From positions 1 through 64,000 of the forward strand of contig NZ_CALUXO010000081.1 of the NCBI RefSeq assembly GCF_944324745.1: DNA of 64,000 bases. Direction: 5' to 3'. Source of the stretch: an uncultured Thomasclavelia sp. GTDB lineage: Bacteria > Bacillota_I > Bacilli_A > Erysipelotrichales > Coprobacillaceae. Both the position numbers and the translations under genes were made by a program. The number at the start of each line of letters is the position of its first letter. Position 1 is the first letter of the stretch. The notes under the pieces are model-generated. The model saw only the letters and a list, made by a program, of their open reading frames with translations. It searched no databases and had not been told where the DNA came from. Below are positions 1-64,000 of this stretch, piece after piece.

Positions 1-2
1 GA

Positions 3-389
3 TTGAGTGCTACATTCGAAGAATGGATCATGTCAGCTGAATATATCATGGCTAGTGGTAACCCAAATGTCATTTTATGTGAACGAGGAATTAGAACATT
101 TGAAAGCTATACTAGAAACACATTAGATTTACAGGCAATCCCAGTAATCAAGAAATTGACACATTTACCAATAGTAGTGGATCCAAGTCATGCTGGAGGA
201 AAATGGTGGTTAGTTGAACCAATGGCCAAGGCAGCCATAGCCGCAGGAGCAGATGGATTGATGGTAGAAGTTCATAATGATCCAGAAAAAGCTTTATGTG
301 ATGGGCCACAATCATTAAGACCAGAGAAATATGACCGATTATTACAACAAATTTCTCAAATTGCACCAGTTGTTGGTAAAAAGCTATAA
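3..389 (+). CDS. aroF: 3-deoxy-7-phosphoheptulonate (DAHP) synthase, C-terminal part
   Basis: This is the last 128 codons of a gene whose beginning lies left of the window; the frame is open at base 3, and the TTG there need not be a start. The residues [19 protein letters not shown] and [11 protein letters not shown] are hallmarks of class I-beta (AroA-beta type) DAHP synthase, which condenses phosphoenolpyruvate and erythrose-4-phosphate in the first step of the shikimate pathway. The His and Glu in DPSH and VEVH are metal and substrate ligands in this family. Whether an N-terminal chorismate mutase or regulatory domain is present cannot be seen. No clear terminator follows before the rpsU promoter. 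Confidence 0.9.
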
Positions 390-452
390 TGGGGATAATT
401 TGCCAGTAATGAATAAAATTTGTTAAAGTTGGCTAAAATACTGATATTTTTC

Positions 453-481
453 TTGCAATTATTAAAAAATCTATATATAAT
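453..481 (+). promoter_or_regulatory. SigA-type promoter for rpsU
   Basis: TTGCAA (453-458), a 17-nt spacer and a perfect TATAAT (476-481) lie 37 nt before the rpsU ATG. A GGGGGGA Shine-Dalgarno follows at about 505-511. Confidence 0.65.
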
Positions 482-518
482 AGGTACGTAGTTTAGAGTT
501 AAAGGGGGGAATAGTTCG

Positions 519-704
519 ATGGCAAAAACTGTAGTAAGAGAAAATGAATCTTTAGATGATGCTTTACGTCGTTTTAAAAGACAAGTTTCTAGAACAGGAA
601 CCCTTGCGGAGGCTCGAAAAAGAGAGTTTTATGTCAAACCAGGTTTAAAAAGAAAATTAAAATCTGAAGCAGCAAGAAAAAACAACAAAAAAGGAAGAAG
701 ATAA
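519..704 (+). CDS. rpsU: 30S ribosomal protein S21
   Basis: A 61-residue basic protein beginning [21 protein letters not shown], the conserved start of bS21, which binds the platform of the small ribosomal subunit near the anti-Shine-Dalgarno end of 16S rRNA. The C-terminus is a Lys/Arg-rich tail, as usual for the family. It has its own promoter upstream and an intrinsic terminator directly after, so it appears to be a single-gene unit. In Bacillus rpsU lies close to yqfC-yqfD-phoH, and that neighbourhood is kept here. Confidence 0.96.
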
Positions 705-711
705 AAATTGG

Positions 712-734
712 GGGCTTGATTTAAGCCCTTTTTT
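712..734 (+). terminator. rpsU intrinsic terminator
   Basis: GGGCTT (712-717) pairs with AAGCCC (723-728) around a 5-nt loop, followed by six T. Confidence 0.85.
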
Positions 735-752
735 GTTTACCTTTTAATATTT

Positions 753-783
753 TTGACATTTACTTTAAAAATAATCATATAAT
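753..783 (+). promoter_or_regulatory. Candidate sporulation (SigE-type) promoter for yqfC-yqfD
   Basis: CATATAAT (776-783) matches the SigE -10 consensus CATACAHT at all but one position, and ACATTT upstream is a weak -35. In B. subtilis yqfC and yqfD are SigE-controlled. A SigA reading is also possible: TTGACA at 753-758 with TATAAT at 778-783, but its 19-nt spacer is long. The assignment is tentative. Confidence 0.35.
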
Positions 784-798
784 TATTTAGGTGATAGC

Positions 799-990
799 AT
801 GATCTATATCGATAATAATTATATTAGTATTAAAAACTATCAGGGTATTTTATTATTACAAAACAATCTTGTCGAAATCAAATTACCACAACAATTATTA
901 CAAATCACAGGACAAGAATTGGAAATTCGCTATTTTTGTCATGAAGAGATAGTTATTATTGGTAAAATAAGGAGTTTAAAATTTTCATGA
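799..990 (+). CDS. yqfC: Sporulation protein YqfC (YabP/YqfC family)
   Basis: A 63-residue protein whose small beta-rich sequence (IKNYQGILLLQNNLVEIKL, then ITGQELEIRYF) follows the YabP/YqfC pattern. The start is fixed by a GGTGAT Shine-Dalgarno at 790-795, three bases before the ATG. The stop overlaps the start of the next gene by 4 nt, and that gene is yqfD, its invariable partner in spore-formers. The family is expressed in the mother cell during sporulation; its biochemical role is unknown. Slightly shorter than the roughly 90-residue Bacillus protein. Confidence 0.82.
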   Translation: MIYIDNNYISIKNYQGILLLQNNLVEIKLPQQLLQITGQELEIRYFCHEEIVIIGKIRSLKFS

Positions 991-1907
991 AGTTTGGCTA
1001 TGACTTATATGAGGTAATTTGTGATGACATTGTTTTATTACTAAATAGTTTTAAACAAGATCGAATTGTTATCTTTCAATTAACAAGAGTTGCTAAAGAT
1101 ACATATCGATTTTATATCCCGATTTATCAGCGTTTAAAAGTAAAAAAGTATTCATTAACATTAATTAAAAGTATTGGAGTTATTTACTACATCATTATTT
1201 TATTATTTAAAAAAATGAATCTTGTTGGTGCTGCTGCTTTTGCTATTACCTTAATTATCTGTAATCAGTTCATATTTAAAATTGAAATTACTGGTAATAA
1301 TTTGCAGACTAATGAAATGGTTGAAAGTGTTTTACATGAAAATAAGATTGGAATTGGTGATTTAAAGAAATCATATCAGGAATTAAATGATCTTTATGAT
1401 GATTTAAAAGCGGGGTTTAATGGTAAAGTTGATTATTTGAACATTTACCAGGAAGGCGGTGTTTTGTTTGTTGAATACACCAACAGTGTCTCGGCTAAAG
1501 AAGAAAAAAAGAATTTTCAAAATATTTATGCTAGTAAAGACGGGGTGATTCAAAAAATCAATGTTAGTAGTGGTAATATCATGGTTGCTGTAAATCAGTA
1601 TGTAAAAAAAGGCGATTTGTTGGTTTCTAATACCATTACTGCTACCGATGGTCAAAGCAAGATCATTGCAACTGAGGGAAAGGTCATGGCTTATACGTAT
1701 GAAACTTATGAAGCTGCAATTGATGCAAAGAAGATGGATGAGGGAGCGGCGTTTAGTTATTTATTATATTCGATTCGCGGTAAACTAGGAGCAATTGATA
1801 AAATAGATAGAGAAAAAGTAATTTCTTATGATATAATTGACAACAAGCGAGTACTAAAAGTACAATATATATTAATTGAAAATATTGCAACTAAAGAGGA
1901 GATTTAG
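987..1907 (+). CDS. yqfD: Sporulation membrane protein YqfD
   Basis: 306 residues, coupled to yqfC by an ATGA overlap. An N-terminal cytoplasmic-like domain is followed by one or two hydrophobic segments (about residues 63-78 and 80-98), then an external region. That region contains a lipoyl/SpoIVFA-like beta segment ending in SSGNIMVAVNQYVKKGDLL (about residues 193-211). It is about 90 residues shorter than B. subtilis YqfD, but the conserved C-terminal part is present. YqfD is a mother-cell sporulation protein of unknown mechanism. phoH follows directly, as in Bacillus. Confidence 0.85.
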   Translation: MKFGYDLYEVICDDIVLLLNSFKQDRIVIFQLTRVAKDTYRFYIPIYQRLKVKKYSLTLIKSIGVIYYIIILLFKKMNLVGAAAFAITLIICNQFIFKIEITGNNLQTNEMVESVLHENKIGIGDLKKSYQELNDLYDDLKAGFNGKVDYLNIYQEGGVLFVEYTNSVSAKEEKKNFQNIYASKDGVIQKINVSSGNIMVAVNQYVKKGDLLVSNTITATDGQSKIIATEGKVMAYTYETYEAAIDAKKMDEGAAFSYLLYSIRGKLGAIDKIDREKVISYDIIDNKRVLKVQYILIENIATKEEI

Positions 1908-2864
1908 ATGAGTGAACAAATAAAACTAGAACAATTGAGCATTGAACAGCTCAATAATATCAGTGGCAATCATGACGAAAATTTAAAGCTGATTGAAGAC
2001 ACTTTAGGAGTTAGTATTTCTTTGCGAGGTGATGAATTAATACTTAGCGGGGATAATGAGGAAAATTTCATAAAAGCTAAAAAAGTTTTACAGGCTTTAA
2101 TTGAATTAGTTGAAAAAAGAATAACTATCAGTCGTCGTGATGTTGTTTACGCTTTAAAATTAGTTGATCAGGATAATTTAGGTCATATTAATGAGTTGTA
2201 TAATATTAAAATCACAAAGACTGCTAGTGGTAAGATGATTTATCCTAAAACAATGGGACAAAAAGACTATTATTTTGCTTTAAAAAAGCATGATGTTGTT
2301 TTTGGAATTGGTCCTGCTGGAACCGGTAAAACATATTTGGCAGTAGTTTTTGCAGTTGATGCTTTAAAAAATAATCAAGTAAAGAAGATTGTTTTAACAA
2401 GACCTGCTGTCGAAGCCGGTGAAAATCTTGGTTTTCTTCCAGGTGATCTAAAAGAAAAGGTCGATCCATATTTAAGACCACTATATGATGCTTTACATGA
2501 TATGTTAGGTGTTGAACAGACGGAACGTTTGATTGAAAAAGGCGTTATTGAAATTGCCCCGCTAGCATATATGCGTGGAAGAACGTTAGAAGATGCTTAT
2601 GTTATCTTAGATGAAGCCCAAAATACGACTGATAATCAGATGAAAATGTTTTTAACTCGTTTAGGGTTTAATTCAAAAATGATCATTACTGGTGATGTAA
2701 CCCAGATAGATTTACCACGAGGGGTTGAATCTGGTTTAATTAAAGCTTTACGGATTTTAAAGGGAGTAAAAGGAATCGCTTTTGTAAATCTAACGGCATT
2801 AGATGTTGTTAGACATCCAGTAGTTCAAAGAATTATTGAAAGGTATGAAGGTAAAGATGAATAA
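1908..2864 (+). CDS. phoH: PhoH-family ATPase (PhoH/PhoL)
   Basis: 318 residues. An N-terminal KH-like region (about 1-80) precedes a P-loop ATPase domain with Walker A GPAGTGKTY and Walker B VILDEAQN. The sequence RPAVEAGENLGFLPGDLKEK is diagnostic of PhoH. The family is implicated in RNA metabolism in the cytoplasm and usually sits beside ybeY; here ybeY is missing and a two-component system follows instead. The ATG follows the yqfD stop directly, with GAGGAG as Shine-Dalgarno. The last 8 nt overlap the response-regulator start. Confidence 0.94.
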   Translation: MSEQIKLEQLSIEQLNNISGNHDENLKLIEDTLGVSISLRGDELILSGDNEENFIKAKKVLQALIELVEKRITISRRDVVYALKLVDQDNLGHINELYNIKITKTASGKMIYPKTMGQKDYYFALKKHDVVFGIGPAGTGKTYLAVVFAVDALKNNQVKKIVLTRPAVEAGENLGFLPGDLKEKVDPYLRPLYDALHDMLGVEQTERLIEKGVIEIAPLAYMRGRTLEDAYVILDEAQNTTDNQMKMFLTRLGFNSKMIITGDVTQIDLPRGVESGLIKALRILKGVKGIAFVNLTALDVVRHPVVQRIIERYEGKDE

Positions 2865-3531
2865 GCTATTAATCATTGAAGATGATGTTTCCATCAATAA
2901 GATTTTATGTCATGAATTAAATAATAAAGGTTATGAAGTTGATAGTTTGTATGATGGTAAAGATGCCTGTGAGCAAATTTTGAATAATGAATATGATTTA
3001 GTGTTAGTTGACTGGATGCTTCCTTATAAGGATGGGGTTGAAATTATCAAAGAGTGTCGTGATCGTGGTTATATTAAGCCAATGATTATTTTAACGGCTC
3101 GCAGTGATCAAGATGATATTATTAAAGGTCTGGAATCTGGGGCGGATGATTATTTAATGAAACCATTTCAGGCTAATATCTTGATTGCCAGAATTGAAGC
3201 CCATTTGCGACGTTATCATAAGCACTTTAAAGAAATCATCCAATATTTAGATATTAAGATGGATTTAGCGAAACATGAAGTTTATGTTGGTGATAGTTTA
3301 ATTAATTTAACTAAAGTAGAATATGATTTGTTGCAGATGTTTATTGATAATAAGGAAGAGGTTTTATCACGTCAGGAATTATTGATGAATATTTGGAATT
3401 TTAATTATGATGGTGATACTAGATTAGTTGATATACATGTTTTTAAACTGAAAACCAAGTTAAAAGAAAGTCAGGCCTGCTTTAAATCGGTTAGAGGGGT
3501 AGGATATAAACTGGTGAAAAAAGATGCTTAA
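2857..3531 (+). CDS. OmpR/PhoB-family response regulator
   Basis: 224 residues. The receiver domain (1-115) has the acidic pocket D9/D10, phospho-acceptor D52 in VDWMLP, T80 and K102 in LMKPF; a winged-helix DNA-binding domain follows (about 130-224, ending GVGYKLVKK). A longer reading from 2836 is possible, but the conserved receiver start MNKLLIIEDD and the GAAGGTAAAG Shine-Dalgarno place the ATG at 2857, 8 nt inside phoH. It overlaps the kinase gene by 8 nt, so the two are translationally coupled. Target genes are unknown; the HtrA gene downstream is a candidate by position. Confidence 0.92.
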   Translation: MNKLLIIEDDVSINKILCHELNNKGYEVDSLYDGKDACEQILNNEYDLVLVDWMLPYKDGVEIIKECRDRGYIKPMIILTARSDQDDIIKGLESGADDYLMKPFQANILIARIEAHLRRYHKHFKEIIQYLDIKMDLAKHEVYVGDSLINLTKVEYDLLQMFIDNKEEVLSRQELLMNIWNFNYDGDTRLVDIHVFKLKTKLKESQACFKSVRGVGYKLVKKDA

Positions 3532-4747
3532 AAACTATTTAAAAGTGTTTGGTGTTTTTTTGATTGTTCTAATATTATCATTAGTTCGTCCTGATCATAG
3601 TTATATTTTTATTACGTTTTTTATGATCGTAATGCTGGTCATTATTTATAATATTGAAAATGATTTTAAAAAGCAGATTAAGTTTTATCGTCGTGAAAAA
3701 GAAAATGAAATTCATGAGGTTGAAGGTGAAAAAGATTTTAATTATAAAATATTAAATTCTTTGATTAAAACTATGAATTTGCCAATGATTTTTGTTAATA
3801 AAGAAGGAAAAATCATGTTTACCAATCAACGTTTTCGTAGTGCTTTCAATATCAAACATTTAAGGGGTAAATATTATAAAGATATTTTTTCGGGACAATT
3901 GTTAAATATCGTTGATCAAAGTTATATTTTTGAACGTAAATTTACAGCAGCGGTGGCAATTGGTAAAAGTTATTATCATGTCGAGGCGACACCAATTTTT
4001 AAAGATGAAGCGGCTTTTGAAGGAACAATCATTTTATTTACTGACGTTTCTCAAGTTAAAGAAGTTGAACGGATGCAAAAACAGTTTTTATCAGATATAT
4101 CTCATGAGTTGAAAACGCCAATGAGCGCTATTATTGGCAGTGTTGAAATCTTGCAAAAAGAAGGCGTTCAAAATAAAGATACATTTAATGAATTTATGGG
4201 TATACTATTGAAAGAAAGCTATCGAATGAAAAACATTCTTGATGATATTATTGAATTATCAAGATTAGAACGACCAGAAGCTACTTTGAATCCTATGGTA
4301 ATTAATGTTAGTAATTTAGTAAAAGAGACAGTTGAATTATTTGAACCATTAGCTAAAGATAAACATTTATCGTTAGTTTATCAAACAAAAAAAGTTGCCA
4401 AAGAATTGATGTTGGATCCAGCTACGATAAAGACTATTTTAAATAATTTAGTTTCTAATGCAATAAAGTATTCTGATTCTGGAGTTATTTCAATAAAATG
4501 TACGAATGATGAAAAGAATTTTGTGATTATTGTTCAAGATGAAGGTATAGGTATTGCCAAAGAAAATATTCCTTTCATTTTTGATCGCTTTTATCAAGTT
4601 GAACGTTCTCGTTCAAATAAAACCGGAACAGGTTTAGGACTCAGTATCGTCAAAAAAATGGTAGAGTTAAATAATGGAATGATCGATGTTGATAGTACTC
4701 CTGGAATTGGTACTACGTTTACAGTGACTTTACCTATTTTAAGATAG
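3524..4747 (+). CDS. Membrane sensor histidine kinase (PAS-HisKA-HATPase)
   Basis: 407 residues. Two adjacent membrane segments (about 7-22 and 27-43) have almost no external loop, so the sensor probably reads a membrane or internal signal. A PAS domain follows (about 76-175), then the HisKA dimerisation box with H194 (DISHELKTPM). The ATP-binding domain shows an N box (NNLVSNAIKYS), G1 (DEGIGIAKE) and G2 (GTGLGLSIVKKM). The layout resembles PhoR/WalK-type kinases; CssS-like function is another possibility given the neighbouring htrA. Its partner is the overlapping response regulator. Confidence 0.92.
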   Translation: MLKNYLKVFGVFLIVLILSLVRPDHSYIFITFFMIVMLVIIYNIENDFKKQIKFYRREKENEIHEVEGEKDFNYKILNSLIKTMNLPMIFVNKEGKIMFTNQRFRSAFNIKHLRGKYYKDIFSGQLLNIVDQSYIFERKFTAAVAIGKSYYHVEATPIFKDEAAFEGTIILFTDVSQVKEVERMQKQFLSDISHELKTPMSAIIGSVEILQKEGVQNKDTFNEFMGILLKESYRMKNILDDIIELSRLERPEATLNPMVINVSNLVKETVELFEPLAKDKHLSLVYQTKKVAKELMLDPATIKTILNNLVSNAIKYSDSGVISIKCTNDEKNFVIIVQDEGIGIAKENIPFIFDRFYQVERSRSNKTGTGLGLSIVKKMVELNNGMIDVDSTPGIGTTFTVTLPILR

Positions 4748-4797
4748 ACATTATTATTTTACAGATATCACAATGTTTCACACAATATAAAAACAAT

Positions 4798-4824
4798 TTG
4801 AACAAAATAATTTTATATTATAAT
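4798..4824 (+). promoter_or_regulatory. Possible htrA promoter
   Basis: TTGAAC (4798-4803) and TATAAT (4819-4824) lie 26 nt before the htrA start, with a short 15-nt spacer. The -10 is good and the -35 spacing is poor, so an activator may be needed. Confidence 0.4.
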
Positions 4825-4849
4825 CGTGTAGAAAAAAGGAGTGGTAAAT

Positions 4850-6064
4850 ATGGAAGAAAGAGATCCATTTAATGAAATTAATAATGAAAGGGAAGGGGAA
4901 TATCAAGATCCACCAAAAAATGTCCAAAATAACAAACATAAACATCGTTTTAATTTAAAAAATAGTAACATGAATGGCTTATTTAAAATTGTTATAACTG
5001 TTTTAGTTGTTGCTTCATTAGCGATGAATATATTCTTATTTACTGTTGTTATGGATAATAATGGCAGTAGTTCTTCATCAAATTCATCAAATAAAGTTGA
5101 AACAGTTAATTATGATGTTAAAAGTGATTTAACAGAAGTTATTCAAAAAGTAGCTGACAGTGTTGTTGGAGTTGTTGTTTATCAAAATGGTCAAGCTAGT
5201 GGTAGCGGTAGTGGTGTTGTTTATCAGGTAAATGGAAACAATGCTTATATTATTACTAATGAACACGTAGTTAGTGGAGCTAGCGAAGTTCAAGTCGTTT
5301 TTGCCAATGGAGAATCAGTAGATGCTACAATTGTTGGTGGTGATACATATAGTGATATTGCAGTATTACAATTAACAGCCGATTTTGATATGACAGCAAT
5401 TGATTGCGGCGATTCTAGTTTACTAGAAGCTGGGGAAACAGTTTTAGCAATTGGTAGTCCGTTAGGAATTGAATATGCTGGTACAGTTACTCAAGGTATC
5501 GTTAGTGGTACTGATCGTACAGTATCTGTGGATACTAATAACGATGGTACTGATGATTGGGACATGAGTGTTATTCAAACAGATGCGGCTATTAACCCAG
5601 GTAACAGCGGTGGTGCTTTAATCAATGCTGCTGGTGAATTAGTAGGTATTACTTCAATGAAATTTTCTGATGAATCAGTTGAAGGTATGGGATTTGCTTT
5701 ACCAATCAATGATGTAATTACTAATGTAAATCAAATTATTAGCGATGGAAAAGTAACTAGACCATTCATTGGTATTTCTGCAGTTTCATTATCAGATTAT
5801 TCAACATATCAATTACGTTTTTATCGAATTAATACTAACTTAACTGATGGTATTTATGTTACTAATGTAACAAGTGGTGGTCCTGCTAGTGATGCTGGTA
5901 TCCAACAAGGTGATGTTATTGTTAAATTTGATGGTACTGATATTACTACTTATCGTAGTTTCTTAACAGAATTATATTCTAAACAACCAGGTGATACAGT
6001 ATCTGTTGTTGTTAATCGTGATGGTAATGAAATTACAGTTGATGTTACTTTAGCTGAACAGTAA
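4850..6064 (+). CDS. htrA: HtrA/DegP-family membrane-anchored serine protease
   Basis: 404 residues from the ATG at 4850, chosen over the GTG at 4841 because that GTG is part of the AAGGAG Shine-Dalgarno. A charged cytoplasmic tail precedes one membrane segment (about 43-68), a Ser/Asn-rich linker, a trypsin-like domain with triad H139 (TNEHV), D169 (YSDIAVL) and S253 (NPGNSGGAL), and one C-terminal PDZ domain (about 300-400). It degrades or refolds damaged proteins outside the membrane. It follows a two-component system with its own promoter and a terminator after it. In B. subtilis htrA genes are under CssRS, which makes control by the neighbouring pair plausible. Confidence 0.94.
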   Translation: MEERDPFNEINNEREGEYQDPPKNVQNNKHKHRFNLKNSNMNGLFKIVITVLVVASLAMNIFLFTVVMDNNGSSSSSNSSNKVETVNYDVKSDLTEVIQKVADSVVGVVVYQNGQASGSGSGVVYQVNGNNAYIITNEHVVSGASEVQVVFANGESVDATIVGGDTYSDIAVLQLTADFDMTAIDCGDSSLLEAGETVLAIGSPLGIEYAGTVTQGIVSGTDRTVSVDTNNDGTDDWDMSVIQTDAAINPGNSGGALINAAGELVGITSMKFSDESVEGMGFALPINDVITNVNQIISDGKVTRPFIGISAVSLSDYSTYQLRFYRINTNLTDGIYVTNVTSGGPASDAGIQQGDVIVKFDGTDITTYRSFLTELYSKQPGDTVSVVVNRDGNEITVDVTLAEQ

Positions 6065-6070
6065 TTATTA

Positions 6071-6100
6071 AAGAGCCCATGAGGGCTCTTATTGTTTTTT
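6071..6100 (+). terminator. htrA intrinsic terminator
   Basis: AAGAGCCC (6071-6078) and GGGCTCTT (6083-6090) form a perfect 8-bp stem with a 4-nt loop, followed by ATTGTTTTTT. Confidence 0.85.
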
Positions 6101-6120
6101 ATTGGAAGTTATTTTATAAT
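6092..6120 (+). promoter_or_regulatory. Possible promoter for the zinc-ribbon membrane protein
   Basis: TTGTTT (6092-6097), a 17-nt spacer and TATAAT (6115-6120). The -35 sits in the T-tract of the htrA terminator. Confidence 0.45.
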
Positions 6121-6150
6121 ATAAATAAACTATTTTTGAGGGAGGATTGT

Positions 6151-6645
6151 ATGTATTGTCCAAAATGTGGTAAGGAGTTAGAACCAGGAGCACTCTTTTG
6201 TCCTGAATGTGGTAATTTAATCGTTAATGACCGAGACATAATTTCTAAACTAAATTTAAAGGAAATAAAAATTGCCGGTAGATCATTTAGTTTAATAACA
6301 TTAGTTACTTTTATTTCATCTATTGTTTTAATTATGGCTTGTTTTTTACCATTTGTTTCCGTTGGATATTATGGTATTAGTATAGCAAATGCGGGCAGTG
6401 ATTTTATTATCTTTATTATTTTAGCTTTGCTAATTAGTGGGCTTGTCTATTTTAAAAAAGATCTTTTAGCTCTATGCGTTGCCATTGTAACAGTTGTCTT
6501 TATGCTGGTAGAATTAAATGGTGTAAAAAGTATTATTGGTAGTATTGCTCATTTATCGATGGGAGCATATTTGATGATAGTGGCAATTGCTGGTTTGTTT
6601 ATTAGCACATTATTAATTTATCTTTATAATAAACGAGTAAGCTGA
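6151..6645 (+). CDS. Zinc-ribbon membrane protein, function unknown
   Basis: 164 residues. The N-terminus MYCPKCGKEL...LFCPECG is a CxxC-CxxC zinc ribbon (zinc_ribbon_2 type, residues 3-22). After a short linker come four hydrophobic segments (about 47-66, 78-98, 104-124, 133-157), so the ribbon should face the cytoplasm. The start is at 6151 because GGGAGG lies 6 nt before it; a longer reading from 6079 would run through the htrA terminator and the promoter. Such ribbon-plus-membrane proteins are common in Firmicutes but have no assigned role. An imperfect terminator follows. Confidence 0.8.
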   Translation: MYCPKCGKELEPGALFCPECGNLIVNDRDIISKLNLKEIKIAGRSFSLITLVTFISSIVLIMACFLPFVSVGYYGISIANAGSDFIIFIILALLISGLVYFKKDLLALCVAIVTVVFMLVELNGVKSIIGSIAHLSMGAYLMIVAIAGLFISTLLIYLYNKRVS

Positions 6646-6665
6646 CAGTTTTGTTGGCTTTTTTT
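6639..6665 (+). terminator. Intrinsic terminator after the zinc-ribbon gene
   Basis: A 9-bp stem (6639-6647 with 6652-6660) containing two G-T wobbles and a 4-nt loop, running into a T-tract (6659-6665). It includes the gene's TGA stop. Confidence 0.65.
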
Positions 6666-6669
6666 GTTA

Positions 6670-6699
6670 TTGACTTAATTGTGGTTAAACTATTAGAAT
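6670..6699 (+). promoter_or_regulatory. Possible promoter for the 6720 gene
   Basis: TTGACT (6670-6675), an 18-nt spacer and TAGAAT (6694-6699), 20 nt before the start codon. Confidence 0.5.
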
Positions 6700-6719
6700 T
6701 AATAAAAAGGGGAAAAATC

Positions 6720-7337
6720 ATGAATTGGCAAATAAAACAACTAGTAGCTAAATTAGTCAGACAGCTTGAAGATCATCAATTAGAAACAAATTTAGATTTA
6801 ATGATAAAAGATGGTGAATTAAGTATTTTACCAGAGTCTCAAAAATATGTATGTGAGTTTATTAAGTCAATGGAAAAACTGGTTAAAGAAAATAAAAAGA
6901 TTATATATGATCAAGAAGATGATCAGGGTGTTTTTGTTACTTATGTTTTAAATATTTTGTTTGAGCAACAAAAAATCTATCAAAATGTCGTTGAATTATT
7001 AGCTGATCTAAAGAGTCCCAATGATTGTATTCTCTATGTTTTTGAACATATCATCAGCCAAACTACCAAACCACTGGAATATCAAAAAATTGATCCAGAA
7101 CGATTAGAACAGCTAAAATCTGTATTATCTGATATCTGGATGAATCAAATTTATTTTGATTTAGAAATGCTTTTTATGGATAAAAAAATAGTTGATGATC
7201 CTAAAAAAACTTTTATTATCAAAATGGCTGATAAATATTGTTTATCTTGGCAGCAGTTAGATTATATTTATGATTTGATCAAGGTAAATCATGATGAACT
7301 TGAGAGTATTTTTTTATCACGAATGTTAGGAATATAA
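6720..7337 (+). CDS. Hypothetical helical cytoplasmic protein
   Basis: 205 residues from the ATG at 6720 (AAGGGG Shine-Dalgarno); a longer reading from 6651 would start inside the preceding terminator. No signal peptide or membrane segment. The protein is predicted mostly helical and acidic, with runs of Leu, Ile and Glu but no catalytic motif that I recognise. The C-terminal part (DKYCLSWQQLDYIYDLIK) resembles a helical interaction domain. It is a single-gene unit between a terminator and the FMN riboswitch. Function unknown. Confidence 0.7.
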   Translation: MNWQIKQLVAKLVRQLEDHQLETNLDLMIKDGELSILPESQKYVCEFIKSMEKLVKENKKIIYDQEDDQGVFVTYVLNILFEQQKIYQNVVELLADLKSPNDCILYVFEHIISQTTKPLEYQKIDPERLEQLKSVLSDIWMNQIYFDLEMLFMDKKIVDDPKKTFIIKMADKYCLSWQQLDYIYDLIKVNHDELESIFLSRMLGI

Positions 7338-7352
7338 AAATAAGCATATAAT

Positions 7353-7381
7353 TTGTTTTAAATAGCTATCTATGCTATAGT
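7353..7381 (+). promoter_or_regulatory. Promoter of the FMN riboswitch transcript
   Basis: TTGTTT (7353-7358), a 17-nt spacer and TATAGT (7376-7381) with an extended -10 TG at 7373-7374. Transcription would start about 7 nt further on, just ahead of the riboswitch. Confidence 0.6.
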
Positions 7382-7389
7382 GTTTAAGA

Positions 7390-7503
7390 AAAGAACGTCT
7401 TCAGGGCAGGGTGTAATTCCCGACCGGCGGTGATAGTCCGCGAGCGCAAGCTGAATAGGTGTGATTCCTATACCGACAGTATAGTCTGGATGAAAGAACG
7501 ACA
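7390..7503 (+). promoter_or_regulatory. FMN riboswitch (RFN element)
   Basis: The conserved core segments are all present in order: AGGGCAGGGTGTAATTCCCG (7403-7422), ACCGGCGGTGATAGTCCGCG (7423-7442), a variable arm, then ATACCGACAGTATAGTCTGG (7470-7489) and ATGAAAGAACG (7490-7500). The aptamer binds flavin mononucleotide. It sits ahead of ribU-mgsA, and the intrinsic terminator at 7520-7556 is the likely expression platform, so high FMN should stop transcription. Confidence 0.95.
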
Positions 7504-7519
7504 TTTATATGCCTTTTTG

Positions 7520-7556
7520 TCATGGAGATTAGTATTTTCATGATATTTTTGTTTTT
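7520..7556 (+). terminator. Riboswitch-controlled terminator
   Basis: TCATGGAGAT (7520-7529) pairs with ATTTTCATGA (7534-7543) as a 10-bp stem with two G-T wobbles and a TAGT loop, followed by TATTTTTGTTTTT. It lies between the FMN aptamer and ribU. Confidence 0.75.
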
Positions 7557-7570
7557 AAGGAGAAATTATT

Positions 7571-8221
7571 ATGGAAAGTACTAAGACAAGAAAACTAGTT
7601 TTGGCAGCGGTATTAGCTGCTTTGGGGATGATTTTGGGATTGATTGAAATTCCTTATCCATTTGCCCCATGGCTGAATTTGGATTTATCTGAAGTTGTGG
7701 TATTAGTAGCAATTTCGATGTTAGGATTTAAGACAGCTTTATTTGTATGTGTTTGTAAATTCTTTATTTCAATCTTATTTAAAGGTCCGGTAGGGCCAAT
7801 TGCCATTGGGCAAATTACCGCTTTAATTGCATCGCTTTCAATTTGTTGTGTCTATTATTTTTTATCACGATATTTAAAATTGAAAAATGCTCTGGTAACT
7901 TATATTGTTAATATGTTTATTACGATGTTTGTTTTTGCCATGATCATGTTTATTTTAAATTATTTATTTGTAACACCAACTTATTTAATGCAGCGACCAA
8001 CCTGGTTTACGCAGTTGCCATTTACAGTTGATATTGCAGCTTTTAATCAACAATATGGAACTAATATTTCAGTTCCAGGTATTTTGAATTTCTTATCACC
8101 ATATGGACAAGCAATTTTTATTATTTATTTTCCATTTAACTTTATTAAAGGAGTTATTTCTGCTATTGTTTATTATATAGTAAGACCGATTGAATCAAGG
8201 TTTAAGGAGGAGTTTAAATAA
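7571..8221 (+). CDS. ribU: ECF riboflavin transporter S component RibU
   Basis: 216 residues, six hydrophobic segments. The N-terminal [17 protein letters not shown] and the [13 protein letters not shown] region are typical of RibU, the substrate-binding membrane subunit that works with the shared EcfA-EcfT energising module (not in this window) to import riboflavin. The FMN riboswitch directly upstream confirms the substrate class. The start has AAGGAG 8 nt before it. The stop overlaps the mgsA start as TAATG. Confidence 0.92.
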
Positions 8222-8580
8222 TGAATATTGCCTTAATAGCTCATGATCAAAAGAAAGATGAAATGATTGATTTTGTAAAAGATAATGAAGCATTGTTTGC
8301 TAAACATAATTTATATGGAACGGGAACGACCGGTAAAAAAATTATGGAAAATACCAATCTTCAAGTACATCGTTTTCTTTCGGGACCTTATGGTGGGGAC
8401 CAGCAAATAGGAAGCATGGTTGCTACTGGTCAAATGGATTTGGTATTCTTTTTTAGAGATCCGTTAACAGCGCAACCTCATGAACCGGATATCAGTGCAT
8501 TGATGCGCTTATGTGATGTTCACTATATTCCATTGGCTTCCAATAAAGCTACCGCTCTAGCACTGTTAAAAATGCTATAA
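8221..8580 (+). CDS. mgsA: Methylglyoxal synthase
   Basis: 119 residues, about 20-30 fewer than E. coli MgsA. Hallmarks are [12 protein letters not shown] at the start, GTGTTG phosphate loop, [11 protein letters not shown], and [15 protein letters not shown] with the catalytic Asp. The enzyme turns dihydroxyacetone phosphate into methylglyoxal and phosphate, a bypass of lower glycolysis that relieves phosphate limitation. It overlaps the ribU stop by one base and has AAGGAGG upstream, so it is translationally coupled and shares the FMN riboswitch, an unusual regulatory context. A strong terminator follows. Confidence 0.95.
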
Positions 8581-8584
8581 AAAT

Positions 8585-8610
8585 AAAAAAGCCAGCAAAC
8601 TGGCTTTTTT
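8585..8610. terminator. Bidirectional terminator between mgsA and ferredoxin
   Basis: GCCAG (8591-8595) and CTGGC (8600-8604) with a CAAA loop, flanked by six A on the left and six T on the right. It serves both convergent genes. Confidence 0.85.
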
Positions 8611-8617
8611 GATATCA

Positions 8618-8812
<195 letters not shown>

Positions 8813-8819
8813 TTAAACT

Positions 8820-8848
8820 ATTATAACTCAAAAAAGTTTATTTTCCAA
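8820..8848 (-). promoter_or_regulatory. Ferredoxin promoter (minus strand)
   Basis: On the minus strand TTGGAA (8848-8843), a 17-nt spacer and TATAAT (8825-8820), 23 nt before the ferredoxin start. Confidence 0.6.
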
Positions 8849-8876
8849 TATTTATAAATAAATTACTGAAAAAGTA

Positions 8877-8885
8877 TGTTATAAT
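8877..8885 (+). promoter_or_regulatory. Extended -10 promoter for the 8909 gene
   Basis: TGT followed by TATAAT (8880-8885). No convincing -35, which is tolerable with an extended -10. Confidence 0.45.
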
Positions 8886-8908
8886 GTACGACGAAAGGGT
8901 GATTCTAA

Positions 8909-9796
8909 GTGAGTAATTCACGGATAGACAAATATCGCGAATTAAGAGAAGGAATTAAAGACGAAGTTGGAATAAATCGTGAAAATCAAACCGATAATAT
9001 TGATGAAAGTGAATCGGTTGAAGATGATGATTTTTTGTTATCAGTAAATCGGGCATTCCGCAGTGAAAGAAATGAACCGGATATTGAAGATACACTGACA
9101 GAGGCTAAAACATTTGCTCAAATGCGTCAAGAAAGCAGTGAAGAATTAAATCGGGCTTTACGTTCAGCCAAGTCTAGTGTTGGTAAAGCAACTCATTATA
9201 ATACAAGAATGGATATTTTAAATAAAATAAGAGAACCTGAAAAACAAGTTATTCGATTAAATAAATTTGATAATGTCAGTACTTCTGAGTTTTCTAAAGG
9301 TTTTTTTGTCAATGATGAAACAGAATTAAAAACCGAAGAAAAAGACACTTCTGATAAAAAGAAAATGACATTATTAGAACGCTTAGCTAGTATGTCACCA
9401 GAAGAAGATGTAAAAAAAGCTAAGATGGCAATTGGTGAGGAAAGTTTTATTGAAAGCTTTGAAGATGATGAGTTGGATGAAGAGTCATTAAACGAAGCAA
9501 GCAAAACTTCAATTGAACAAACTAAATCACTAGAAGATATGTTGCGCCAAATTAAAGAAAAAGATCAACGTGAAGTTGCTAAAGCCTTAAGTCAAAGAAA
9601 AGAAGCTAATGATAAAAATATAAAGGTTGAAGAAAATAACTTCGATCAAAAAAATGATGAAATAGAAGAAATAGATGATAAAGAAACTAAAAGTAAAAGT
9701 GACCGAGTAGCCACAATTTTAAATTACATTATCATTTTTTTAGTAATTGTCTTTGTGGGATTATGTGCTATGATTGGATATCAATTATTTTTCTAA
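8909..9796 (+). CDS. Tail-anchored acidic protein, function unknown
   Basis: 295 residues beginning at a GTG five bases after GGTGAT. The protein is strongly Glu/Asp/Lys-rich, low in hydrophobic residues and probably disordered or coiled-coil over about 1-265. A single membrane segment (about 270-292, IIIFLVIVFVGLCAMIGY) closes the protein, leaving the bulk in the cytoplasm. The N-terminal SRIDKYRELREGI and the DMLRQIKEKDQREVAKAL stretch look like short docking helices. It has its own promoter and terminator and precedes cmk. I do not recognise a family; a scaffold role at the membrane is only a guess. Confidence 0.7.
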   Translation: MSNSRIDKYRELREGIKDEVGINRENQTDNIDESESVEDDDFLLSVNRAFRSERNEPDIEDTLTEAKTFAQMRQESSEELNRALRSAKSSVGKATHYNTRMDILNKIREPEKQVIRLNKFDNVSTSEFSKGFFVNDETELKTEEKDTSDKKKMTLLERLASMSPEEDVKKAKMAIGEESFIESFEDDELDEESLNEASKTSIEQTKSLEDMLRQIKEKDQREVAKALSQRKEANDKNIKVEENNFDQKNDEIEEIDDKETKSKSDRVATILNYIIIFLVIVFVGLCAMIGYQLFF

Positions 9797-9820
9797 ACTA
9801 AGGACAACCTTAGTTTTTTT
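9796..9820 (+). terminator. Intrinsic terminator before cmk
   Basis: AACTAAGG (9796-9803) and CCTTAGTT (9808-9815), perfect 8-bp stem, ACAA loop, T-tract 9814-9820. Confidence 0.85.
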
Positions 9821-9837
9821 AAAGAATGGAGGATTTT

Positions 9838-10506
9838 ATGAAAAAAATATCAATTGCAATTGATGGACCAAGTGCGGCTGGGAAAAGTACGATTGCTAAG
9901 ATGATTGCTAAAAAACTGGATTATGTTTATATCGATACTGGAGCTATGTATCGCAGTGTTGGATATTATTGCTTAGAAAATAATATTGATTTACGTGATG
10001 AATCTAAAGTAACGGCTGTTCTTGATCAAATAAAAATTGAATTGACAAGTGGGAACCAGGTGTTTTTAAACCAAGAAAATGTTACTGATAAGATTCGTGA
10101 AGACCGTGTGTCAATGGCAGCAAGTGTAGTATCGACCTATCAGGCAGTTAGGAAATATCTAGTCTATTTACAAAGACAAATGGCTGGTCAAGGCGGTGTG
10201 ATTTTAGATGGTCGGGATATTGGAACAGTAGTATTACCTGATGCCGATTTAAAAATCTATCAAGTTGCCAGCAGTGAAACAAGGGCAAAGAGACGGTATC
10301 TAGAAAATATAAAACGTGGTTTGCCATCAGATCTAGAAAAAATTAAACAAGAAATTGAACAGCGTGATTATCAAGATATGCATCGGAAAATTTCACCGTT
10401 GAAAAAAGCTGACGATGCTATTGAAATAGATACATCAAACATGACTTTACAGCAGGTTAGTGATGCTATCATGCAATTAATTGTTCAAAAACAAAAGGAG
10501 GTATAA
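9838..10506 (+). CDS. cmk: Cytidylate kinase
   Basis: 222 residues from the ATG at 9838 (GGAGG 5-6 nt upstream; a reading from 9826 would put the start before the Shine-Dalgarno). The N-terminal P-loop GPSAAGKST, the [12 protein letters not shown]-binding segment, DGRDIGTVV and the LID residues RAKRRY are all present. It phosphorylates CMP and dCMP to the diphosphates. The stop is one base before the der start codon; cmk-der pairing is common in Firmicutes. No promoter was found after the preceding terminator other than AT-rich sequence. Confidence 0.95.
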
Positions 10507-10507
10507 T

Positions 10508-11812
10508 ATGGCGGGAATTGTTGCAATTGTTGGTCGGGCCAACGTTGGAAAGTCAACTATTTTTAATCGAATCGTCGGAGAAAGAGTTTCCATTGTTGAA
10601 GATATTGCCGGAGTTACGCGAGATCGTATCTATGCTACAGCTACTTGGCTGACAAAAGAATTTCGAATTATTGATACAGGTGGGATTGAATTAGAAGATG
10701 CATCTTTTACTAAACAAATCAAGATGCAGGCAGAAATTGCTATTGAAGAAGCGGATTTGATTGTTTTTGTTGTCAATGGTCAAGAAGGAGTAACCCGTGA
10801 AGATGAATATGTAGCTAGAATTCTTCAAAAGTCAAAAAAGCCAGTACTGTTGGCAGTTAATAAAATTGATGATGAAGTCTATCGAAATAATATTTATGAG
10901 TTTTACAGTTTAGGAGTAGGTGATCCAATAGCGGTTTCAGGTAGCCATGGAATTGGAATTGGTGATTTATTAGATGAAATAATCAAACAGCTGGATCTGA
11001 CGGAAGATGAATTCGATGAAGATGAAATTCGTTTTTCAATTATTGGACGTCCTAATGTTGGAAAATCATCACTTACTAATGCTATTTTAGGAGAAGAACG
11101 AGTTATCGTTTCTGATATTGCCGGAACTACTAGAGATGCTATTGATACTGTTTTTGAAAAAGATGGCCAAAAATATCGAGTAGTTGACACAGCTGGAATG
11201 CGTAAAAAAGGAAAAGTTTATGAAAATGTTGAAAAATATTCAATTTTACGGGCCATGAGCGCAATTGAAAAAAGTGATGTTATCTTAGCGGTAGTTGATG
11301 GTGATAGCGGTGTGATTGAACAAGATAAGCATGTTGCCGGTTATGCTCATGAAGCCGGTAAAGGGGTTATTCTTGTTGTTAATAAATGGGATCTAGTTGA
11401 AAAAGATGATAAAACAATGGCTAAAATTGAAAAAGAATTGCGGACACAATTTAAATATTTGGATTATGCAAGAATTATCTTTACTTCAGCTAAAACTCAT
11501 CAGCGAGTTAATCAGTTATTCCCACTGATTCAAGAAGCTTATGAAAATTCTCATAAACGTGTGCAAACTAGTGTCTTAAATGACGTTTTAGTAGATGCTC
11601 AGGCAATAAATCCGACAACGACATTTAATGGCGGACGGTTAAAAATTTTCTATGCCAACCAGGTTAGTATTTGTCCTCCAACTTTTGTTTTGTTTGTCAA
11701 CGATCCTCAGTATTTACATTTTAGTTATAAACGTTATTTAGAAAATCGTTTACGAGAATCTTTTGGGTTTGAAGGAACTCCAATACATATTATTTGTCGA
11801 AAACGTGATTAG
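10508..11812 (+). CDS. der: Ribosome-assembly GTPase Der (EngA)
   Basis: 434 residues from the ATG at 10508, with AAAGGAGG inside the cmk end. Two tandem G domains: G1 motifs GRANVGKST (residues 9-17) and GRPNVGKSS (about 181-189), each with DTAG/DTGG and NKxD motifs (NKID, NKWD). A C-terminal KH-like domain follows. Der is an essential GTPase for 50S subunit maturation. The gene continues the operon into gpsA after an 11-nt gap, the order known from many Firmicutes. Confidence 0.97.
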
Positions 11813-11823
11813 GAGGGATAAAG

Positions 11824-12828
11824 ATGAGTAAAATAGCCGTTTTGGGGACTGGTAGCTGGGCAACGGCATTGAGTCGGGTTCTAGTTGATAATCAAAATGA
11901 AATTATCATGTATGGAATTGATCAACATCAAATTGATGATATTAATATCAATCATCAAAATCAGGAATTTTTTAAAGATGTCTATCTAGAAACAGAGATA
12001 CAGGCGACAAATAATCTACAAGAAGCGATGCAGGATATTGATTATTTGTTGATTACGATTCCTACTCAGTTTGTTAAGGAAACACTAGAAAAAGTTAAGC
12101 CATATATTACTAAAAAAATTACGGTAATTAATGCTGCTAAAGGGTTTGATCTAGGAACCAATATGCGTATGTCAGATACGATTCGCTCGGTTTTAGATGA
12201 AAGTTTAATTAATCCGGTAGTTTCTTTAATCGGTCCTAGTCATGCTGAAGAAGTTGTAATTAGAATGTTAACTACTGTCTGTGCTGTTTCACTTGATGAT
12301 GAAATGGCTCGTGATGTGCAGATGTTATTTTCTAATGATTATTTTCGGGTTTATCGATTAAACGATGAAGTAGGTGCTGAATATGGGGTGGCAATAAAAA
12401 ACGTCATCGCAGTAGCGGCCGGTGTGTTAAGCGGTTTAGGTTATGGTGATAATACTAAAGCTGCCTTAATTACTCGAGGTTTAGCAGAGATGGTCCGTTA
12501 TGGAACCAAAAAAGGTGGTCGTTTAGAAACTTACATGGGATTAACGGGAGTGGGTGATTTAATCGTTACCTGTTCATCAGTTCATTCGCGTAATTTCCAG
12601 GCGGGAGTAGCAATTGGAAAATCAAATGATGCCAGATCATTTATGAAAAACAACACTAAAACTTGTGAAGGAATTAGAACTTGTCGGGTAATTTATGAAG
12701 ATGCTAAAAAATATCCTGATATTGAATTACCGATAATTAATGCTATTTACAATGTTTTATATAAAAATCATGAACCTAAACGTGAGATCCAACAATTAAT
12801 GAAACGTGAGCTTAAAATTGAAGGGTAA
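11824..12828 (+). CDS. gpsA: Glycerol-3-phosphate dehydrogenase [NAD(P)+]
   Basis: 334 residues. The Rossmann loop GTGSWATALS is at the N-terminus, the catalytic Lys lies in AIKNVIAVAAG and the RGLAEM and GLTGVGDL motifs follow. It reduces dihydroxyacetone phosphate to sn-glycerol-3-phosphate for phospholipid synthesis. AGGAGGG upstream decides the start. It belongs to cmk-der-gpsA; spoVIF follows after 40 nt, a neighbourhood kept in spore-formers. Confidence 0.96.
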   Translation: MSKIAVLGTGSWATALSRVLVDNQNEIIMYGIDQHQIDDININHQNQEFFKDVYLETEIQATNNLQEAMQDIDYLLITIPTQFVKETLEKVKPYITKKITVINAAKGFDLGTNMRMSDTIRSVLDESLINPVVSLIGPSHAEEVVIRMLTTVCAVSLDDEMARDVQMLFSNDYFRVYRLNDEVGAEYGVAIKNVIAVAAGVLSGLGYGDNTKAALITRGLAEMVRYGTKKGGRLETYMGLTGVGDLIVTCSSVHSRNFQAGVAIGKSNDARSFMKNNTKTCEGIRTCRVIYEDAKKYPDIELPIINAIYNVLYKNHEPKREIQQLMKRELKIEG

Positions 12829-12868
12829 CTTTATTTGATTTATATCATATTATATATTGGTGATATAA

Positions 12869-13111
12869 ATGAATGATGAAGATGTTTTTTTAGATAAAGT
12901 GGTTAAAAAGACCAACGTTAATAAAAGTGAAATATTAAAATTAGCCAATGACTTACAAACTAAAGATCTAAATAATGAAAAAGATATCCGAGATTTTATT
13001 ATCAGCGTTGCCAAGGTGACAAATAAGCCGATTAGTTCTAATAAAGTCGATAAACTGGTGACAATGATTAAAAATAATAAAGTCCCTCGAGATATCAATC
13101 GAATGGTTTAA
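12869..13111 (+). CDS. spoVIF: Stage VI sporulation protein F
   Basis: 80 residues. The pattern VVKKTNVNKSEILKLANDLQ then a conserved KDIRDFIISVAKVTNKPIS resembles SpoVIF, a late spore-coat assembly factor in Bacillus. It starts four bases after GGTGAT (12859-12864). Location right after gpsA also fits. A CATATTA at 12846-12852 resembles the -10 of late sporulation sigma factors (SigG CATnnTA), but the -35 is unclear. An antisense open frame over this gene is a shadow. Confidence 0.78.
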   Translation: MNDEDVFLDKVVKKTNVNKSEILKLANDLQTKDLNNEKDIRDFIISVAKVTNKPISSNKVDKLVTMIKNNKVPRDINRMV

Positions 13112-13156
13112 TAAAATATAGCGATAAAAACAAAGAAAAAACAAACATTTTTTGTG

Positions 13157-13185
13157 TTGACTTATGGTGTTATTTTATATATAAT
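13157..13185 (+). promoter_or_regulatory. SigA promoter for yceD-rpmF
   Basis: TTGACT (13157-13162), 17-nt spacer, TATAAT (13180-13185). One of the strongest promoter matches in the window. Confidence 0.75.
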
Positions 13186-13215
13186 TGTCATTGCGGTTAT
13201 GGAAAGGTGATTATT

Positions 13216-13725
13216 TTGAAGTACAATTTACAATGGATTGTTAAGCATCACGGAAAATTTGATTTTGAGGAAGGAATTACTTTTCCTTCAGAGGTGTTTG
13301 ACCAGTATGCTCAAATTAATGACTTGAAGGACATTGTTGTTACAGGAACCGGAAATCTTGATTCAAATGATAAACGCCTTTATGTAGATCTTAATATCAA
13401 AGGAACGATGATCTTGCCATGTGCTTTAACATTGGAAGATGTCGAATATCCTTTTGAAATTAATTCAACTGAGGTGTTTGCTTTTGATAAACCTGATCCT
13501 CTAGAGGATGTTCACGAGGTTAAAAAAGATATTGTCGATCTTACACCAGTGGTCTTTGAAAACATTATGTTAGAAGTACCAATGCGCGTTGTAAAAGACA
13601 ATGCCAATATTAAATCTGAAGGAAAAGGTTGGCGAATATTAGATAACACTACTAGCGATCAAAATGAAGAAGATTATATTGATCCTAGGTTAGCTAAATT
13701 AAAAGATTATTTCAAAGATAAATAG
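13216..13725 (+). CDS. yceD: YceD/DUF177 family protein (23S rRNA accumulation protein)
   Basis: 169 residues if the TTG at 13216 is used: GGTGAT at 13206-13211 lies four bases before it, the geometry seen for eight other genes here. The in-frame GTG at 13207 is inside that Shine-Dalgarno. The core [19 protein letters not shown] carries the single Cys of the family, and an acidic C-terminus ends in [13 protein letters not shown], matching the usual DPR-AKL tail. YceD proteins affect 23S rRNA levels and are almost always next to rpmF, as here (13 nt). Confidence 0.88.
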
Positions 13726-13738
13726 GAGGGTTATACTA

Positions 13739-13906
13739 ATGGCAGTACCATTTAGAAGAGTATCAAGTACAAAAAGAAACAAAAGAAGAACACATGATAA
13801 ACTTTCAGCACCAGCTGTAGTTGTATGTCCAGAATGTGGTGAATATAAGTTAGCACATCGTGTTTGTAAACACTGTGGTACTTATAAAGGACAAAAAGTT
13901 TTATAA
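13739..13906 (+). CDS. rpmF: 50S ribosomal protein L32
   Basis: A 55-residue basic protein starting [19 protein letters not shown]. The zinc-binding CPECG...CKHCG pair of CxxC motifs shows this is the zinc-containing (C+) form of bL32. It has AGGAGGG 8 nt before the ATG and shares the yceD promoter; a terminator follows. Confidence 0.97.
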
Positions 13907-13929
13907 GATTAAGAAAATAAAACGGATGA

Positions 13930-13958
13930 GACACTATTAATTGATAGTGTCTTTTTTT
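13930..13958 (+). terminator. rpmF intrinsic terminator
   Basis: GACACTAT (13930-13937) and ATAGTGTC (13944-13951), perfect 8-bp stem, 6-nt loop, seven T. Confidence 0.9.
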
Positions 13959-14022
13959 GTCTTTTTTTGCCAATACTTTATTTTGACATGATTTTTGGCA
14001 ATAACAAAAATCAAGAAAATGC

Positions 14023-14051
14023 TATACAAACGGGGAAATAGAGTATATAAT
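14023..14051 (+). promoter_or_regulatory. mraZ promoter
   Basis: TATACA (14023-14028), 17-nt spacer, TATAAT (14046-14051). The MraZ-box array begins immediately downstream, over the expected transcription start. Confidence 0.6.
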
Positions 14052-14053
14052 AG

Positions 14054-14100
14054 GTGGTAAGAAGTGTTAATTTGTGTTAATGGGTGTTAAGAAGTGGGTG
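14054..14100 (+). promoter_or_regulatory. MraZ operator: five direct repeats at 10-bp period
   Basis: GTGGTAA (14054), GTGTTAA (14064), GTGTTAA (14074), GTGTTAA (14084) and GTGGGTG (14094) recur every 10 bases exactly. MraZ is known to bind GTG-containing direct repeats with this helical spacing ahead of its own operon. The last copy merges with the mraZ Shine-Dalgarno. Confidence 0.8.
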
Positions 14101-14107
14101 ATAACTG

Positions 14108-14539
14108 ATGTTTAAGGGGCAATTTAAGCATAATATTGACGCCAAAGGGCGTCTTATTATTCCTTCAAAACTACGTGAACAATGTGGCGAGAAGGTAGTT
14201 ATCACTAAAGGTCTGGACGGTTGTTTGGCAGTTTATACCACTGAAGGGTGGGATAAATACTACAGTAAAATCGAAAAATTACCGACAACTAAACAAAAAG
14301 TCCGGGACTTTGTTCGGTTAGTAACGACACTAGCTGATGATTTAGTATTTGATAAATTAGGAAGAGTTAATATTTCATCTTTTTTACGAGATGTTGGTGG
14401 CTTGAAAAAAGAATGTATGATTATCGGTGCCGGTGATCATATAGAAATTTGGGATTTAGCTCGCTGGAACAAATACTATGAAAGCAGAATTGATAGTTTT
14501 GATGAGTTAAGTGAATCATTAGATGACTTTGATTTATAG
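14108..14539 (+). CDS. mraZ: Transcriptional regulator / division protein MraZ
   Basis: 143 residues, the normal family length. Two SpoVT/AbrB-like repeats carry the family motif (DAKGRLIIPSKLRE near residue 11 and DKLGRVNISSFLRD near 82). MraZ forms a ring-shaped oligomer that represses the division and cell-wall cluster through tandem boxes, which are visible just upstream. The ATG is five bases after GGTGAT. rsmH follows with 9 nt between. Confidence 0.96.
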   Translation: MFKGQFKHNIDAKGRLIIPSKLREQCGEKVVITKGLDGCLAVYTTEGWDKYYSKIEKLPTTKQKVRDFVRLVTTLADDLVFDKLGRVNISSFLRDVGGLKKECMIIGAGDHIEIWDLARWNKYYESRIDSFDELSESLDDFDL

Positions 14540-14548
14540 GTGATAAAT

Positions 14549-15493
14549 ATGTTTGAACATACGAGTGTATTATTAGAAGAAGCAGTTGCTGGATTAAATA
14601 TTAAAGAAGATGGAATTTATGTTGATTGTACTTTAGGTGGCGGTGGTCATAGTGCTGCCATCTTGAAACAATTAACTACCGGTCATCTTTATTGTTTTGA
14701 TCAGGATCAAATTGCAATTGAAGCAGCTAGAAAAAGATTAGAGGTTATTAGTAATAACTTTACTATTTTTTACTCTAATTTTGTCAATTTAAAAGCTGAA
14801 TTAAATAATGTTGGAATTACTAAGGTAGATGGGATCATTTTTGATTTAGGGGTTTCATCACCTCAATTTGATGATGGCCAAAGAGGATTTAGTTATAATC
14901 ATGATGCTCGTTTAGATATGCGAATGGATAAATCCAATCCCCTTGATGGTTATAAGATCGTCAATGAGTGGCCATATGAAAAATTAGTGGAAATTTTATA
15001 TAAGTATGCTGATGAAAAATATGCTAAGCAAATTGCTCGTAAAATTGAACAAAAACGCAAGATTAAGCCGATTGTTACTACTTTTGAATTAGTAGATGTT
15101 ATTAAAGAAGCATTACCGGCAGCAGCTTTAAAAAAGAAAGGACATCCAGCTAAAAAAACATTTCAAGCGTTAAGAATAGCAGTAAATGATGAGTTAAATG
15201 TCTTTGATAAAGCTTTAAAGGATGCTTTGGATTTAATCGATTTACATGGGCGAATAGCAGTTATTACTTTTCATAGTTTAGAAGATAAAATTTGTAAATA
15301 TACTTTTAATGATGTTGCTAAATTAAAAGATGTACCGAATGGATTACCGGTTATTCCTGATTATTTAAAACCAAAATTCAAATTAATCAATAAAAAACCA
15401 ATTACAGCTAGCAAAAGTGAATTAGCGCAAAATCATCGAGCGCATTCAGCTAAACTTCGAATAATAGAAAGGGTGGTCGAAAATGATGCATAA
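14549..15493 (+). CDS. rsmH: 16S rRNA (cytosine-1402-N4)-methyltransferase
   Basis: 314 residues. [13 protein letters not shown] at the start, then the SAM-binding [10 protein letters not shown] and the [11 protein letters not shown] and DMRMD motifs. It methylates N4 of C1402 in 16S rRNA. The start at 14549 is set by GGTGAT four bases before it; the in-frame GTG at 14540 is part of that signal. It overlaps the next gene by 11 nt. Confidence 0.96.
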
Positions 15494-15788
15494 AAAGAAA
15501 AAAAGAAGAACAAAATTTGAAGCTTTTGCCCAAAGATTTTTAGTGATTACCATGGTAATTTTTGTCTTTGGAATTATTGGGGTTAAATCAATGGAATCGA
15601 AATTTAACCGTGATATTCAGGTTCTAGAAGAAGAAATCCAAACAGCAAAAAATGATATTGATAGTTTAGAAATGCAAAAGCAGGAGTTGGCATCTTTTTC
15701 GCGGTTGAACGCCGTTGCCACTTCAAAAGGATATACATATAGTAATGATGCTGTAGCTGCCTCTACTACAGTTGAGCCAGAACAATGA
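15483..15788 (+). CDS. ftsL: Cell division protein FtsL
   Basis: 101 residues: a very basic cytoplasmic N-terminus ([10 protein letters not shown]), one membrane helix (about 17-38), then an external coiled coil (about 42-72, [19 protein letters not shown]). This size, topology and place between rsmH and pbpB identify FtsL, which recruits DivIC/DivIB and the transpeptidase to the septum. It overlaps rsmH by 11 nt and pbpB by 4 nt. Sequence conservation in FtsL is low, so position carries much of the call. Confidence 0.85.
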
Positions 15789-17923
15789 AACAGTTTAAAA
15801 GTGCAAAGATTGCTTATGTAGTCTTTGCTTTAGTTATTTTTTCACTAGTTGCTAATATTGTTTATTTAGGAATTACTGGTAAACATTTAATTAGTGGAGA
15901 AGATATTGCCGCTTTTGCTAAATCAAGAGGCAAGGCAGAAACGGTCGAATATGCTCAGCGTGGCGAAATCTTTACTAGTGATAATGAAGTGGTAGCCACT
16001 AATGTAAAAAAATATAAATTGATTGCGGTTTTGTCTAGTGATCGAATTAATTTTAGTGATAAAGCCGCTTATGTCCAAGATATTGAAACTACAGCCAATA
16101 CTATTGGACCCATTATTGGGATGGATCCAACTACTATGGCAGCCCAAATGCAAGAAAAAGCTGATGCCGGAGTATATCAGGTCGAATTTGGTACCTATGG
16201 CAGCAATTTAAGTGCCAGTGTTAAAAAACAAATTGAAGATACGGATTTACCAGGATTAGAGTTTGAAGATAGTAATTCTCGTAACTATCCTTTTGGTGAT
16301 TTTTGTAGTTATATTATTGGTTACGCAAAATCTTCAGAAGAAAACAGCGTAAAAAAACTAGTGGGTGAAATGGGATTAGAAGCTATTTATGATGATACTT
16401 TAGCTGGAGAAGATGGCTATAAGGTTTATCAAAAAGATTCTAAAGGTTATATTTTGCCTAATGGTATTTTAGAGGAAAAAGATGCAGTTGATGGACAGGA
16501 TATTTATTTGACGATCAACAGTTCATTACAACGTGAATTAGATTATCAATTAGCTACAGAAGCAGCGGCAGCTGGGGCTAATAAAGCTAGCTGTACAATC
16601 ATGGAAGCCAAGACGGGGCGAATTCTGGCAACGTCAACTTATCCATCTTTTAATCCAAATGAACGAAATATTTCTGATTATAAAAATTTCTTATTTGATA
16701 CGGCTTATGAATGTGGTTCTGTCTTTAAAACTTTTGTTTATGCCAGTTCAATCGAAAGTGGTCTATATAGTGGTGAAGCAACTTATGAATCAGGTTCATA
16801 TGACTATGGAGCTAGTCGTCCGATTCGCGATCATAATAATGGTGCTGGCTGGGGTACGATTACATTTAACGAAGGCTTTTATCGTTCTAGTAACGTTGCT
16901 ATTTGTAACTTACTGGAAAGAGGTTATACAAATCGTGAAGATGTAGAACAGGTCTATGAAGATTTAGGTTTATTCCAGGAAAGTGAAGTTGATGGTTTTG
17001 ATGCTGTAGCTGGGGTAGCTCTATATAAAAGTGATGATAGTCGTGCTGCTTATTTGACAACTGGTTTTGGTCAAGGATCGACGGTTACATCATTACAGTT
17101 ATTAAAAGCATACAGTGCTTTTGCTAATGATGGTAAAACAGTTGAACCATATTTAATCGATCGAATTGTTGATAAAAATAATAATGAGGTTACTTATTCA
17201 GCTAAAACACAGTATTCAAAACAAATTTTCTCAACGGAAACAGTTCAGGAAATTCGTGATTTATTAAAAGGTGTGGTAACTGATGCTACCGGTACTGGTA
17301 AGAAGTTTGCTTTAGATAATGGAGTTCAAGTTATTGGAAAAACTGGTACTGGTCAATTAGTTGAAGATGGTGCTTATTCAACAACTAACTATACCAAGTC
17401 TTTTATGGGAATGGCACCATATGAAGATCCACAAATTATTGTTAATATTGTTTTTCAGGGACCTGATAATGATACGACAACTCATCAGGCTAATGTTATT
17501 AAAAATATAATGCCAACGGCATTATCAATTGTATCTTCATATAATGCTCCAGCAACAACAACGACAAGTGAAGACTATACATTAGATTCATTTACTAATC
17601 AAAGTGCTAATTTTGTTAAATCAAAATTAGAATCAAAATCAATCAATGTTCAAATTATCGGTAATGGTTCGACAGTTTTAGAACAGTATCCTGAAGCTAC
17701 TACTCAGGTAACTAAAAATGATCGTGTATTTTTGAAAACAGAATCAGCGGATATTACTATTCCTAATTTTACTGGATGGTCACGTAAAGATGTTTCAACT
17801 TACGCTTCATTATCAGGAATTAATATTACAATTGAAGGTGAATCGGGACAAGTTGCCAGTCAAAGTGTTCCTGAAGGAACCATTCTCCATGCCGGTGATA
17901 CAATGACGGTTGCAATTCAGTAA
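15785..17923 (+). CDS. pbpB: Penicillin-binding protein 2B-like septal transpeptidase
   Basis: 712 residues, nearly the same as B. subtilis PBP2B. One N-terminal membrane anchor (about 9-28), a PBP dimer domain, then the transpeptidase with SVFK (SxxK), SSNVAI (SxN) and KTGTGQ (KTG). Two C-terminal PASTA domains (about 590-712). It cross-links septal peptidoglycan in the divisome with FtsW and FtsL. It starts within the ftsL stop. A terminator at its end separates it from spoVD. Confidence 0.93.
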   Translation: MKQFKSAKIAYVVFALVIFSLVANIVYLGITGKHLISGEDIAAFAKSRGKAETVEYAQRGEIFTSDNEVVATNVKKYKLIAVLSSDRINFSDKAAYVQDIETTANTIGPIIGMDPTTMAAQMQEKADAGVYQVEFGTYGSNLSASVKKQIEDTDLPGLEFEDSNSRNYPFGDFCSYIIGYAKSSEENSVKKLVGEMGLEAIYDDTLAGEDGYKVYQKDSKGYILPNGILEEKDAVDGQDIYLTINSSLQRELDYQLATEAAAAGANKASCTIMEAKTGRILATSTYPSFNPNERNISDYKNFLFDTAYECGSVFKTFVYASSIESGLYSGEATYESGSYDYGASRPIRDHNNGAGWGTITFNEGFYRSSNVAICNLLERGYTNREDVEQVYEDLGLFQESEVDGFDAVAGVALYKSDDSRAAYLTTGFGQGSTVTSLQLLKAYSAFANDGKTVEPYLIDRIVDKNNNEVTYSAKTQYSKQIFSTETVQEIRDLLKGVVTDATGTGKKFALDNGVQVIGKTGTGQLVEDGAYSTTNYTKSFMGMAPYEDPQIIVNIVFQGPDNDTTTHQANVIKNIMPTALSIVSSYNAPATTTTSEDYTLDSFTNQSANFVKSKLESKSINVQIIGNGSTVLEQYPEATTQVTKNDRVFLKTESADITIPNFTGWSRKDVSTYASLSGINITIEGESGQVASQSVPEGTILHAGDTMTVAIQ

Positions 17924-17945
17924 GGTCTAAGGATCTTACTTTTTT
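17920..17945 (+). terminator. Terminator between pbpB and spoVD
   Basis: GTAAGGTC (17920-17927) with GATCTTAC (17932-17939), an 8-bp stem with one wobble and a TAAG loop, then six T. It includes the pbpB stop codon. Confidence 0.75.
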
Positions 17946-17968
17946 CATATATTTAACTAGGTGGTTAA

Positions 17969-19870
17969 ATGATTTATGAATTAACTAAAAGAAAAATTAA
18001 ATATGTTAAATTAGTCACGGCCTTAATTGTTGTGGCAATTATTTTAAAAATTGGTTATATTCAAATAATCGATCGTGTTAATATTTATAATCGAGCGGTT
18101 GATTTATGGCAGCGCAGTTTTCCAGTAGAAGCTAACCGTGGTTTGATTGTTGATAGTAATGGCGATGTTTTAGCAACGAATTTGACAACTGCATCGTTAG
18201 TTGTTGTACCTAGTCAAATTAAAGACGTTGTGGCTACAGCTAATAAGCTGGCTGATATTTTAAATGTTGATGTTAAAACACTGCAGGAAAAATTAAGTAA
18301 AAATGTTTCGATTCAGCGAATCTCTCCTGAAGGTAGACAATTAGATGATGAGGTAGCAGCTCGAATTGATCGTTTAAAATTACCAGGAGTATATTTAATC
18401 AAGGATAGCAAGCGTTACTATCCAGGAGGCAGTTATCTAGCTCAAACATTAGGGTTTGTCGGAATTGATAATCAAGGTTTATTAGGATTGGAGTTAAAAT
18501 ATGATAGCTATCTTGATGGCAGTAATGGCAGTATTAACTATTTTATGGATGCTAAAAGTAATCCAATTTCATTATATCCTAGTGTTTATAATGCCCCAAC
18601 TAGTGGTTTTAATCTACAGTTGACAATAGATGGTACTATTCAGGATATTGTTGAAAGAGAGTTAGATAATGCTTATGATACTTATAATCCCGATGGGATT
18701 TGGGCATTAGCGATGGATCCAAATACTGGTAAAATTCTAGCAATGGCCTGTAAACCGGATTTTGATCCTAATGATTACCAAAATGCTGATCCTGATGTCT
18801 ATAATCAAAATATTCCGATCTGGAAAACTTATGAGCCAGGTTCTACTTTTAAAATCATTACTTTTTCTTCTGCTTTAAATGAAAACTTATTCGATATGGA
18901 TAAAGATACTTATTATGACCAAGGATATGAAATTGTATCGGGAGCACGAATCAAGTCATGGAAAAAAGGTGGACATGGCCTGCAGACTTTTCGCGAAGTA
19001 CTACAAAATTCATCCAATCCCGGTTTTGTTGAAATCGGACGTCGTTTAGGTAAAGATAAATTATATAATTATATTCAAGATTTTGGTTTGACGCAGACAA
19101 CTGGAATCGATCTACCAGGCGAATCTAAAGGAATCATGTTTAGTTATGATAATTTTAATGAATTGGAACAGGCGACCGTTGCTTTTGGTCAAGGAATTTC
19201 CATTACACCGATTCAGTTAGTACGTGCTGTCTGTGCTTGTGTTAATGGAGGAACATTATATCAACCCTATATCGTTGATAAAATTATTAATAATTACTCT
19301 AATGATATTATTTACAGTCAAGAACCACAGGCAATTCGTCAGGTAATCAGCGAAGAAACATCCAAAAAAGTCTGTGATGCTTTAGAAACAGTAGTGACCG
19401 ATGGTGGGGGTCGCAATGCTTATATCGATGGTTATCGAATTGGTGGAAAAACGGGAACGGCACAAAAAGCAGTTAACGGTAGTTATATTGATGGAGGTTA
19501 TATTTTATCATTTATTGGGATTGCTCCAATTGATGATCCGCAGATTGTCTTGTATGTTGCGATGGATAATCCTAAAAACTGTGTTCAATATGGTGGTACG
19601 ACCGTTGCGCCAATTGCTCGCAAGATGTTAGTAGATATTTTACCAAGTATGGGGATTGAAAAGGTTACTAGTCAACGGGAAAAAACTTATAATTATTTAG
19701 ATACTAAAATAATAAAGGTTGAAAATTATGTAGGAATGAAAAAATCTGAAGTTTCTAGCAGTGGGTTGCAATTTGAATTTATTGGTGAAGGTGATCAGGT
19801 AATTGATCAATTACCTCGAGTGGGGGAAGTAGTTCCCGAGGGTTCAACGATTGTTTTGATGCTAGGATAG
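17969..19870 (+). CDS. spoVD: SpoVD-like sporulation transpeptidase (class B PBP)
   Basis: 633 residues with one N-terminal membrane segment (about 15-33), a dimerisation domain and a transpeptidase with GSTFK (SxxK), SSNPGF (SxN) and KTGTAQ (KTG). A single C-terminal PASTA domain (about 573-633) ends the protein. Two class B PBPs in tandem, the first with two PASTA and the second with one, is the pbpB-spoVD arrangement of Bacillus. SpoVD makes spore cortex peptidoglycan. GGTGG precedes the ATG. A CATATATT at 17946-17953 resembles a SigE -10, but no matching -35 is seen. A second vegetative FtsI is the alternative. Confidence 0.85.
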   Translation: MIYELTKRKIKYVKLVTALIVVAIILKIGYIQIIDRVNIYNRAVDLWQRSFPVEANRGLIVDSNGDVLATNLTTASLVVVPSQIKDVVATANKLADILNVDVKTLQEKLSKNVSIQRISPEGRQLDDEVAARIDRLKLPGVYLIKDSKRYYPGGSYLAQTLGFVGIDNQGLLGLELKYDSYLDGSNGSINYFMDAKSNPISLYPSVYNAPTSGFNLQLTIDGTIQDIVERELDNAYDTYNPDGIWALAMDPNTGKILAMACKPDFDPNDYQNADPDVYNQNIPIWKTYEPGSTFKIITFSSALNENLFDMDKDTYYDQGYEIVSGARIKSWKKGGHGLQTFREVLQNSSNPGFVEIGRRLGKDKLYNYIQDFGLTQTTGIDLPGESKGIMFSYDNFNELEQATVAFGQGISITPIQLVRAVCACVNGGTLYQPYIVDKIINNYSNDIIYSQEPQAIRQVISEETSKKVCDALETVVTDGGGRNAYIDGYRIGGKTGTAQKAVNGSYIDGGYILSFIGIAPIDDPQIVLYVAMDNPKNCVQYGGTTVAPIARKMLVDILPSMGIEKVTSQREKTYNYLDTKIIKVENYVGMKKSEVSSSGLQFEFIGEGDQVIDQLPRVGEVVPEGSTIVLMLG

Positions 19871-19887
19871 TTAGAATTAAAATTTGC

Positions 19888-19916
19888 TTGAATTTTACAA
19901 TGAATAATGTTAGAGT
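19888..19916 (+). promoter_or_regulatory. Promoter for the RlmD-like gene
   Basis: TTGAAT (19888-19893), 17-nt spacer, TAGAGT (19911-19916) with an extended -10 TG at 19908-19909. Confidence 0.5.
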
Positions 19917-19973
19917 AATAAACGATTTATTTAATGAAAGTCATAGCTTTTAGATAAAAAGGAGATTTGTAGG

Positions 19974-21290
19974 ATGAAAAAAACAATTACAATTAAAAAA
20001 GTTGGAATTAATGGCGAAGGAATTGGTTATTTAGATCGTAAAATCGTTTTTGTTCCCGGGGCAATACCTGGTGAAGAAGTTGTAGTCGATATCAACAAAA
20101 AAAACAAAGGTTATAGTGAAGGTAAATTACTAAAAGTATTACAACCATCACCTAATCGAATCAAAGCACCATGTCATATGTATGAAAATTGCCAGGGATG
20201 TAATTTAATGCATATGAATTATCAAAGTCAATTGCAAGTTAAAAAAGATGCTATTTTAGAATCATTAAAGAAATATACTGAATATAATGTTTCTAAAAAA
20301 ATGTTTTTGGGGGTTTCTGGTGCTAAAGAAACGGAAGGGTATGTTACTAGTGTTAATTTACCAGTAGTAACTTTTAATGAACAGTTGACTTTTGGAATTT
20401 ATCAGCGTGAAAGTAAGTATTTAACGTTGATGACTAGATGTATTAAACATCATCGAATGATTAATCAGTGTTTAGTTAAAATTGAAAAGATTTTAAATCA
20501 AAATAAATGTAAAAGTTATGATGATAAAGCTAAGACCGGATTAAGATTTTTGAAGATGAAGCTAATTGATGGCAAGATTCAAGTGGTCTTTATTACTGGT
20601 CGTGATGGACTTAAAGAAAACATCGTCAATCAAATTAGTCAAATTGATGAAATTGCCGGAATCTTTATGTCAGTCAATACTTCAAGATATCAAAATTTTG
20701 ATGAATCTGGTTATACCAAGTTATATGGCTCTACTCGTTTAGAAATGATCCATGATCAAAAGAAGTATTTAATTGGAATTAAAAGCAAATTACCTGAAAA
20801 TCAGGGAATGATCTGGCAGGAAAATCGAGTTGTTACTAAAATGGTGGAAAATAGTCAAAAAATTATTTCTCTTAACTGTGGTGTCGGATTCTTGGAACTT
20901 AATTTAGATCAAGAAGATGTAGTAGCAATTGATGCAAAAAATTATCACATTGAAGATGCTAAATTGAATGCTAAATATTTAGACCGTAGTAATGTTAAAT
21001 TTGTCTGTGGTCATGTAGATGATAAAGTTGTTAGCTATGCTAAAAAGAAGACTTATGACACATTGATCATCCATGGAGATCGGTTAAAGTTAAGTGATAG
21101 ATTGATTGATACAATTAAGATTGCTAAATTTAAAAATGTGATTTATATAAGTCAATCGCATTCATCACTAGCTAAAGATTTGGCTAAATTAGATAAAAAC
21201 TATGTTATTGATCAAATTGCTGGTTTAGATAGTTCTTGTCATAATACTTATATGACAACGATCGTAAAATTAATAAGAAAAAGTAAATAG
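19974..21290 (+). CDS. RlmD/TrmA-family protein without the catalytic residues (probable pseudoenzyme)
   Basis: 438 residues with the fold order of 23S rRNA uracil-5-methyltransferases: TRAM domain (1-60), iron-sulphur ligands C67, C73, C76 and C156, a central domain, and a C-terminal SAM-methyltransferase-like domain (LNCGVGF at 300-306). The family's catalytic motif (YVSCNP, nucleophile Cys) reads YISQSH, with Q394 at the Cys position. The DPPR substrate motif reads HGDR (367-370), and the general-base Glu near the C-terminus appears to be Thr. So cluster and TRAM parts are kept while catalysis looks lost. RNA binding or a regulatory role is inference. AAAGGAG precedes the ATG. Confidence 0.8.
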   Translation: MKKTITIKKVGINGEGIGYLDRKIVFVPGAIPGEEVVVDINKKNKGYSEGKLLKVLQPSPNRIKAPCHMYENCQGCNLMHMNYQSQLQVKKDAILESLKKYTEYNVSKKMFLGVSGAKETEGYVTSVNLPVVTFNEQLTFGIYQRESKYLTLMTRCIKHHRMINQCLVKIEKILNQNKCKSYDDKAKTGLRFLKMKLIDGKIQVVFITGRDGLKENIVNQISQIDEIAGIFMSVNTSRYQNFDESGYTKLYGSTRLEMIHDQKKYLIGIKSKLPENQGMIWQENRVVTKMVENSQKIISLNCGVGFLELNLDQEDVVAIDAKNYHIEDAKLNAKYLDRSNVKFVCGHVDDKVVSYAKKKTYDTLIIHGDRLKLSDRLIDTIKIAKFKNVIYISQSHSSLAKDLAKLDKNYVIDQIAGLDSSCHNTYMTTIVKLIRKSK

Positions 21291-21301
21291 GAGGATTTAT
21301 T

Positions 21302-21547
21302 ATGGAAATCAAATATCAGCCTCATGGTGTCTGTTCACGTCAAATTTTAATTGATGTTGAAGATGGAATCATCAATAATGTTAAATTCGTTGGTGGGTGT
21401 TCTGGAAACACTCAAGGTGTGGCGGCCCTTTGTCGGGGAATGGATGCTAAAGAAGTTATTGCCAGATTAGAAAATATTCGTTGTGGTAATAAACCAACTA
21501 GCTGTCCGGCCCAATTAGCTAAAGCGTTAAAAGAAAATCTAGGATAG
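21302..21547 (+). CDS. TSCPD-domain protein (TIGR03905 type)
   Basis: 81 residues. The sequence matches the small TSCPD domain: PHGVCSRQI, FVGGCSGNTQGVAALCRGM, IRCGNKPTSCPAQLA. Five Cys are conserved in type, suggesting metal or cluster binding; the domain also occurs at the C-terminus of some class II ribonucleotide reductases. Free-standing copies are unassigned. AGGAGG lies 6 nt before the start, 11 nt after the RlmD-like gene, so they form an operon. The stop codon is inside the terminator hairpin region. Confidence 0.85.
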   Translation: MEIKYQPHGVCSRQILIDVEDGIINNVKFVGGCSGNTQGVAALCRGMDAKEVIARLENIRCGNKPTSCPAQLAKALKENLG

Positions 21548-21583
21548 TGGAAAGCTCTTTTCCACTTCTTTTCATTTTTCCAA
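21547..21583 (+). terminator. Terminator after the TSCPD gene
   Basis: GTGGAAA (21547-21553) with TTTCCAC (21559-21565), 7-bp stem, 5-nt loop, then a T-rich stretch TTCTTTTCATTTTT. Confidence 0.75.
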
Positions 21584-21615
21584 GAAAATCAACATATAAT
21601 ATCTTAGGTGATAGG

Positions 21616-21921
21616 ATGTTAGTTAAAATCAAGAAATTGCAGCTGATGTGCGGTGTTATCTATTTAATGCAGGTACTTTGTTATATGTGGATCATTCCTT
21701 TTCATTTCATAGCCGCTTTATTATCAATCGTCATCATTGGCTGGCAAAGGAAATTTTGTGTCTTACAAGTACAATACCATTATTATGTGTTGATTTTGTA
21801 TGCTTATCGCATCTATTTATTAAACTATCCAGCTTGGGCTATTTTTGATACCATTTATTTATGTTTATCTTTATATGTATCAATAATGATAATTTTATTT
21901 TCATTTCGAGCGGTTTTGTAA
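21616..21921 (+). CDS. Small membrane protein, unknown
   Basis: 101 residues from the ATG at 21616, which is three bases after GGTGAT (21607-21612). At least three hydrophobic segments (about 13-31, 32-47, 55-76, 78-98), rich in Leu, Ile, Tyr and Trp. Positive residues near the N-terminus (KIKKLQ). No motif recognised. It lies between a terminator and the dnaE promoter. Expression is uncertain; the good ribosome site is the main support. Confidence 0.55.
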   Translation: MLVKIKKLQLMCGVIYLMQVLCYMWIIPFHFIAALLSIVIIGWQRKFCVLQVQYHYYVLILYAYRIYLLNYPAWAIFDTIYLCLSLYVSIMIILFSFRAVL

Positions 21922-21945
21922 TGGCTTTTTAAATACATTATTTAG

Positions 21946-21954
21946 TGGTATAAT
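21946..21954 (+). promoter_or_regulatory. Extended -10 promoter for dnaE
   Basis: TGG followed by TATAAT (21949-21954); the -35 region is T-rich but poor. Confidence 0.5.
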
Positions 21955-21979
21955 AGTACTAGTTGAAAGGATGTGGCAG

Positions 21980-24900
21980 ATGATGCTAGGACATTTACAA
22001 GTATATAGCTCATATAGTTTTCAAAATAGTACTATTTTAATTGAAGACTTAGTTAAACAAGCTAGTGATCTCCACTTTGAGGCACTAGCTTTAACTGATA
22101 AAGATAATATGTTTGGAGCCATTGAGTTTTCAAAAACGTGTCAAAAATATGGAATTAAACCAATCTTTGGCTTAGAAGCTAGTGTTTTGATTGAAAATGA
22201 AGTCTATTCTTTATTATTGCTAGCTAAAGATACTGTTGGTTATTTTGATTTGGTTAAAATAACTAGTGAGATTTGTTTAAGTGATCAAAAAGCGATTCCA
22301 TTAGAACACCTGGCTTTATTTCAGGAACATCTGTTTGTTATTTCAGCGTGTCAAGAAGGAATTATTGAACGTTTAGTTTTAAAAGAATTAGATTCTCAGG
22401 CGATGAAATATGTTGAAATGTTTAAAAGAACTTTTAAACATTTTATGATTGGTATTCAAGATCATCATTTGGCCATGCAAAAAAAACTTAATCAGCGCTT
22501 AATTGCTTTAGCTTCATTATCTAAAGTGCCAATATGTGTCACTAATGAAGTGCGTTATTTAAATAAAGAAGAAGCTTACACTTTAGATTTGCTTCAGGCA
22601 TCATGTAAAGGAATGACTTTGGATATCAATCATCAAGTTGCTACTGATCAATTATATTTAAAATCAAGTTATGAAATGGAGAGTTTATTTGATCATCAAT
22701 ATATTGAAAATACTAATCAAATTATTCATTTATGTAATGCCACAATTCCATTAAATAAGATGCATTTGCCTAAATATTCAGTACCAAATCATGGTAAAGC
22801 TAGTGATTATTTGCGGCAGTTATGTTTGGTGGGATTAAAAAAACGGTTTAAAAATCAAACGGTTCCCCATCGATATTTTGAAAGATTACAGAAGGAATTA
22901 AAAATAATCAATAAAATGGGTTTTGATGATTATTTTTTAATTGTTTTTGATTATGTTCGTTATGCCAAGAAAAATAAAATTTTAGTTGGACCGGGCCGGG
23001 GATCAGCAGCTGGAAGTTTAGTTGCTTATGTATTAGGAATAACTAATATCGATCCTTTGCAGTATGATTTGTTGTTTGAACGATTCTTAAATGAAGAACG
23101 AATCAGTATGCCAGATATTGATGTTGATTTTCAAGATGATCGTCGTGATGAAGTAGTTAATTATGTCATGGAAAAATATGGTCATGAACATGTTGCCCAG
23201 ATCGTTACTTTTTCAACTTATGGGCCCAAAGTTGCTATTAAAGATTTAGGAAAGGTGTTGAAAGTTCCTTTACCACGGTTAGAATTATTAGCTAAAAATA
23301 TTCCGACTGGACCTAAGAATCGTAAGAGTGCTAAAGATGTTTATCAGTCTTCATATAATTTTCAAAACATGGTCAATAAAGATCCCGCTCTATCGAAAAT
23401 CATGCCATCAGTTTTTGTGGTTGAAAAATTACCGCGAAATATTTCTACTCATGCTGCTGGTGTAGTATTATCAGATGAATCGTTAGATACGATCGTTCCA
23501 CTAGTTAAAGGACCGAATAATGGAATTGTTACGCAGTATTCTAAAGATTATATTGAAGAAGCAGGCTTGTTGAAAATGGATTTTTTGGGACTAAAGAATT
23601 TAACGATGATTGCTAATATTATTAGTGATATTGAAACTAATCATCATATTAAAATTAATATTAATGAGATTGATTTTAACGATGCTAAAACTTATGATAT
23701 GATTTCACGGGGTGAAACTTATGGGATTTTTCAATTAGAGTCTCCGGGAATGAAAGATTTGTTAGTAAAGATGAAATGCCATAATCTTGATGATTTAATT
23801 GCGGCAATTGCTTTGTATCGACCTGGACCAATGGCCAATATTCCCGCTTATTTAGCTCGTAAAAATGGTCAAGAGCCAATAACCTACCCGCTTCCATGTT
23901 TAAAACCAATTCTAGAATCGACTTATGGAATCATGATCTATCAGGAGCAAATCATGCAAGTAGCCCAACGGGTAGCTGGTTTTTCTTTGGCTAAAGCCGA
24001 TATTTTAAGAAAGGCAATGTCTAAAAAGACTGCCAGTTTAATGCATTCGATGAAATCAGAGTTTATCCAAGGTGGTTTGGCTAATGGTTTTAGTGAAGAA
24101 GAAGTAGAGAAAGTTTATAATATTATTGAACAATTTGCCAATTATGGCTTTAATAAAGCCCATTCGGTTGCTTATGGTTATGTAGCATATTATTTAGCTT
24201 ATTTAAAAGCTAATTATCCATTAGAATTTTATAGTGCAGTTCTCTCAAATGGTCAAAGCAGTGATTCTAATAAAATCAGCTGTCTTCAAGAAGGAAAGAA
24301 ATTAGGGATTAAGATCTTACCACCATCAATTAATTATTCAACCAATCGTTTTAAAGTTGAAGATGGAAATATCCGATATTCTTTAACAGCAATCAAAAAT
24401 GTTGGTTATGCTGGATATCAGGCCATCGTTGCTGAAAGAAAAAACGGTTTGTTTACGGATATTTTTGATTTTATGGCTCGGATGGAATCAAGCAAGTTAA
24501 ATAGTAAGATGCTTGAAAGCTTAGTTATGGCGGGGGCTTTTGATGAATTTAAATTAAATCGAACGACAATCAAAGAAAACCTTCCTAAAATCATGGAATA
24601 TGCGCAATTGAAAAACACAATAGGAATTGAAGAACCTCCAATTTTAACGATCGTCAAAGATAATAAAATGAAGGTCTTAGAAGAAGAAAAGCTGGTTTTA
24701 GGAGTTTATTTATCGATGCATCCAATTGCTTTGATAAAAGAGAAGATAAATGTTAGAATTACTAATATAAATGAATTGGATCAGCATATTAATCAAAATG
24801 TGTATGTGATCTTAAATGTTACACGAGTTAAGATGACAATTGATAAAAAAGGACAGGAGATGGCGTTTGTTGATGGTAATGATGAAACTGGAGCAGTTGA

Positions 24901-25036
24901 TGGAGTGATCTTTGCTTCTAATTTTCAGGCCTTGAAAAATGTCATTGTTCGTGGTGAAATCTATTTGATTCAAGGTAGAGTCAACTACCGTGATAAGATT
25001 TCGTTAATAATTAACCAAGCTAAAAATGTACGATGA
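21980..25036 (+). CDS. dnaE: DNA polymerase III alpha subunit, DnaE type
   Basis: About 1,018 residues, slightly shorter than the usual Gram-positive DnaE (about 1,100). An N-terminal PHP domain (1-200) has LQVYSSYS where catalytic PHP domains have HxH, so it is probably inactive. The polymerase core has PGRGSAAGSLVAY, the catalytic PDIDVDF, and YRPGPM; a helix-hairpin-helix region and an OB fold (about 910-1,018) follow. The start is placed at 21980 because the ATG at 21971 directly touches GAAAGG. DnaE normally extends primers alongside PolC in Firmicutes; PolC is not in the window. polA follows after 12 nt. Confidence 0.94.
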   Translation: MMLGHLQVYSSYSFQNSTILIEDLVKQASDLHFEALALTDKDNMFGAIEFSKTCQKYGIKPIFGLEASVLIENEVYSLLLLAKDTVGYFDLVKITSEICLSDQKAIPLEHLALFQEHLFVISACQEGIIERLVLKELDSQAMKYVEMFKRTFKHFMIGIQDHHLAMQKKLNQRLIALASLSKVPICVTNEVRYLNKEEAYTLDLLQASCKGMTLDINHQVATDQLYLKSSYEMESLFDHQYIENTNQIIHLCNATIPLNKMHLPKYSVPNHGKASDYLRQLCLVGLKKRFKNQTVPHRYFERLQKELKIINKMGFDDYFLIVFDYVRYAKKNKILVGPGRGSAAGSLVAYVLGITNIDPLQYDLLFERFLNEERISMPDIDVDFQDDRRDEVVNYVMEKYGHEHVAQIVTFSTYGPKVAIKDLGKVLKVPLPRLELLAKNIPTGPKNRKSAKDVYQSSYNFQNMVNKDPALSKIMPSVFVVEKLPRNISTHAAGVVLSDESLDTIVPLVKGPNNGIVTQYSKDYIEEAGLLKMDFLGLKNLTMIANIISDIETNHHIKININEIDFNDAKTYDMISRGETYGIFQLESPGMKDLLVKMKCHNLDDLIAAIALYRPGPMANIPAYLARKNGQEPITYPLPCLKPILESTYGIMIYQEQIMQVAQRVAGFSLAKADILRKAMSKKTASLMHSMKSEFIQGGLANGFSEEEVEKVYNIIEQFANYGFNKAHSVAYGYVAYYLAYLKANYPLEFYSAVLSNGQSSDSNKISCLQEGKKLGIKILPPSINYSTNRFKVEDGNIRYSLTAIKNVGYAGYQAIVAERKNGLFTDIFDFMARMESSKLNSKMLESLVMAGAFDEFKLNRTTIKENLPKIMEYAQLKNTIGIEEPPILTIVKDNKMKVLEEEKLVLGVYLSMHPIALIKEKINVRITNINELDQHINQNVYVILNVTRVKMTIDKKGQEMAFVDGNDETGAVDGVIFASNFQALKNVIVRGEIYLIQGRVNYRDKISLIINQAKNVR

Positions 25037-25048
25037 GGAGTTATGTAG

Positions 25049-27661
25049 ATGAAAGAATTAGTATTAATTGACGGAAATTCATTGTTGTATCGCGCATATT
25101 ATGCCACTGCAGCAATGGGGAATTTAATGACTAATAAAGACGGTATTCCTACTAATGCCGTTTTTGGTTTTGCCAATATGCTTGAAAGTGTCTTAAAAGG
25201 TAATCCCGAATATTTAGTAGTTGCTTTTGACTATGGGAAAAAGACTTTTAGAAATGATTTATTTGAAGTTTATAAGGGAACGCGTAGCGCTACTCCAGAT
25301 GAGTTAGTCTGCCAATTTTCGATGATTCGAGAATATTTAACTGCTCATGGCATTAAATATCAGGAAGTAGAAGGTTACGAAGGTGACGATGTTATTGGTA
25401 CTATTGCTACGCAGGCTAGTAAAAAGCGTTTTAAAGTTAGTATTGTTACTAGTGATAAAGATATGCTGCAGTTAGTTACTGATGAAATTAGTGTTTATTT
25501 AACTAAAAAAGGAGTAGGTGAATTAGAAAAAATTACACCAGCTAAATTTAAGGAAATGTATGGTTTGATTCCTGATCAAATGCGTGATTTAAAAGGCCTG
25601 ATGGGAGATAAGTCTGATAATATTCCTGGTATTCCTGGAGTTGGAGAGAAAACAGCTTTAAAATTATTAAAACAATATCATACAGTAGAAAATCTTAATG
25701 ACCATCTAGATGAGTTAAAAGGAAAGATGGGAGAAAAGATTCGAACTAATATTGATCAAGGTTTATTATCTAAAAAGATTGCGACAATTATTAAAGATGT
25801 ACCAATAGATGTTGATGTTGAAGATTATCGTTATACTGGGTATGAGTATAATGAATTAGCGGAGTTCTATCGTCGCTATGGTATGAATTCATTATTAAAA
25901 AGAATGTCATTAAGTAAAGAAGAAGCAGAACCAGTTAAAGAAGTTAAAGTCGAAATTGTTTCTAAGTTACCAGTGATCAAACGTGATAGTGCATTAGTTG
26001 CTGGGGTATTTGATAGTAATTATCATCGTTCAATTATTATTGGTTTTGCCATTTATAATGATAGCGAAGCTTATTATATTGGTTTAGAAGATGCATTGAA
26101 TTGTGCTAATTTTAAACAGTTTATTGCTTCTGATAAAATTGAAAAATATGGCTATGATATCAAAAAAGCTATCAATGCTTCAAGGTGGCATGGCTTAATG
26201 ATTGAAAATTATGTTTTTGATTTACAGCTGGCATCATATATTTTAAATCCAAGCTTAAAAGATGAAATTCGCAGTGTATGTGAATATTATGATTATTATG
26301 ATGTTTATTATGATGAAGAAGTGTATGGTAAAGGAGCTAAGAAAAAAGTTCCTGAAACCAGTAAAGTTGCTGATCATTTAATTAAACAGGCTAAAGCAAT
26401 TTATGTGTTGAAAGATCAGGCAATTGAAAAATTAAAACACGAAAATCAATATGAGTTATATAAAGATGTCGAAATGCCTGTGGCCAAAATTTTAGCGGAT
26501 ATGGAATATCAGGGAGCTAAAATTGATTTGAATGTTTTAAAAGAACTGCAGGCAGAATTTGGTAATCAAATTGCCGTTTTGGAACAAGAAATCCATCAAT
26601 TGGCTGGCAAAGATTTTAATATTGCCTCACCAAAACAATTAGGTGAAGTTTTATTTGTCGATTTGGGATTACCTAATGGGAAAAAGACCAAAACCGGATA
26701 TTCAACGTCAGTTGAAATTTTAAATAAGATCAAAGGATTCCATCCAATTGTAGAAAAAGTCTTGAAATATCGAACATTATCAAAACTATATTCAACTTAT
26801 ATTGTTGGCTTGCAAGATCAAATCTTTGTTGATGGAAAGATTCATACAATCTATAATCAGGCTTTAACTCAAACAGGACGTTTATCATCAACTGATCCTA
26901 ACTTACAAAATATTCCAGTTAAAACACCAGAAGGGAAATTAATTCGAAAGGCCTTTATTCCTGAAAATGACTATTTAGTTTCTTTTGACTACTCACAAAT
27001 TGAATTAAGGGTTTTAGCGCATCTGGCAAATGTAAAATCGTTAATAAAAGCTTTCAACGAAGATAAAGACATTCACCGTCATACTGCCAGTGAGGTTTTC
27101 AATGTTCCGGAAGATCAGGTTGACAGTACAATGAGACGAAATGCAAAAGCTGTTAACTTCGGGATCATTTATGGAATGTCAGATTTTGGATTAGCTGAAC
27201 AAATTGGAGTCAGCGTTTCTAAAGCTCGGGAGTTTATCAACAGTTATTTTGAAAATTATCCAGAAATCAAAACATATATGGATAATAATATAGAGTTTTG
27301 TAAGAAAAATGGTTATGTTACAACGATGTTAAATCGTAAACGATTTATCAAAGAAATCAACGAAAAAAATTATATGCGTCAGGAATTGGGAAAAAGATTA
27401 GCCATGAATACCCCAATTCAGGGTTCAGCTGCTGATATTATTAAAGTAGCAATGATCAAAGTGGATCAGCTTTTAAAAAAACATCAGCTAAAATCTAAAA
27501 TGATCTTACAAGTTCACGATGAGTTGATTTTTGATGTTTATCAAGATGAATTAGATGAAGTAATGGAACTAGTGGAAAAAGGAATGAGCAGTGCAATCAA
27601 AATGAATGTCGAATTAAAAGCTGAAGGTAGTTATGCCGTTAACTGGTATGAACTAAAATAA
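25049..27661 (+). CDS. polA: DNA polymerase I
   Basis: 870 residues. The 5'-nuclease domain (1-290) begins MKELVLIDGNSLLYRAYYAT with acidic clusters YEGDDVIGT and TSDKDMLQL. The middle 3'-5' exonuclease domain (about 310-470) lacks the metal-binding Asp/Glu set, as in Bacillus polymerase I. The polymerase domain has motif A (DYSQIELRVLAH), motif B (RRNAKAVNFGIIYG) and motif C (QVHDELIFD). It removes RNA primers and fills gaps. GAGGAG precedes the ATG; mutM starts 4 nt after the stop. Confidence 0.97.
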   Translation: MKELVLIDGNSLLYRAYYATAAMGNLMTNKDGIPTNAVFGFANMLESVLKGNPEYLVVAFDYGKKTFRNDLFEVYKGTRSATPDELVCQFSMIREYLTAHGIKYQEVEGYEGDDVIGTIATQASKKRFKVSIVTSDKDMLQLVTDEISVYLTKKGVGELEKITPAKFKEMYGLIPDQMRDLKGLMGDKSDNIPGIPGVGEKTALKLLKQYHTVENLNDHLDELKGKMGEKIRTNIDQGLLSKKIATIIKDVPIDVDVEDYRYTGYEYNELAEFYRRYGMNSLLKRMSLSKEEAEPVKEVKVEIVSKLPVIKRDSALVAGVFDSNYHRSIIIGFAIYNDSEAYYIGLEDALNCANFKQFIASDKIEKYGYDIKKAINASRWHGLMIENYVFDLQLASYILNPSLKDEIRSVCEYYDYYDVYYDEEVYGKGAKKKVPETSKVADHLIKQAKAIYVLKDQAIEKLKHENQYELYKDVEMPVAKILADMEYQGAKIDLNVLKELQAEFGNQIAVLEQEIHQLAGKDFNIASPKQLGEVLFVDLGLPNGKKTKTGYSTSVEILNKIKGFHPIVEKVLKYRTLSKLYSTYIVGLQDQIFVDGKIHTIYNQALTQTGRLSSTDPNLQNIPVKTPEGKLIRKAFIPENDYLVSFDYSQIELRVLAHLANVKSLIKAFNEDKDIHRHTASEVFNVPEDQVDSTMRRNAKAVNFGIIYGMSDFGLAEQIGVSVSKAREFINSYFENYPEIKTYMDNNIEFCKKNGYVTTMLNRKRFIKEINEKNYMRQELGKRLAMNTPIQGSAADIIKVAMIKVDQLLKKHQLKSKMILQVHDELIFDVYQDELDEVMELVEKGMSSAIKMNVELKAEGSYAVNWYELK

Positions 27662-27664
27662 AAG

Positions 27665-28477
27665 ATGCCAGAGTTACCAGAAGTTGAAACTGTTCGTAAT
27701 ACTTTAAAACAGCTAGTTATTCATCGAAAGATTGAATCAATCGAAGCTATTTATCCTAAGATCATTGAAGATGATCTTGAGACATTTATCAATACTTGTA
27801 CCAATCAAACAATCAACGATATTGATCGTCTGGGAAAATTTTTGATTTTTAAACTTGATGATATTGCTTTTGTATCCCATTTAAGGATGGAAGGTAAATA
27901 CCATTATGTTGATAAAACTGAACCATTAAATAAACATGACCATATTATTTTTAATCTCGATAATGGCAAACAATTACGTTATAATGACACGCGTAAATTT
28001 GGTCGGATTAAATTAGTCAGCTTGGATAATTATCGTAATGAGCCACCATTATCTAAATTAGGTCCGGAACCGTTTTTTGCCAATGCTGATGATTTATACC
28101 AGCGTTTCCAGCAGTGTAAACAGCCAATTAAGAATGCTTTATTAGATCAAAGTATTTTAGCCGGAATTGGTAATATTTATGCTAATGAAATTTGTTTTGC
28201 TTTATTATTGGATCCTAATGCCCCAGCTTGTAATTTAAAAAAAGAAACAGTTGCTGAGTTAATTAAAGTATCTTGCGATATTTTAAATGAAGCAATTAGA
28301 CAAGGGGGAACAACAATACATTCATTTTCAGCTAATGGAATTGATGGACTATTTCAGGTTAAGTTGAAAGTACATATGCAAAAGACCTGTTCAATATGTA
28401 ATGGGCCAATCAGCAAGATTAAAATAAAAGGGCGGGGAACGTATTATTGTCCGCATTGTCAAATACGAAAAGAATAA
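27665..28477 (+). CDS. mutM: Formamidopyrimidine-DNA glycosylase
   Basis: 270 residues starting MPELPEVETVR, with Pro2 as catalytic nucleophile and Glu3 as acid. The helix-two-turn-helix LLDQSILAGIGNIYANE and a C-terminal zinc finger CSICNGPI...YYCPHCQ are present. It excises 8-oxoguanine and formamidopyrimidines. The polA-mutM-coaE order is that of Bacillus. It starts 4 nt after the polA stop. Confidence 0.96.
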   Translation: MPELPEVETVRNTLKQLVIHRKIESIEAIYPKIIEDDLETFINTCTNQTINDIDRLGKFLIFKLDDIAFVSHLRMEGKYHYVDKTEPLNKHDHIIFNLDNGKQLRYNDTRKFGRIKLVSLDNYRNEPPLSKLGPEPFFANADDLYQRFQQCKQPIKNALLDQSILAGIGNIYANEICFALLLDPNAPACNLKKETVAELIKVSCDILNEAIRQGGTTIHSFSANGIDGLFQVKLKVHMQKTCSICNGPISKIKIKGRGTYYCPHCQIRKE

Positions 28478-28586
28478 AAAATTAACCAAATTTACATTGT
28501 TTTAATCAATTAATAGTTTTAAAATTAGATTATAAGTTTTTTGGTTAGTTAGCTAATATTGATAAGATTATAAGGAGTATATTTCA

Positions 28587-29165
28587 ATGAAAGTTTATGG
28601 AATAACTGGAAGCATTGCAACTGGCAAAAGTACTGTAACTAATTATCTAAAAGAAAAAGGTTATCTGGTTGTTGATAGTGATAAACTGGCTTATGATGCC
28701 TTGACAATTGATGATGATTGTATTAATAAAACTAAAGTGCGTTTTAATTTGACCGGTGACACGATCGATCGCAAAGCTCTAGGTAAGATAATTTTTAATG
28801 ATAAACAGGCTAAAGCCGATTTAGAAGCTATTGTTCATCCTTATGTAATTAAAAGAATTAAAGAGATTATTAGTGAACACCAAAATGACGATGTTATCTT
28901 TTTAGATATACCATTATTATATGAAAGCCATCTAGAGTATCTTTGTGATGAGGTAATCGTGGTTTATTTAAATTATCAAGAAGAAGTAAAAAGATTGATG
29001 AAACGCGATAATATTGATGAAAAATATGCTAAAATAATAATTAATAATCAAATTAATATCGAAGAGAAAAAAAGACGGGCAGATATTGTCTTAGATAATA
29101 ATAGTTCGCCTGATCAGCTATTTAAACAAGTGGATAGTTTGCTAAGTGGTAATGTCAATGAATAA
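28587..29165 (+). CDS. coaE: Dephospho-CoA kinase
   Basis: 192 residues. P-loop GSIATGKST, the DSDKLAYDAL substrate segment, and DIPLLYE are the family marks. It phosphorylates dephospho-CoA, the last step of coenzyme A synthesis. AAGGAG lies 9 nt before the ATG. The 109-nt gap upstream holds a possible weak promoter (TTGGTT at 28541, TAAGAT at 28563) and an 8-bp inverted repeat. Its end overlaps dnaB by 8 nt. Confidence 0.95.
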   Translation: MKVYGITGSIATGKSTVTNYLKEKGYLVVDSDKLAYDALTIDDDCINKTKVRFNLTGDTIDRKALGKIIFNDKQAKADLEAIVHPYVIKRIKEIISEHQNDDVIFLDIPLLYESHLEYLCDEVIVVYLNYQEEVKRLMKRDNIDEKYAKIIINNQINIEEKKRRADIVLDNNSSPDQLFKQVDSLLSGNVNE

Positions 29166-30405
29166 TAAATTAATGATTTCTGATTTATATACAGTTACAG
29201 CTACTTATCCACTTGATAACATTCATCAAAAGACAATTAATTTATTGTATCAGCCCTTGATTGGTAATCAGGCTTGCAGTCTGTATCTAACCTTGTATAG
29301 TGAATTAGATCAATTATCATTAACTAAAGCAGCTAGTCTACATCATCGGCTAAGTAAAATTACTAATATGACTTTAGATGAAATCAGTGACGCCAGTTTA
29401 AAATTAGAGGCTATTGGTCTAATCAGTAAATATCTAAAAGAAACAGAAAATAAACGTATTTTTTGTTATGCATTGAAAACACCATTAACACCGGCTAGAT
29501 TTTTTAATCATGCGATTTTAGCACCGTTATTAAAACAGCGCTTAGGACATGAAGATTTTCAAAGAACTAAAATATGTTTTAAATCATCAGGTTATCGTCA
29601 TGATGGATTTAAAAATATTACCGCAAAGTTTACCGATGTCTTTGATCTTGATTTGACGCATCAGACTAATCATTTAGTTGAAAAAGATTATTTTGGAACC
29701 GATTATGGCAATATTAATAGTGATTATGATCTTGATTTATTTTATCAGGGATTAAAAGACTATCAAATTAAAGCTTCAAGTATTACTAAAGATGATGAAG
29801 AATTAATCGAACAATTAGGAATGTTCTATCGAATCAATGTATTAGATATGCAAAGATTAGTTAAAGAGGCAATGTTAAATGATAAAATCAATCATGATGA
29901 GCTAATAAAAAAATGTCGTGATTATTATGATTTAAAAGTACCTGAAACATTTAACGAAATTTATCATCATCAGCCAGTAATCCATCAAAGCAGTTCTAAT
30001 GATGAGGCATTGAATAACCATATTAAATATTTAGAAAGTGTAACGCCTTATCAATTATTAAAAGATAAGCAAGGTGGTCGGGAACCATTAAAACATGATC
30101 TACAAATCGTTGAATCAATTATGACTTCATTATATTTAGAACCAGGAGTAATGAATGTTTTAATTGAGCTAACGTTATCACAATGTGATAATGTTATTTC
30201 CCGAGCATTTATGCAAGCACGAGCTTCCCAGTGGCAAAGAAAGAAAATTAAAACCGTCAAAGATGCTATGGATGAAGCTAAAGTGTATTTAAAATATCGA
30301 CGTGGTAATTTAGAAGTGGAAGAGACTAGCAGTGAAAATAATCTTGTAGAAAATGATAGTGTTGATGATAATGAATTAGATGAATTTTTAAGTCAGTTTG
30401 AATAG
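29158..30405 (+). CDS. dnaB: Replication initiation / membrane attachment protein DnaB
   Basis: 415 residues from the ATG at 29158 (MNNKLMISDLYTV); in-frame GTG 29146 and ATG 29152 are alternatives and none has a strong Shine-Dalgarno, which fits translational coupling to coaE. The Gram-positive DnaB pattern is visible: an N-terminal winged-helix region, a middle domain, and a C-terminal DnaB_2-like helical domain with YQLLKDKQGGREPLKHDLQI. It helps load the replicative helicase with DnaD and DnaI. The downstream gene is dnaI, as in Bacillus; nrdR, usually just upstream, is absent. Confidence 0.9.
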   Translation: MNNKLMISDLYTVTATYPLDNIHQKTINLLYQPLIGNQACSLYLTLYSELDQLSLTKAASLHHRLSKITNMTLDEISDASLKLEAIGLISKYLKETENKRIFCYALKTPLTPARFFNHAILAPLLKQRLGHEDFQRTKICFKSSGYRHDGFKNITAKFTDVFDLDLTHQTNHLVEKDYFGTDYGNINSDYDLDLFYQGLKDYQIKASSITKDDEELIEQLGMFYRINVLDMQRLVKEAMLNDKINHDELIKKCRDYYDLKVPETFNEIYHHQPVIHQSSSNDEALNNHIKYLESVTPYQLLKDKQGGREPLKHDLQIVESIMTSLYLEPGVMNVLIELTLSQCDNVISRAFMQARASQWQRKKIKTVKDAMDEAKVYLKYRRGNLEVEETSSENNLVENDSVDDNELDEFLSQFE

Positions 30406-30414
30406 GAGGATAAA

Positions 30415-31323
30415 ATGGAAAATATCCGGGATTTTAATATTTTTACTAATGATGAAAATTTTAAGAAAAACAAAGAAAATAGTATTAATGAACTGATGAA
30501 AGATCATAATATTATTAAAGTTTTAAAACGGTTTAATCTTACCAGAAGAGATATTGAAGAAAACTGGATTGAGTTTTTAGATTATCAAGAAGATTTAAAT
30601 CAATGTCTCGGATGTCGATCATTGAAATCTTGTCCCAAGATTTCTAAAGGGATGGTTCGCTGTTTTAATTATCATGACGGGGAAGTTAGTTTGTCATTGC
30701 AGCCGTGTAGTTTTGGTCAGGCATATTATGCTGATCAAAAAATATTAAGTGATATTTTACTTAAAAATGTCAGCAGTAAAATATTATTAACTAAGCCCAG
30801 TGATTTAACGATTATTAAAGATCCAGATAGTAATGGAAAAGCAGTTGTTAAAATATTAAGTGATTATATAAAAGAGCCAGGTGCTAAAGGTGTATATTTA
30901 TATGGCAGTGGTGGTACTGGTAAAAGTACACTAATGGGATTTTTGATTAGATGTTTAGTGACTAAAGGATATCAGTGTGGTTATATTCATTTTCCGACAT
31001 TTTTAATGGATATAAAAGCTTCATTTGGAAATGAGGGAATTAATAATTCGATTGAGTTAATGAAAAAACTTGAATATCTAGTTATTGATGATGTTGGTGG
31101 TGAAAATGTTACTCCGTGGTCACGTGATGAAATTTTATCATCAGTAATTGCCTATCGACTTCAAAATCAAAAGGCAACTTTCTTTACTAGCGGTTATTCT
31201 TTAGAACGTCTTAAAAAGATTTATACTTTAAAAGCTAGTGATAAAGAAAACGTTGAACGGTTAATTTCAAGAATGAAAGCGATTAGCACTGCTGTTGAAC
31301 TCAAAGGGAGGGATTTGAGATAG
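30415..31323 (+). CDS. dnaI: Primosomal helicase loader DnaI
   Basis: 302 residues. The N-terminal part carries a Cys-rich zinc region (CLGCRSLKSCPKISKGMVRC), followed by an AAA+ ATPase domain with Walker A GSGGTGKST, Walker B YLVIDDVGGE, and the DnaC/DnaI-type SRDEIL and RLISRM arginine segments. It loads the DnaC helicase at the origin and at stalled forks. AGGAGG precedes the ATG; it follows dnaB with 9 nt between. Confidence 0.96.
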   Translation: MENIRDFNIFTNDENFKKNKENSINELMKDHNIIKVLKRFNLTRRDIEENWIEFLDYQEDLNQCLGCRSLKSCPKISKGMVRCFNYHDGEVSLSLQPCSFGQAYYADQKILSDILLKNVSSKILLTKPSDLTIIKDPDSNGKAVVKILSDYIKEPGAKGVYLYGSGGTGKSTLMGFLIRCLVTKGYQCGYIHFPTFLMDIKASFGNEGINNSIELMKKLEYLVIDDVGGENVTPWSRDEILSSVIAYRLQNQKATFFTSGYSLERLKKIYTLKASDKENVERLISRMKAISTAVELKGRDLR

Positions 31324-31354
31324 TAATATTAGTGTAAAAATATTGGATTTTAGA

Positions 31355-31383
31355 TGGAAACAATAGAATATTTATGTTAAAAT
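31355..31383 (+). promoter_or_regulatory. pfkA-pyk promoter
   Basis: TGGAAA (31355-31360), 17-nt spacer, TAAAAT (31378-31383) with extended -10 TG at 31375-31376. Confidence 0.55.
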
Positions 31384-31420
31384 GACTAGGAAATTAATAC
31401 GAGGTAAAGGAGGAAAAACA

Positions 31421-32380
31421 ATGGTTAAATGTATTGGTGTATTAACTTCTGGCGGCGATGCTCCAGGGATGAATGCGGCTGTTCGTGCTGTAGCTAGAGC
31501 ATGCTTGAACAAAGGGATTGAAATCTATGGTGTCCGTTTAGGATACAAAGGATTACATGAAGGCGATTTTATTAAATTTGATCGTCATAGTACTCGTAAT
31601 ATTATTAATCTTGGGGGAACAATTTTAAAATCAGCTCGTTTCCCAGAATTTAAAGATCCTGAAGTTAGAAAAGAAGCTATCGAACAAATGAAAAAAGTTG
31701 GAATGGAAGCATTAGTAGTTATCGGTGGAGATGGAAGCTATAACGGTGCTTTAAAACTTACTGAGATGGGTGTTAACTGTATTGGTATTCCTGGTACAAT
31801 TGACAATGATATTCCTGATACTGATTTTACAGTTGGATTTGACACAGCTTTGAATACAATTGTCGATGCATTAGACCGCTTAAGAGATACATCTGGTTCT
31901 CATCAACGTTGTACTATTCTAGAAGTAATGGGACGTCGTTGTGGTGACCTGGCAATTAACGCTGGTATTGCAGCTGGAGCTGAAATGGTTATTACTAGCG
32001 AAATAGGATATGATGAAGATCATATCATGGAAGTTTTAAAAGCTGCTAAAGCCTCAGATAAAAAACACGCTATTGTTGTAATCACAGAACATATTACTGA
32101 TGTTCATGAATTAGCGAAAAAAGTTGAAGCTAGTACGGGATTTGAAACAAGAGCAAATGTTTTAGGACATATGCAAAGAGGGGGACGTCCTTCAGCACGT
32201 GATCGTGTTTTAGCGTCTCGTATGGGTGTTTTTGCTGTTGAATTATTAGAAGCTGGAAAAGGTGGTTTATGTGTAAGTGAAGTACATGGTGAAATTAAAG
32301 GTTTACCAATCACTGAAGTTTTATCACATAAACGTGCTGTTGATTATGATATTTACGAAGATTTATTAAAGATTCGTTAA
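31421..32380 (+). CDS. pfkA: ATP-dependent 6-phosphofructokinase
   Basis: 319 residues from the ATG at 31421, which has AAAGGAGG 7 nt before it. An in-frame ATG at 31382 overlaps the -10 box and is rejected. Marks of the family: [31 protein letters not shown] with the catalytic Asp, GFDTALNT, and MGRRCGDLA. It phosphorylates fructose-6-phosphate and is the main control point of glycolysis. pyk follows after 36 nt, the usual Firmicute operon. Confidence 0.97.
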
Positions 32381-32416
32381 TATAAATTTATAAAAAAGTG
32401 AGGAAAGGTAATAGGT

Positions 32417-33853
32417 ATGGTATTTGCTTTAAAAGAAAGAAAGAAAAAAACAAGAGTAGTTTGTACAATTGGTCCTGCAAGTGAAGATGAAAAAATGATG
32501 CGTAAATTAATTCTTGCAGGAATGAACGTTATTAGATTAAATTTTTCACATGGTGATTTTGAAGAACATGGAAACAGAATTAAGTTAGCTCGTAAACTTA
32601 GCAAAGAATGTAATAAAAACATTGCAATTTTATTAGATACAAAAGGACCTGAAATTAGAACTGGGGACTTTGTTGGGGGAAAGACTGAGTTTAAAAAAGG
32701 ACAAGTATCAGTTATTACAACTGAAGATATCGAAGGAACTAGTGATCGTTTCACTATCACTTATAAAGAATTATATAAAGATGTTAAACCAGGTGGTTTC
32801 ATTTTAGTTAACGATGGTCAAGTTGAATTATTAGTAGACCATGTTGAAGGTGAAGACATTTATTGTGTCTGCGCTAATGATGGTGTAGTTAAAAACAAAC
32901 GTGGTATCAATGTTCCTGGAATTAAATTAGGATTCGATTATTTATCTGAAAAAGATATCGCTGATATCACTTTTGGTTGTGAACAAGGTGTTAACTTTAT
33001 TGCTGCATCATTTGTAAGACGTGCTCAAGACGTTTTAGATGTTAAAAAATTATTAATTGAAAATGGTCATCCTGAAATCCAAATCATCGCTAAAATCGAA
33101 AATAGCGAAGGTGTTGAAAACATGGATGAAATCTTAAAAGTTGCTGATGGTATCATGGTTGCTCGTGGAGACTTAGGGGTAGAAGTACCTGCTGAAGATG
33201 TACCATTAATCCAAAAAGAAATCATCAAAAAATGTCGTGCAGCTGGAAAAATAGTTATCACAGCTACTCAAATGCTTGATAGTATGCAAGAAAATCCACG
33301 TCCAACACGTGCAGAAGTTAGTGACGTTGCTAACGCTATTTATGATGGAACTGATGCTATCATGTTATCAGGTGAATCTGCACAAGGTAAATATCCTGAA
33401 GAAGCAGTTATGACAATGACTAAGATTGCCTTAAAAACTGAAGAAACATTAGATTATGATGCATTATTAAGAAGAGCAATCAGAACAGCACCAGTAGATA
33501 CTTCTGAAGCTATCTGTATGTCTGTAGCTGAAATTGCATCTAAATTCAAAGTAGCTGCAATTGTTGTTTACACTGAAAGTGGATTCACTGCTAAAAGAGT
33601 ATCACGTTATCGTCCAGAATCTATGATTATCGCTGCAACACCTTATGAACCAGTTACTCGTTCATTAGCATTAAACTGGGGTGTTAAAGGTGTCGTATGT
33701 AAACATATGGAAGATCGTTCAGCTCAAATTGAATATGCTCAAATTTTAGCTAAAGAAAATGGTGTTGAACCAGGTGAACAAATCTTGATCACTGCTGGTA
33801 CACCAGGTGTAAGCGGGGCTACAAGCTACTTAGAATTAATTACTGTTAAGTAA
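32417..33853 (+). CDS. pyk: Pyruvate kinase (operon copy with pfkA)
   Basis: 478 residues. The segments TRVVCTIGPAS, NFSHG, LLDTKGPEIRTG, IAKIENSEG, MVARGDLGVE, ITATQMLDSM and PTRAE mark pyruvate kinase, which makes ATP and pyruvate from phosphoenolpyruvate. It lacks the extra C-terminal domain of Bacillus Pyk. GAGGAAAGG precedes the ATG. The gene uses more C-ending codons than its neighbours, as expected for a highly expressed gene. A close paralogue lies at 56161; they share a 41-nt identical stretch (33098-33138 here). Confidence 0.97.
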   Translation: MVFALKERKKKTRVVCTIGPASEDEKMMRKLILAGMNVIRLNFSHGDFEEHGNRIKLARKLSKECNKNIAILLDTKGPEIRTGDFVGGKTEFKKGQVSVITTEDIEGTSDRFTITYKELYKDVKPGGFILVNDGQVELLVDHVEGEDIYCVCANDGVVKNKRGINVPGIKLGFDYLSEKDIADITFGCEQGVNFIAASFVRRAQDVLDVKKLLIENGHPEIQIIAKIENSEGVENMDEILKVADGIMVARGDLGVEVPAEDVPLIQKEIIKKCRAAGKIVITATQMLDSMQENPRPTRAEVSDVANAIYDGTDAIMLSGESAQGKYPEEAVMTMTKIALKTEETLDYDALLRRAIRTAPVDTSEAICMSVAEIASKFKVAAIVVYTESGFTAKRVSRYRPESMIIAATPYEPVTRSLALNWGVKGVVCKHMEDRSAQIEYAQILAKENGVEPGEQILITAGTPGVSGATSYLELITVK

Positions 33854-33874
33854 TTAAATATCATAGTTTTATGG

Positions 33875-33905
33875 GCTAAAGCTGTTAAAGCAGCTTTAGC
33901 TTTTT
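33875..33905 (+). terminator. pfkA-pyk operon terminator
   Basis: GCTAAAGCTG (33875-33884) and CAGCTTTAGC (33891-33900), perfect 10-bp stem with a 6-nt loop, then five T. Confidence 0.9.
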
Positions 33906-33993
33906 ATTTTAAGTAAATTGATTGTCGAAGCCTGGCGATTATTTTTTCTTTCTATCTTGAATAAAATAGGTTATAATGTTTTCGGTGATAAAT

Positions 33994-34836
33994 ATGGAAA
34001 AAAAAGCACGACAAAATTTAATCATTAGTCTGATATGTGCGGTAATTGTGGCTGTTACATTATATTTTATGTATGATAGTTTTCAATTCCAAACTTATGG
34101 AGGGGTTATTTATTTTGATTATGTTTTATCTGGCTCTAATGAACAGATTAGTGTTGATAACTTAGAAGTGTATTTAGATCAAGATGATTTTTTGATTGAT
34201 CAAGGAAAGATAGTTTTTAATGATCCTAGTTTATTGACTCAACCAACTGGTTTTAGTTTAGATTTATCTGATGGTAATCAATCTTTTAATATGAATTTTG
34301 CACTAGAGAATTATGATCAAAATCTTACTAGTTATGATTTTTCTACATATCAAGAATCTTCAGCTGATTTTGCCTTAGATGATATAACCACTGCCACTTT
34401 AACAATCACTAATGGTGATAATACTATGAATTTAGATTTATCAATTGAACCACTATTAAGACTTGAAAGTTCTAACAAAGAATATCGAATTGAAAATGCT
34501 GCCGTTTCTAAGTCAATGATTCGTTTAGGTTCTTTAACAACTTCAATCGATCATATTATGGAAAATTATCCTAATGTTTCTTTAGAATATCGGTATTTAA
34601 AAGATGAAAATGGCGATTTGGATGATAATGAAAATTATGTAGTTTTTACTAAAGTTAGTGGGGCTAGTAAGGATTATATTAATGGAGACAGTTATGGAAC
34701 TTATTTGCTTGATGATAGTGAAATTGATTTAACTAAGAAAAAATTGAGTGTTGTTGTAATTTTAAGCAACGATGAAGATCGTTTTGCTTTTGCCATTGAT
34801 TTAAATATTCAAGAAGCGGGTGATTCTAATGAATAA
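33994..34836 (+). CDS. Membrane-anchored extracytoplasmic protein, unknown
   Basis: 280 residues from the ATG at 33994, four bases after GGTGAT (33984-33989); the ATG at 33976 overlaps a TATAAT (33972-33977) and is rejected. A basic N-terminus (MEKKARQN) and one membrane segment (about 9-28) precede an outside region that is rich in Asp, Asn, Ser and Thr and looks like beta strands. No Cys lipobox and no known domain. It overlaps the next gene by 8 nt, so the two are probably partners. Function unknown. Confidence 0.68.
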   Translation: MEKKARQNLIISLICAVIVAVTLYFMYDSFQFQTYGGVIYFDYVLSGSNEQISVDNLEVYLDQDDFLIDQGKIVFNDPSLLTQPTGFSLDLSDGNQSFNMNFALENYDQNLTSYDFSTYQESSADFALDDITTATLTITNGDNTMNLDLSIEPLLRLESSNKEYRIENAAVSKSMIRLGSLTTSIDHIMENYPNVSLEYRYLKDENGDLDDNENYVVFTKVSGASKDYINGDSYGTYLLDDSEIDLTKKKLSVVVILSNDEDRFAFAIDLNIQEAGDSNE

Positions 34837-35245
34837 ATTAAAGAAAGATTTTATCGTTGTATATTTACTACGTAATGCCTTAGCGACACTATTGATTACT
34901 TTAATTAGTTTTGGTTATAGTTTAATTGACTATTATCATATTTCACTTATAAGTGCTTTAAGAAGAATTTTTACTGATAATTTTTATACCACTATTTACT
35001 TTTTACTTTTATGGATCTTAAATTATTTATTATTTGAAATTTATAAAACGATAATTGATATAATCAAGAAAACCATTGGTAAACAGGTTAAAGTTCCTTT
35101 TGGCAGCGTTATTCCTTTGGCCGTTTTAGTTGTAATTATTTTAATTGATTTTAATCTGTTGTTTAAAGTTAATTTTGTTTTATTATTAGTATTTATGTTT
35201 GCTCGTTCAATTAAAGAAATAATTAAAGAAAGAATCAAAAAATAG
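34829..35245 (+). CDS. Polytopic membrane protein, unknown
   Basis: 138 residues from the ATG at 34829, four bases after GGTGAT (34819-34824) and 8 nt inside the preceding gene. Four hydrophobic segments (about 9-30, 48-66, 88-104, 107-125) with a basic C-terminus (KEIIKERIKK). No recognised motif. The start overlap suggests translation coupled to the anchored protein upstream. Confidence 0.65.
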   Translation: MNKLKKDFIVVYLLRNALATLLITLISFGYSLIDYYHISLISALRRIFTDNFYTTIYFLLLWILNYLLFEIYKTIIDIIKKTIGKQVKVPFGSVIPLAVLVVIILIDFNLLFKVNFVLLLVFMFARSIKEIIKERIKK

Positions 35246-35266
35246 ACTCATAGAGTCTATTTTAAT
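35236..35266. terminator. Bidirectional terminator between convergent genes
   Basis: AATAGACTC (35241-35249) and GAGTCTATT (35253-35261), perfect 9-bp stem with a 3-nt loop; A-tract to the left, TTTT to the right. It ends the 34829 gene and sspI. Confidence 0.8.
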
Positions 35267-35457
35267 AAATGGCAAATTGATTCAATCATCGTATCTTTTT
35301 GCAAATTATTTAATGAATTATAATATTGTTCAAATAATACTCCTAAACCTGGTAAGATGGCTTCTTCTTTAGAAGCGATGCCACTATTAATAATTTCTTT
35401 AAGTTCATCGAAAGTACTATTATGAAGTTTACTTAATAAAGCATTCCGGATATCCAC
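35257..35457 (-). CDS. sspI: Small acid-soluble spore protein I
   Basis: 66 residues from a GTG at 35457 on the minus strand (MDIRNALLSKL). GAGGAG at 35471-35466 lies 8 nt before it; the in-frame GTG at 35466 overlaps that signal. The diagnostic SspI segment ILPGLGVLFEQYY is present. SspI is a minor forespore protein made under SigG. In Bacillus sspI is beside a TrmH-family gene and pheS, and the same group is found here. Confidence 0.9.
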   Translation of the reverse strand: MDIRNALLSKLHNSTFDELKEIINSGIASKEEAILPGLGVLFEQYYNSLNNLQKDTMIESICHLLK

Positions 35458-35476
35458 TAAAATCACTCCTCAATTA

Positions 35477-35506
35477 TATTATTGGAATATTTGCGAGGTT
35501 TTATAC
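35477..35506 (-). promoter_or_regulatory. Possible SigG promoter for sspI (minus strand)
   Basis: On the minus strand GTATA (35506-35502), an 18-nt spacer and AATAATA (35483-35477), against the SigG pattern GHATR-N17/18-CATNHTA with one mismatch. It lies very near the ribosome site, so the call is weak. Confidence 0.3.
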
Positions 35507-35516
35507 TGAGGTAATT

Positions 35517-36182
35517 ATGGAAATTAGACAAATTGAATTAAAGGGACAAATATATGAATATCAGTTAAATATTAAACCAATAAAACGCTGTTACCTGAAA
35601 GTAAAAAGCGGTCAGATTATTGTTAGTTGTTCACCTTTATTTACTATTGCGGAAATTGAAAAATTGATAAAAGCTAATGCGGATAAGCTGGTAAAATACT
35701 TAGATAATTATCAAAGTAAATTTAACTATTGTCATAATGGCTATTTATATTTATTTGGTCAATATTATCAAATCATAGTCCATGATTTAAACAAAAATCA
35801 GGTAGTTGTTAAAGATAAGCAACTAATCGTTTATCATCATCAAGTTCAAAAAAATGTGGAAAAGTATTTAAAAGCAGTTTTAACTAAATATATAACAAGT
35901 CGCATAGATTATTGGCTTAAAAATTCATTTAACTTAAAAATGCCAAAAATTGAAATAAAAAAATATAAATCCCGCTGGGGAAGCTGTTATCCTGGGCAAA
36001 ACAAAGTCAGTTTTAATTTGGCTTTAGTTCATTTAGACTATGAATTAATTGATTATGTGATCGTTCATGAGCTATGTCATTTCATCCAGGCCAATCATTC
36101 AGCTAAATTTTATTTAGAAGTGGCTAAACGCATACCGGATTATCAAATTATCCAAAGGAAATTAAAGGAGGTCGGAATATGA
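35517..36182 (+). CDS. YgjP-like metallopeptidase domain protein
   Basis: 221 residues. The C-terminal half has KSRWGSCYPGQNKVSFNLAL and the zinc motif VIVHELCHFIQANHSAKFY (HExxH plus a third His), the signature of the YgjP/DUF45 family related to SprT and M48 peptidases. No signal peptide, so cytoplasmic. Substrate unknown. It overlaps the following methyltransferase by 4 nt (ATGA). Confidence 0.88.
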   Translation: MEIRQIELKGQIYEYQLNIKPIKRCYLKVKSGQIIVSCSPLFTIAEIEKLIKANADKLVKYLDNYQSKFNYCHNGYLYLFGQYYQIIVHDLNKNQVVVKDKQLIVYHHQVQKNVEKYLKAVLTKYITSRIDYWLKNSFNLKMPKIEIKKYKSRWGSCYPGQNKVSFNLALVHLDYELIDYVIVHELCHFIQANHSAKFYLEVAKRIPDYQIIQRKLKEVGI

Positions 36183-36895
36183 TTACGTCTACTAGTAATA
36201 ATAAAATTAAAGAATTAATTAAACTGAAGCAAAAAAAATACCGTCATCAAAGTGGATACTATCTAATTGAAGGGGAACACTTAGTCCAAGAAGCCCTTAA
36301 AACAAATCAGGTTGTATCTTTGATTACCACTAAAAAAATTGATAGTGAGCTTGAAGTGATCGAAGTTAGTGAAAATGTAATGGCTAAATTAGCTTTTACT
36401 AAATCACCAGCTAAGATCATGGCTAAATGTCTGTTGCCAAAGATTAATCAATTAGTAGATGGTAAACGTTATTTATTATTAGATGATCTCCAAGATCCTG
36501 GTAATGTGGGTACTTTAGTTAGAACCGCTCTGGCTTTTGGTATTGATCAGGTCATTTTATCTGATAACAGTGTTGATTTGTATAATGATAAAGTCTTACG
36601 GGCTATGCAGGGGGCTAATTTTCATTTAAGCTGTATTTATGGTAATTTAAAAGAAGTGATTGATATTTTACACCAAAAACAAGTGACTGTTATTGGCAGT
36701 GCTTTAGAAAATGGTAAAGATATTAATTTAATTAAACAAAGTGAAAAGATGGCTTTTATTGTTGGAAATGAAGGCAATGGAATGAATCCTGAAATACTGG
36801 CTAAATGTGATCAAATTGGCTATATCCCAATTGAAAAGATTGAGTCTTTGAATGTTGCGATTGCTGGAAGTATTTTTATGTATCATTTTAGATAG
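36179..36895 (+). CDS. TrmH-family RNA 2'-O-methyltransferase
   Basis: 238 residues. A short substrate-binding N-terminus (YYLIEGEHLVQEAL) precedes the SPOUT trefoil-knot domain with DDLQDPGNVGTLVRTA, IVGNEGNGM and IPIEKIESLNVAIAG. Such enzymes methylate the 2'-O ribose of rRNA or tRNA; the target here is not known. It corresponds to B. subtilis ysgA, the neighbour of sspI and pheS. AAGGAGG precedes the start. Confidence 0.92.
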   Translation: MITSTSNNKIKELIKLKQKKYRHQSGYYLIEGEHLVQEALKTNQVVSLITTKKIDSELEVIEVSENVMAKLAFTKSPAKIMAKCLLPKINQLVDGKRYLLLDDLQDPGNVGTLVRTALAFGIDQVILSDNSVDLYNDKVLRAMQGANFHLSCIYGNLKEVIDILHQKQVTVIGSALENGKDINLIKQSEKMAFIVGNEGNGMNPEILAKCDQIGYIPIEKIESLNVAIAGSIFMYHFR

Positions 36896-36924
36896 TTTTT
36901 CCTTGATGATTTTCAAGAAAATTG

Positions 36925-36953
36925 TTGTCAAAAATAAGTAAACAAGTTATAAT
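36925..36953 (+). promoter_or_regulatory. pheST promoter
   Basis: TTGTCA (36925-36930), 17-nt spacer, TATAAT (36948-36953), about 20 nt before the T-box leader. Confidence 0.7.
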
Positions 36954-36973
36954 ATCAAGGTATTCAAAAAAAC

Positions 36974-37187
36974 ACGTTGATAAGGACTAGTAGATAAGAA
37001 AGTTGTTTTAGAGAGGAAGAAAAATGGCTGAAATTCTTCTACAACGGCATTATTGAATTCACCTTGGAGTGCGACTAATCATCGCCGTAGTGACTGCGTT
37101 AAAGTTAATTAAGTGCATGATGCTGTTGCATCATGAATTAGGATGGTACCGCGAGATAATCGTTCCTATTGGGAACGATTTTTTATT
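36974..37187 (+). promoter_or_regulatory. T-box leader of pheST
   Basis: The T-box core AGGATGGTACCGCG (37140-37153) reads out the uncharged tRNA 3' end. The stem I region lies between about 36974 and 37110, with AGAGAGG and GGAGTGCGACTAATC segments. A TTC at 37058-37060 (in GAATTCACC) is the likely phenylalanine specifier codon, although another TTC lies at 37033. The terminator stem (37158-37180) would be replaced by the antiterminator when tRNA-Phe is uncharged, allowing pheS-pheT expression. Confidence 0.93.
37158..37187 (+). terminator. T-box terminator
   Basis: AATCGTTCC (37158-37166) with GGAACGATT (37172-37180), 9-bp stem and 5-nt loop, then a T-tract. Confidence 0.88.
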
Positions 37188-37201
37188 TTAGGAGGGAAAT
37201 A

Positions 37202-38239
37202 ATGGAAAATAAATTATTGATGATTAAAGATGAAGCATTAGCTAAATTAGAATCATGTCAGTCTTTAAAAGAATTAAATGATATTCGGGTGCATTATTTA
37301 GGTAAAAAAGGACCAATTCAAGAAGCTATGAAATCAATGAAAAATATGGCACCTGAGGAAAGAAAAAAATTTGGTCAAACTTCAAACTTAGTTAAACAAG
37401 AGCTTTCAAAAGCAGTTGAAGTGACTAAAGAAAAACTAGAAAATCAGGCAATTTTAGATAAAATCAATCGTGAAAAAATTGATATTACTTTGCCAGGATA
37501 TAAATTAGATCAAGGTACAATTCATCCTCTATCAGCGATTGTTACTGAGTTAGAAGAGCTATTTTTAGGAATGGGTTATCAAATAGCTGAAGGTCCTGAA
37601 GTAGAGACAGATTACTTTAACTTTGAATTAATGAATCTGCCAAAAGACCATCCAGCTCGTGATATGCAAGATACTTTTTATATTGATGATAGTCTTTTAA
37701 TGAGAACACATACTTCACCAGTTCAGGCGCACACTTTATTGGCGGCTAAAGGACAGGGCCCAATCAAAGTAATTTGTCCTGGTAAAACTTATCGTCGTGA
37801 TGATGACGATGCTACTCATTCACATCAATTTATGCAATGTGAAGGTTTAGTAGTTGATAAAAATATTACGATGGCTGACTTGAAAGGAACTTTACAAGTT
37901 TTTGCTCGTAAATTATTTGGAGAAAAACGGGAAATTAGATTCCGTCCATCATACTTTCCATTTACTGAACCATCAGTAGAAGTAGATATTTCATGTCATA
38001 ACTGTGGTGGAAAAGGTTGTTCAATGTGTAAACATACTGGATGGATTGAAATTTTAGGAGCCGGAATGGTTAATCCTCGGGTATTAGACATGTGTGGTTT
38101 TGATTCAACGGTCTATCAAGGATTCGCTTTTGGAATTGGGATCGAACGGGTAGCCATGTTGAAATACGGTATTGATAATATTCGTTATTTCTATAATGAT
38201 GATATTAGATTTTTAAATCAATTTGGTAGAAAGGAGTAG
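37202..38239 (+). CDS. pheS: Phenylalanyl-tRNA synthetase alpha subunit
   Basis: 345 residues from the ATG at 37202 with AGGAGG 8 nt before it. An N-terminal coiled coil (1-90), then the class II core with motif 2 ([19 protein letters not shown]) and motif 3 ([18 protein letters not shown]). A Cys-rich insertion [17 protein letters not shown] is typical. With PheT it forms an alpha2-beta2 enzyme that charges tRNA-Phe. pheT follows after 4 nt. Confidence 0.97.
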
Positions 38240-38243
38240 AATA

Positions 38244-40634
38244 ATGGATATTAGTTTAAATTTATTAAATAAATATGTAAAAGTTGATGATCAAGATCCT
38301 CAAGAATTAGCCGATAAGATTACAGCAGTTGGTTTAGAGGTTGAAGGAATGCATCAGTTAGCTCATGGGACTAATATGACAATTGGTTATGTTAAAGAAT
38401 GTACGATGCATCCTGATAGTGATCATTTAAAAGTTTGTCAAGTCGAAGTAAGACCAGGTGAAATTAAACAAATCGTCTGTGGAGCTCCTAATGTAGCGGC
38501 CGGGCAAAAAGTTATCGTTGCCAATCCGGGTTGTGACTTAGGAAATGGTTTTGTTATTAAAGAAAGTAAAATTCGTGGTCAAGAATCTAACGGGATGATT
38601 TGTTCAATTGCTGAATTAGGACTTGATCAGCGTTTATTAAAACCAGAAGATAAAGATGGAATTCATGTTTTAGATGCTGATGCACCAGTTGGAAGTGATC
38701 CATTAGAATATATGGGATTAAAAGATACAATTTTGGAAATCGGTTTAACACCTAATCGTTCTGATTGCATGGCTTTAACATCTTTGGCTTATGAAGTAGC
38801 GGCAATTTTAAATCGTGATGTTACCTTACCTGAAATTAAACCAACTGGTAAAGAAGGTTCCGGAATCACTGTGGCAGTTGAAACCGATTTATGTCCATTC
38901 TTTGGAGCTAAATTAGTAAAAGGGGTTACAACGAAAGAATCACCAGTCTGGTTACAAAATGCTTTAATCGCTAGTGGCATTAAACCAATTAATAATGTTG
39001 TTGATATTTCTAACTTTGTGATGTTAGAGACAGGGCAACCAATTCATATGTATGATTATGATAAATTAAAACAAAAGTCTTTTGTTGTTAAAACTGGTTT
39101 TGATTGCAATGAAGTAATGTTAGATGGTGAAGAATATAAAATTGAGCCAAATGATATTATTGTCTCTACTGATGATGGTATTGGTTGTATCGCTGGGGTT
39201 ATGGGAGCCGATAGTACTAAAATTGATGAAAATACGACTAATATTGTTATTGAAGCGGCTACTTTCAATGGTGCTGCTTTAAGAGAAACTGCTCGTCGTT
39301 TAAATTTATTAACTGATGCTTCACAGCATTATATCAAAGGAGCTTTAAATACAGCTAATTCATTAAATGTACTTGAAAGATGTGCTAATTTATTAGTTGA
39401 ATTAGCTGATGCTAAAGAAGTATACCAAAGTGTTACTACAGATTTAAATGTAGTTGACCGTTATGTTGAAGTAACTACAGCTAAAGTTAATGGATTGCTT
39501 GGAACAAAGATTACTACTGAAGAAATTGCGCAAGTATTTAGTTCTTTAAAATTCCAATACACTTTAGATAATGACTGTTTTAAAGTTTTAGTACCAACTT
39601 ATCGTAAAGATATTACTATGGCGGCTGATTTAATTGAAGAAGTTGCCCGTATTTATGGCTATGATAAGATTCCAGCAACATTACCAGAAATGTCAATGAC
39701 TGTTGGTAAACGGACTGATGTTCAAGCCAAAAAACATTATTTACGGACATTATTAAAAGATCAAGGATTACATGAAACTATTACTTATACTTTAACTTCC
39801 CCAGATGATGTTGATGACTTTAATTTGTTCCATCATAATGAGACAATTAAGTTAGCGATGCCGCTTGGTGAAGAAAGAAGTGTTACTAGAAAATCAGTAA
39901 TTGGATCTTTATTACAGGTAATTAATTATAACCAATCTCATAATATTAAAGATGTTAACTTATTTGAATTATCAGGAACTTATTCAAAAGATACAGAGTT
40001 ACAAAATCTGGCGATTGCTTGTTGTGGTGAATATAATGGTTTAGCTTTTAAACAGATTTCTTATCAGGCTGATTATTATTTAGTTAAAGGATTTGTAGAA
40101 ACTATTTTCAAAAATTTAGGAATTGAAGAATCTCGTTATAAATTGGTTCCAGTTGAAAGTGATAATCAGGCTTTCCATCCAGGACGCTCTGCTTATATTA
40201 AAATTGGTAAAGAAATTATTGGGGTAGTTGGTAATATTCATCCATTAATGGAAAAGAAATATGATGTTAAGGATGTTTATATTGTTGAATTGAATCTTAC
40301 TGCTTTATTAAATTTAAAAACTAGTAAAATTAAATTTAAAGATATTCCAATGTATCCATCAGTTAGCCGAGATATTGCATTGGTTATGGACAAAGATATT
40401 CCTACTTATGATGTATGTCGTAAAATTGTTCAAGCCAGCAAGCAATTAGTTAAAGAAACTAACATCTTTGATGTCTATGAAGGTGAACATGTAGAAGCTG
40501 GTAAAAAATCAGTTGCCATAAATTTAGTTTTCCAAGATCCTAAGGGAACACTTGATGAAGCAACTGTTAATGCAGCAATGGAAAAAATCTTAGCTGCAGT
40601 AGCTAAAGATTTCCAGGCCGTACTTAGAGGATAG
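38244..40634 (+). CDS. pheT: Phenylalanyl-tRNA synthetase beta subunit
   Basis: 796 residues from the ATG at 38244 (AAAGGAG upstream). An N-terminal tRNA-binding EMAP-like domain (about 40-150), B3/B4 editing domain (about 210-390), B5, the inactive class II-like core and a C-terminal anticodon-binding FDX-ACB domain (about 703-796, YPSVSRDIALVMDKDI). Full length, no missing domain. A perfect terminator follows. Confidence 0.96.
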   Translation: MDISLNLLNKYVKVDDQDPQELADKITAVGLEVEGMHQLAHGTNMTIGYVKECTMHPDSDHLKVCQVEVRPGEIKQIVCGAPNVAAGQKVIVANPGCDLGNGFVIKESKIRGQESNGMICSIAELGLDQRLLKPEDKDGIHVLDADAPVGSDPLEYMGLKDTILEIGLTPNRSDCMALTSLAYEVAAILNRDVTLPEIKPTGKEGSGITVAVETDLCPFFGAKLVKGVTTKESPVWLQNALIASGIKPINNVVDISNFVMLETGQPIHMYDYDKLKQKSFVVKTGFDCNEVMLDGEEYKIEPNDIIVSTDDGIGCIAGVMGADSTKIDENTTNIVIEAATFNGAALRETARRLNLLTDASQHYIKGALNTANSLNVLERCANLLVELADAKEVYQSVTTDLNVVDRYVEVTTAKVNGLLGTKITTEEIAQVFSSLKFQYTLDNDCFKVLVPTYRKDITMAADLIEEVARIYGYDKIPATLPEMSMTVGKRTDVQAKKHYLRTLLKDQGLHETITYTLTSPDDVDDFNLFHHNETIKLAMPLGEERSVTRKSVIGSLLQVINYNQSHNIKDVNLFELSGTYSKDTELQNLAIACCGEYNGLAFKQISYQADYYLVKGFVETIFKNLGIEESRYKLVPVESDNQAFHPGRSAYIKIGKEIIGVVGNIHPLMEKKYDVKDVYIVELNLTALLNLKTSKIKFKDIPMYPSVSRDIALVMDKDIPTYDVCRKIVQASKQLVKETNIFDVYEGEHVEAGKKSVAINLVFQDPKGTLDEATVNAAMEKILAAVAKDFQAVLRG

Positions 40635-40660
40635 AGGTATTTTTGAAATACCTCTTTTTT
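40633..40660 (+). terminator. pheST terminator
   Basis: AGAGGTATTT (40633-40642) and AAATACCTCT (40646-40655), perfect 10-bp stem with a 3-nt loop, then T-tract to 40660. Confidence 0.9.
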
Positions 40661-40664
40661 AAAG

Positions 40665-42215
40665 ATGATTATTTTATTAATAGTAAGTATTGTTATATTA
40701 ATTGTCTTAATTAAATTAGTTATTCGAATTATTTACAAAAATTATTTATATCAGCAGTTTACTAAGGCACCAGTTACTCAGTATCGTGAGTTGACAAAAG
40801 AATATTATCAGTTAAATCAAAAGGTAGCAATTGATGAAAATACCTTTCAAGATTTAGAAATGCCACAATTATTAAAAATGATCAACTATACTTTAAGTCC
40901 GATTGGTAATGAATATTTGTATAATTGTTTTTTTAGGCATTCTAATGATTTTAAAATTCAAGAATTAATTATCGAAAGATTGGTTAATCAAGATAAATTA
41001 AAAGAAGCTATCTACTGTTTAAGAAAACTAGATAAAGAATATGTTCCAATATTATCATTGAAAGAGAAGTTGTTAAAATATCCCTATCGTTTTAAATTAT
41101 TATTTATTATCTTACCATTTATTAATTTAATCTTTTTAGGATTAGGGATCATTGATCATCAATATTTTTATATCCCAGTAGTCATTACAATAGCCTGTAT
41201 TTTAATTAATTTTCAATTAAACGGACGCTATGAAACAGTTAGTTTACAAGTTGGTTCGATCAAGGATATCATTGTCTGCAGTGAAAAATTATTACAGTTA
41301 AAGCTCTATCCCGAAGATAAGCAACAAGAATTAAAAAAGGTACTTAAAGAATTAAAGAAATCATTTAAATTAAGCTATTATTTTAACTGTATTTCTTTTA
41401 TTAATATTATTGGTTTATTAGATTTAATTAAGGCAATTTTATTAATTGATGTTATTCAAACAGCTTGTCTTGAAGCTAAAATTGATAAAATTAATGAAGA
41501 ACTATTACAGTTGTATGATTTTATTGGTCAAATAGATACGAGTATTAGTGTGATGACCGTTCGGACCCTTTATCAAACTAGTATTCCGCAAGTACTTGAT
41601 CAAAAAAAGATCATCATAAAAAATGGTTATCATTTATTGATTAAAAATCCGGTTAAAAACTCGGTTGTAATCGATAATAATGCGATAATTACTGGTAGTA
41701 ATGCTTCAGGAAAATCAACTTTTTTAAAGATGCTTGGGGCAAATTTATTACTGGCCAAAGCAATGAATATTGCATTTAGTGAGCGGTTTCAATATTATCC
41801 ATTTGCTTTGATTACTTCAATTCATATGAAAGATGATTTAGAAAATGGTTATAGTTTTTATGTTCAGGAAATCAAACGATTGAAAAAGATTACTAACCGT
41901 GCTAAAAGTGAATGTTGTTTAGTTTTGATTGATGAAATACTAAAAGGAACTAATGAAACTGAACGGCTAGTTATTGCTCATAGTATCTTAAAATTTTTAT
42001 TTAGTTTAGATTCATTAACGATTGTATCGACTCATGATATATCTTTAACCAAGGATTTTGAAAATGTTGCTAATTATTGTTTTAATGATATTAAAAGAAA
42101 TGATGAAATTGTTTTTGATTACTTGATCAAAGATGGAATTTGCAGTACCGGAAATGCGATTGCTATTGTTAAATCGATGGACTTTGATCCTAAAATAATT
42201 GAGATGTTAGAATAA
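40665..42215 (+). CDS. Membrane-anchored MutS-like ATPase
   Basis: 516 residues. A first membrane helix at 1-25, then a MutS core-like helical region, two further membrane helices (about 140-160 and 165-185) and a hydrophobic stretch near 240-265. The C-terminal part is a MutS domain V ATPase with Walker A GSNASGKST, Walker B CCLVLIDEILKGTNETER and the H-loop STHD. It lacks the mismatch-binding domain I of MutS. Such membrane MutS relatives are seen in Firmicutes without a proven role. Start choice is weak: only AAAG precedes the ATG, and the gene begins 5 nt after the pheST terminator. Confidence 0.85.
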   Translation: MIILLIVSIVILIVLIKLVIRIIYKNYLYQQFTKAPVTQYRELTKEYYQLNQKVAIDENTFQDLEMPQLLKMINYTLSPIGNEYLYNCFFRHSNDFKIQELIIERLVNQDKLKEAIYCLRKLDKEYVPILSLKEKLLKYPYRFKLLFIILPFINLIFLGLGIIDHQYFYIPVVITIACILINFQLNGRYETVSLQVGSIKDIIVCSEKLLQLKLYPEDKQQELKKVLKELKKSFKLSYYFNCISFINIIGLLDLIKAILLIDVIQTACLEAKIDKINEELLQLYDFIGQIDTSISVMTVRTLYQTSIPQVLDQKKIIIKNGYHLLIKNPVKNSVVIDNNAIITGSNASGKSTFLKMLGANLLLAKAMNIAFSERFQYYPFALITSIHMKDDLENGYSFYVQEIKRLKKITNRAKSECCLVLIDEILKGTNETERLVIAHSILKFLFSLDSLTIVSTHDISLTKDFENVANYCFNDIKRNDEIVFDYLIKDGICSTGNAIAIVKSMDFDPKIIEMLE

Positions 42216-42243
42216 AATCGGAGTAGCTAATTACTCCGATTTT
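42214..42243. terminator. Bidirectional terminator between convergent genes
   Basis: AAAATCGGAGTA (42214-42225) and TACTCCGATTTT (42232-42243), a perfect 12-bp stem with a 6-nt loop. Confidence 0.88.
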
Positions 42244-43379
42244 ATTATTGGTATGCTTTTGTATTCTGCTTCGATCAACTGCTGGGGCTTTTTTGATAGA
42301 CATGATAATAATTTAGTGGCTTTAAATTCTAAATCTAAAGCTGGATGACGATAGCTCGAAAAATTAGTTACGAGCTGATATTGACAGCTTTTTTTGATAT
42401 GGTTTAAGTATTGTTGTCCTCTATGATTCATTTTTAAAATACGTATATAATCAATCTGTTTTGCCTGGTTAATTATATCTTTAGTATTGTTCATTAAGAT
42501 ATGAACCAGCATTCTTTGGATTCTGGATCTAGTATAGCGCTTAGAAGTAAGACTAGTGACTAATTCATCCATGTTTTTAGCATTGATGATTTTTTGAGTC
42601 AGCAGGTTTTCAATTCCTTCATCAACTAGATGGATTTGCTGCAGATTTTCTTTAGAACTGGTTAGAATGTTATAGCGAAGATAAGGAAATAAATCATCGA
42701 AAAAATAAAATTCTTGATAGTCCTGATAGTTTAACAGCTGACTGGAAATCGGCTGCTTGTTTTTTAAAGCATGGCGAATAGCACTGGCAGAACTAATTGA
42801 TTCAATTGCCAGGCTATGATAATTATTGGTCCGTTTAATACAATGTAGCTTAATTGGATAGTCATGGTTAATTACTTCTTTAACATATGCTAATCCCAGT
42901 AAATCATTGGGGGTAGTAACTGTCTGGTGCATTAAAATTGACAAAGCCTGATTGCAGGCATCAGGATATCGAAGACCAAGTTGCATTTGTTCTTTGACTA
43001 ATAAATCGTATTGTTCTTGATGCTCTTTTATTGTTTTAGCAATGTTGATAAATTGTTCAATATCACCAGTTTCACTGCCAAAAACAATATCACTGACTTG
43101 TAATTTATGTAACAGATCAATCGATCCATAGGCAAAATAGTCAGCACTTTGAACACTATAAACAAATGGTAATTCAATAACTAAATCAACACCATTTTTA
43201 ATGGCAATTTGACTACGAGTCCATTTATCACTGATTGCTACTTCGCCACGTTGTGTAAAATGGCTAGACATTATAGCAATGGTTACATCTGGAGCCACTA
43301 ATGCTTTAGCCTGGTTTAAATGGTATAGATGGCCTAGATGAAAGGGATTATATTCAACAACAAGACCTAATACTTTCAT
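42231..43379 (-). CDS. tmcAL: tRNA-Met cytidine acetate ligase (YlbM/TmcAL)
   Basis: 382 residues starting MKVLGLVVEYNPFHLGHLYH, with the nucleotidyltransferase HxGH motif HLGH. Further family marks are SSHFTQRGEVAISDKW and VIELPFVYSVQSADYFA. TmcAL activates acetate with ATP to make N4-acetylcytidine at the wobble base of elongator tRNA-Met. It is the last gene of a minus-strand run after the two ThrE-like genes, with AGGAGA before the ATG. Confidence 0.93.
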   Translation of the reverse strand: MKVLGLVVEYNPFHLGHLYHLNQAKALVAPDVTIAIMSSHFTQRGEVAISDKWTRSQIAIKNGVDLVIELPFVYSVQSADYFAYGSIDLLHKLQVSDIVFGSETGDIEQFINIAKTIKEHQEQYDLLVKEQMQLGLRYPDACNQALSILMHQTVTTPNDLLGLAYVKEVINHDYPIKLHCIKRTNNYHSLAIESISSASAIRHALKNKQPISSQLLNYQDYQEFYFFDDLFPYLRYNILTSSKENLQQIHLVDEGIENLLTQKIINAKNMDELVTSLTSKRYTRSRIQRMLVHILMNNTKDIINQAKQIDYIRILKMNHRGQQYLNHIKKSCQYQLVTNFSSYRHPALDLEFKATKLLSCLSKKPQQLIEAEYKSIPIIKSE

Positions 43380-43394
43380 GATCGTTCTCCTATG

Positions 43395-43838
43395 TTAAGC
43401 TGATTTATAAGTAAGTTTTTTTATAACTTTAAAAATTGTTGATACAACTAAAATAGCTAAGGCCAGGCTAAGGGATATACCAATTGTATTTAAGAAACTA
43501 TCTAAAAACAATTCACTGTTTCCTTGGATGCTATAAAGCATTGTGGTATAAATTCCTCGTCCTGGAACTAGCGGGAAACAGCCTATAATTAAAAAGATGG
43601 TTGCCGGAGCTTTTAAAATTCGCGCTGCCGTTTCAGCAAAAAAAGCAACAACGCTCATTGCTAAAAAATACGCGGTCATTTCACTGGCAAAATTTAAACA
43701 GATTAAATAGATAGCATAGCCAATTGAACCACCTAATGCCGCAATTATACTAAATTTAGGATGGTAATGAATTCTAAAAATAAAACCAAAACCAATACAA
43801 GCAATAAAAGCACTTAAACATTGAATAACTCCTAACAT
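43395..43838 (-). CDS. Threonine/serine exporter family, small subunit (ThrE_2-like)
   Basis: 147 residues, five hydrophobic segments. Similar to the C-terminal half of ThrE (DUF3815 type), with CFPLVPGRGIYTTM as the conserved turn. It starts inside the ribosome site formed by the end of the upstream partner (AGGAGGATAAAATG). Together the two proteins correspond to one ThrE transporter split in two; substrate is probably an amino acid or small dicarboxylate, which the sequence does not decide. Confidence 0.86.
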   Translation of the reverse strand: MLGVIQCLSAFIACIGFGFIFRIHYHPKFSIIAALGGSIGYAIYLICLNFASEMTAYFLAMSVVAFFAETAARILKAPATIFLIIGCFPLVPGRGIYTTMLYSIQGNSELFLDSFLNTIGISLSLALAILVVSTIFKVIKKLTYKSA

Positions 43839-43839
43839 T

Positions 43840-44589
43840 TTATCCTCCTAAGATCATTGTCATTGTTCCAGCACCGATAGCAATAAAAACCGCAATTAAT
43901 AAGGCCTCTAACATTCTAGCTGTACCTGAAATATAATCACCACCCATAATATCTCGAAAACTATTAGTAATCGCAACACCAGGAGTTAAAATCATTAAAC
44001 AGCCAATAATTATCGCATCACTATTGATTGTTAATCCCCAGTTTCGGGCAACAATAGCTAAAAACGTAATCAGCATACTTGAAAGCAGGGTACTGACTAG
44101 ATTGTTGATCTCGAGTATTTCCATCAATAAAATAAAAAAATACAAGATAAACCCAATAAATAATGCGACGATTGTTTCACTTAAGCCACCACCAAAAAAA
44201 GTCGTAAAGAAGCCGCTGCCGATACCATAGCCCAAAAAGACTAAATAATAATTAGTTTTGATATTATTGATTCGTTTAATTTCTGCTTGTAGATAACTAA
44301 TATCTGGTTTATTTTGACAAACATAGCGAACTAGATTGTTTAATTCATAGATCTTATCTAGATTGATCCGATTTTGTCGACTTCGTTTTGATAATGTATA
44401 TGAAAAGTCATTATTGTTTTTTACACTTAATGTAAAATAAGATGGCAAAGCAAAGACATTGACAAATTCATAACCATAGCTTTGACACATTCTAGTTAAT
44501 GATTCTTCTACTCGATAGATTTCTGCTCCGTATTTAAGTAATAAACGACCAATTTCTCCAATTGAATCGATTAGTTTTTTATCTTCCAT
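43840..44589 (-). CDS. Threonine/serine exporter family, large subunit (ThrE/DUF1212-like)
   Basis: 249 residues. A soluble N-terminal region (1-115) with LLKYGAEIYRVEESL and a membrane part with five segments (about 116-249), including LTPGVAITNSFRDIMGGDYISG. This is the N-terminal half of the ThrE fold. The ATG has AGGTG before it and an extended -10 promoter 22 nt upstream. Stop and the next gene start are one base apart. Confidence 0.87.
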   Translation of the reverse strand: MEDKKLIDSIGEIGRLLLKYGAEIYRVEESLTRMCQSYGYEFVNVFALPSYFTLSVKNNNDFSYTLSKRSRQNRINLDKIYELNNLVRYVCQNKPDISYLQAEIKRINNIKTNYYLVFLGYGIGSGFFTTFFGGGLSETIVALFIGFILYFFILLMEILEINNLVSTLLSSMLITFLAIVARNWGLTINSDAIIIGCLMILTPGVAITNSFRDIMGGDYISGTARMLEALLIAVFIAIGAGTMTMILGG

Positions 44590-44610
44590 ATTTCACCTCA
44601 ATCATTCAAG

Positions 44611-44619
44611 AGTATATCA
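44611..44619 (-). promoter_or_regulatory. Extended -10 promoter for the ThrE-like operon (minus strand)
   Basis: On the minus strand TGA (44619-44617) directly precedes TATACT (44616-44611); the -35 is weak. Confidence 0.4.
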
Positions 44620-44721
44620 TGAAAATAATTTTTTTAATAGCATAAACTATTGTAAAAATTTAAACATTTCATGCAAAGAGACTGATTCTAATGATAGTAG
44701 ATTTCTATTCACAACTATTTA

Positions 44722-44730
44722 TGCTATAAT
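44722..44730 (+). promoter_or_regulatory. Extended -10 promoter for the DUF1848 gene
   Basis: TGC followed by TATAAT (44725-44730); -35 not convincing. Confidence 0.45.
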
Positions 44731-44762
44731 TTGACTTGCCAGTGATGATGGAGGAGGTTTTA

Positions 44763-44780
44763 ATGAAAGAAGATGGATGA
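44763..44780 (+). CDS. Possible five-codon leader peptide before the DUF1848 gene
   Basis: ATG AAA GAA GAT GGA TGA directly after a very strong GGAGGAGG (44750-44757). It is in frame with the downstream gene but separated from it by a TGA and a TAA. It takes the best ribosome site in the region, so it may feed ribosomes to the main start at 44787 or be a decayed start. No experimental support. Confidence 0.35.
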   Translation: MKEDG

Positions 44781-44786
44781 GAGTAA

Positions 44787-45704
44787 ATGATTTTACAAGT
44801 ATCAAGCCGCAGTGATATCTGTGCAATGTATCCCCAGTGGCTGATTAATCGTTTAAAAGCTGGCATGGTTATGGTACGTAATCCATATAACGAACATCTG
44901 GTAAGTAAAATTAATCTTAGCCATGAGGTAGTTGATTGTATTAGTTTTATGACTAAAGATCCATTGCCAATGTTACCATATTTAAAAGAAATCGATCAAT
45001 TGAAATATCAGTATTATTTTATGGTAACCATTACTCCATATGATAATGATCTGGAAACAAATTTGCGACCCAAATTAGAAATTATCAAAACTTTTAGAAA
45101 GTTAAGTACTATGTTAGGAAAAAAACGGGTGATTTGGCGTTATGATCCCATTTTATTAAATGCCCGTTATACCAAAGAGTTTCATTATAAGATGTTTGAT
45201 AAGATGTGTGCCCTTTTATATCAATACACGGAAATAGTAATTATTAGCTTTATTGATATTTATCAAAATATTTCTGGTTTATTTGATGAAATAAATGCAG
45301 CTGATGTTATGGATTTGGCAGCAAAGTTAGGAAAAATTGCCAATAAATATCATTTAAAGATACAAACTTGCAGTGAAAAATATCATTTAGAACAATTTGG
45401 AATCCAGCATGGCAGTTGTTTAGATCGTCATTATCTCGAAGAGTTGATCGGCGGAAAATTAAAGATCAAAAAGAATCAAAATAGAAAACATTGTCATTGT
45501 GTTGCCAGTATCGATATCGGTGCTTACAATAGCTGTTTAAATGGCTGTAAGTATTGTTATGCAAATAAGCAAAATGTTTATCATAATGTTTTACAACATG
45601 ATAAAAATAGCCCTTTACTTATCGGCTGGCCAACAAGTGAGGATAAAGTGGTTAATCGAAAGGTAACTTCTAATATTGATCGGCAAATTCAATTAAAAAT
45701 TTAA
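44787..45704 (+). CDS. DUF1848 family protein
   Basis: 305 residues. The family pattern is clear: SSRSDICAMYPQWLINRLKAGMV at the start, VVDCISFMTKDP, FMVTITPYDNDLE, a central VIWRYDPI, and a Cys-rich end (HCHCVASIDIGAYNSCLNGCKYCYAN) with a radical-SAM-like CxxxCxYC spacing. DUF1848 proteins are thought to be iron-sulphur or TIM-barrel enzymes of unknown function. The ATG has only a weak GAGAG, unlike the leader ORF upstream. It stands alone between two promoters. Confidence 0.88.
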   Translation: MILQVSSRSDICAMYPQWLINRLKAGMVMVRNPYNEHLVSKINLSHEVVDCISFMTKDPLPMLPYLKEIDQLKYQYYFMVTITPYDNDLETNLRPKLEIIKTFRKLSTMLGKKRVIWRYDPILLNARYTKEFHYKMFDKMCALLYQYTEIVIISFIDIYQNISGLFDEINAADVMDLAAKLGKIANKYHLKIQTCSEKYHLEQFGIQHGSCLDRHYLEELIGGKLKIKKNQNRKHCHCVASIDIGAYNSCLNGCKYCYANKQNVYHNVLQHDKNSPLLIGWPTSEDKVVNRKVTSNIDRQIQLKI

Positions 45705-45727
45705 ACAAAGATTAAATTACAGCAATC

Positions 45728-45744
45728 TACTATATAATATAGTA
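45728..45744 (+). promoter_or_regulatory. Perfect 17-bp palindrome over the -35 of the PBP gene
   Basis: TACTATAT-A-ATATAGTA, an 8-1-8 inverted repeat. Its centre lies at the -35 position of the promoter at 45752-45760, as expected of a repressor site. The MecI/BlaI core (TACA-N2-TGTA) is not matched, so the binder is unknown. Confidence 0.5.
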
Positions 45745-45751
45745 ATCGCTA

Positions 45752-45760
45752 TGCTATAAT
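45752..45760 (+). promoter_or_regulatory. Extended -10 promoter for the PBP gene
   Basis: TGC followed by TATAAT (45755-45760), 25 nt before the start; the -35 window lies inside the palindrome. Confidence 0.5.
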
Positions 45761-45784
45761 TGAAAAAGGAAGGAAGGGAAGAAG

Positions 45785-47776
45785 ATGTTTTTAAAGAATA
45801 AACGAAATTTAATTATTATTGGGGCTGTAGTCGTTTGTTTGATCGTCGCTGCTGTTCTTTTCATTTTTATCGGTGGTAAAAGTGCTGAGGATTACGTGAC
45901 GGATTATTTTAATCTCTTAAGTAAGAAAGATTATTCACAAATGTATGAAATGTTAAGCGATGATTCCAATGTTGATCAAGATACATTTGAAGAAAGATAC
46001 GCCAATATTTATAATGGTATCGAAGCTAGCAATTTTAATTTGGTAATCAATAGCGTTGAAGATGATGTAGTTGATTATAGTTTAACGATGGATACTGTTG
46101 CCGGTGAAGTTACTTCTAACAATCAGGTTACTGTTGTAGATGATAAACTGGTTTATAATGAAGGATTAATTTTAGAAGGATTAGAAAGTAATTATCGGGT
46201 TCGGATCTTAACTGATAATGCCAGCCGGGGACGTATTTTAGATCGTAATGGTCAAGAACTGGCTACTCAGGGTGAAGCTTATTCAGTTGGATTAGTTCCA
46301 GGAAAGTTAAATGGTGAAGCTGATTATGATCGGATTGCTTCAATGTTAGGAATAACTAGTGATGATATTCGTGATGAAATGTCAGCTTCATGGATCAAAG
46401 ACGATTCATTTGTACCAATCAAAGAAGTAGCTAGAGATAGTGAAGGGCAAGCTTTAATTAGTCAGCTAATTACTATTCCTGGTGTTAAAGCGAATACAAT
46501 TACGGTTCGTTATTATCCTTATGGGCAGGCCACGTCCCATTTAACAGGATATTTGCAGCAAGTAACAGCTGAAGATTTAAAAAATCATGAAGGTGAAGGT
46601 TATAGTGAAAGTTCTTTAATTGGACGTAGTGGTATTGAAGCCGCTTATGAAGCTGATTTAAGAGGTAGTGATGGCAAAGAGATTCGAATCGTTGATGAAA
46701 ATAATGATTTAGTTAAAACAGTAGCTAAAAAAGAAGTAACTGATGGAAAAGATATTACTTTAACAATTGATGTTTCATTACAACAGGCATTGTATAACGA
46801 ATATCAAAATGATCAAAGTGCCTCAGTTGCCATGAACCCAGAAACTGGTGAAATATTAGCTTTAGTATCAACACCGTCATTTTCAAGTAATGATTTTATT
46901 TTAGGTTATACTAATGAACAATGGCAGGCTTTAAATGATGATGCCAGTAAACCGTTGACTAATCGTTATCGGGCTACTTTTGTTCCTGGTTCTAGCATGA
47001 AACCAATTACTGGAGCTATCGGCTTAGATTCTGGAGCCATTGATGCCAATGAAGATCTTCAGGCACAAGACCGTTGGCAAAAAGATTCTAGCTGGGGTAA
47101 TTATTATGTAACAACATTACACGCTCCAACGCCTAATAATTTAAGAAATGCGTTAATTTATTCGGATAACGTTTATTTCGCTAAAGCAGCGACAAATATT
47201 GGTTCTGATGATTTGATTGCTGGTTATGATAAATTACAAATTGGTTCTAAAATTCCATTTGAACTAGCATTAACTAAATCACAGTACCAAAATGAAGCTG
47301 GAGATTTTGATGATCAACAATTAGCTGATAGTGGTTATGGTCAAGGAGAGTTACTGATGAATCCAGTACAGTTAGCATCTATCTATACGGCTTTCTATAA
47401 CGAAGGAACAATTGTGGCTCCTTATTTAGTTATGGGAAATGAACCAGATAGCCCTTGGGTTGAAAATGCTTTTACCGCTAAGACTGCTAATACGATTAAA
47501 GATGATTTAATTGGAGTTATTAGTGATAGTAATGGAACAGGTCATGCAATTTATCATAGTGATATTGAATTAGCTGGAAAAACGGGGACTGGTGAAATTA
47601 AAAGTTCTCAAGATGATACAACTGGTAGTGAAATTGGTTGGTTTACAGTGATGACTACTAACAGTGATAATCCAATTTTAATTACAACAATGGTTGAAGA
47701 TGTTAAAGATCGTGGTGGTAGTGGATATGTTGTTGAACATATGCAAACACCATTAAATAATTATTTATATCGTTAA
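45785..47776 (+). CDS. MecA/PBP3-like class B penicillin-binding protein
   Basis: 663 residues. One membrane anchor (about 8-30), an NTF2-like MecA_N domain (about 32-140), a PBP dimer domain (about 145-325) and a transpeptidase domain. Active-site motifs: S403-x-x-K406 (PGSSMK), SDN in YSDNVYFAK and KTGTGE. Length and the position of the active Ser match PBP2a of Staphylococcus (668 residues, Ser403), and the layout also matches B. subtilis PbpC. It cross-links peptidoglycan outside the membrane. Low beta-lactam affinity is typical of the group but not shown by sequence. AAGGAAGG lies upstream. Confidence 0.92.
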   Translation: MFLKNKRNLIIIGAVVVCLIVAAVLFIFIGGKSAEDYVTDYFNLLSKKDYSQMYEMLSDDSNVDQDTFEERYANIYNGIEASNFNLVINSVEDDVVDYSLTMDTVAGEVTSNNQVTVVDDKLVYNEGLILEGLESNYRVRILTDNASRGRILDRNGQELATQGEAYSVGLVPGKLNGEADYDRIASMLGITSDDIRDEMSASWIKDDSFVPIKEVARDSEGQALISQLITIPGVKANTITVRYYPYGQATSHLTGYLQQVTAEDLKNHEGEGYSESSLIGRSGIEAAYEADLRGSDGKEIRIVDENNDLVKTVAKKEVTDGKDITLTIDVSLQQALYNEYQNDQSASVAMNPETGEILALVSTPSFSSNDFILGYTNEQWQALNDDASKPLTNRYRATFVPGSSMKPITGAIGLDSGAIDANEDLQAQDRWQKDSSWGNYYVTTLHAPTPNNLRNALIYSDNVYFAKAATNIGSDDLIAGYDKLQIGSKIPFELALTKSQYQNEAGDFDDQQLADSGYGQGELLMNPVQLASIYTAFYNEGTIVAPYLVMGNEPDSPWVENAFTAKTANTIKDDLIGVISDSNGTGHAIYHSDIELAGKTGTGEIKSSQDDTTGSEIGWFTVMTTNSDNPILITTMVEDVKDRGGSGYVVEHMQTPLNNYLYR

Positions 47777-47784
47777 AAAGATAG

Positions 47785-47818
47785 AAAGACAATGGGTTTT
47801 AGGCCATTGTCTTTTTTT
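47785..47818 (+). terminator. PBP gene terminator
   Basis: AAAGACAATGG (47785-47795) with CCATTGTCTTT (47804-47814), 11-bp stem with an 8-nt loop and T-tract to 47818. Confidence 0.88.
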
Positions 47819-47825
47819 GGTAATA

Positions 47826-49427
47826 TTATTTTAATAAACCAACAATTTGATCAATATCTTTTTTTCCAAAATAAACATCTTGATCATTAATGATCATACA
47901 AGGAACAGACATAATTTGATATTGGTCTTTAAGATCTGGAAAATGAGATAAATCAAACATTTCAGCTTCAATATGAGGATTTTCAACAGCTATTCTTTGA
48001 GTAGCCATGACTACTTCAGGACACATTGTACAAGAAAGGGAAACTGCAACTTTGATGTTAATTTTCTTGTCAATCATTTTAATTTGATTGATTATATTCT
48101 GATCTAATGGTTGTTTAGGGCCAGCAGTGTTGTAAATAGCGATGATAAATGAATTAAATTCATGACCACCGGGAACACCATGATAAGTAATGTTAAGATA
48201 GTTACTGTCTTCATCATAAAAGCTGATTGCTGGAAGCTTGCTATTATCGATAAGTTCATATGATAATTTATCACTTAGCGGGATTAGTTCTTTGATAAAG
48301 CCCAGCATTTCTTGAGCAAGTGCGCTATTATCATCATAACATTTTAATACTAGATTTTTTTCCAGTTTATCAAAAATTGGTTTTAATTTAGCTTTGATGT
48401 TACTAGTAATAAAGCCATCAGCTTCATCAGTTTCTTCTTGATTAGAACTTGTTGTTTGTAGCTGAATCTTTTTTGGAGCCAGATCATTTGCCTGAACGAT
48501 ATTTGGAATATATTTTTCTAAAGCAGTAGCAGCCTTAGCCCCATCACTAACCGCAGTAACGACTTGTCTTAATTCTTTTACACAAACATCACCTGCACCA
48601 TAAACACCATCAATTGAAGTTTTTTGATTAGCATCAACAATTAGGTTACCTGTTTCATTTAAGGCAACTTGCTCTTTAAACAAGCTCGTAGCTGGTTCAT
48701 ATCCGGCAAAGACAAAAATCCCAAAAGAATCATTATCTGGTGCTTGATATTGCCAGGTAGTTTGAGTTTTATTATTAATGAATGTGGCTGTTTCTAATTG
48801 ATTGCCACCACTGGCGGCTACGATTTCAGTATTATAATGGATATCGATCTTAGGATGTTCTTTAGCCTTATCACTAACTTGTTTAGCACAGGTAAAATCA
48901 TCTTCACGAATAATAATAGTGACTTTTTTGGCATATTTAGTTAAAAAGACAGCTTCTTCTGCTGCTGCAAAACCACCACCAATGACGAAAACATCTTTGC
49001 CAGTGAAAAATTCACCATCACAAGTAGCACAATAAGCAACGCCACGTCCCTGAAACTCTCGTTCACCTGGGAAGCCTAATTTTCTAGGGTGGCTTCCAGT
49101 GGCTAAAACAATTCCAACAGCCTGATATTGTCCTTTATTGGTAATAACAGTTTTAACGGGGCTTTCTAATTCTAACTTGTTAACATTGGCAATTAAAAAT
49201 TCAGCACCAAAATTTTGAGCCTGCTGGCGCATTTGTTCAGTTAGTTCTTTCCCGCTGGTTTGTAAGATTCCTGGATAGTTTACTACTTCTGAAGTAATCG
49301 TAATTTGCCCGCCAATTGTTTCTTTTTCAATTACTAAAACTGAAAATTTAGCTCGGGCTAAATAAATAGCAGCTGACAGTCCAGCGGGACCGCCACCTAC
49401 TATTATTGCATCATATAAGCTATTCAT
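47826..49427 (-). CDS. AhpF-like flavoprotein reductase with reversed domain order
   Basis: 533 residues. The N-terminal two thirds are a thioredoxin-reductase module: FAD loop GGGPAGLSAA, redox C133ATC136 (YCATCDGEF), NAD(P)H loop GGGFAAAEEA and a second FAD motif DGVYGAGDV. The C-terminal third (about 335-533) is a pair of thioredoxin folds with a C466TMC469 redox site, resembling the AhpF N-terminal domain. In classical AhpF that domain comes first, so here the order is swapped. By position it should reduce AhpC with NAD(P)H. Overlaps ahpC by one base (TAATG). No gene symbol is given because of the domain swap. Confidence 0.88.
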   Translation of the reverse strand: MNSLYDAIIVGGGPAGLSAAIYLARAKFSVLVIEKETIGGQITITSEVVNYPGILQTSGKELTEQMRQQAQNFGAEFLIANVNKLELESPVKTVITNKGQYQAVGIVLATGSHPRKLGFPGEREFQGRGVAYCATCDGEFFTGKDVFVIGGGFAAAEEAVFLTKYAKKVTIIIREDDFTCAKQVSDKAKEHPKIDIHYNTEIVAASGGNQLETATFINNKTQTTWQYQAPDNDSFGIFVFAGYEPATSLFKEQVALNETGNLIVDANQKTSIDGVYGAGDVCVKELRQVVTAVSDGAKAATALEKYIPNIVQANDLAPKKIQLQTTSSNQEETDEADGFITSNIKAKLKPIFDKLEKNLVLKCYDDNSALAQEMLGFIKELIPLSDKLSYELIDNSKLPAISFYDEDSNYLNITYHGVPGGHEFNSFIIAIYNTAGPKQPLDQNIINQIKMIDKKINIKVAVSLSCTMCPEVVMATQRIAVENPHIEAEMFDLSHFPDLKDQYQIMSVPCMIINDQDVYFGKKDIDQIVGLLK

Positions 49428-49990
49428 TAAATTAACCCTACTAGATCTAATGATGGTTTAAGTGTTTCTTCACCAGGTTTCCATTTAGCAGGACATACTT
49501 CATCCCCATGTTCGTAAACAAACTGTGACGCCTGAACTCGTCTGAACAGCTCATCAGCATTACGTCCAACATTACCAGCAATTACTTCATACATAACGAT
49601 TTTTCCTTCAGGATTGATGATAAAGCTGCCGCGTTCAGCCATTCCATCAGCTTCGATATATACATCTAAATCTTTAGCCAATTTAGCTGTTGGATCAGCT
49701 AGCATTGGATATTTTATTTTTTGAATTGTTTTAGATGTATCGTGCCATGCTTTATGAACAAAATGACTATCGCATGATACTGAATAAATTTCGCAGTTGA
49801 TTTTTTGGAAGTCTTCGTATTTGTTAGCTAAGTCTTCTAACTCTGTAGGGCAAACAAATGTAAAATCAGCTGGATAGAAGAATAAAACATTCCATTTTCC
49901 TAATAAATCTTCTTTCTTAATTGTTTTGAATTCATTTTCATGAAAGGCTTGAGCCTCAAAATCTGTTAGTTCTTTTCCTATTAATGACAT
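49427..49990 (-). CDS. ahpC: Alkyl hydroperoxide reductase AhpC (2-Cys peroxiredoxin)
   Basis: 187 residues, normal length. The peroxidatic Cys is in DFTFVCPTELEDL and the resolving Cys in GDEVCPAKWKPGE near the C-terminus. It reduces hydrogen peroxide and organic peroxides in the cytoplasm. Middle gene of dps-ahpC-reductase; AAAGGAG lies before its ATG. Confidence 0.97.
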   Translation of the reverse strand: MSLIGKELTDFEAQAFHENEFKTIKKEDLLGKWNVLFFYPADFTFVCPTELEDLANKYEDFQKINCEIYSVSCDSHFVHKAWHDTSKTIQKIKYPMLADPTAKLAKDLDVYIEADGMAERGSFIINPEGKIVMYEVIAGNVGRNADELFRRVQASQFVYEHGDEVCPAKWKPGEETLKPSLDLVGLI

Positions 49991-50020
49991 TTTCTTTTTC
50001 TCCTTTATTAATATTATTTT

Positions 50021-50446
50021 TTAAACAACCTGATTTAACATCCAGATTGATTTTGTAAAATTACCAATATAATCATCCATTAATGATGAAATTAAATAAT
50101 TATCTTCTTTATCAGCTAGCTGTTTAATCTCTTTGATTGCTTCTAATAGATAATTAAAATCTTTTAAAACTGTATTATAGATTTCTTTGGAAGATAATTG
50201 TTGATCTTTAGCTTCTTCAATTTTACTCAATTCCATAAACTCTTTTAAAGAAGCCACTGGCTGGAAGCCAATCATTAAAATATTTTCAGCAATTTCATCG
50301 ATTGCTTCATTGATGTAATTATAATATTCTTCTAACTTAGCATGGATAGTAAAGAAATCTTTTCCTTTTATATACCAATGAAAATTCTGTAATTTATGAT
50401 ATTCAACTACTAAGTCAGCTAATAAAGTATTCAATTTTTTTTCCAT
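50021..50446 (-). CDS. dps: Dps-family ferritin-like protein
   Basis: 141 residues. NFHWYIKGKDFFTIHAKLEEYY and the downstream INEAIDEIAENILMIGFQPVA give the Dps ferroxidase site (His, Asp, Glu at the dimer interface). It stores iron and protects DNA against peroxide. First gene of the operon with ahpC and the reductase. AAAGGAG before the ATG; a palindrome lies just downstream of its -10 box. Confidence 0.93.
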   Translation of the reverse strand: MEKKLNTLLADLVVEYHKLQNFHWYIKGKDFFTIHAKLEEYYNYINEAIDEIAENILMIGFQPVASLKEFMELSKIEEAKDQQLSSKEIYNTVLKDFNYLLEAIKEIKQLADKEDNYLISSLMDDYIGNFTKSIWMLNQVV

Positions 50447-50484
50447 TTTCTCACTCCTTTGCTTTAAAATGATCGTCGATAAAT

Positions 50485-50500
50485 GTTAGATTAATCTAAC
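50485..50500 (-). promoter_or_regulatory. Perfect 16-bp palindrome in the dps-ahpC operon leader
   Basis: GTTAGATTAATCTAAC, 8-bp arms without a spacer. It sits 7 bases after the -10 (50513-50508 on the minus strand), covering the expected transcription start. It has the TTAnATT...AATnTAA look of Fur/PerR-type sites but no central base, so a precise assignment is not possible. Confidence 0.5.
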
Positions 50501-50507
50501 TATCTGT

Positions 50508-50536
50508 ATTTTAGCATTAATAACATCTCGACACAA
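50508..50536 (-). promoter_or_regulatory. dps-ahpC operon promoter (minus strand)
   Basis: On the minus strand TTGTGT (50536-50531), 17-nt spacer, TAAAAT (50513-50508) with an extended -10 TG. Confidence 0.5.
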
Positions 50537-50565
50537 TTATTATGCACTATTATTTTTTTGCTAAA

Positions 50566-50588
50566 CAAAAAAAGAGTTCTAAAGAACT

Positions 50589-50590
<2 letters not shown>
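50566..50590 (-). terminator. Terminator of the LacI-family gene (minus strand)
   Basis: On the minus strand AGAGTTC-TTTA-GAACTCT (50590-50573) followed by seven T. It includes the gene's TAG stop. Confidence 0.85.
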
Positions 50591-51653
<1,063 letters not shown>

Positions 51654-51986
51654 TTAGTTTTGTCATCAGATTACTGTTAATAGTTAAAAGTTGCTTTGGC
51701 AAAAATGCCAGTATAAGATGGTTGTTTTTATACTGGTTTTACATTTTATCATAAAAAGCTGGTTGCAATTATAAAAAAGATTGTATAGATAAATAATAAG
51801 ATTATTTTACTTAAACCTCTTAGTGGCAATTAGTTTAAGATTTCCCTCCTTTAACAGTGGTATTATACCCTATTTCTGCAGTTTATGAAAGTTTTGTTCT
51901 AGGAATTAGTGGGTTACTGATGATTTATTTTATGAAATGATTATTATTTGATATCCAGGTACTTTTATTATATCGATAAAGTAAAT

Positions 51987-52053
51987 TTTAGTCAATATTT
52001 TTAGTAAACATTTAGTTATATTTAGTAAAAATAATTGACAATATTTTAGTGAT
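51987..52053 (+). promoter_or_regulatory. TTTAGT repeat array at the galT promoter
   Basis: TTTAGT occurs at 51987, 52000, 52011, 52021 and 52045, mostly 10-13 bp apart, flanking and overlapping the -35 TTGACA. A GTAAAC (52004) and a GTTTAC (52055) form a distant inverted pair. Possible operator for the adjacent LacI-family protein or an activator. Confidence 0.35.
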
Positions 52054-52063
52054 AGTTTACAAT
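52035..52063 (+). promoter_or_regulatory. galTMK promoter
   Basis: Perfect TTGACA (52035-52040), 17-nt spacer, TACAAT (52058-52063), 28 nt before the galT ATG. Confidence 0.72.
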
Positions 52064-52090
52064 ATAAAGGAAAGATGAGGGAGGAATAAC

Positions 52091-53599
52091 ATGATATCAA
52101 TCAACTATGAGATCAATCGTTTAATCCAGTTTGCTTTAGATGAAAAGATGATAACTGAAGATGAAATGGATTATTCAGTGAATTTATTATTAGACTTATT
52201 TGATTTAGATGAGTTTCATTATGAAGAAGTTAATGAGCCATTACCACTAGCTACACCTATTTTAGAAAATATGCTAGATTATGTTGTCGCTAACGGTAAA
52301 TTAGAAAATACGATTACTAATCGGGATCTATTTGATACTCGCATCATGAATTGCGTAATGCCAAGACCCCATTTTGTGATAGAAACATTTAAAGAAAAAT
52401 ATGCTGTTGCCCCTAAAAAGGCTACTGATTATTATTATAGATTGTCAATTGCCTCAAACTATATTCGTAAAAGTCGTACAGATAAAAATATTATCTGGAA
52501 AAGTTATGTCAAATATGGTAATTTTGAAATTTCGATTAATTTATCAAAACCAGAAAAAGATCCTAAGGAGATAGCTAAAGCTAAGGAAGTAAAAGCTACT
52601 GGTTATCCTAAATGTCTGTTATGTAAGGAAAATGTTGGTTTTCGTGGTGATTTGAATCGTGCGGCACGACAAAATCATCGAATTATTCCGTTACAACTGG
52701 CCAATGGGGATTATTACCTGCAATATTCTCCTTATGTTTACTATAATGAACATTGCATTGTTTTAAATAAGGAACATAAACCAATGGTAATTAACCAGGG
52801 GACATTTGAAAATCTACTGTCATTTTTAGATTTATTTCCTCATTATATGATTGGTTCTAATGCTGATTTACCAATTGTTGGCGGTTCAATTTTAACCCAT
52901 GATCATTATCAAGGTGGAAATTATGAGTTTCCGATCCAGGAAGCTGAAGTATTAAAAACATTTGAGCTGGGAGATAACAGCAATACGGTCATTGAAGTAA
53001 TTCGCTGGCCGCTTTCAACAATTAGAATTACATGTGATACTAAAGAAAGATTAGTAGAACTGGCAATGAAATATCTTAATGCCTGGAAAGAATATAATGC
53101 ACCAGTACTGGATATAATTTCTCATACTGGTACGACCCCTCATAATACCATTACCCCAATTGCTCGTAAAAAAGGGAACAAATATCAAATGGATTTAGTA
53201 TTAAGAAATAATCGGACCAGCGATCAATATCCAGATGGGATCTTTCATCCACATCCTGAATCTCATCATATTAAAAAAGAAAATATTGGTTTAATTGAAG
53301 TAATGGGATTAGCAATTTTACCAGCTCGTTTGAAAGATGAATTGTTGTTATTAAAAGAATGTCTATTACAAAAAGCAGAAATTAAAAACTATCCAGAATT
53401 GGAAAAGCACTATCCATGGTTTATTACATTAATGAATGATTACCAAATCAATGAAGAGAATGTCGATGAGATTTTAAAAGAAGCAGTAGCCATTAAATTT
53501 GTTAATGTTTTAGAGGATGCTGGTGTATTTAAGATGGATGAGCGTGGTATCGATGCATTAACTAGTTTTGTAGCAACGGTTATAGAGGAGGAAGTATGA
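52091..53599 (+). CDS. galT: UDP-glucose-hexose-1-phosphate uridylyltransferase, class II GalT
   Basis: 502 residues, the length of the Firmicute class II GalT rather than the 350-residue E. coli type. CLLCKENVGFRGDLNRAARQNHR, GGSILTHDHYQGG (catalytic His region) and HNTITPIARK are family marks. It exchanges the uridylyl group between UDP-glucose and galactose-1-phosphate in the Leloir pathway. GGGAGGA is 6 nt before the ATG. Overlaps galM by 4 nt (ATGA). Confidence 0.95.
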   Translation: MISINYEINRLIQFALDEKMITEDEMDYSVNLLLDLFDLDEFHYEEVNEPLPLATPILENMLDYVVANGKLENTITNRDLFDTRIMNCVMPRPHFVIETFKEKYAVAPKKATDYYYRLSIASNYIRKSRTDKNIIWKSYVKYGNFEISINLSKPEKDPKEIAKAKEVKATGYPKCLLCKENVGFRGDLNRAARQNHRIIPLQLANGDYYLQYSPYVYYNEHCIVLNKEHKPMVINQGTFENLLSFLDLFPHYMIGSNADLPIVGGSILTHDHYQGGNYEFPIQEAEVLKTFELGDNSNTVIEVIRWPLSTIRITCDTKERLVELAMKYLNAWKEYNAPVLDIISHTGTTPHNTITPIARKKGNKYQMDLVLRNNRTSDQYPDGIFHPHPESHHIKKENIGLIEVMGLAILPARLKDELLLLKECLLQKAEIKNYPELEKHYPWFITLMNDYQINEENVDEILKEAVAIKFVNVLEDAGVFKMDERGIDALTSFVATVIEEEV

Positions 53600-54609
53600 T
53601 AAAAATAATTGATAAAATTGATGATAAAATTGATTTGATCCAATTAAAAAATGATAACTTGGAAGTAGTAGTATCTAATTATGGTTGTACAATTATCAAA
53701 GTTTTAATGAAAGATAAAGATGGAAATATTGATGATGTTGTTTTAGGTTATGATAATTTTTCTGACTATCAAACTAAAGATGCTTATTTAGGAGCTTTGG
53801 TTGGAAGAACAGCTAATCGAATTGGTAAAGGAAAGTTTACACTTAATGGTAAAACCTATCAATTACCAATTAATAACGGACCAAATTGTTTACATGGTGG
53901 TATTAAAGGATTTTCATATCAGATTTTTGATTATCAGATAATAGATGATAATACAGTTGAATTTGCTTATTTATCAAAAGACCAGGAAGAAGGGTATCCG
54001 GGAAACTTAGATTTTAAAGCTATTTATACATTAAAAGATAATCAATTAAAAGTTAATTATCGGGCAACTAGTGATCAAGATACCATTATTAATATTACTA
54101 ATCATTCTTATTTTAATTTATCTGGGGCTAAAGAAGATATTTATGATCATCACTTATTAGTTCATAGTGATAAATATGCTTGTATTGATCAAGATGGTTT
54201 ACCAACTGGTAAATTTAATGATTTAAAAAATACGCCATTTGATTTTACAACTTTAAGACGCATTGGTAATCAAATTGATTTAGAGGATGAACAATTAAAA
54301 TTAGGTGCTGGTTATGATCATCCGTTTATTTTTAACCAAGATCATGATCAAGTAGTCTTATATCATCCAAAGACTCAAAGAAAACTGACTGTTAGTACTA
54401 GTTTACCAGGTGCGCAGATTTATAGTGCTAATTATTTAGATGGAAGAATTGGAAAATATGGTATCAGTTATCCAAAACGTTATGCGATGTGTATTGAGAC
54501 CCAAAATTTACCAGATGCCATCAACCTTGAAGAAAATCCTAGTACAATTTTAAAGAAAGGAGATGTATATGATGAATGGACAACATATACATTTGAAGTG
54601 GTTAAATAA
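53596..54609 (+). CDS. galM: Aldose 1-epimerase (galactose mutarotase)
   Basis: 337 residues. GRTANRIGKGKFTLNGKTYQL (Arg for substrate binding), the catalytic His in NITNHSYFNLSG and the catalytic Glu in CIETQNLPDAIN mark GalM. It interconverts beta- and alpha-galactose, feeding galactokinase. Coupled on both sides: ATGA with galT and TAATG with galK. Confidence 0.95.
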   Translation: MIKIIDKIDDKIDLIQLKNDNLEVVVSNYGCTIIKVLMKDKDGNIDDVVLGYDNFSDYQTKDAYLGALVGRTANRIGKGKFTLNGKTYQLPINNGPNCLHGGIKGFSYQIFDYQIIDDNTVEFAYLSKDQEEGYPGNLDFKAIYTLKDNQLKVNYRATSDQDTIINITNHSYFNLSGAKEDIYDHHLLVHSDKYACIDQDGLPTGKFNDLKNTPFDFTTLRRIGNQIDLEDEQLKLGAGYDHPFIFNQDHDQVVLYHPKTQRKLTVSTSLPGAQIYSANYLDGRIGKYGISYPKRYAMCIETQNLPDAINLEENPSTILKKGDVYDEWTTYTFEVVK

Positions 54610-55889
54610 TGAAACAAGCAACACAAATAATTAATGATTTAAAAGATAATAAATATGATGAAATGCTGATTGATTTATATGTTGATGAAAGTCAACTAGA
54701 GTATCAAAAAAATCGTTATGTCCAGGCAATCGAAAAATATATTTCACTATATGGAGACACTCAGGTTGCTATTTATTCAGCCCCAGGTCGAAGTGAAGTA
54801 GGTGGGAACCACACTGATCACCAACACGGTTGTGTTTTAGCTGCAGCTGTTAATTTGGATGCTATCGCAATTGTAGGAAAAACTGATCAAAGTGTAAAAG
54901 TACTATCTGATGATTTTGATATAGCACCAATTGAAATAGCTGATTTAAAGAAAAAAGTTGAAGAAAGTGGAACTTCTGAAGCTTTGATTCGCGGTGTATT
55001 AGCTCGTTTACAGGAATTAGGATATCAAATTGGTGGTTTTAATGCTTTTATTACTAGTGATGTATTAATGGGAGCTGGACTTTCATCTTCAGCTGCTTTT
55101 GAAACTATTATTGGAACAATTATTTCAGGGTTATATAATCAAATGACAATTGACCCAGTCGTAATCGCTCAAGTAGGACAATATGCTGAAAATGTTTATT
55201 TTGATAAACCATGTGGTTTAATGGATCAATGCGCCAGTTCCGTTGGTAGTTTGATCAATATTGATTTTAAAGATGTTGATAAACCAGTAGTTCGAAAAGT
55301 AGATGTTGATTTTTCAAAATTTGGACATAGTTTATGTATTGTAGATACTAAAGGATCACATGCTGATCTAACTAATGAATATGCTGCAATTCCTTTAGAA
55401 ATGAAACAGGTTGCCAATTATTTTGGAAAAGAATTTTTACGTGATGTCGATGAGCAAGAATTTTTTGATAGTATTGCCAAAGTTCGAGAAATTAATAATG
55501 ATCGAGCAGTTTTAAGAGCTATTCATTTATTTGAAGAAAATAAACGGGTTGATCGTGAAGTTGCAGCATTAAATAGCGGTGATTTTGATTTATTTAAAAA
55601 ATTGGTTCAAGAATCAGGAAATAGTTCATATAAATTTTTACAAAACGTCTATGCCAATAGTGATGTCTTTAATCAAAGTGTTTCTTTAGGACTGGCAATG
55701 TCTGAAAGAATTTTACAAGATAATGGAGTTTGTCGAGTTCATGGTGGTGGTTTCGCTGGAACGATTCAGGCTTTTGTTAAGGATGAATTTGTATCAAAAT
55801 ATCAAATGGAAATTGAAAAGGTCTTTGGTCAAGGCTCTTGTCATATTTTAAAAGTTCGAAAATATGGTGGAAAAGAAGTAATTGATTAA
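54609..55889 (+). CDS. galK: Galactokinase
   Basis: 426 residues. GHMP-kinase motifs: the galactokinase signature APGRSEVGGNHTDHQHG, the ATP loop MGAGLSSSAAFE, and the C-terminal VHGGGFAGTIQAF. About 35 extra residues at the N-terminus compared with E. coli GalK. It phosphorylates alpha-galactose at C1. Last gene of galTMK; a terminator follows. Confidence 0.96.
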   Translation: MKQATQIINDLKDNKYDEMLIDLYVDESQLEYQKNRYVQAIEKYISLYGDTQVAIYSAPGRSEVGGNHTDHQHGCVLAAAVNLDAIAIVGKTDQSVKVLSDDFDIAPIEIADLKKKVEESGTSEALIRGVLARLQELGYQIGGFNAFITSDVLMGAGLSSSAAFETIIGTIISGLYNQMTIDPVVIAQVGQYAENVYFDKPCGLMDQCASSVGSLINIDFKDVDKPVVRKVDVDFSKFGHSLCIVDTKGSHADLTNEYAAIPLEMKQVANYFGKEFLRDVDEQEFFDSIAKVREINNDRAVLRAIHLFEENKRVDREVAALNSGDFDLFKKLVQESGNSSYKFLQNVYANSDVFNQSVSLGLAMSERILQDNGVCRVHGGGFAGTIQAFVKDEFVSKYQMEIEKVFGQGSCHILKVRKYGGKEVID

Positions 55890-55946
55890 CAGAATTAAAT
55901 TATCGTTATTAAACAGATAGATAAAATAATTAAAATTATTTATTGA

Positions 55947-55975
55947 TGAAGTTGTCTCATGGCAACTTCATTTTC
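55947..55975 (+). terminator. galTMK terminator
   Basis: TGAAGTTG (55947-55954) and CAACTTCA (55963-55970), 8-bp stem with an 8-nt loop, then TTTTC. The tail is short. The remaining bases up to 56090 are AT-rich with nothing recognised. Confidence 0.7.
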
Positions 55976-56092
55976 ATTATCTATTTTTGAATTTTGATTG
56001 TTTAAATTGACTTTAGTTTAAAATAGCTTTGATAAAATCATCATTTTTATAAAGAAATATCCTAATTTTAAGTGAAAAAATACGGAAAAATC

Positions 56093-56121
56093 TCGCAACT
56101 ATCCTAGGTTTGGGTTATAAT
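56093..56121 (+). promoter_or_regulatory. Possible promoter for the second pyruvate kinase
   Basis: TATAAT (56116-56121) is perfect; TCGCAA (56093-56098) is a poor -35 at 17 nt. Confidence 0.4.
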
Positions 56122-56160
56122 AGAACTGTACGAAATTGAGAAGAAGGATGGTAAATTGGT

Positions 56161-57591
56161 ATGTTAAAAAATAGTGAAATAAGTAAGACAAAAATTATTT
56201 GTACCATTGGACCAGCATCTGACAACAAAAAAATGTTGACTAAACTGGTTAAAGCTGGTATGAATGTCATGCGTTTAAATTTTTCACATGGGTCTCATGA
56301 GGAGCATTTAAGGAAAATAGAATTGATTACTGAAATTAATCAGGAATTAGGCAGTAAGGTTGCAATTTTGTTAGATACAAAAGGACCTGAAATTAGAACT
56401 GGTGATTTTGTTGGGGGACAAACTGAATTTAAAAAGGGTCAAGTATCGGTTATTACAACTGAGGATATCGTTGGAACTAGTGATCGTTTTACAATCACAT
56501 ATAAAGAATTATATAAAGATGTTAAACCTGGTGGTTTCATCTTAGTCAATGATGGCCAAGTTGAGTTATTAGTTGACCATGTTGAAGGTGAGGATATTGT
56601 TTGTGTTTGTGCCAACAATGGTGTTGTTAAAGATAAACGAGGAATTAATGTTCCAGGAATTAAGTTAGGATTTGATTATTTATCTAAAAAAGATATTGAT
56701 GATATCACTTGGGGATGTAAACAACCATTTAATTTTATCGCTGCATCATTTGTAAGACGGGCACAAGATGTTATTGATGTTAAGAAATTATTAATTGAAA
56801 ATGGTCGTTCTGATATTCAAGTCATCGCTAAAATTGAAAATAGCGAAGGTGTTGAAAACATGGATGAAATCTTAAAGATGGCTGATGGTATCATGGTTGC
56901 TCGTGGTGATTTAGGAGTAGAAGTACCAGCTGAGGATGTTCCATTAATTCAAAAAGAGATCATCAAAAAATGTAAGGATAAAGGAAAACTAGTTATTACA
57001 GCAACTCAAATGCTTGAAAGTATGCAACAAAATCCTCGTCCAACTCGAGCTGAAGTTAGTGACGTTGCTAATGCAATTTTTGATGGTACTGATGCTATCA
57101 TGTTATCAGGAGAATCAGCATCTGGTAAATATCCAGAAGAAGCCGTTATGACAATGAATAAAATTGCTTTAAAAACTGAAGGTAGTCTTGATTATGATTC
57201 TTTACATCGTCAGGCAGTTAGAACAGCACCTCAAGATACTTCTGAAGCTGTTTGTATGTCAGTAGCTGAAATTGCTTCTAAATTTAACGTGGCGGCAATT
57301 ATTGCCTTTACTGAAAGTGGATTTACAGCTCGTAAGATGTCTCGTTATCGTCCAAAGTCTTTGATTATTGCTGCTACACCAGAAGAGAAAACAACTAGAT
57401 CATTAGCTGTTAACTGGGGTGTTTTACCAGTTAAATGTAAATACATGCAAACTAGAGCTACAATGATTGAATATGCAGAAATTTTAGCAAAAGAAAATGG
57501 AATTGAACCAGGTCAATTGATTTTAGTTACTGGTGGTAAACCAGGAATTGGTGGCGATACTAGCTACTTAGAATTAATAAAAGTAAAATAA
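56161..57591 (+). CDS. pyk: Second pyruvate kinase, paralogue beside galactose genes
   Basis: 476 residues with all pyruvate-kinase motifs (CTIGPAS, NFSHG, LLDTKGPEIRTG, IAKIENSEG, MVARGDLGVE, ITATQML). It is clearly the sister of the pyk at 32417: the first 70 residues differ most, while residues 72-130 are almost identical, and 41 nt (56836-56876) are identical in DNA. All catalytic residues appear kept, so both could be active. It sits between galK and a ROK kinase with its own promoter and terminator, which suggests a sugar-responsive copy (inference). Confidence 0.95.
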   Translation: MLKNSEISKTKIICTIGPASDNKKMLTKLVKAGMNVMRLNFSHGSHEEHLRKIELITEINQELGSKVAILLDTKGPEIRTGDFVGGQTEFKKGQVSVITTEDIVGTSDRFTITYKELYKDVKPGGFILVNDGQVELLVDHVEGEDIVCVCANNGVVKDKRGINVPGIKLGFDYLSKKDIDDITWGCKQPFNFIAASFVRRAQDVIDVKKLLIENGRSDIQVIAKIENSEGVENMDEILKMADGIMVARGDLGVEVPAEDVPLIQKEIIKKCKDKGKLVITATQMLESMQQNPRPTRAEVSDVANAIFDGTDAIMLSGESASGKYPEEAVMTMNKIALKTEGSLDYDSLHRQAVRTAPQDTSEAVCMSVAEIASKFNVAAIIAFTESGFTARKMSRYRPKSLIIAATPEEKTTRSLAVNWGVLPVKCKYMQTRATMIEYAEILAKENGIEPGQLILVTGGKPGIGGDTSYLELIKVK

Positions 57592-57597
57592 TTGATT

Positions 57598-57627
57598 AGA
57601 CAGATCTAAGCGGTCTGTCTTTTTTTG
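57598..57627 (+). terminator. Terminator of the second pyk
   Basis: AGACAGA (57598-57604) and TCTGTCT (57614-57620), extended by a wobble and a C-G pair, with a T-tract to 57626. Confidence 0.85.
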
Positions 57628-57706
57628 AATGTTTAATAGTTTTAAAGTCTTTTATTTTCAATATTGATAAGTTATACTTAAATTAAAGAAGTTGAAAGGA
57701 GATTTT

Positions 57707-58609
57707 ATGAAATATTTAACATTAGATATTGGTGGTAGTTCCATCAAATATGCCATTATTGATGAAAATGGTCATTTTTTAACAAAAGGGAATGCTCCAG
57801 CTCCTAAAGAAAGTATTGAACAATTTATCAGTATCATAGGTGATTTATATGATCAATATCAAGATGAAGTTGCCGGAATGGCAATTTCTATGCCTGGGGC
57901 TATTGATCCAGATAAAGGCTTTGCTTACACCGGTGGGGCTTATGATTATATTAAAAATATGAATATTGTTGAGATGTTGCAGGCTCGTTGTCCATTACCA
58001 ATTACAATCGGGAATGATGCTAAATGTGCGGCCAATGCTGAAATTGGTTTTGGATGTTTACAAGACGTTGATGATGCTGCGGTAATCATTTTAGGTACAG
58101 GAATTGGTGGTTGTATTGTTCAAAATCATCAGGTACATATTGGAAAACATTTTGCTTCTGGTGAGTTTTCTTGGATGCGAACTAATGGGGATGATGGTAA
58201 TAATTTTGCTAACACGTGGTGTGCTGTTAACGGAATTGCCGGGTTATTGCAAACAGCTCAAGAACAAATGCAAACTGATCAAGAATATAATGGTAAAGAA
58301 ATTTTTGAAATGGCCAATAACGGTAATGAACAAGTTTTAGCGGCTTTAGATAAATTTACTAAGCGTTTAGCAGTACAAATTTATAATTTACAGGCTCTTT
58401 TTGATCCTGAAAAGATTGCAATAGGTGGCGGAATTTCAGCTCAGCCATTATTATTAGAATTGACTGAAAAGCATATTGAAGAAATGTATCAAACCGGATT
58501 ACAGGCTAATTCACCAGTTTCAAGACCGGTAGTAGTTACTTGTAAATATTTAAATGATGCTAATTTATTAGGGGCTTTTTATCAACATATCAGTACATTT
58601 AAAGGTTAG
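57707..58609 (+). CDS. ROK-family sugar kinase without the zinc motif
   Basis: 300 residues from the ATG at 57707 (AAAGGAG upstream). An ATP loop LDIGGSSIKYAI, the sugar-binding NDAKCAANAE with catalytic Asp, and ILGTGIGGCIV follow the ROK pattern. The CxCGxxGCxE zinc-binding segment that defines typical ROK glucokinases is absent: the region reads GEFSWMRTNGDDGNNFANTW. It may phosphorylate glucose freed from galactosides or a beta-glucoside, but the substrate cannot be read. A TATACT at 57673-57678 may be its -10. The alpha-galactosidase starts 29 nt later. Confidence 0.88.
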   Translation: MKYLTLDIGGSSIKYAIIDENGHFLTKGNAPAPKESIEQFISIIGDLYDQYQDEVAGMAISMPGAIDPDKGFAYTGGAYDYIKNMNIVEMLQARCPLPITIGNDAKCAANAEIGFGCLQDVDDAAVIILGTGIGGCIVQNHQVHIGKHFASGEFSWMRTNGDDGNNFANTWCAVNGIAGLLQTAQEQMQTDQEYNGKEIFEMANNGNEQVLAALDKFTKRLAVQIYNLQALFDPEKIAIGGGISAQPLLLELTEKHIEEMYQTGLQANSPVSRPVVVTCKYLNDANLLGAFYQHISTFKG

Positions 58610-58638
58610 TTAGACTAGTCTTTTTTAGGAGATTTTTT

Positions 58639-60870
58639 ATGGCAATTATTTTTCATGACAATAGTAAAACATTTCATTTATACAATGATGAAATCAGCTA
58701 TATTATTAAGATACTTCCTAATCATCAATTAGGACAATTATATTATGGCAAGAAAATTAAAGATCGTGATAATTTTGATCATCTGTTAGAATTACGACAT
58801 CGTCCAATGGCCGTCTGTACTTTTGAAAATGATCAAACATTTTCTTTAGAACATCTAAAACAAGAATATCCAGTCTATGGTAGTGGTGATATGCGGTATC
58901 CAGCGATAGATATCGTTTTAGAAAATGGTAGTCGGATTTTAGATTTTACTTATCAAAGTCATCAGATTTTAAATGGTAAAGTAAAACTGGAACAATTACC
59001 GGCTACTTATGTTGAAGACGATGATGAGGCGACAACCTTGATCATTTCATTATATGATTCAGTAATTGCCTGTCAATTAGAATTGATGTATACCATCTAT
59101 AATGATTATCCAGTAATTACTCGTAGTGCTAAAATTATTAATCAAGGTTTTCAAACAATTAAGCTTAATGCCATGATGTCATTGGCATTAGATTTACCTG
59201 ATTCTAATTATACGATGTTAGAGTTAACTGGGGCCTGGGCTCGTGAACGTTATATTAAAGAAAGAAAATTACAGCATGGAATCCAGGCGGTATATTCGCT
59301 TAGAGGGGCTTCTAGTCATAATTATAATCCTTTTCTTGCTTTAAAAAGAAATAATTGTGATGAATTTAGCGGGGAAGTATTAGGATTTAGTTTTGTTTAT
59401 AGTGGTAATTTTCTAGCCCAAGTTGAAGTTGATACATATGATACAACTAGAGTTTTAATGGGAATTCATCCGCATTGCTTTTCCTGGAATTTAACAAATA
59501 CTGAAAGCTTTCAAACACCTGAAGTAGTAATGGTTTATAGTGACCAGGGATTAAATAAGATGTCAAGAACATATCATTCATTGTATCAAAAACGGCTGGT
59601 ACGTGGTTATCATCGCGATTTGCCGCGTCCAATTTTGATTAATAGCTGGGAAGGAACATATTTTGATTTTGATGAAGAAAAGATTATCCAAATGGCTAAA
59701 AAAGCTCAAAAACTGGGAATAGAGTTATTTGTTTTAGATGATGGGTGGTTTGGTCATCGTAATGATGATCACTCTAGTTTAGGAGACTGGTTTGTAAATT
59801 TAGATAAGTTACCTGATGGAATTGGTTCTCTAGCCACCCAAATTCATGATTTAGGTCTACAATTCGGTTTATGGTTTGAACCCGAGATGGTTAGCTATGA
59901 TTCTAATTTATATCGTCAGCATCCTAATTGGTTGTTAAAGACACCTGATCGTCGTTTAAGCCATGGACGAAATCAATATGTCTTAGATTTTTCTAATCCT
60001 GAGGTTGTTACCTATATTTATGATTTAATGGTTAAAATCATTGAAGAAGCTCAACTCGATTATATTAAATGGGATATGAATCGTAGTATGTCAGAAGTTT
60101 ACTCATCATCGCATAGTAATCATGATCAAGGTCGGGTCATGCATGAATATATTTTAGGAGTTTATCAGCTTTATGAACGACTGATTCAACGTTTTCCAAG
60201 AATTTTATTTGAATCATGTGCCAGTGGTGGTGGTCGCTTTGATCCTGGAATGCTATACTATGCCCCACAGGCCTGGGCCAGCGATGACAGTGATGCCATT
60301 GAACGTTTAAAGATTCAATATGGAACATCGTTAGTATATCCGCTTTCTAGTATTGGCAGCCATGTCTCTGCTATTCCTAATCATCAGGTATTTAGAAATA
60401 CGCCAATTGAAACAAGAGCAAATGTGGCTTATTTTGGCACCTTTGGTTATGAACTGGATATTAGTTGTTTAAGTCTTGAAGAAGAAGATAAAATCAAAGA
60501 ACAGATTGCTTTTATGAAAGAATATCGTTCAATCATTCAATTTGGCAGCTTTTATCGATTGTTGAGTCCTTTTGAAAATGATGGCAATGAAACAGCCTGG
60601 ATGGTTGTTTCTAAAGATCAAAAGATGGCTCTTGTTGGATATTACCGAACTTTATTAGGCGTAAATTTAGGATATCGACGGCTAAAACTACAGGGACTCA
60701 ATCCTGATTATTTATATCATGTTTCGCTTTTAGAAAGTGATCATTATGGTGATGAACTGATGAATATTGGTTTGATCAATAGTGACCATGCCAGTGGTGA
60801 AAATCATGAGGTTTATAATGGCGCTAATGGTGATTATTATTCTAAAATTTATGTTATCAAAGCTAAATAA
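58639..60870 (+). CDS. Alpha-galactosidase, GH36 family
   Basis: 743 residues, normal for bacterial GH36. A beta-sandwich N-terminal domain (1-320) is followed by the TIM barrel with FVLDDGWFG, LDYIKWDMNR (Asp nucleophile) and ASDDSDAIERL (Asp acid/base), preceded by ESCASGGGRFDPGML. No signal peptide, so it works inside the cell on imported raffinose- or melibiose-type sugars, releasing galactose for GalM-GalK-GalT. AGGAG lies 6-10 nt before the ATG. Same direction and close behind the ROK kinase, likely one operon. Confidence 0.95.
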   Translation: MAIIFHDNSKTFHLYNDEISYIIKILPNHQLGQLYYGKKIKDRDNFDHLLELRHRPMAVCTFENDQTFSLEHLKQEYPVYGSGDMRYPAIDIVLENGSRILDFTYQSHQILNGKVKLEQLPATYVEDDDEATTLIISLYDSVIACQLELMYTIYNDYPVITRSAKIINQGFQTIKLNAMMSLALDLPDSNYTMLELTGAWARERYIKERKLQHGIQAVYSLRGASSHNYNPFLALKRNNCDEFSGEVLGFSFVYSGNFLAQVEVDTYDTTRVLMGIHPHCFSWNLTNTESFQTPEVVMVYSDQGLNKMSRTYHSLYQKRLVRGYHRDLPRPILINSWEGTYFDFDEEKIIQMAKKAQKLGIELFVLDDGWFGHRNDDHSSLGDWFVNLDKLPDGIGSLATQIHDLGLQFGLWFEPEMVSYDSNLYRQHPNWLLKTPDRRLSHGRNQYVLDFSNPEVVTYIYDLMVKIIEEAQLDYIKWDMNRSMSEVYSSSHSNHDQGRVMHEYILGVYQLYERLIQRFPRILFESCASGGGRFDPGMLYYAPQAWASDDSDAIERLKIQYGTSLVYPLSSIGSHVSAIPNHQVFRNTPIETRANVAYFGTFGYELDISCLSLEEEDKIKEQIAFMKEYRSIIQFGSFYRLLSPFENDGNETAWMVVSKDQKMALVGYYRTLLGVNLGYRRLKLQGLNPDYLYHVSLLESDHYGDELMNIGLINSDHASGENHEVYNGANGDYYSKIYVIKAK

Positions 60871-60913
60871 AATTTATAGATTTATAAATATTTATTAATG
60901 AATTTAAAACAAA

Positions 60914-60945
60914 AAAACCAAGCTGCCTGATTGCAGCTTGGTTTT
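60914..60945. terminator. Bidirectional terminator between alpha-galactosidase and rubrerythrin
   Basis: A perfect 13-bp stem (60914-60926 with 60933-60945), 6-nt loop, A-tract on the left and TTTT on the right. The strongest hairpin in the window. Confidence 0.9.
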
Positions 60946-60972
60946 ACATATCGAGATAATTTAATTAAATTA

Positions 60973-61647
60973 TTAATAATTTTCGCACATTCTTTCAAAA
61001 TAAGCTTTTGGATATCCACAAACAGGACAATTTTCTGGGGCTTCATCTCCTTCATAAATGAAACCACATTGACGACATTTCCAACCTTTTGGAGCATCAC
61101 CTTTAAAAGTAGTTCCCTTTTTATAGGCATCTAATAATTTTAAGTAACGTTTTTCATGAGATTGTTCAACTTTACCAACATATTCAAATTTTTCAGCTAG
61201 TTCATCAAATCCTTCTTCACGAGCTTCTTTGGCCATCCGTTTGTACATTTCTGTCCATTCGTCATTTTCACCTTGAGCAGCTGTTTCTAAATTTTCATCA
61301 GTTGAACCAATTCCATGATATTCACTAAACCACATTTTAGCATGTTGTTTTTCTTGATTAGCTGTTTCTTCAAAGATAGCAGCAATTTGTTCATATCCTT
61401 CTTTACGAGCAGCTTCAGCAAAGAATGTATATTTATTACGAGCCATTGATTCACCAGCAAAAGCTTCCATTAAATTCTTTTCAGTTTTAGTTCCGGCATA
61501 TTTGCTGTTACCTTCTTGAATAGCTTCAAATTTATCTTTTGGAGCTTTACAAACTGGACAAACCCAGTTTTCATCTAATTCATCCCATTTTTTTGATTGA
61601 GATGCTTCGTCATAAACAAATCCACAAATTTTACATACGTATTTCAT
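60973..61647 (-). CDS. rbr: Rubrerythrin with rubredoxin domains at both ends
   Basis: 224 residues. N-terminal rubredoxin (C5-x2-C8 and C30-x2-C33 in [13 protein letters not shown]...WVCPVC), central ferritin-like di-iron domain (about 55-180, with [24 protein letters not shown] and EQSHEKRY ligands), and a C-terminal rubredoxin-like knuckle ([11 protein letters not shown]...CPVCG). It reduces peroxide in anaerobes using electrons from rubredoxin or ferredoxin. Most rubrerythrins have only the C-terminal domain. GGAGG lies 7 nt before the ATG. Confidence 0.95.
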
Positions 61648-61670
61648 TTCTATATTCCTCCATTTTCCTT

Positions 61671-61689
61671 AATAGTAATGATTACTATT
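61671..61689 (-). promoter_or_regulatory. Perfect 9-1-9 palindrome in the rubrerythrin promoter (Per-box-like)
   Basis: AATAGTAAT-G-ATTACTATT lies right after the -10 (61697-61692). Its 7-1-7 core TAGTAAT-G-ATTACTA has the geometry of the PerR box TTATAAT-N-ATTATAA and matches five of seven bases in each half. A PerR-type repressor is the likely reader. Confidence 0.65.
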
Positions 61690-61691
61690 TA

Positions 61692-61720
61692 ATTATATAT
61701 TTCATTACCTAAAAAAGCAA
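61692..61720 (-). promoter_or_regulatory. Rubrerythrin promoter (minus strand)
   Basis: On the minus strand TTGCTT (61720-61715), 17-nt spacer, TATAAT (61697-61692). Confidence 0.6.
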
Positions 61721-61779
61721 GGGTTAAGTTCTAAATAGATAAAAATCTCATATAAATAAGACGAGGAGAGGAGTTTGAC

Positions 61780-63255
61780 ATGGAAACTAAAGATATTTTA
61801 CATGATATCGCTAAACGATGCGATGGCGACATCTATCTAGGGGTGGTGGGACCGGTTCGTAGTGGGAAATCTTCTTTTATTAAACGGTTTATGGAAATGG
61901 CGGTCATTCCATATATCGAAGATAAAGATGCAAAACTTCGAGCAATCGATGAATTGCCACAATCAGGTAAAGGTAAAATGATTATGACCGTTGAACCAAA
62001 ATTTATACCAAATCAAGCTATCGAAATGGTCATGGATGAAAATTTTAAAGTAAAAGTTAGATTGGTTGATTGTGTTGGTTATGTAATCGAAGGGGCTAAA
62101 GGCTATCAGGATGATCAAGGAGTCCGATATGTTAAAACACCATGGTACTTAGAATCAATTCCTTTTGATCAGGCAGCTAAAATTGGAACTAAAAAAGTAA
62201 TTCAAGATCACTCAACGATTGGAATTGTAGTTACTAGTGATGGTAGTATTTGTGATATACCAGGAGCCAATTATCATGAGGCTACTGATAGTATTATCGA
62301 AGAGTTATTAGAAATCGATAAACCATTTATAGTGATTATTAATAGTCGTGATATTAATAGTCCTAACTGTAATCAAGAGTATCAACGACTAAAAGAAAAG
62401 TATGATGTTCCCGTTTTGACAATGGATGTTACTAGAATGGAAGAGCCACAGATTGTTTCGTTATTGAAAGAAGCCCTCTATGAATTTAAAATCAGTGAAG
62501 TGCGGATCGAGGTTCCAAAGTGGTTAGCTATGATGTCAAATAGTCATTGGTTGAAACAGACATTAGATAATTCTTTAAAAGAATCGTTACAATCGATAAA
62601 AAAATTTAAAGATGTTGAAAGAATTGCTGATACGATCAGTGAATATGATTTTGTCGATAAAGCTTATTTGACCGGAATTGATACTACAACATCTAGTGCC
62701 ACTTTAAAAATCGAAGAACGAAATGGTTTGTATAACGAAATTTTAGAGGAGATTATTGGAGATAAAGGTTTTGACCAGGCTACTTTCTTAACGTTTATTC
62801 AAGAATTAGTCGATATCAAAAAAGAGTATGAAGGTTTTTCTAGTGCTATAAGAATGGTTAAACAGACTGGATATGGTTATGCAGTTCCTAAATTAGAGGA
62901 GATAGAATTAAGTGAACCTGAGTTGATTAAACAAGGACCTCGTTATGGAATTAAACTGGTATCTAAAGCTGGGACTACTTACATGATCAAAGTAGATATT
63001 GAAAGTACTTTTGAGCCAATAATCGGTTCAAAGGAGCAGGCCGAGGCATTTATTGATTATTTAAATTCTAATGGTGATGATAAACAGGCAATTTTTGACT
63101 GTGATGTCTTTGGTCGTAAGCTCGGCGATTTGATTGAGGAAGGGATGTATTTTAAATTAGGAGCCATTCCTGAAAATGCTAGTATGCGCATTCATGATAT
63201 CTTATCTAAGATTGTCAATAAGGGAAAAAGCAATGTTATTGCTATTGTTATTTAA
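61780..63255 (+). CDS. spoIVA: Stage IV sporulation protein A, spore-coat ATPase
   Basis: 491 residues, full length. An N-terminal ATPase with Walker A GPVRSGKSSFIKRF and a TRAFAC-type switch region, VRLVDCVGYVIEGAKGYQ; a central and a C-terminal domain end in KSNVIAIVI. SpoIVA polymerises on the forespore surface using ATP and is the base layer of the coat. Found in nearly all endospore formers, so its presence supports sporulation. CATATAAAT (61749-61757) resembles a SigE -10, but the -35 is unclear. GAGGAGAGGAG precedes the ATG. hup follows, as in Bacillus. Confidence 0.96.
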   Translation: METKDILHDIAKRCDGDIYLGVVGPVRSGKSSFIKRFMEMAVIPYIEDKDAKLRAIDELPQSGKGKMIMTVEPKFIPNQAIEMVMDENFKVKVRLVDCVGYVIEGAKGYQDDQGVRYVKTPWYLESIPFDQAAKIGTKKVIQDHSTIGIVVTSDGSICDIPGANYHEATDSIIEELLEIDKPFIVIINSRDINSPNCNQEYQRLKEKYDVPVLTMDVTRMEEPQIVSLLKEALYEFKISEVRIEVPKWLAMMSNSHWLKQTLDNSLKESLQSIKKFKDVERIADTISEYDFVDKAYLTGIDTTTSSATLKIEERNGLYNEILEEIIGDKGFDQATFLTFIQELVDIKKEYEGFSSAIRMVKQTGYGYAVPKLEEIELSEPELIKQGPRYGIKLVSKAGTTYMIKVDIESTFEPIIGSKEQAEAFIDYLNSNGDDKQAIFDCDVFGRKLGDLIEEGMYFKLGAIPENASMRIHDILSKIVNKGKSNVIAIVI

Positions 63256-63275
63256 AACCGCAAATGCGGTTTTTT
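63254..63275 (+). terminator. spoIVA terminator
   Basis: AAAACCGC (63254-63261) and GCGGTTTT (63266-63273), AAAT loop, T-tract to 63275. Confidence 0.85.
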
Positions 63276-63369
63276 AAATTGATTTTTAGTAAAAAAATTA
63301 CCAAAATAAGGGATAAAAATGTTAAAATAAATCATTGTTAAATTTCAAGAAGATTAAAAGTAAAAGTGC

Positions 63370-63398
63370 TTGAAATCACAACTTTTTAATGTTATACT
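63370..63398 (+). promoter_or_regulatory. hup promoter
   Basis: TTGAAA (63370-63375), 17-nt spacer, TATACT (63393-63398) with extended -10 TG at 63390-63391. Confidence 0.68.
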
Positions 63399-63427
63399 TT
63401 CGTGGTATTAAAATTATGGAGGTAGTT

Positions 63428-63700
63428 ATGAACAAAAGAGAATTAGTTGAATCAGTATCTAAAGAAAGAAACTTAACTAAAAAAGAAGCGGAACTTTTAG
63501 TCGACACTGTTTTTAATACAATTTCACGAAGTGTTATTGAAGGAGATAAGGTATTAATCTCTGGATTTGGTACATTTAAAGTAAACGATCGTAAAGCTCG
63601 TAAAGGTATTTCACCAAAAACTCAAGAGGAAATGATTATTCCTGCTAGTAAAACGGTTACTTTTAAACCAAGTAGTCGTTTAAAAGATGCAATGAATTAG
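63428..63700 (+). CDS. hup: DNA-binding protein HU
   Basis: 90 residues from the ATG at 63428 (GGAGG 5 nt upstream); an in-frame start at 63389 lies in the promoter and is rejected. MNKRELVESVSKERNLTKKEAE and the arm region GFGTFKVNDRKARKG (normally GFG-F-V-RAARKG) are HU marks. It bends and compacts DNA. It directly follows spoIVA, as hbs does in Bacillus. Confidence 0.97.
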   Translation: MNKRELVESVSKERNLTKKEAELLVDTVFNTISRSVIEGDKVLISGFGTFKVNDRKARKGISPKTQEEMIIPASKTVTFKPSSRLKDAMN

Positions 63701-63718
63701 TTCATTGCATTTTATTTT
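63687..63718 (+). terminator. hup terminator
   Basis: ATGCAATGAA (63687-63696) and TTCATTGCAT (63701-63710), perfect 10-bp stem with a TTAG loop that holds the stop codon, then TTTATTTT. Confidence 0.85.
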
Positions 63719-63744
63719 CTTCACAATTTGTTCACAATATAGTG

Positions 63745-63750
63745 TATAAT
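63745..63750 (+). promoter_or_regulatory. -10 box for the terminal gene
   Basis: TATAAT 25 nt before the ATG; TTCACA at 63720-63725 is a possible -35 with a 19-nt spacer. Confidence 0.35.
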
Positions 63751-63774
63751 ATATATTAAAAGGAGATGATTTAT

Positions 63775-64000
63775 ATGCCTTATTACTATTATTTTCCGAT
63801 GAGTAGAGCTTATCTTGTTGGTTATATACTGGTAGCTATTGGAATGTTGATCATGATATATGCGCAAATAAAAGTAAGCAGTGCATATAGTAAGTATGCT
63901 AAAATTCCTAATAGTCGTTATATGACTGGGGCCATGGTGGCTCGTGAAATATTGGATCGTAATGGTTTACAGGATGTAAGAATAAACGTTGTTAGTGGTC
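63775..64000 (+). CDS. Zinc metallopeptidase of the YugP family, N-terminal part
   Basis: The first 75 codons of a gene cut by the window edge. A Tyr-rich N-terminus (MPYYYYFPMSRAYL), one membrane segment (about 13-31), then AQIKVSSAYSKYAKIPNSRYMTGAMVAREIL, the conserved start of the YugP/DUF232 neutral zinc peptidases (the HExxH lies further right). AAAGGAG is 9 nt before the ATG. Membrane bound; substrate unknown. Confidence 0.85.
   Translation, partial: MPYYYYFPMSRAYLVGYILVAIGMLIMIYAQIKVSSAYSKYAKIPNSRYMTGAMVAREILDRNGLQDVRINVVSG

Follow-up and report, generated by a model that had tools for sequence, protein, structure and literature searches.

An RlmD-like protein lacking the main catalytic motifs of m5U methyltransferases is retained throughout the Coprobacillaceae

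The closest solved relatives of the protein described here are E. coli RlmD/RumA and S. pneumoniae RlmCD (SP_1029). The active-site residues F281, Q283 and D381 and the general base E443 have been defined in RlmCD, and R127 of this enzyme is pivotal for RNA binding (PMC6235398). RumA contacts RNA through Gly89, and S. pneumoniae RlmCD can do without the Fe-S cluster, for which a structural role is documented (PMC5614603). TrmA acts as a chaperone for tRNA, tRNA variants are rescued by inactive Trm2, and one bovine mitochondrial homologue of Trm2 is missing a residue that is key to catalysis (PMC11301382). In this study, we analyzed a 64,000-nucleotide stretch of DNA from an uncultured Thomasclavelia sp. 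(the window), in which an earlier note had described an RlmD/TrmA-family protein that had lost every catalytic residue. We refer to this protein as pseudo-RlmD.

Architecture and active site of pseudo-RlmD

The pseudo-RlmD gene (P0001) occupies 19974..21290 on the + strand, on which the domains, motifs and downstream features given below also lie, and is an open reading frame of 438 aa, assigned by its TIGR00479 match, AlphaFold2 model and PDB match. TIGR00479, the RumA/RlmD equivalog, covers the protein end to end with 202.7 bits against a curated cut-off of 183.55, and the PF05958 methyltransferase domain scores 15.8 bits, below its gathering score of 23. The AlphaFold2 model, built from 41 sequences, has a pLDDT of 93.7 and a pTM of 0.90. 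Its top PDB match is S. pneumoniae RlmCD (5xj2, TM 0.91/0.88), and the TM to E. coli RumA is 0.83-0.86, query-normalised. The TRAM, central and methyltransferase architecture of COG2265, the RlmD/RumA fold family, is present in the window protein. The TRAM domain (residues 4-53, 19983..20132) matches PF01938 with an E-value of 2.8e-11 and carries I-N-G-E-G-I-G-Y at residues 12-19; I12-G16, Y19 and F26 are invariant in 39/39 orthologues. The putative Fe-S ligands C67, C73 and C76 (20172..20201, with G75 between them) and C156 (20439..20441) are Cys in 36/39. The TRAM domain and all four cysteines are thus as the earlier note had described them.

Catalytic motifs were called in an alignment of 39 full-length orthologues, 55 active relatives and 21 RlmCD proteins, in which F281, Q283, D381, the nucleophile Cys and E443 of RlmCD correspond to K272, P274, H367, Q394 and T428 of the window protein. 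The former nucleophile, now Gln394 (21153..21155), is Cys in 0/39 orthologues compared with 55/55 active relatives and 21/21 RlmCD proteins; the residues found there among the orthologues include D (20), Q (8), S (5), K (3) and I (2). The former DPPR motif reads HGDR at 367-370 (21072..21083), and neither of its two prolines is found in any of the 39 orthologues. In the former FxQxN motif, now KLPEN at 272-276 (20787..20801), N276 is retained, and F and Q, both present in 55/55 active relatives, are each found in 0/39 orthologues. SAM motif I persists as the remnant S-L-N-C-G-V-G at 299-305 (20868..20888), with GxG retained and the acid replaced by Ser; position 299 is S in 35/39 orthologues vs E/D in 55/55 active relatives, and the acid is gone in 37/39. 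The general-base Glu, now Thr428 (21255..21257), is kept in 6/39 orthologues vs 55/55 active relatives. The earlier assignments of Gln394, HGDR and the general-base Thr therefore hold in this multi-group alignment; IWQEN, which had been assigned to the FQVN region, does not, because the alignment places KLPEN there. The statement that every catalytic residue is lost is right for the main motifs, but R370, N276, G303/G305 and D320, an acid, are still present. Since these residues and the GxG loop are retained, residual SAM binding is possible.

A catalytic Cys at a shifted position was sought in the aligned orthologues, and no candidate was conserved across the clade. At position 393, 6/9 sequences of the same genus have Cys and the window protein has Ser, and C422 is confined to the genus. 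Because 393 and 422 vary across the clade, a shifted Cys was ruled out as a general explanation, and the shifted Cys and Glu that the earlier note had named as a refutation did not materialise.

Pseudo-RlmD could instead have acquired a new RNA chemistry, for example through the genus-specific pair C422-H423, which is invariant in 9/9 same-genus sequences, or through an acid at 394, which about half of the members carry (D in 20/39). The SAM-fold residues D320 and G305, mostly retained, would also fit such an activity. However, residue 394 is variable (D/Q/S/K/I), C422 is limited to one genus, the uracil-pocket F and Q are gone in all, and so is the motif-I acid in nearly all; we consider a new chemistry very improbable.

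Retention, selection and the shift of constraint

A protein search detected a pseudo-RlmD orthologue in 43/43 genomes and 20/20 genera of Coprobacillaceae, including all 9 genomes of the window's genus. The window is placed in this family, as GTDB defines it, by its named relatives Thomasclavelia, Faecalibacillus, Massilimicrobiota, Longibaculum, Eggerthia and Kandleria. The orthologues are distinct from RlmCD, with approximately 25% identity, and their closest relatives outside the family have intact catalytic motifs in 55/55. In a phylogenetic tree, the dead proteins and their BrkB fusions formed one clade, with 100/100 support, separate from the active relatives. Because the dead proteins group together with full support, a single ancestral loss of catalysis is the simplest reading. 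The two earliest-branching orthologues in a quick tree retain the motif-I acid, as expected from a stepwise loss.

The dN/dS was 0.04-0.20 over 13 orthologue pairs, and that of the methyltransferase half was also low (0.05-0.28), with 0.28 in one pair. In one genome (G009, C1:2154633-2155927), the pseudo-RlmD frame is split. As the RlmCD and RnfC frames of this genome are split too, the split points to an assembly (indel) error. Pseudo-RlmD showed neither the disrupted frame nor the lack of selection expected of a pseudogene. A decaying gene or a sequencing artefact might explain the faster divergence of the methyltransferase half and the split frame in this one genome, but it has next to no probability in view of the low dN/dS, the frames open across the family and the confident fold. 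Decay and artefact were ruled out by selection, synteny and fold. The earlier proposal of a maintained pseudoenzyme, rather than a decaying gene, is thus strongly supported by the presence in every genome, by low dN/dS values and by the absence of the nucleophile in all 39 sequences. The checks that the note had suggested gave the same picture, with catalytic losses in orthologues across the family, none of them riddled with stops.

We compared the conservation of the domains between the dead and active groups. In 95% of pairs within the dead group, conservation is higher in the TRAM/central part than in the methyltransferase domain; in the active groups the order is reversed, and the methyltransferase domain is better conserved in 99% and 94% of pairs. 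Positions that are near-invariant in active relatives show a mean retention in the orthologues of 99% in TRAM, 87% in the Fe-S/central part and 36% in the methyltransferase domain, the last figure being based on 28 positions conserved in active relatives. In the CxxC register, G75 takes the place of RumA Gly89, and it is Gly in 39/39, including three sequences without the flanking Cys. The RlmCD R127 equivalent is R or K in 23/39 overall and V/I in the window's genus, so that the old RNA target is probably not bound there as RlmCD binds it. Residues 1-268 have a net charge of +16 and a pI of 9.4. As this half is basic in active relatives too, the charge is inherited rather than a new specialisation.

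The window's genome holds two further COG2265 genes with intact motifs. One encodes an RlmCD-type protein, whose closest solved relative is SP_1029 RlmCD (402 bits), and the other a TRAM-less protein. The earlier note had asked for an active RlmD elsewhere in the genome, and the RlmCD-type gene is such a candidate. Since intact COG2265 genes are present, the inactivity of pseudo-RlmD need not cost the 23S rRNA its m5U marks, and methylation of U747/U1939 would presumably be left to the RlmCD-type gene. The same coexistence would allow pseudo-RlmD to act as a prozyme-like dead partner, which binds the active RlmCD paralogue and modulates it, or competes with it for rRNA. Prozymes have precedents in other families (PMC5201418), but the two genes are unlinked and we regard this arrangement as improbable. 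In four intact relatives, an RlmA-type (23S rRNA G745/G748) methyltransferase gene lies just upstream (L100:9225-9989, L103, L136 and L146:9225-9992), which hints that the live paralogue may act near helix 35.

Gene neighbourhood, iron-sulphur cysteines and BrkB linkage

A 4-Cys TSCPD protein (TIGR03905, 21302..21547) is encoded 11 nt downstream of pseudo-RlmD. A terminator-like hairpin (21546..21566) overlaps its stop; two such hairpins were found vs 0.7 expected in shuffles. The two genes probably form a unit that ends at the hairpin. The gap and the hairpin make the previously proposed TSCPD operon plausible, but the pairing is found only in part of the family, in Thomasclavelia and Faecalibacillus. 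The claim that the gene has its own promoter was unsupported, as promoter-like matches showed no excess (9 vs 14.1 in shuffles). BrkB and CorC are wider neighbours across the family than TSCPD, and the usual order elsewhere is CorC, BrkB and pseudo-RlmD, with the rnf operon often coming next. Unlike in these relatives, no CorC/CBS transporter gene lies directly upstream in the window (19870-19974), where a PBP gene is found instead. In a large part of Coprobacillaceae, the rnf electron-transport operon directly follows pseudo-RlmD, as at L080:11377-16861 and at L082-L084, L086 and L093. A search for RnfC in the window's genome gave no match above the cut-off.

All four Fe-S cysteines are absent together in 3/39 orthologues, which form one clade (Kandleria, RUG246 and G027; L099/L064, L095/L066 and L063), and the RlmCD proteins of this clade retain CxxC. 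This joint loss fits a genuine cluster, but it also shows that pseudo-RlmD is able to dispense with one. An iron-poor lifestyle as the cause of the loss in Kandleria is unsupported, because RlmCD there retains its motif. A link between the cysteines and Rnf is not diagnostic either: the Cys-less clade has no Rnf, but the same is true of Cys-bearing genomes, including that of the window.

The earlier note had proposed that the protein senses oxygen or iron. A sensor that controls RNA through its cluster would account for the retention of the four Cys in 36/39 despite lost catalysis, and it draws on the Rnf operon adjoining in 8/25 named loci and on the 4-Cys TSCPD neighbour in the window. However, the ligands are ancestral, the documented role of the cluster is structural (PMC5614603) and it is dispensable in RlmCD, and neither an Rnf neighbour in the window nor RnfC in its genome was detected. 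Since one clade keeps the gene without any of the four Cys, sensing as the core function is argued against. The sensor idea is thereby weakened, and we now hold it to be quite improbable.

A gene for the membrane protein BrkB/YihY adjoins pseudo-RlmD in 21/43 genomes, in addition to one tandem arrangement (G038) in which the neighbour is a fusion itself. It lies directly upstream, and the reading frames commonly overlap. BrkB/YihY-pseudo-RlmD fusions of approximately 700 aa were found in 5 genomes of 3 genera (L060:700-2823, L069:661-2772, L070:694-2775, L071:631-2754 and L072:616-2781), with one origin in the tree. The fused pseudo-RlmD is a second copy, also without the catalytic Cys. In the modelled fusion, a helical N-terminal part runs into TRAM; the pTM is 0.69 and the domain arrangement is unsure. 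In g18 and g19, BrkB was detected only as a fusion. BrkB and pseudo-RlmD are not neighbours in the genome of the window. The BrkB gene is located elsewhere in this genus, in Faecalibacillus and in two others, and it was not found in G019 (Eggerthia), though pseudo-RlmD is retained there. BrkB also adjoins catalytically intact relatives at 10/55 loci, which places the association before the loss of catalysis. A literature search on what BrkB/YihY does yielded no usable information.

The overlapping genes, the fusions of single origin, the fused-only BrkB of g18 and g19 and the helical part leading into TRAM would all be explained if pseudo-RlmD were a subunit that regulates or scaffolds BrkB/YihY, serving as its cytoplasmic domain to gate or localise it, with no further need of RNA. 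On the other hand, BrkB is distant or was not found in several genera, its link predates the catalytic loss, and TRAM and the RNA-contact Gly are still conserved. We regard a subunit role as possible but unlikely. That pseudo-RlmD, as an ancient and family-wide pseudoenzyme, forms a membrane-associated RNA-binding module with BrkB/YihY, to which it is fused in some genera, is doubtful; if true, this would open a first route to the function of the uncharacterised BrkB family.

Proposed function and comparison with known systems

On balance, and with modest confidence, we favour a non-methylating, probably RNA-binding protein that was ancestrally linked to BrkB; RNA binding, as the earlier note had proposed, is plausible. 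The sequences show a pseudoenzyme of COG2265 that derives from an ancestral third m5U-methyltransferase paralogue, still intact outside the family. Its uracil pocket, nucleophile and SAM acid were lost, on the simplest reading in the Coprobacillaceae ancestor, and TRAM and the Fe-S/central half remained under stronger constraint. The basic N-terminal half may grip structured rRNA or tRNA, and pseudo-RlmD could serve as a folding or assembly chaperone, like the catalysis-independent activity of TrmA. By analogy with TrmA/Trm2 (PMC11301382), action on RNA without catalysis is most likely. Gene order and fusion suggest cooperation with BrkB, beside or tethered to which pseudo-RlmD may work in much of the family. 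Several observations weigh against this explanation: V/I at the R127 equivalent in the window's genus, a basic N-terminal half common to active relatives, the non-adjacent BrkB in the window's own genome, and fusions that may partly be chance joinings of overlapping neighbour genes.

A relative of the m5U methyltransferases has thus been retained without catalysis in common gut bacteria of about 20 genera. This supports the view that certain RNA-modifying enzymes persist because they bind RNA rather than because of the modification they make. Linkage and fusion to BrkB also give a lead, open to testing, on a membrane family that is widespread but functionally uncharacterised. The protein also exposes a systematic misannotation. 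TIGR00479 matches 17/26 orthologues as well, at E-values near the cut-off, and this NCBIfam equivalog does not separate dead from live proteins. Because it accepts dead proteins, automatic annotation by TIGR00479 would call the window protein an active RlmD.

Compared with known systems, pseudo-RlmD shares the architecture and fold of E. coli RlmD/RumA and S. pneumoniae RlmCD, and its Fe-S ligand pattern is that of RumA. However, its identity to these solved proteins is 18-22%, and the nucleophile Cys, DPPR, the F and Q of FxQxN, the motif-I acid and the general base are all replaced. The intact COG2265 paralogue of Erysipelotrichaceae/Bacilli, which we take to be possibly the B. subtilis YfjO lineage, has the INGEGI(G/A)Y TRAM motif in common with pseudo-RlmD, shows 27-34% identity and sometimes shares the BrkB neighbour (10/55). 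It differs in that FFQLN, DPPR, SCNP/SCNV and the general-base E are intact in 55/55. The likeness to the TrmA/Trm2/TRMT2 chaperones lies in the proposed catalysis-independent RNA remodelling, but TrmA is itself an active enzyme and is distant in sequence (trmA_only 17.6 bits). Mycoplasma TrmFO-like proteins are likewise paralogues of an m5U enzyme in which the catalytic Cys is replaced (PMC7226160), although they belong to the unrelated flavin/folate family COG1206.
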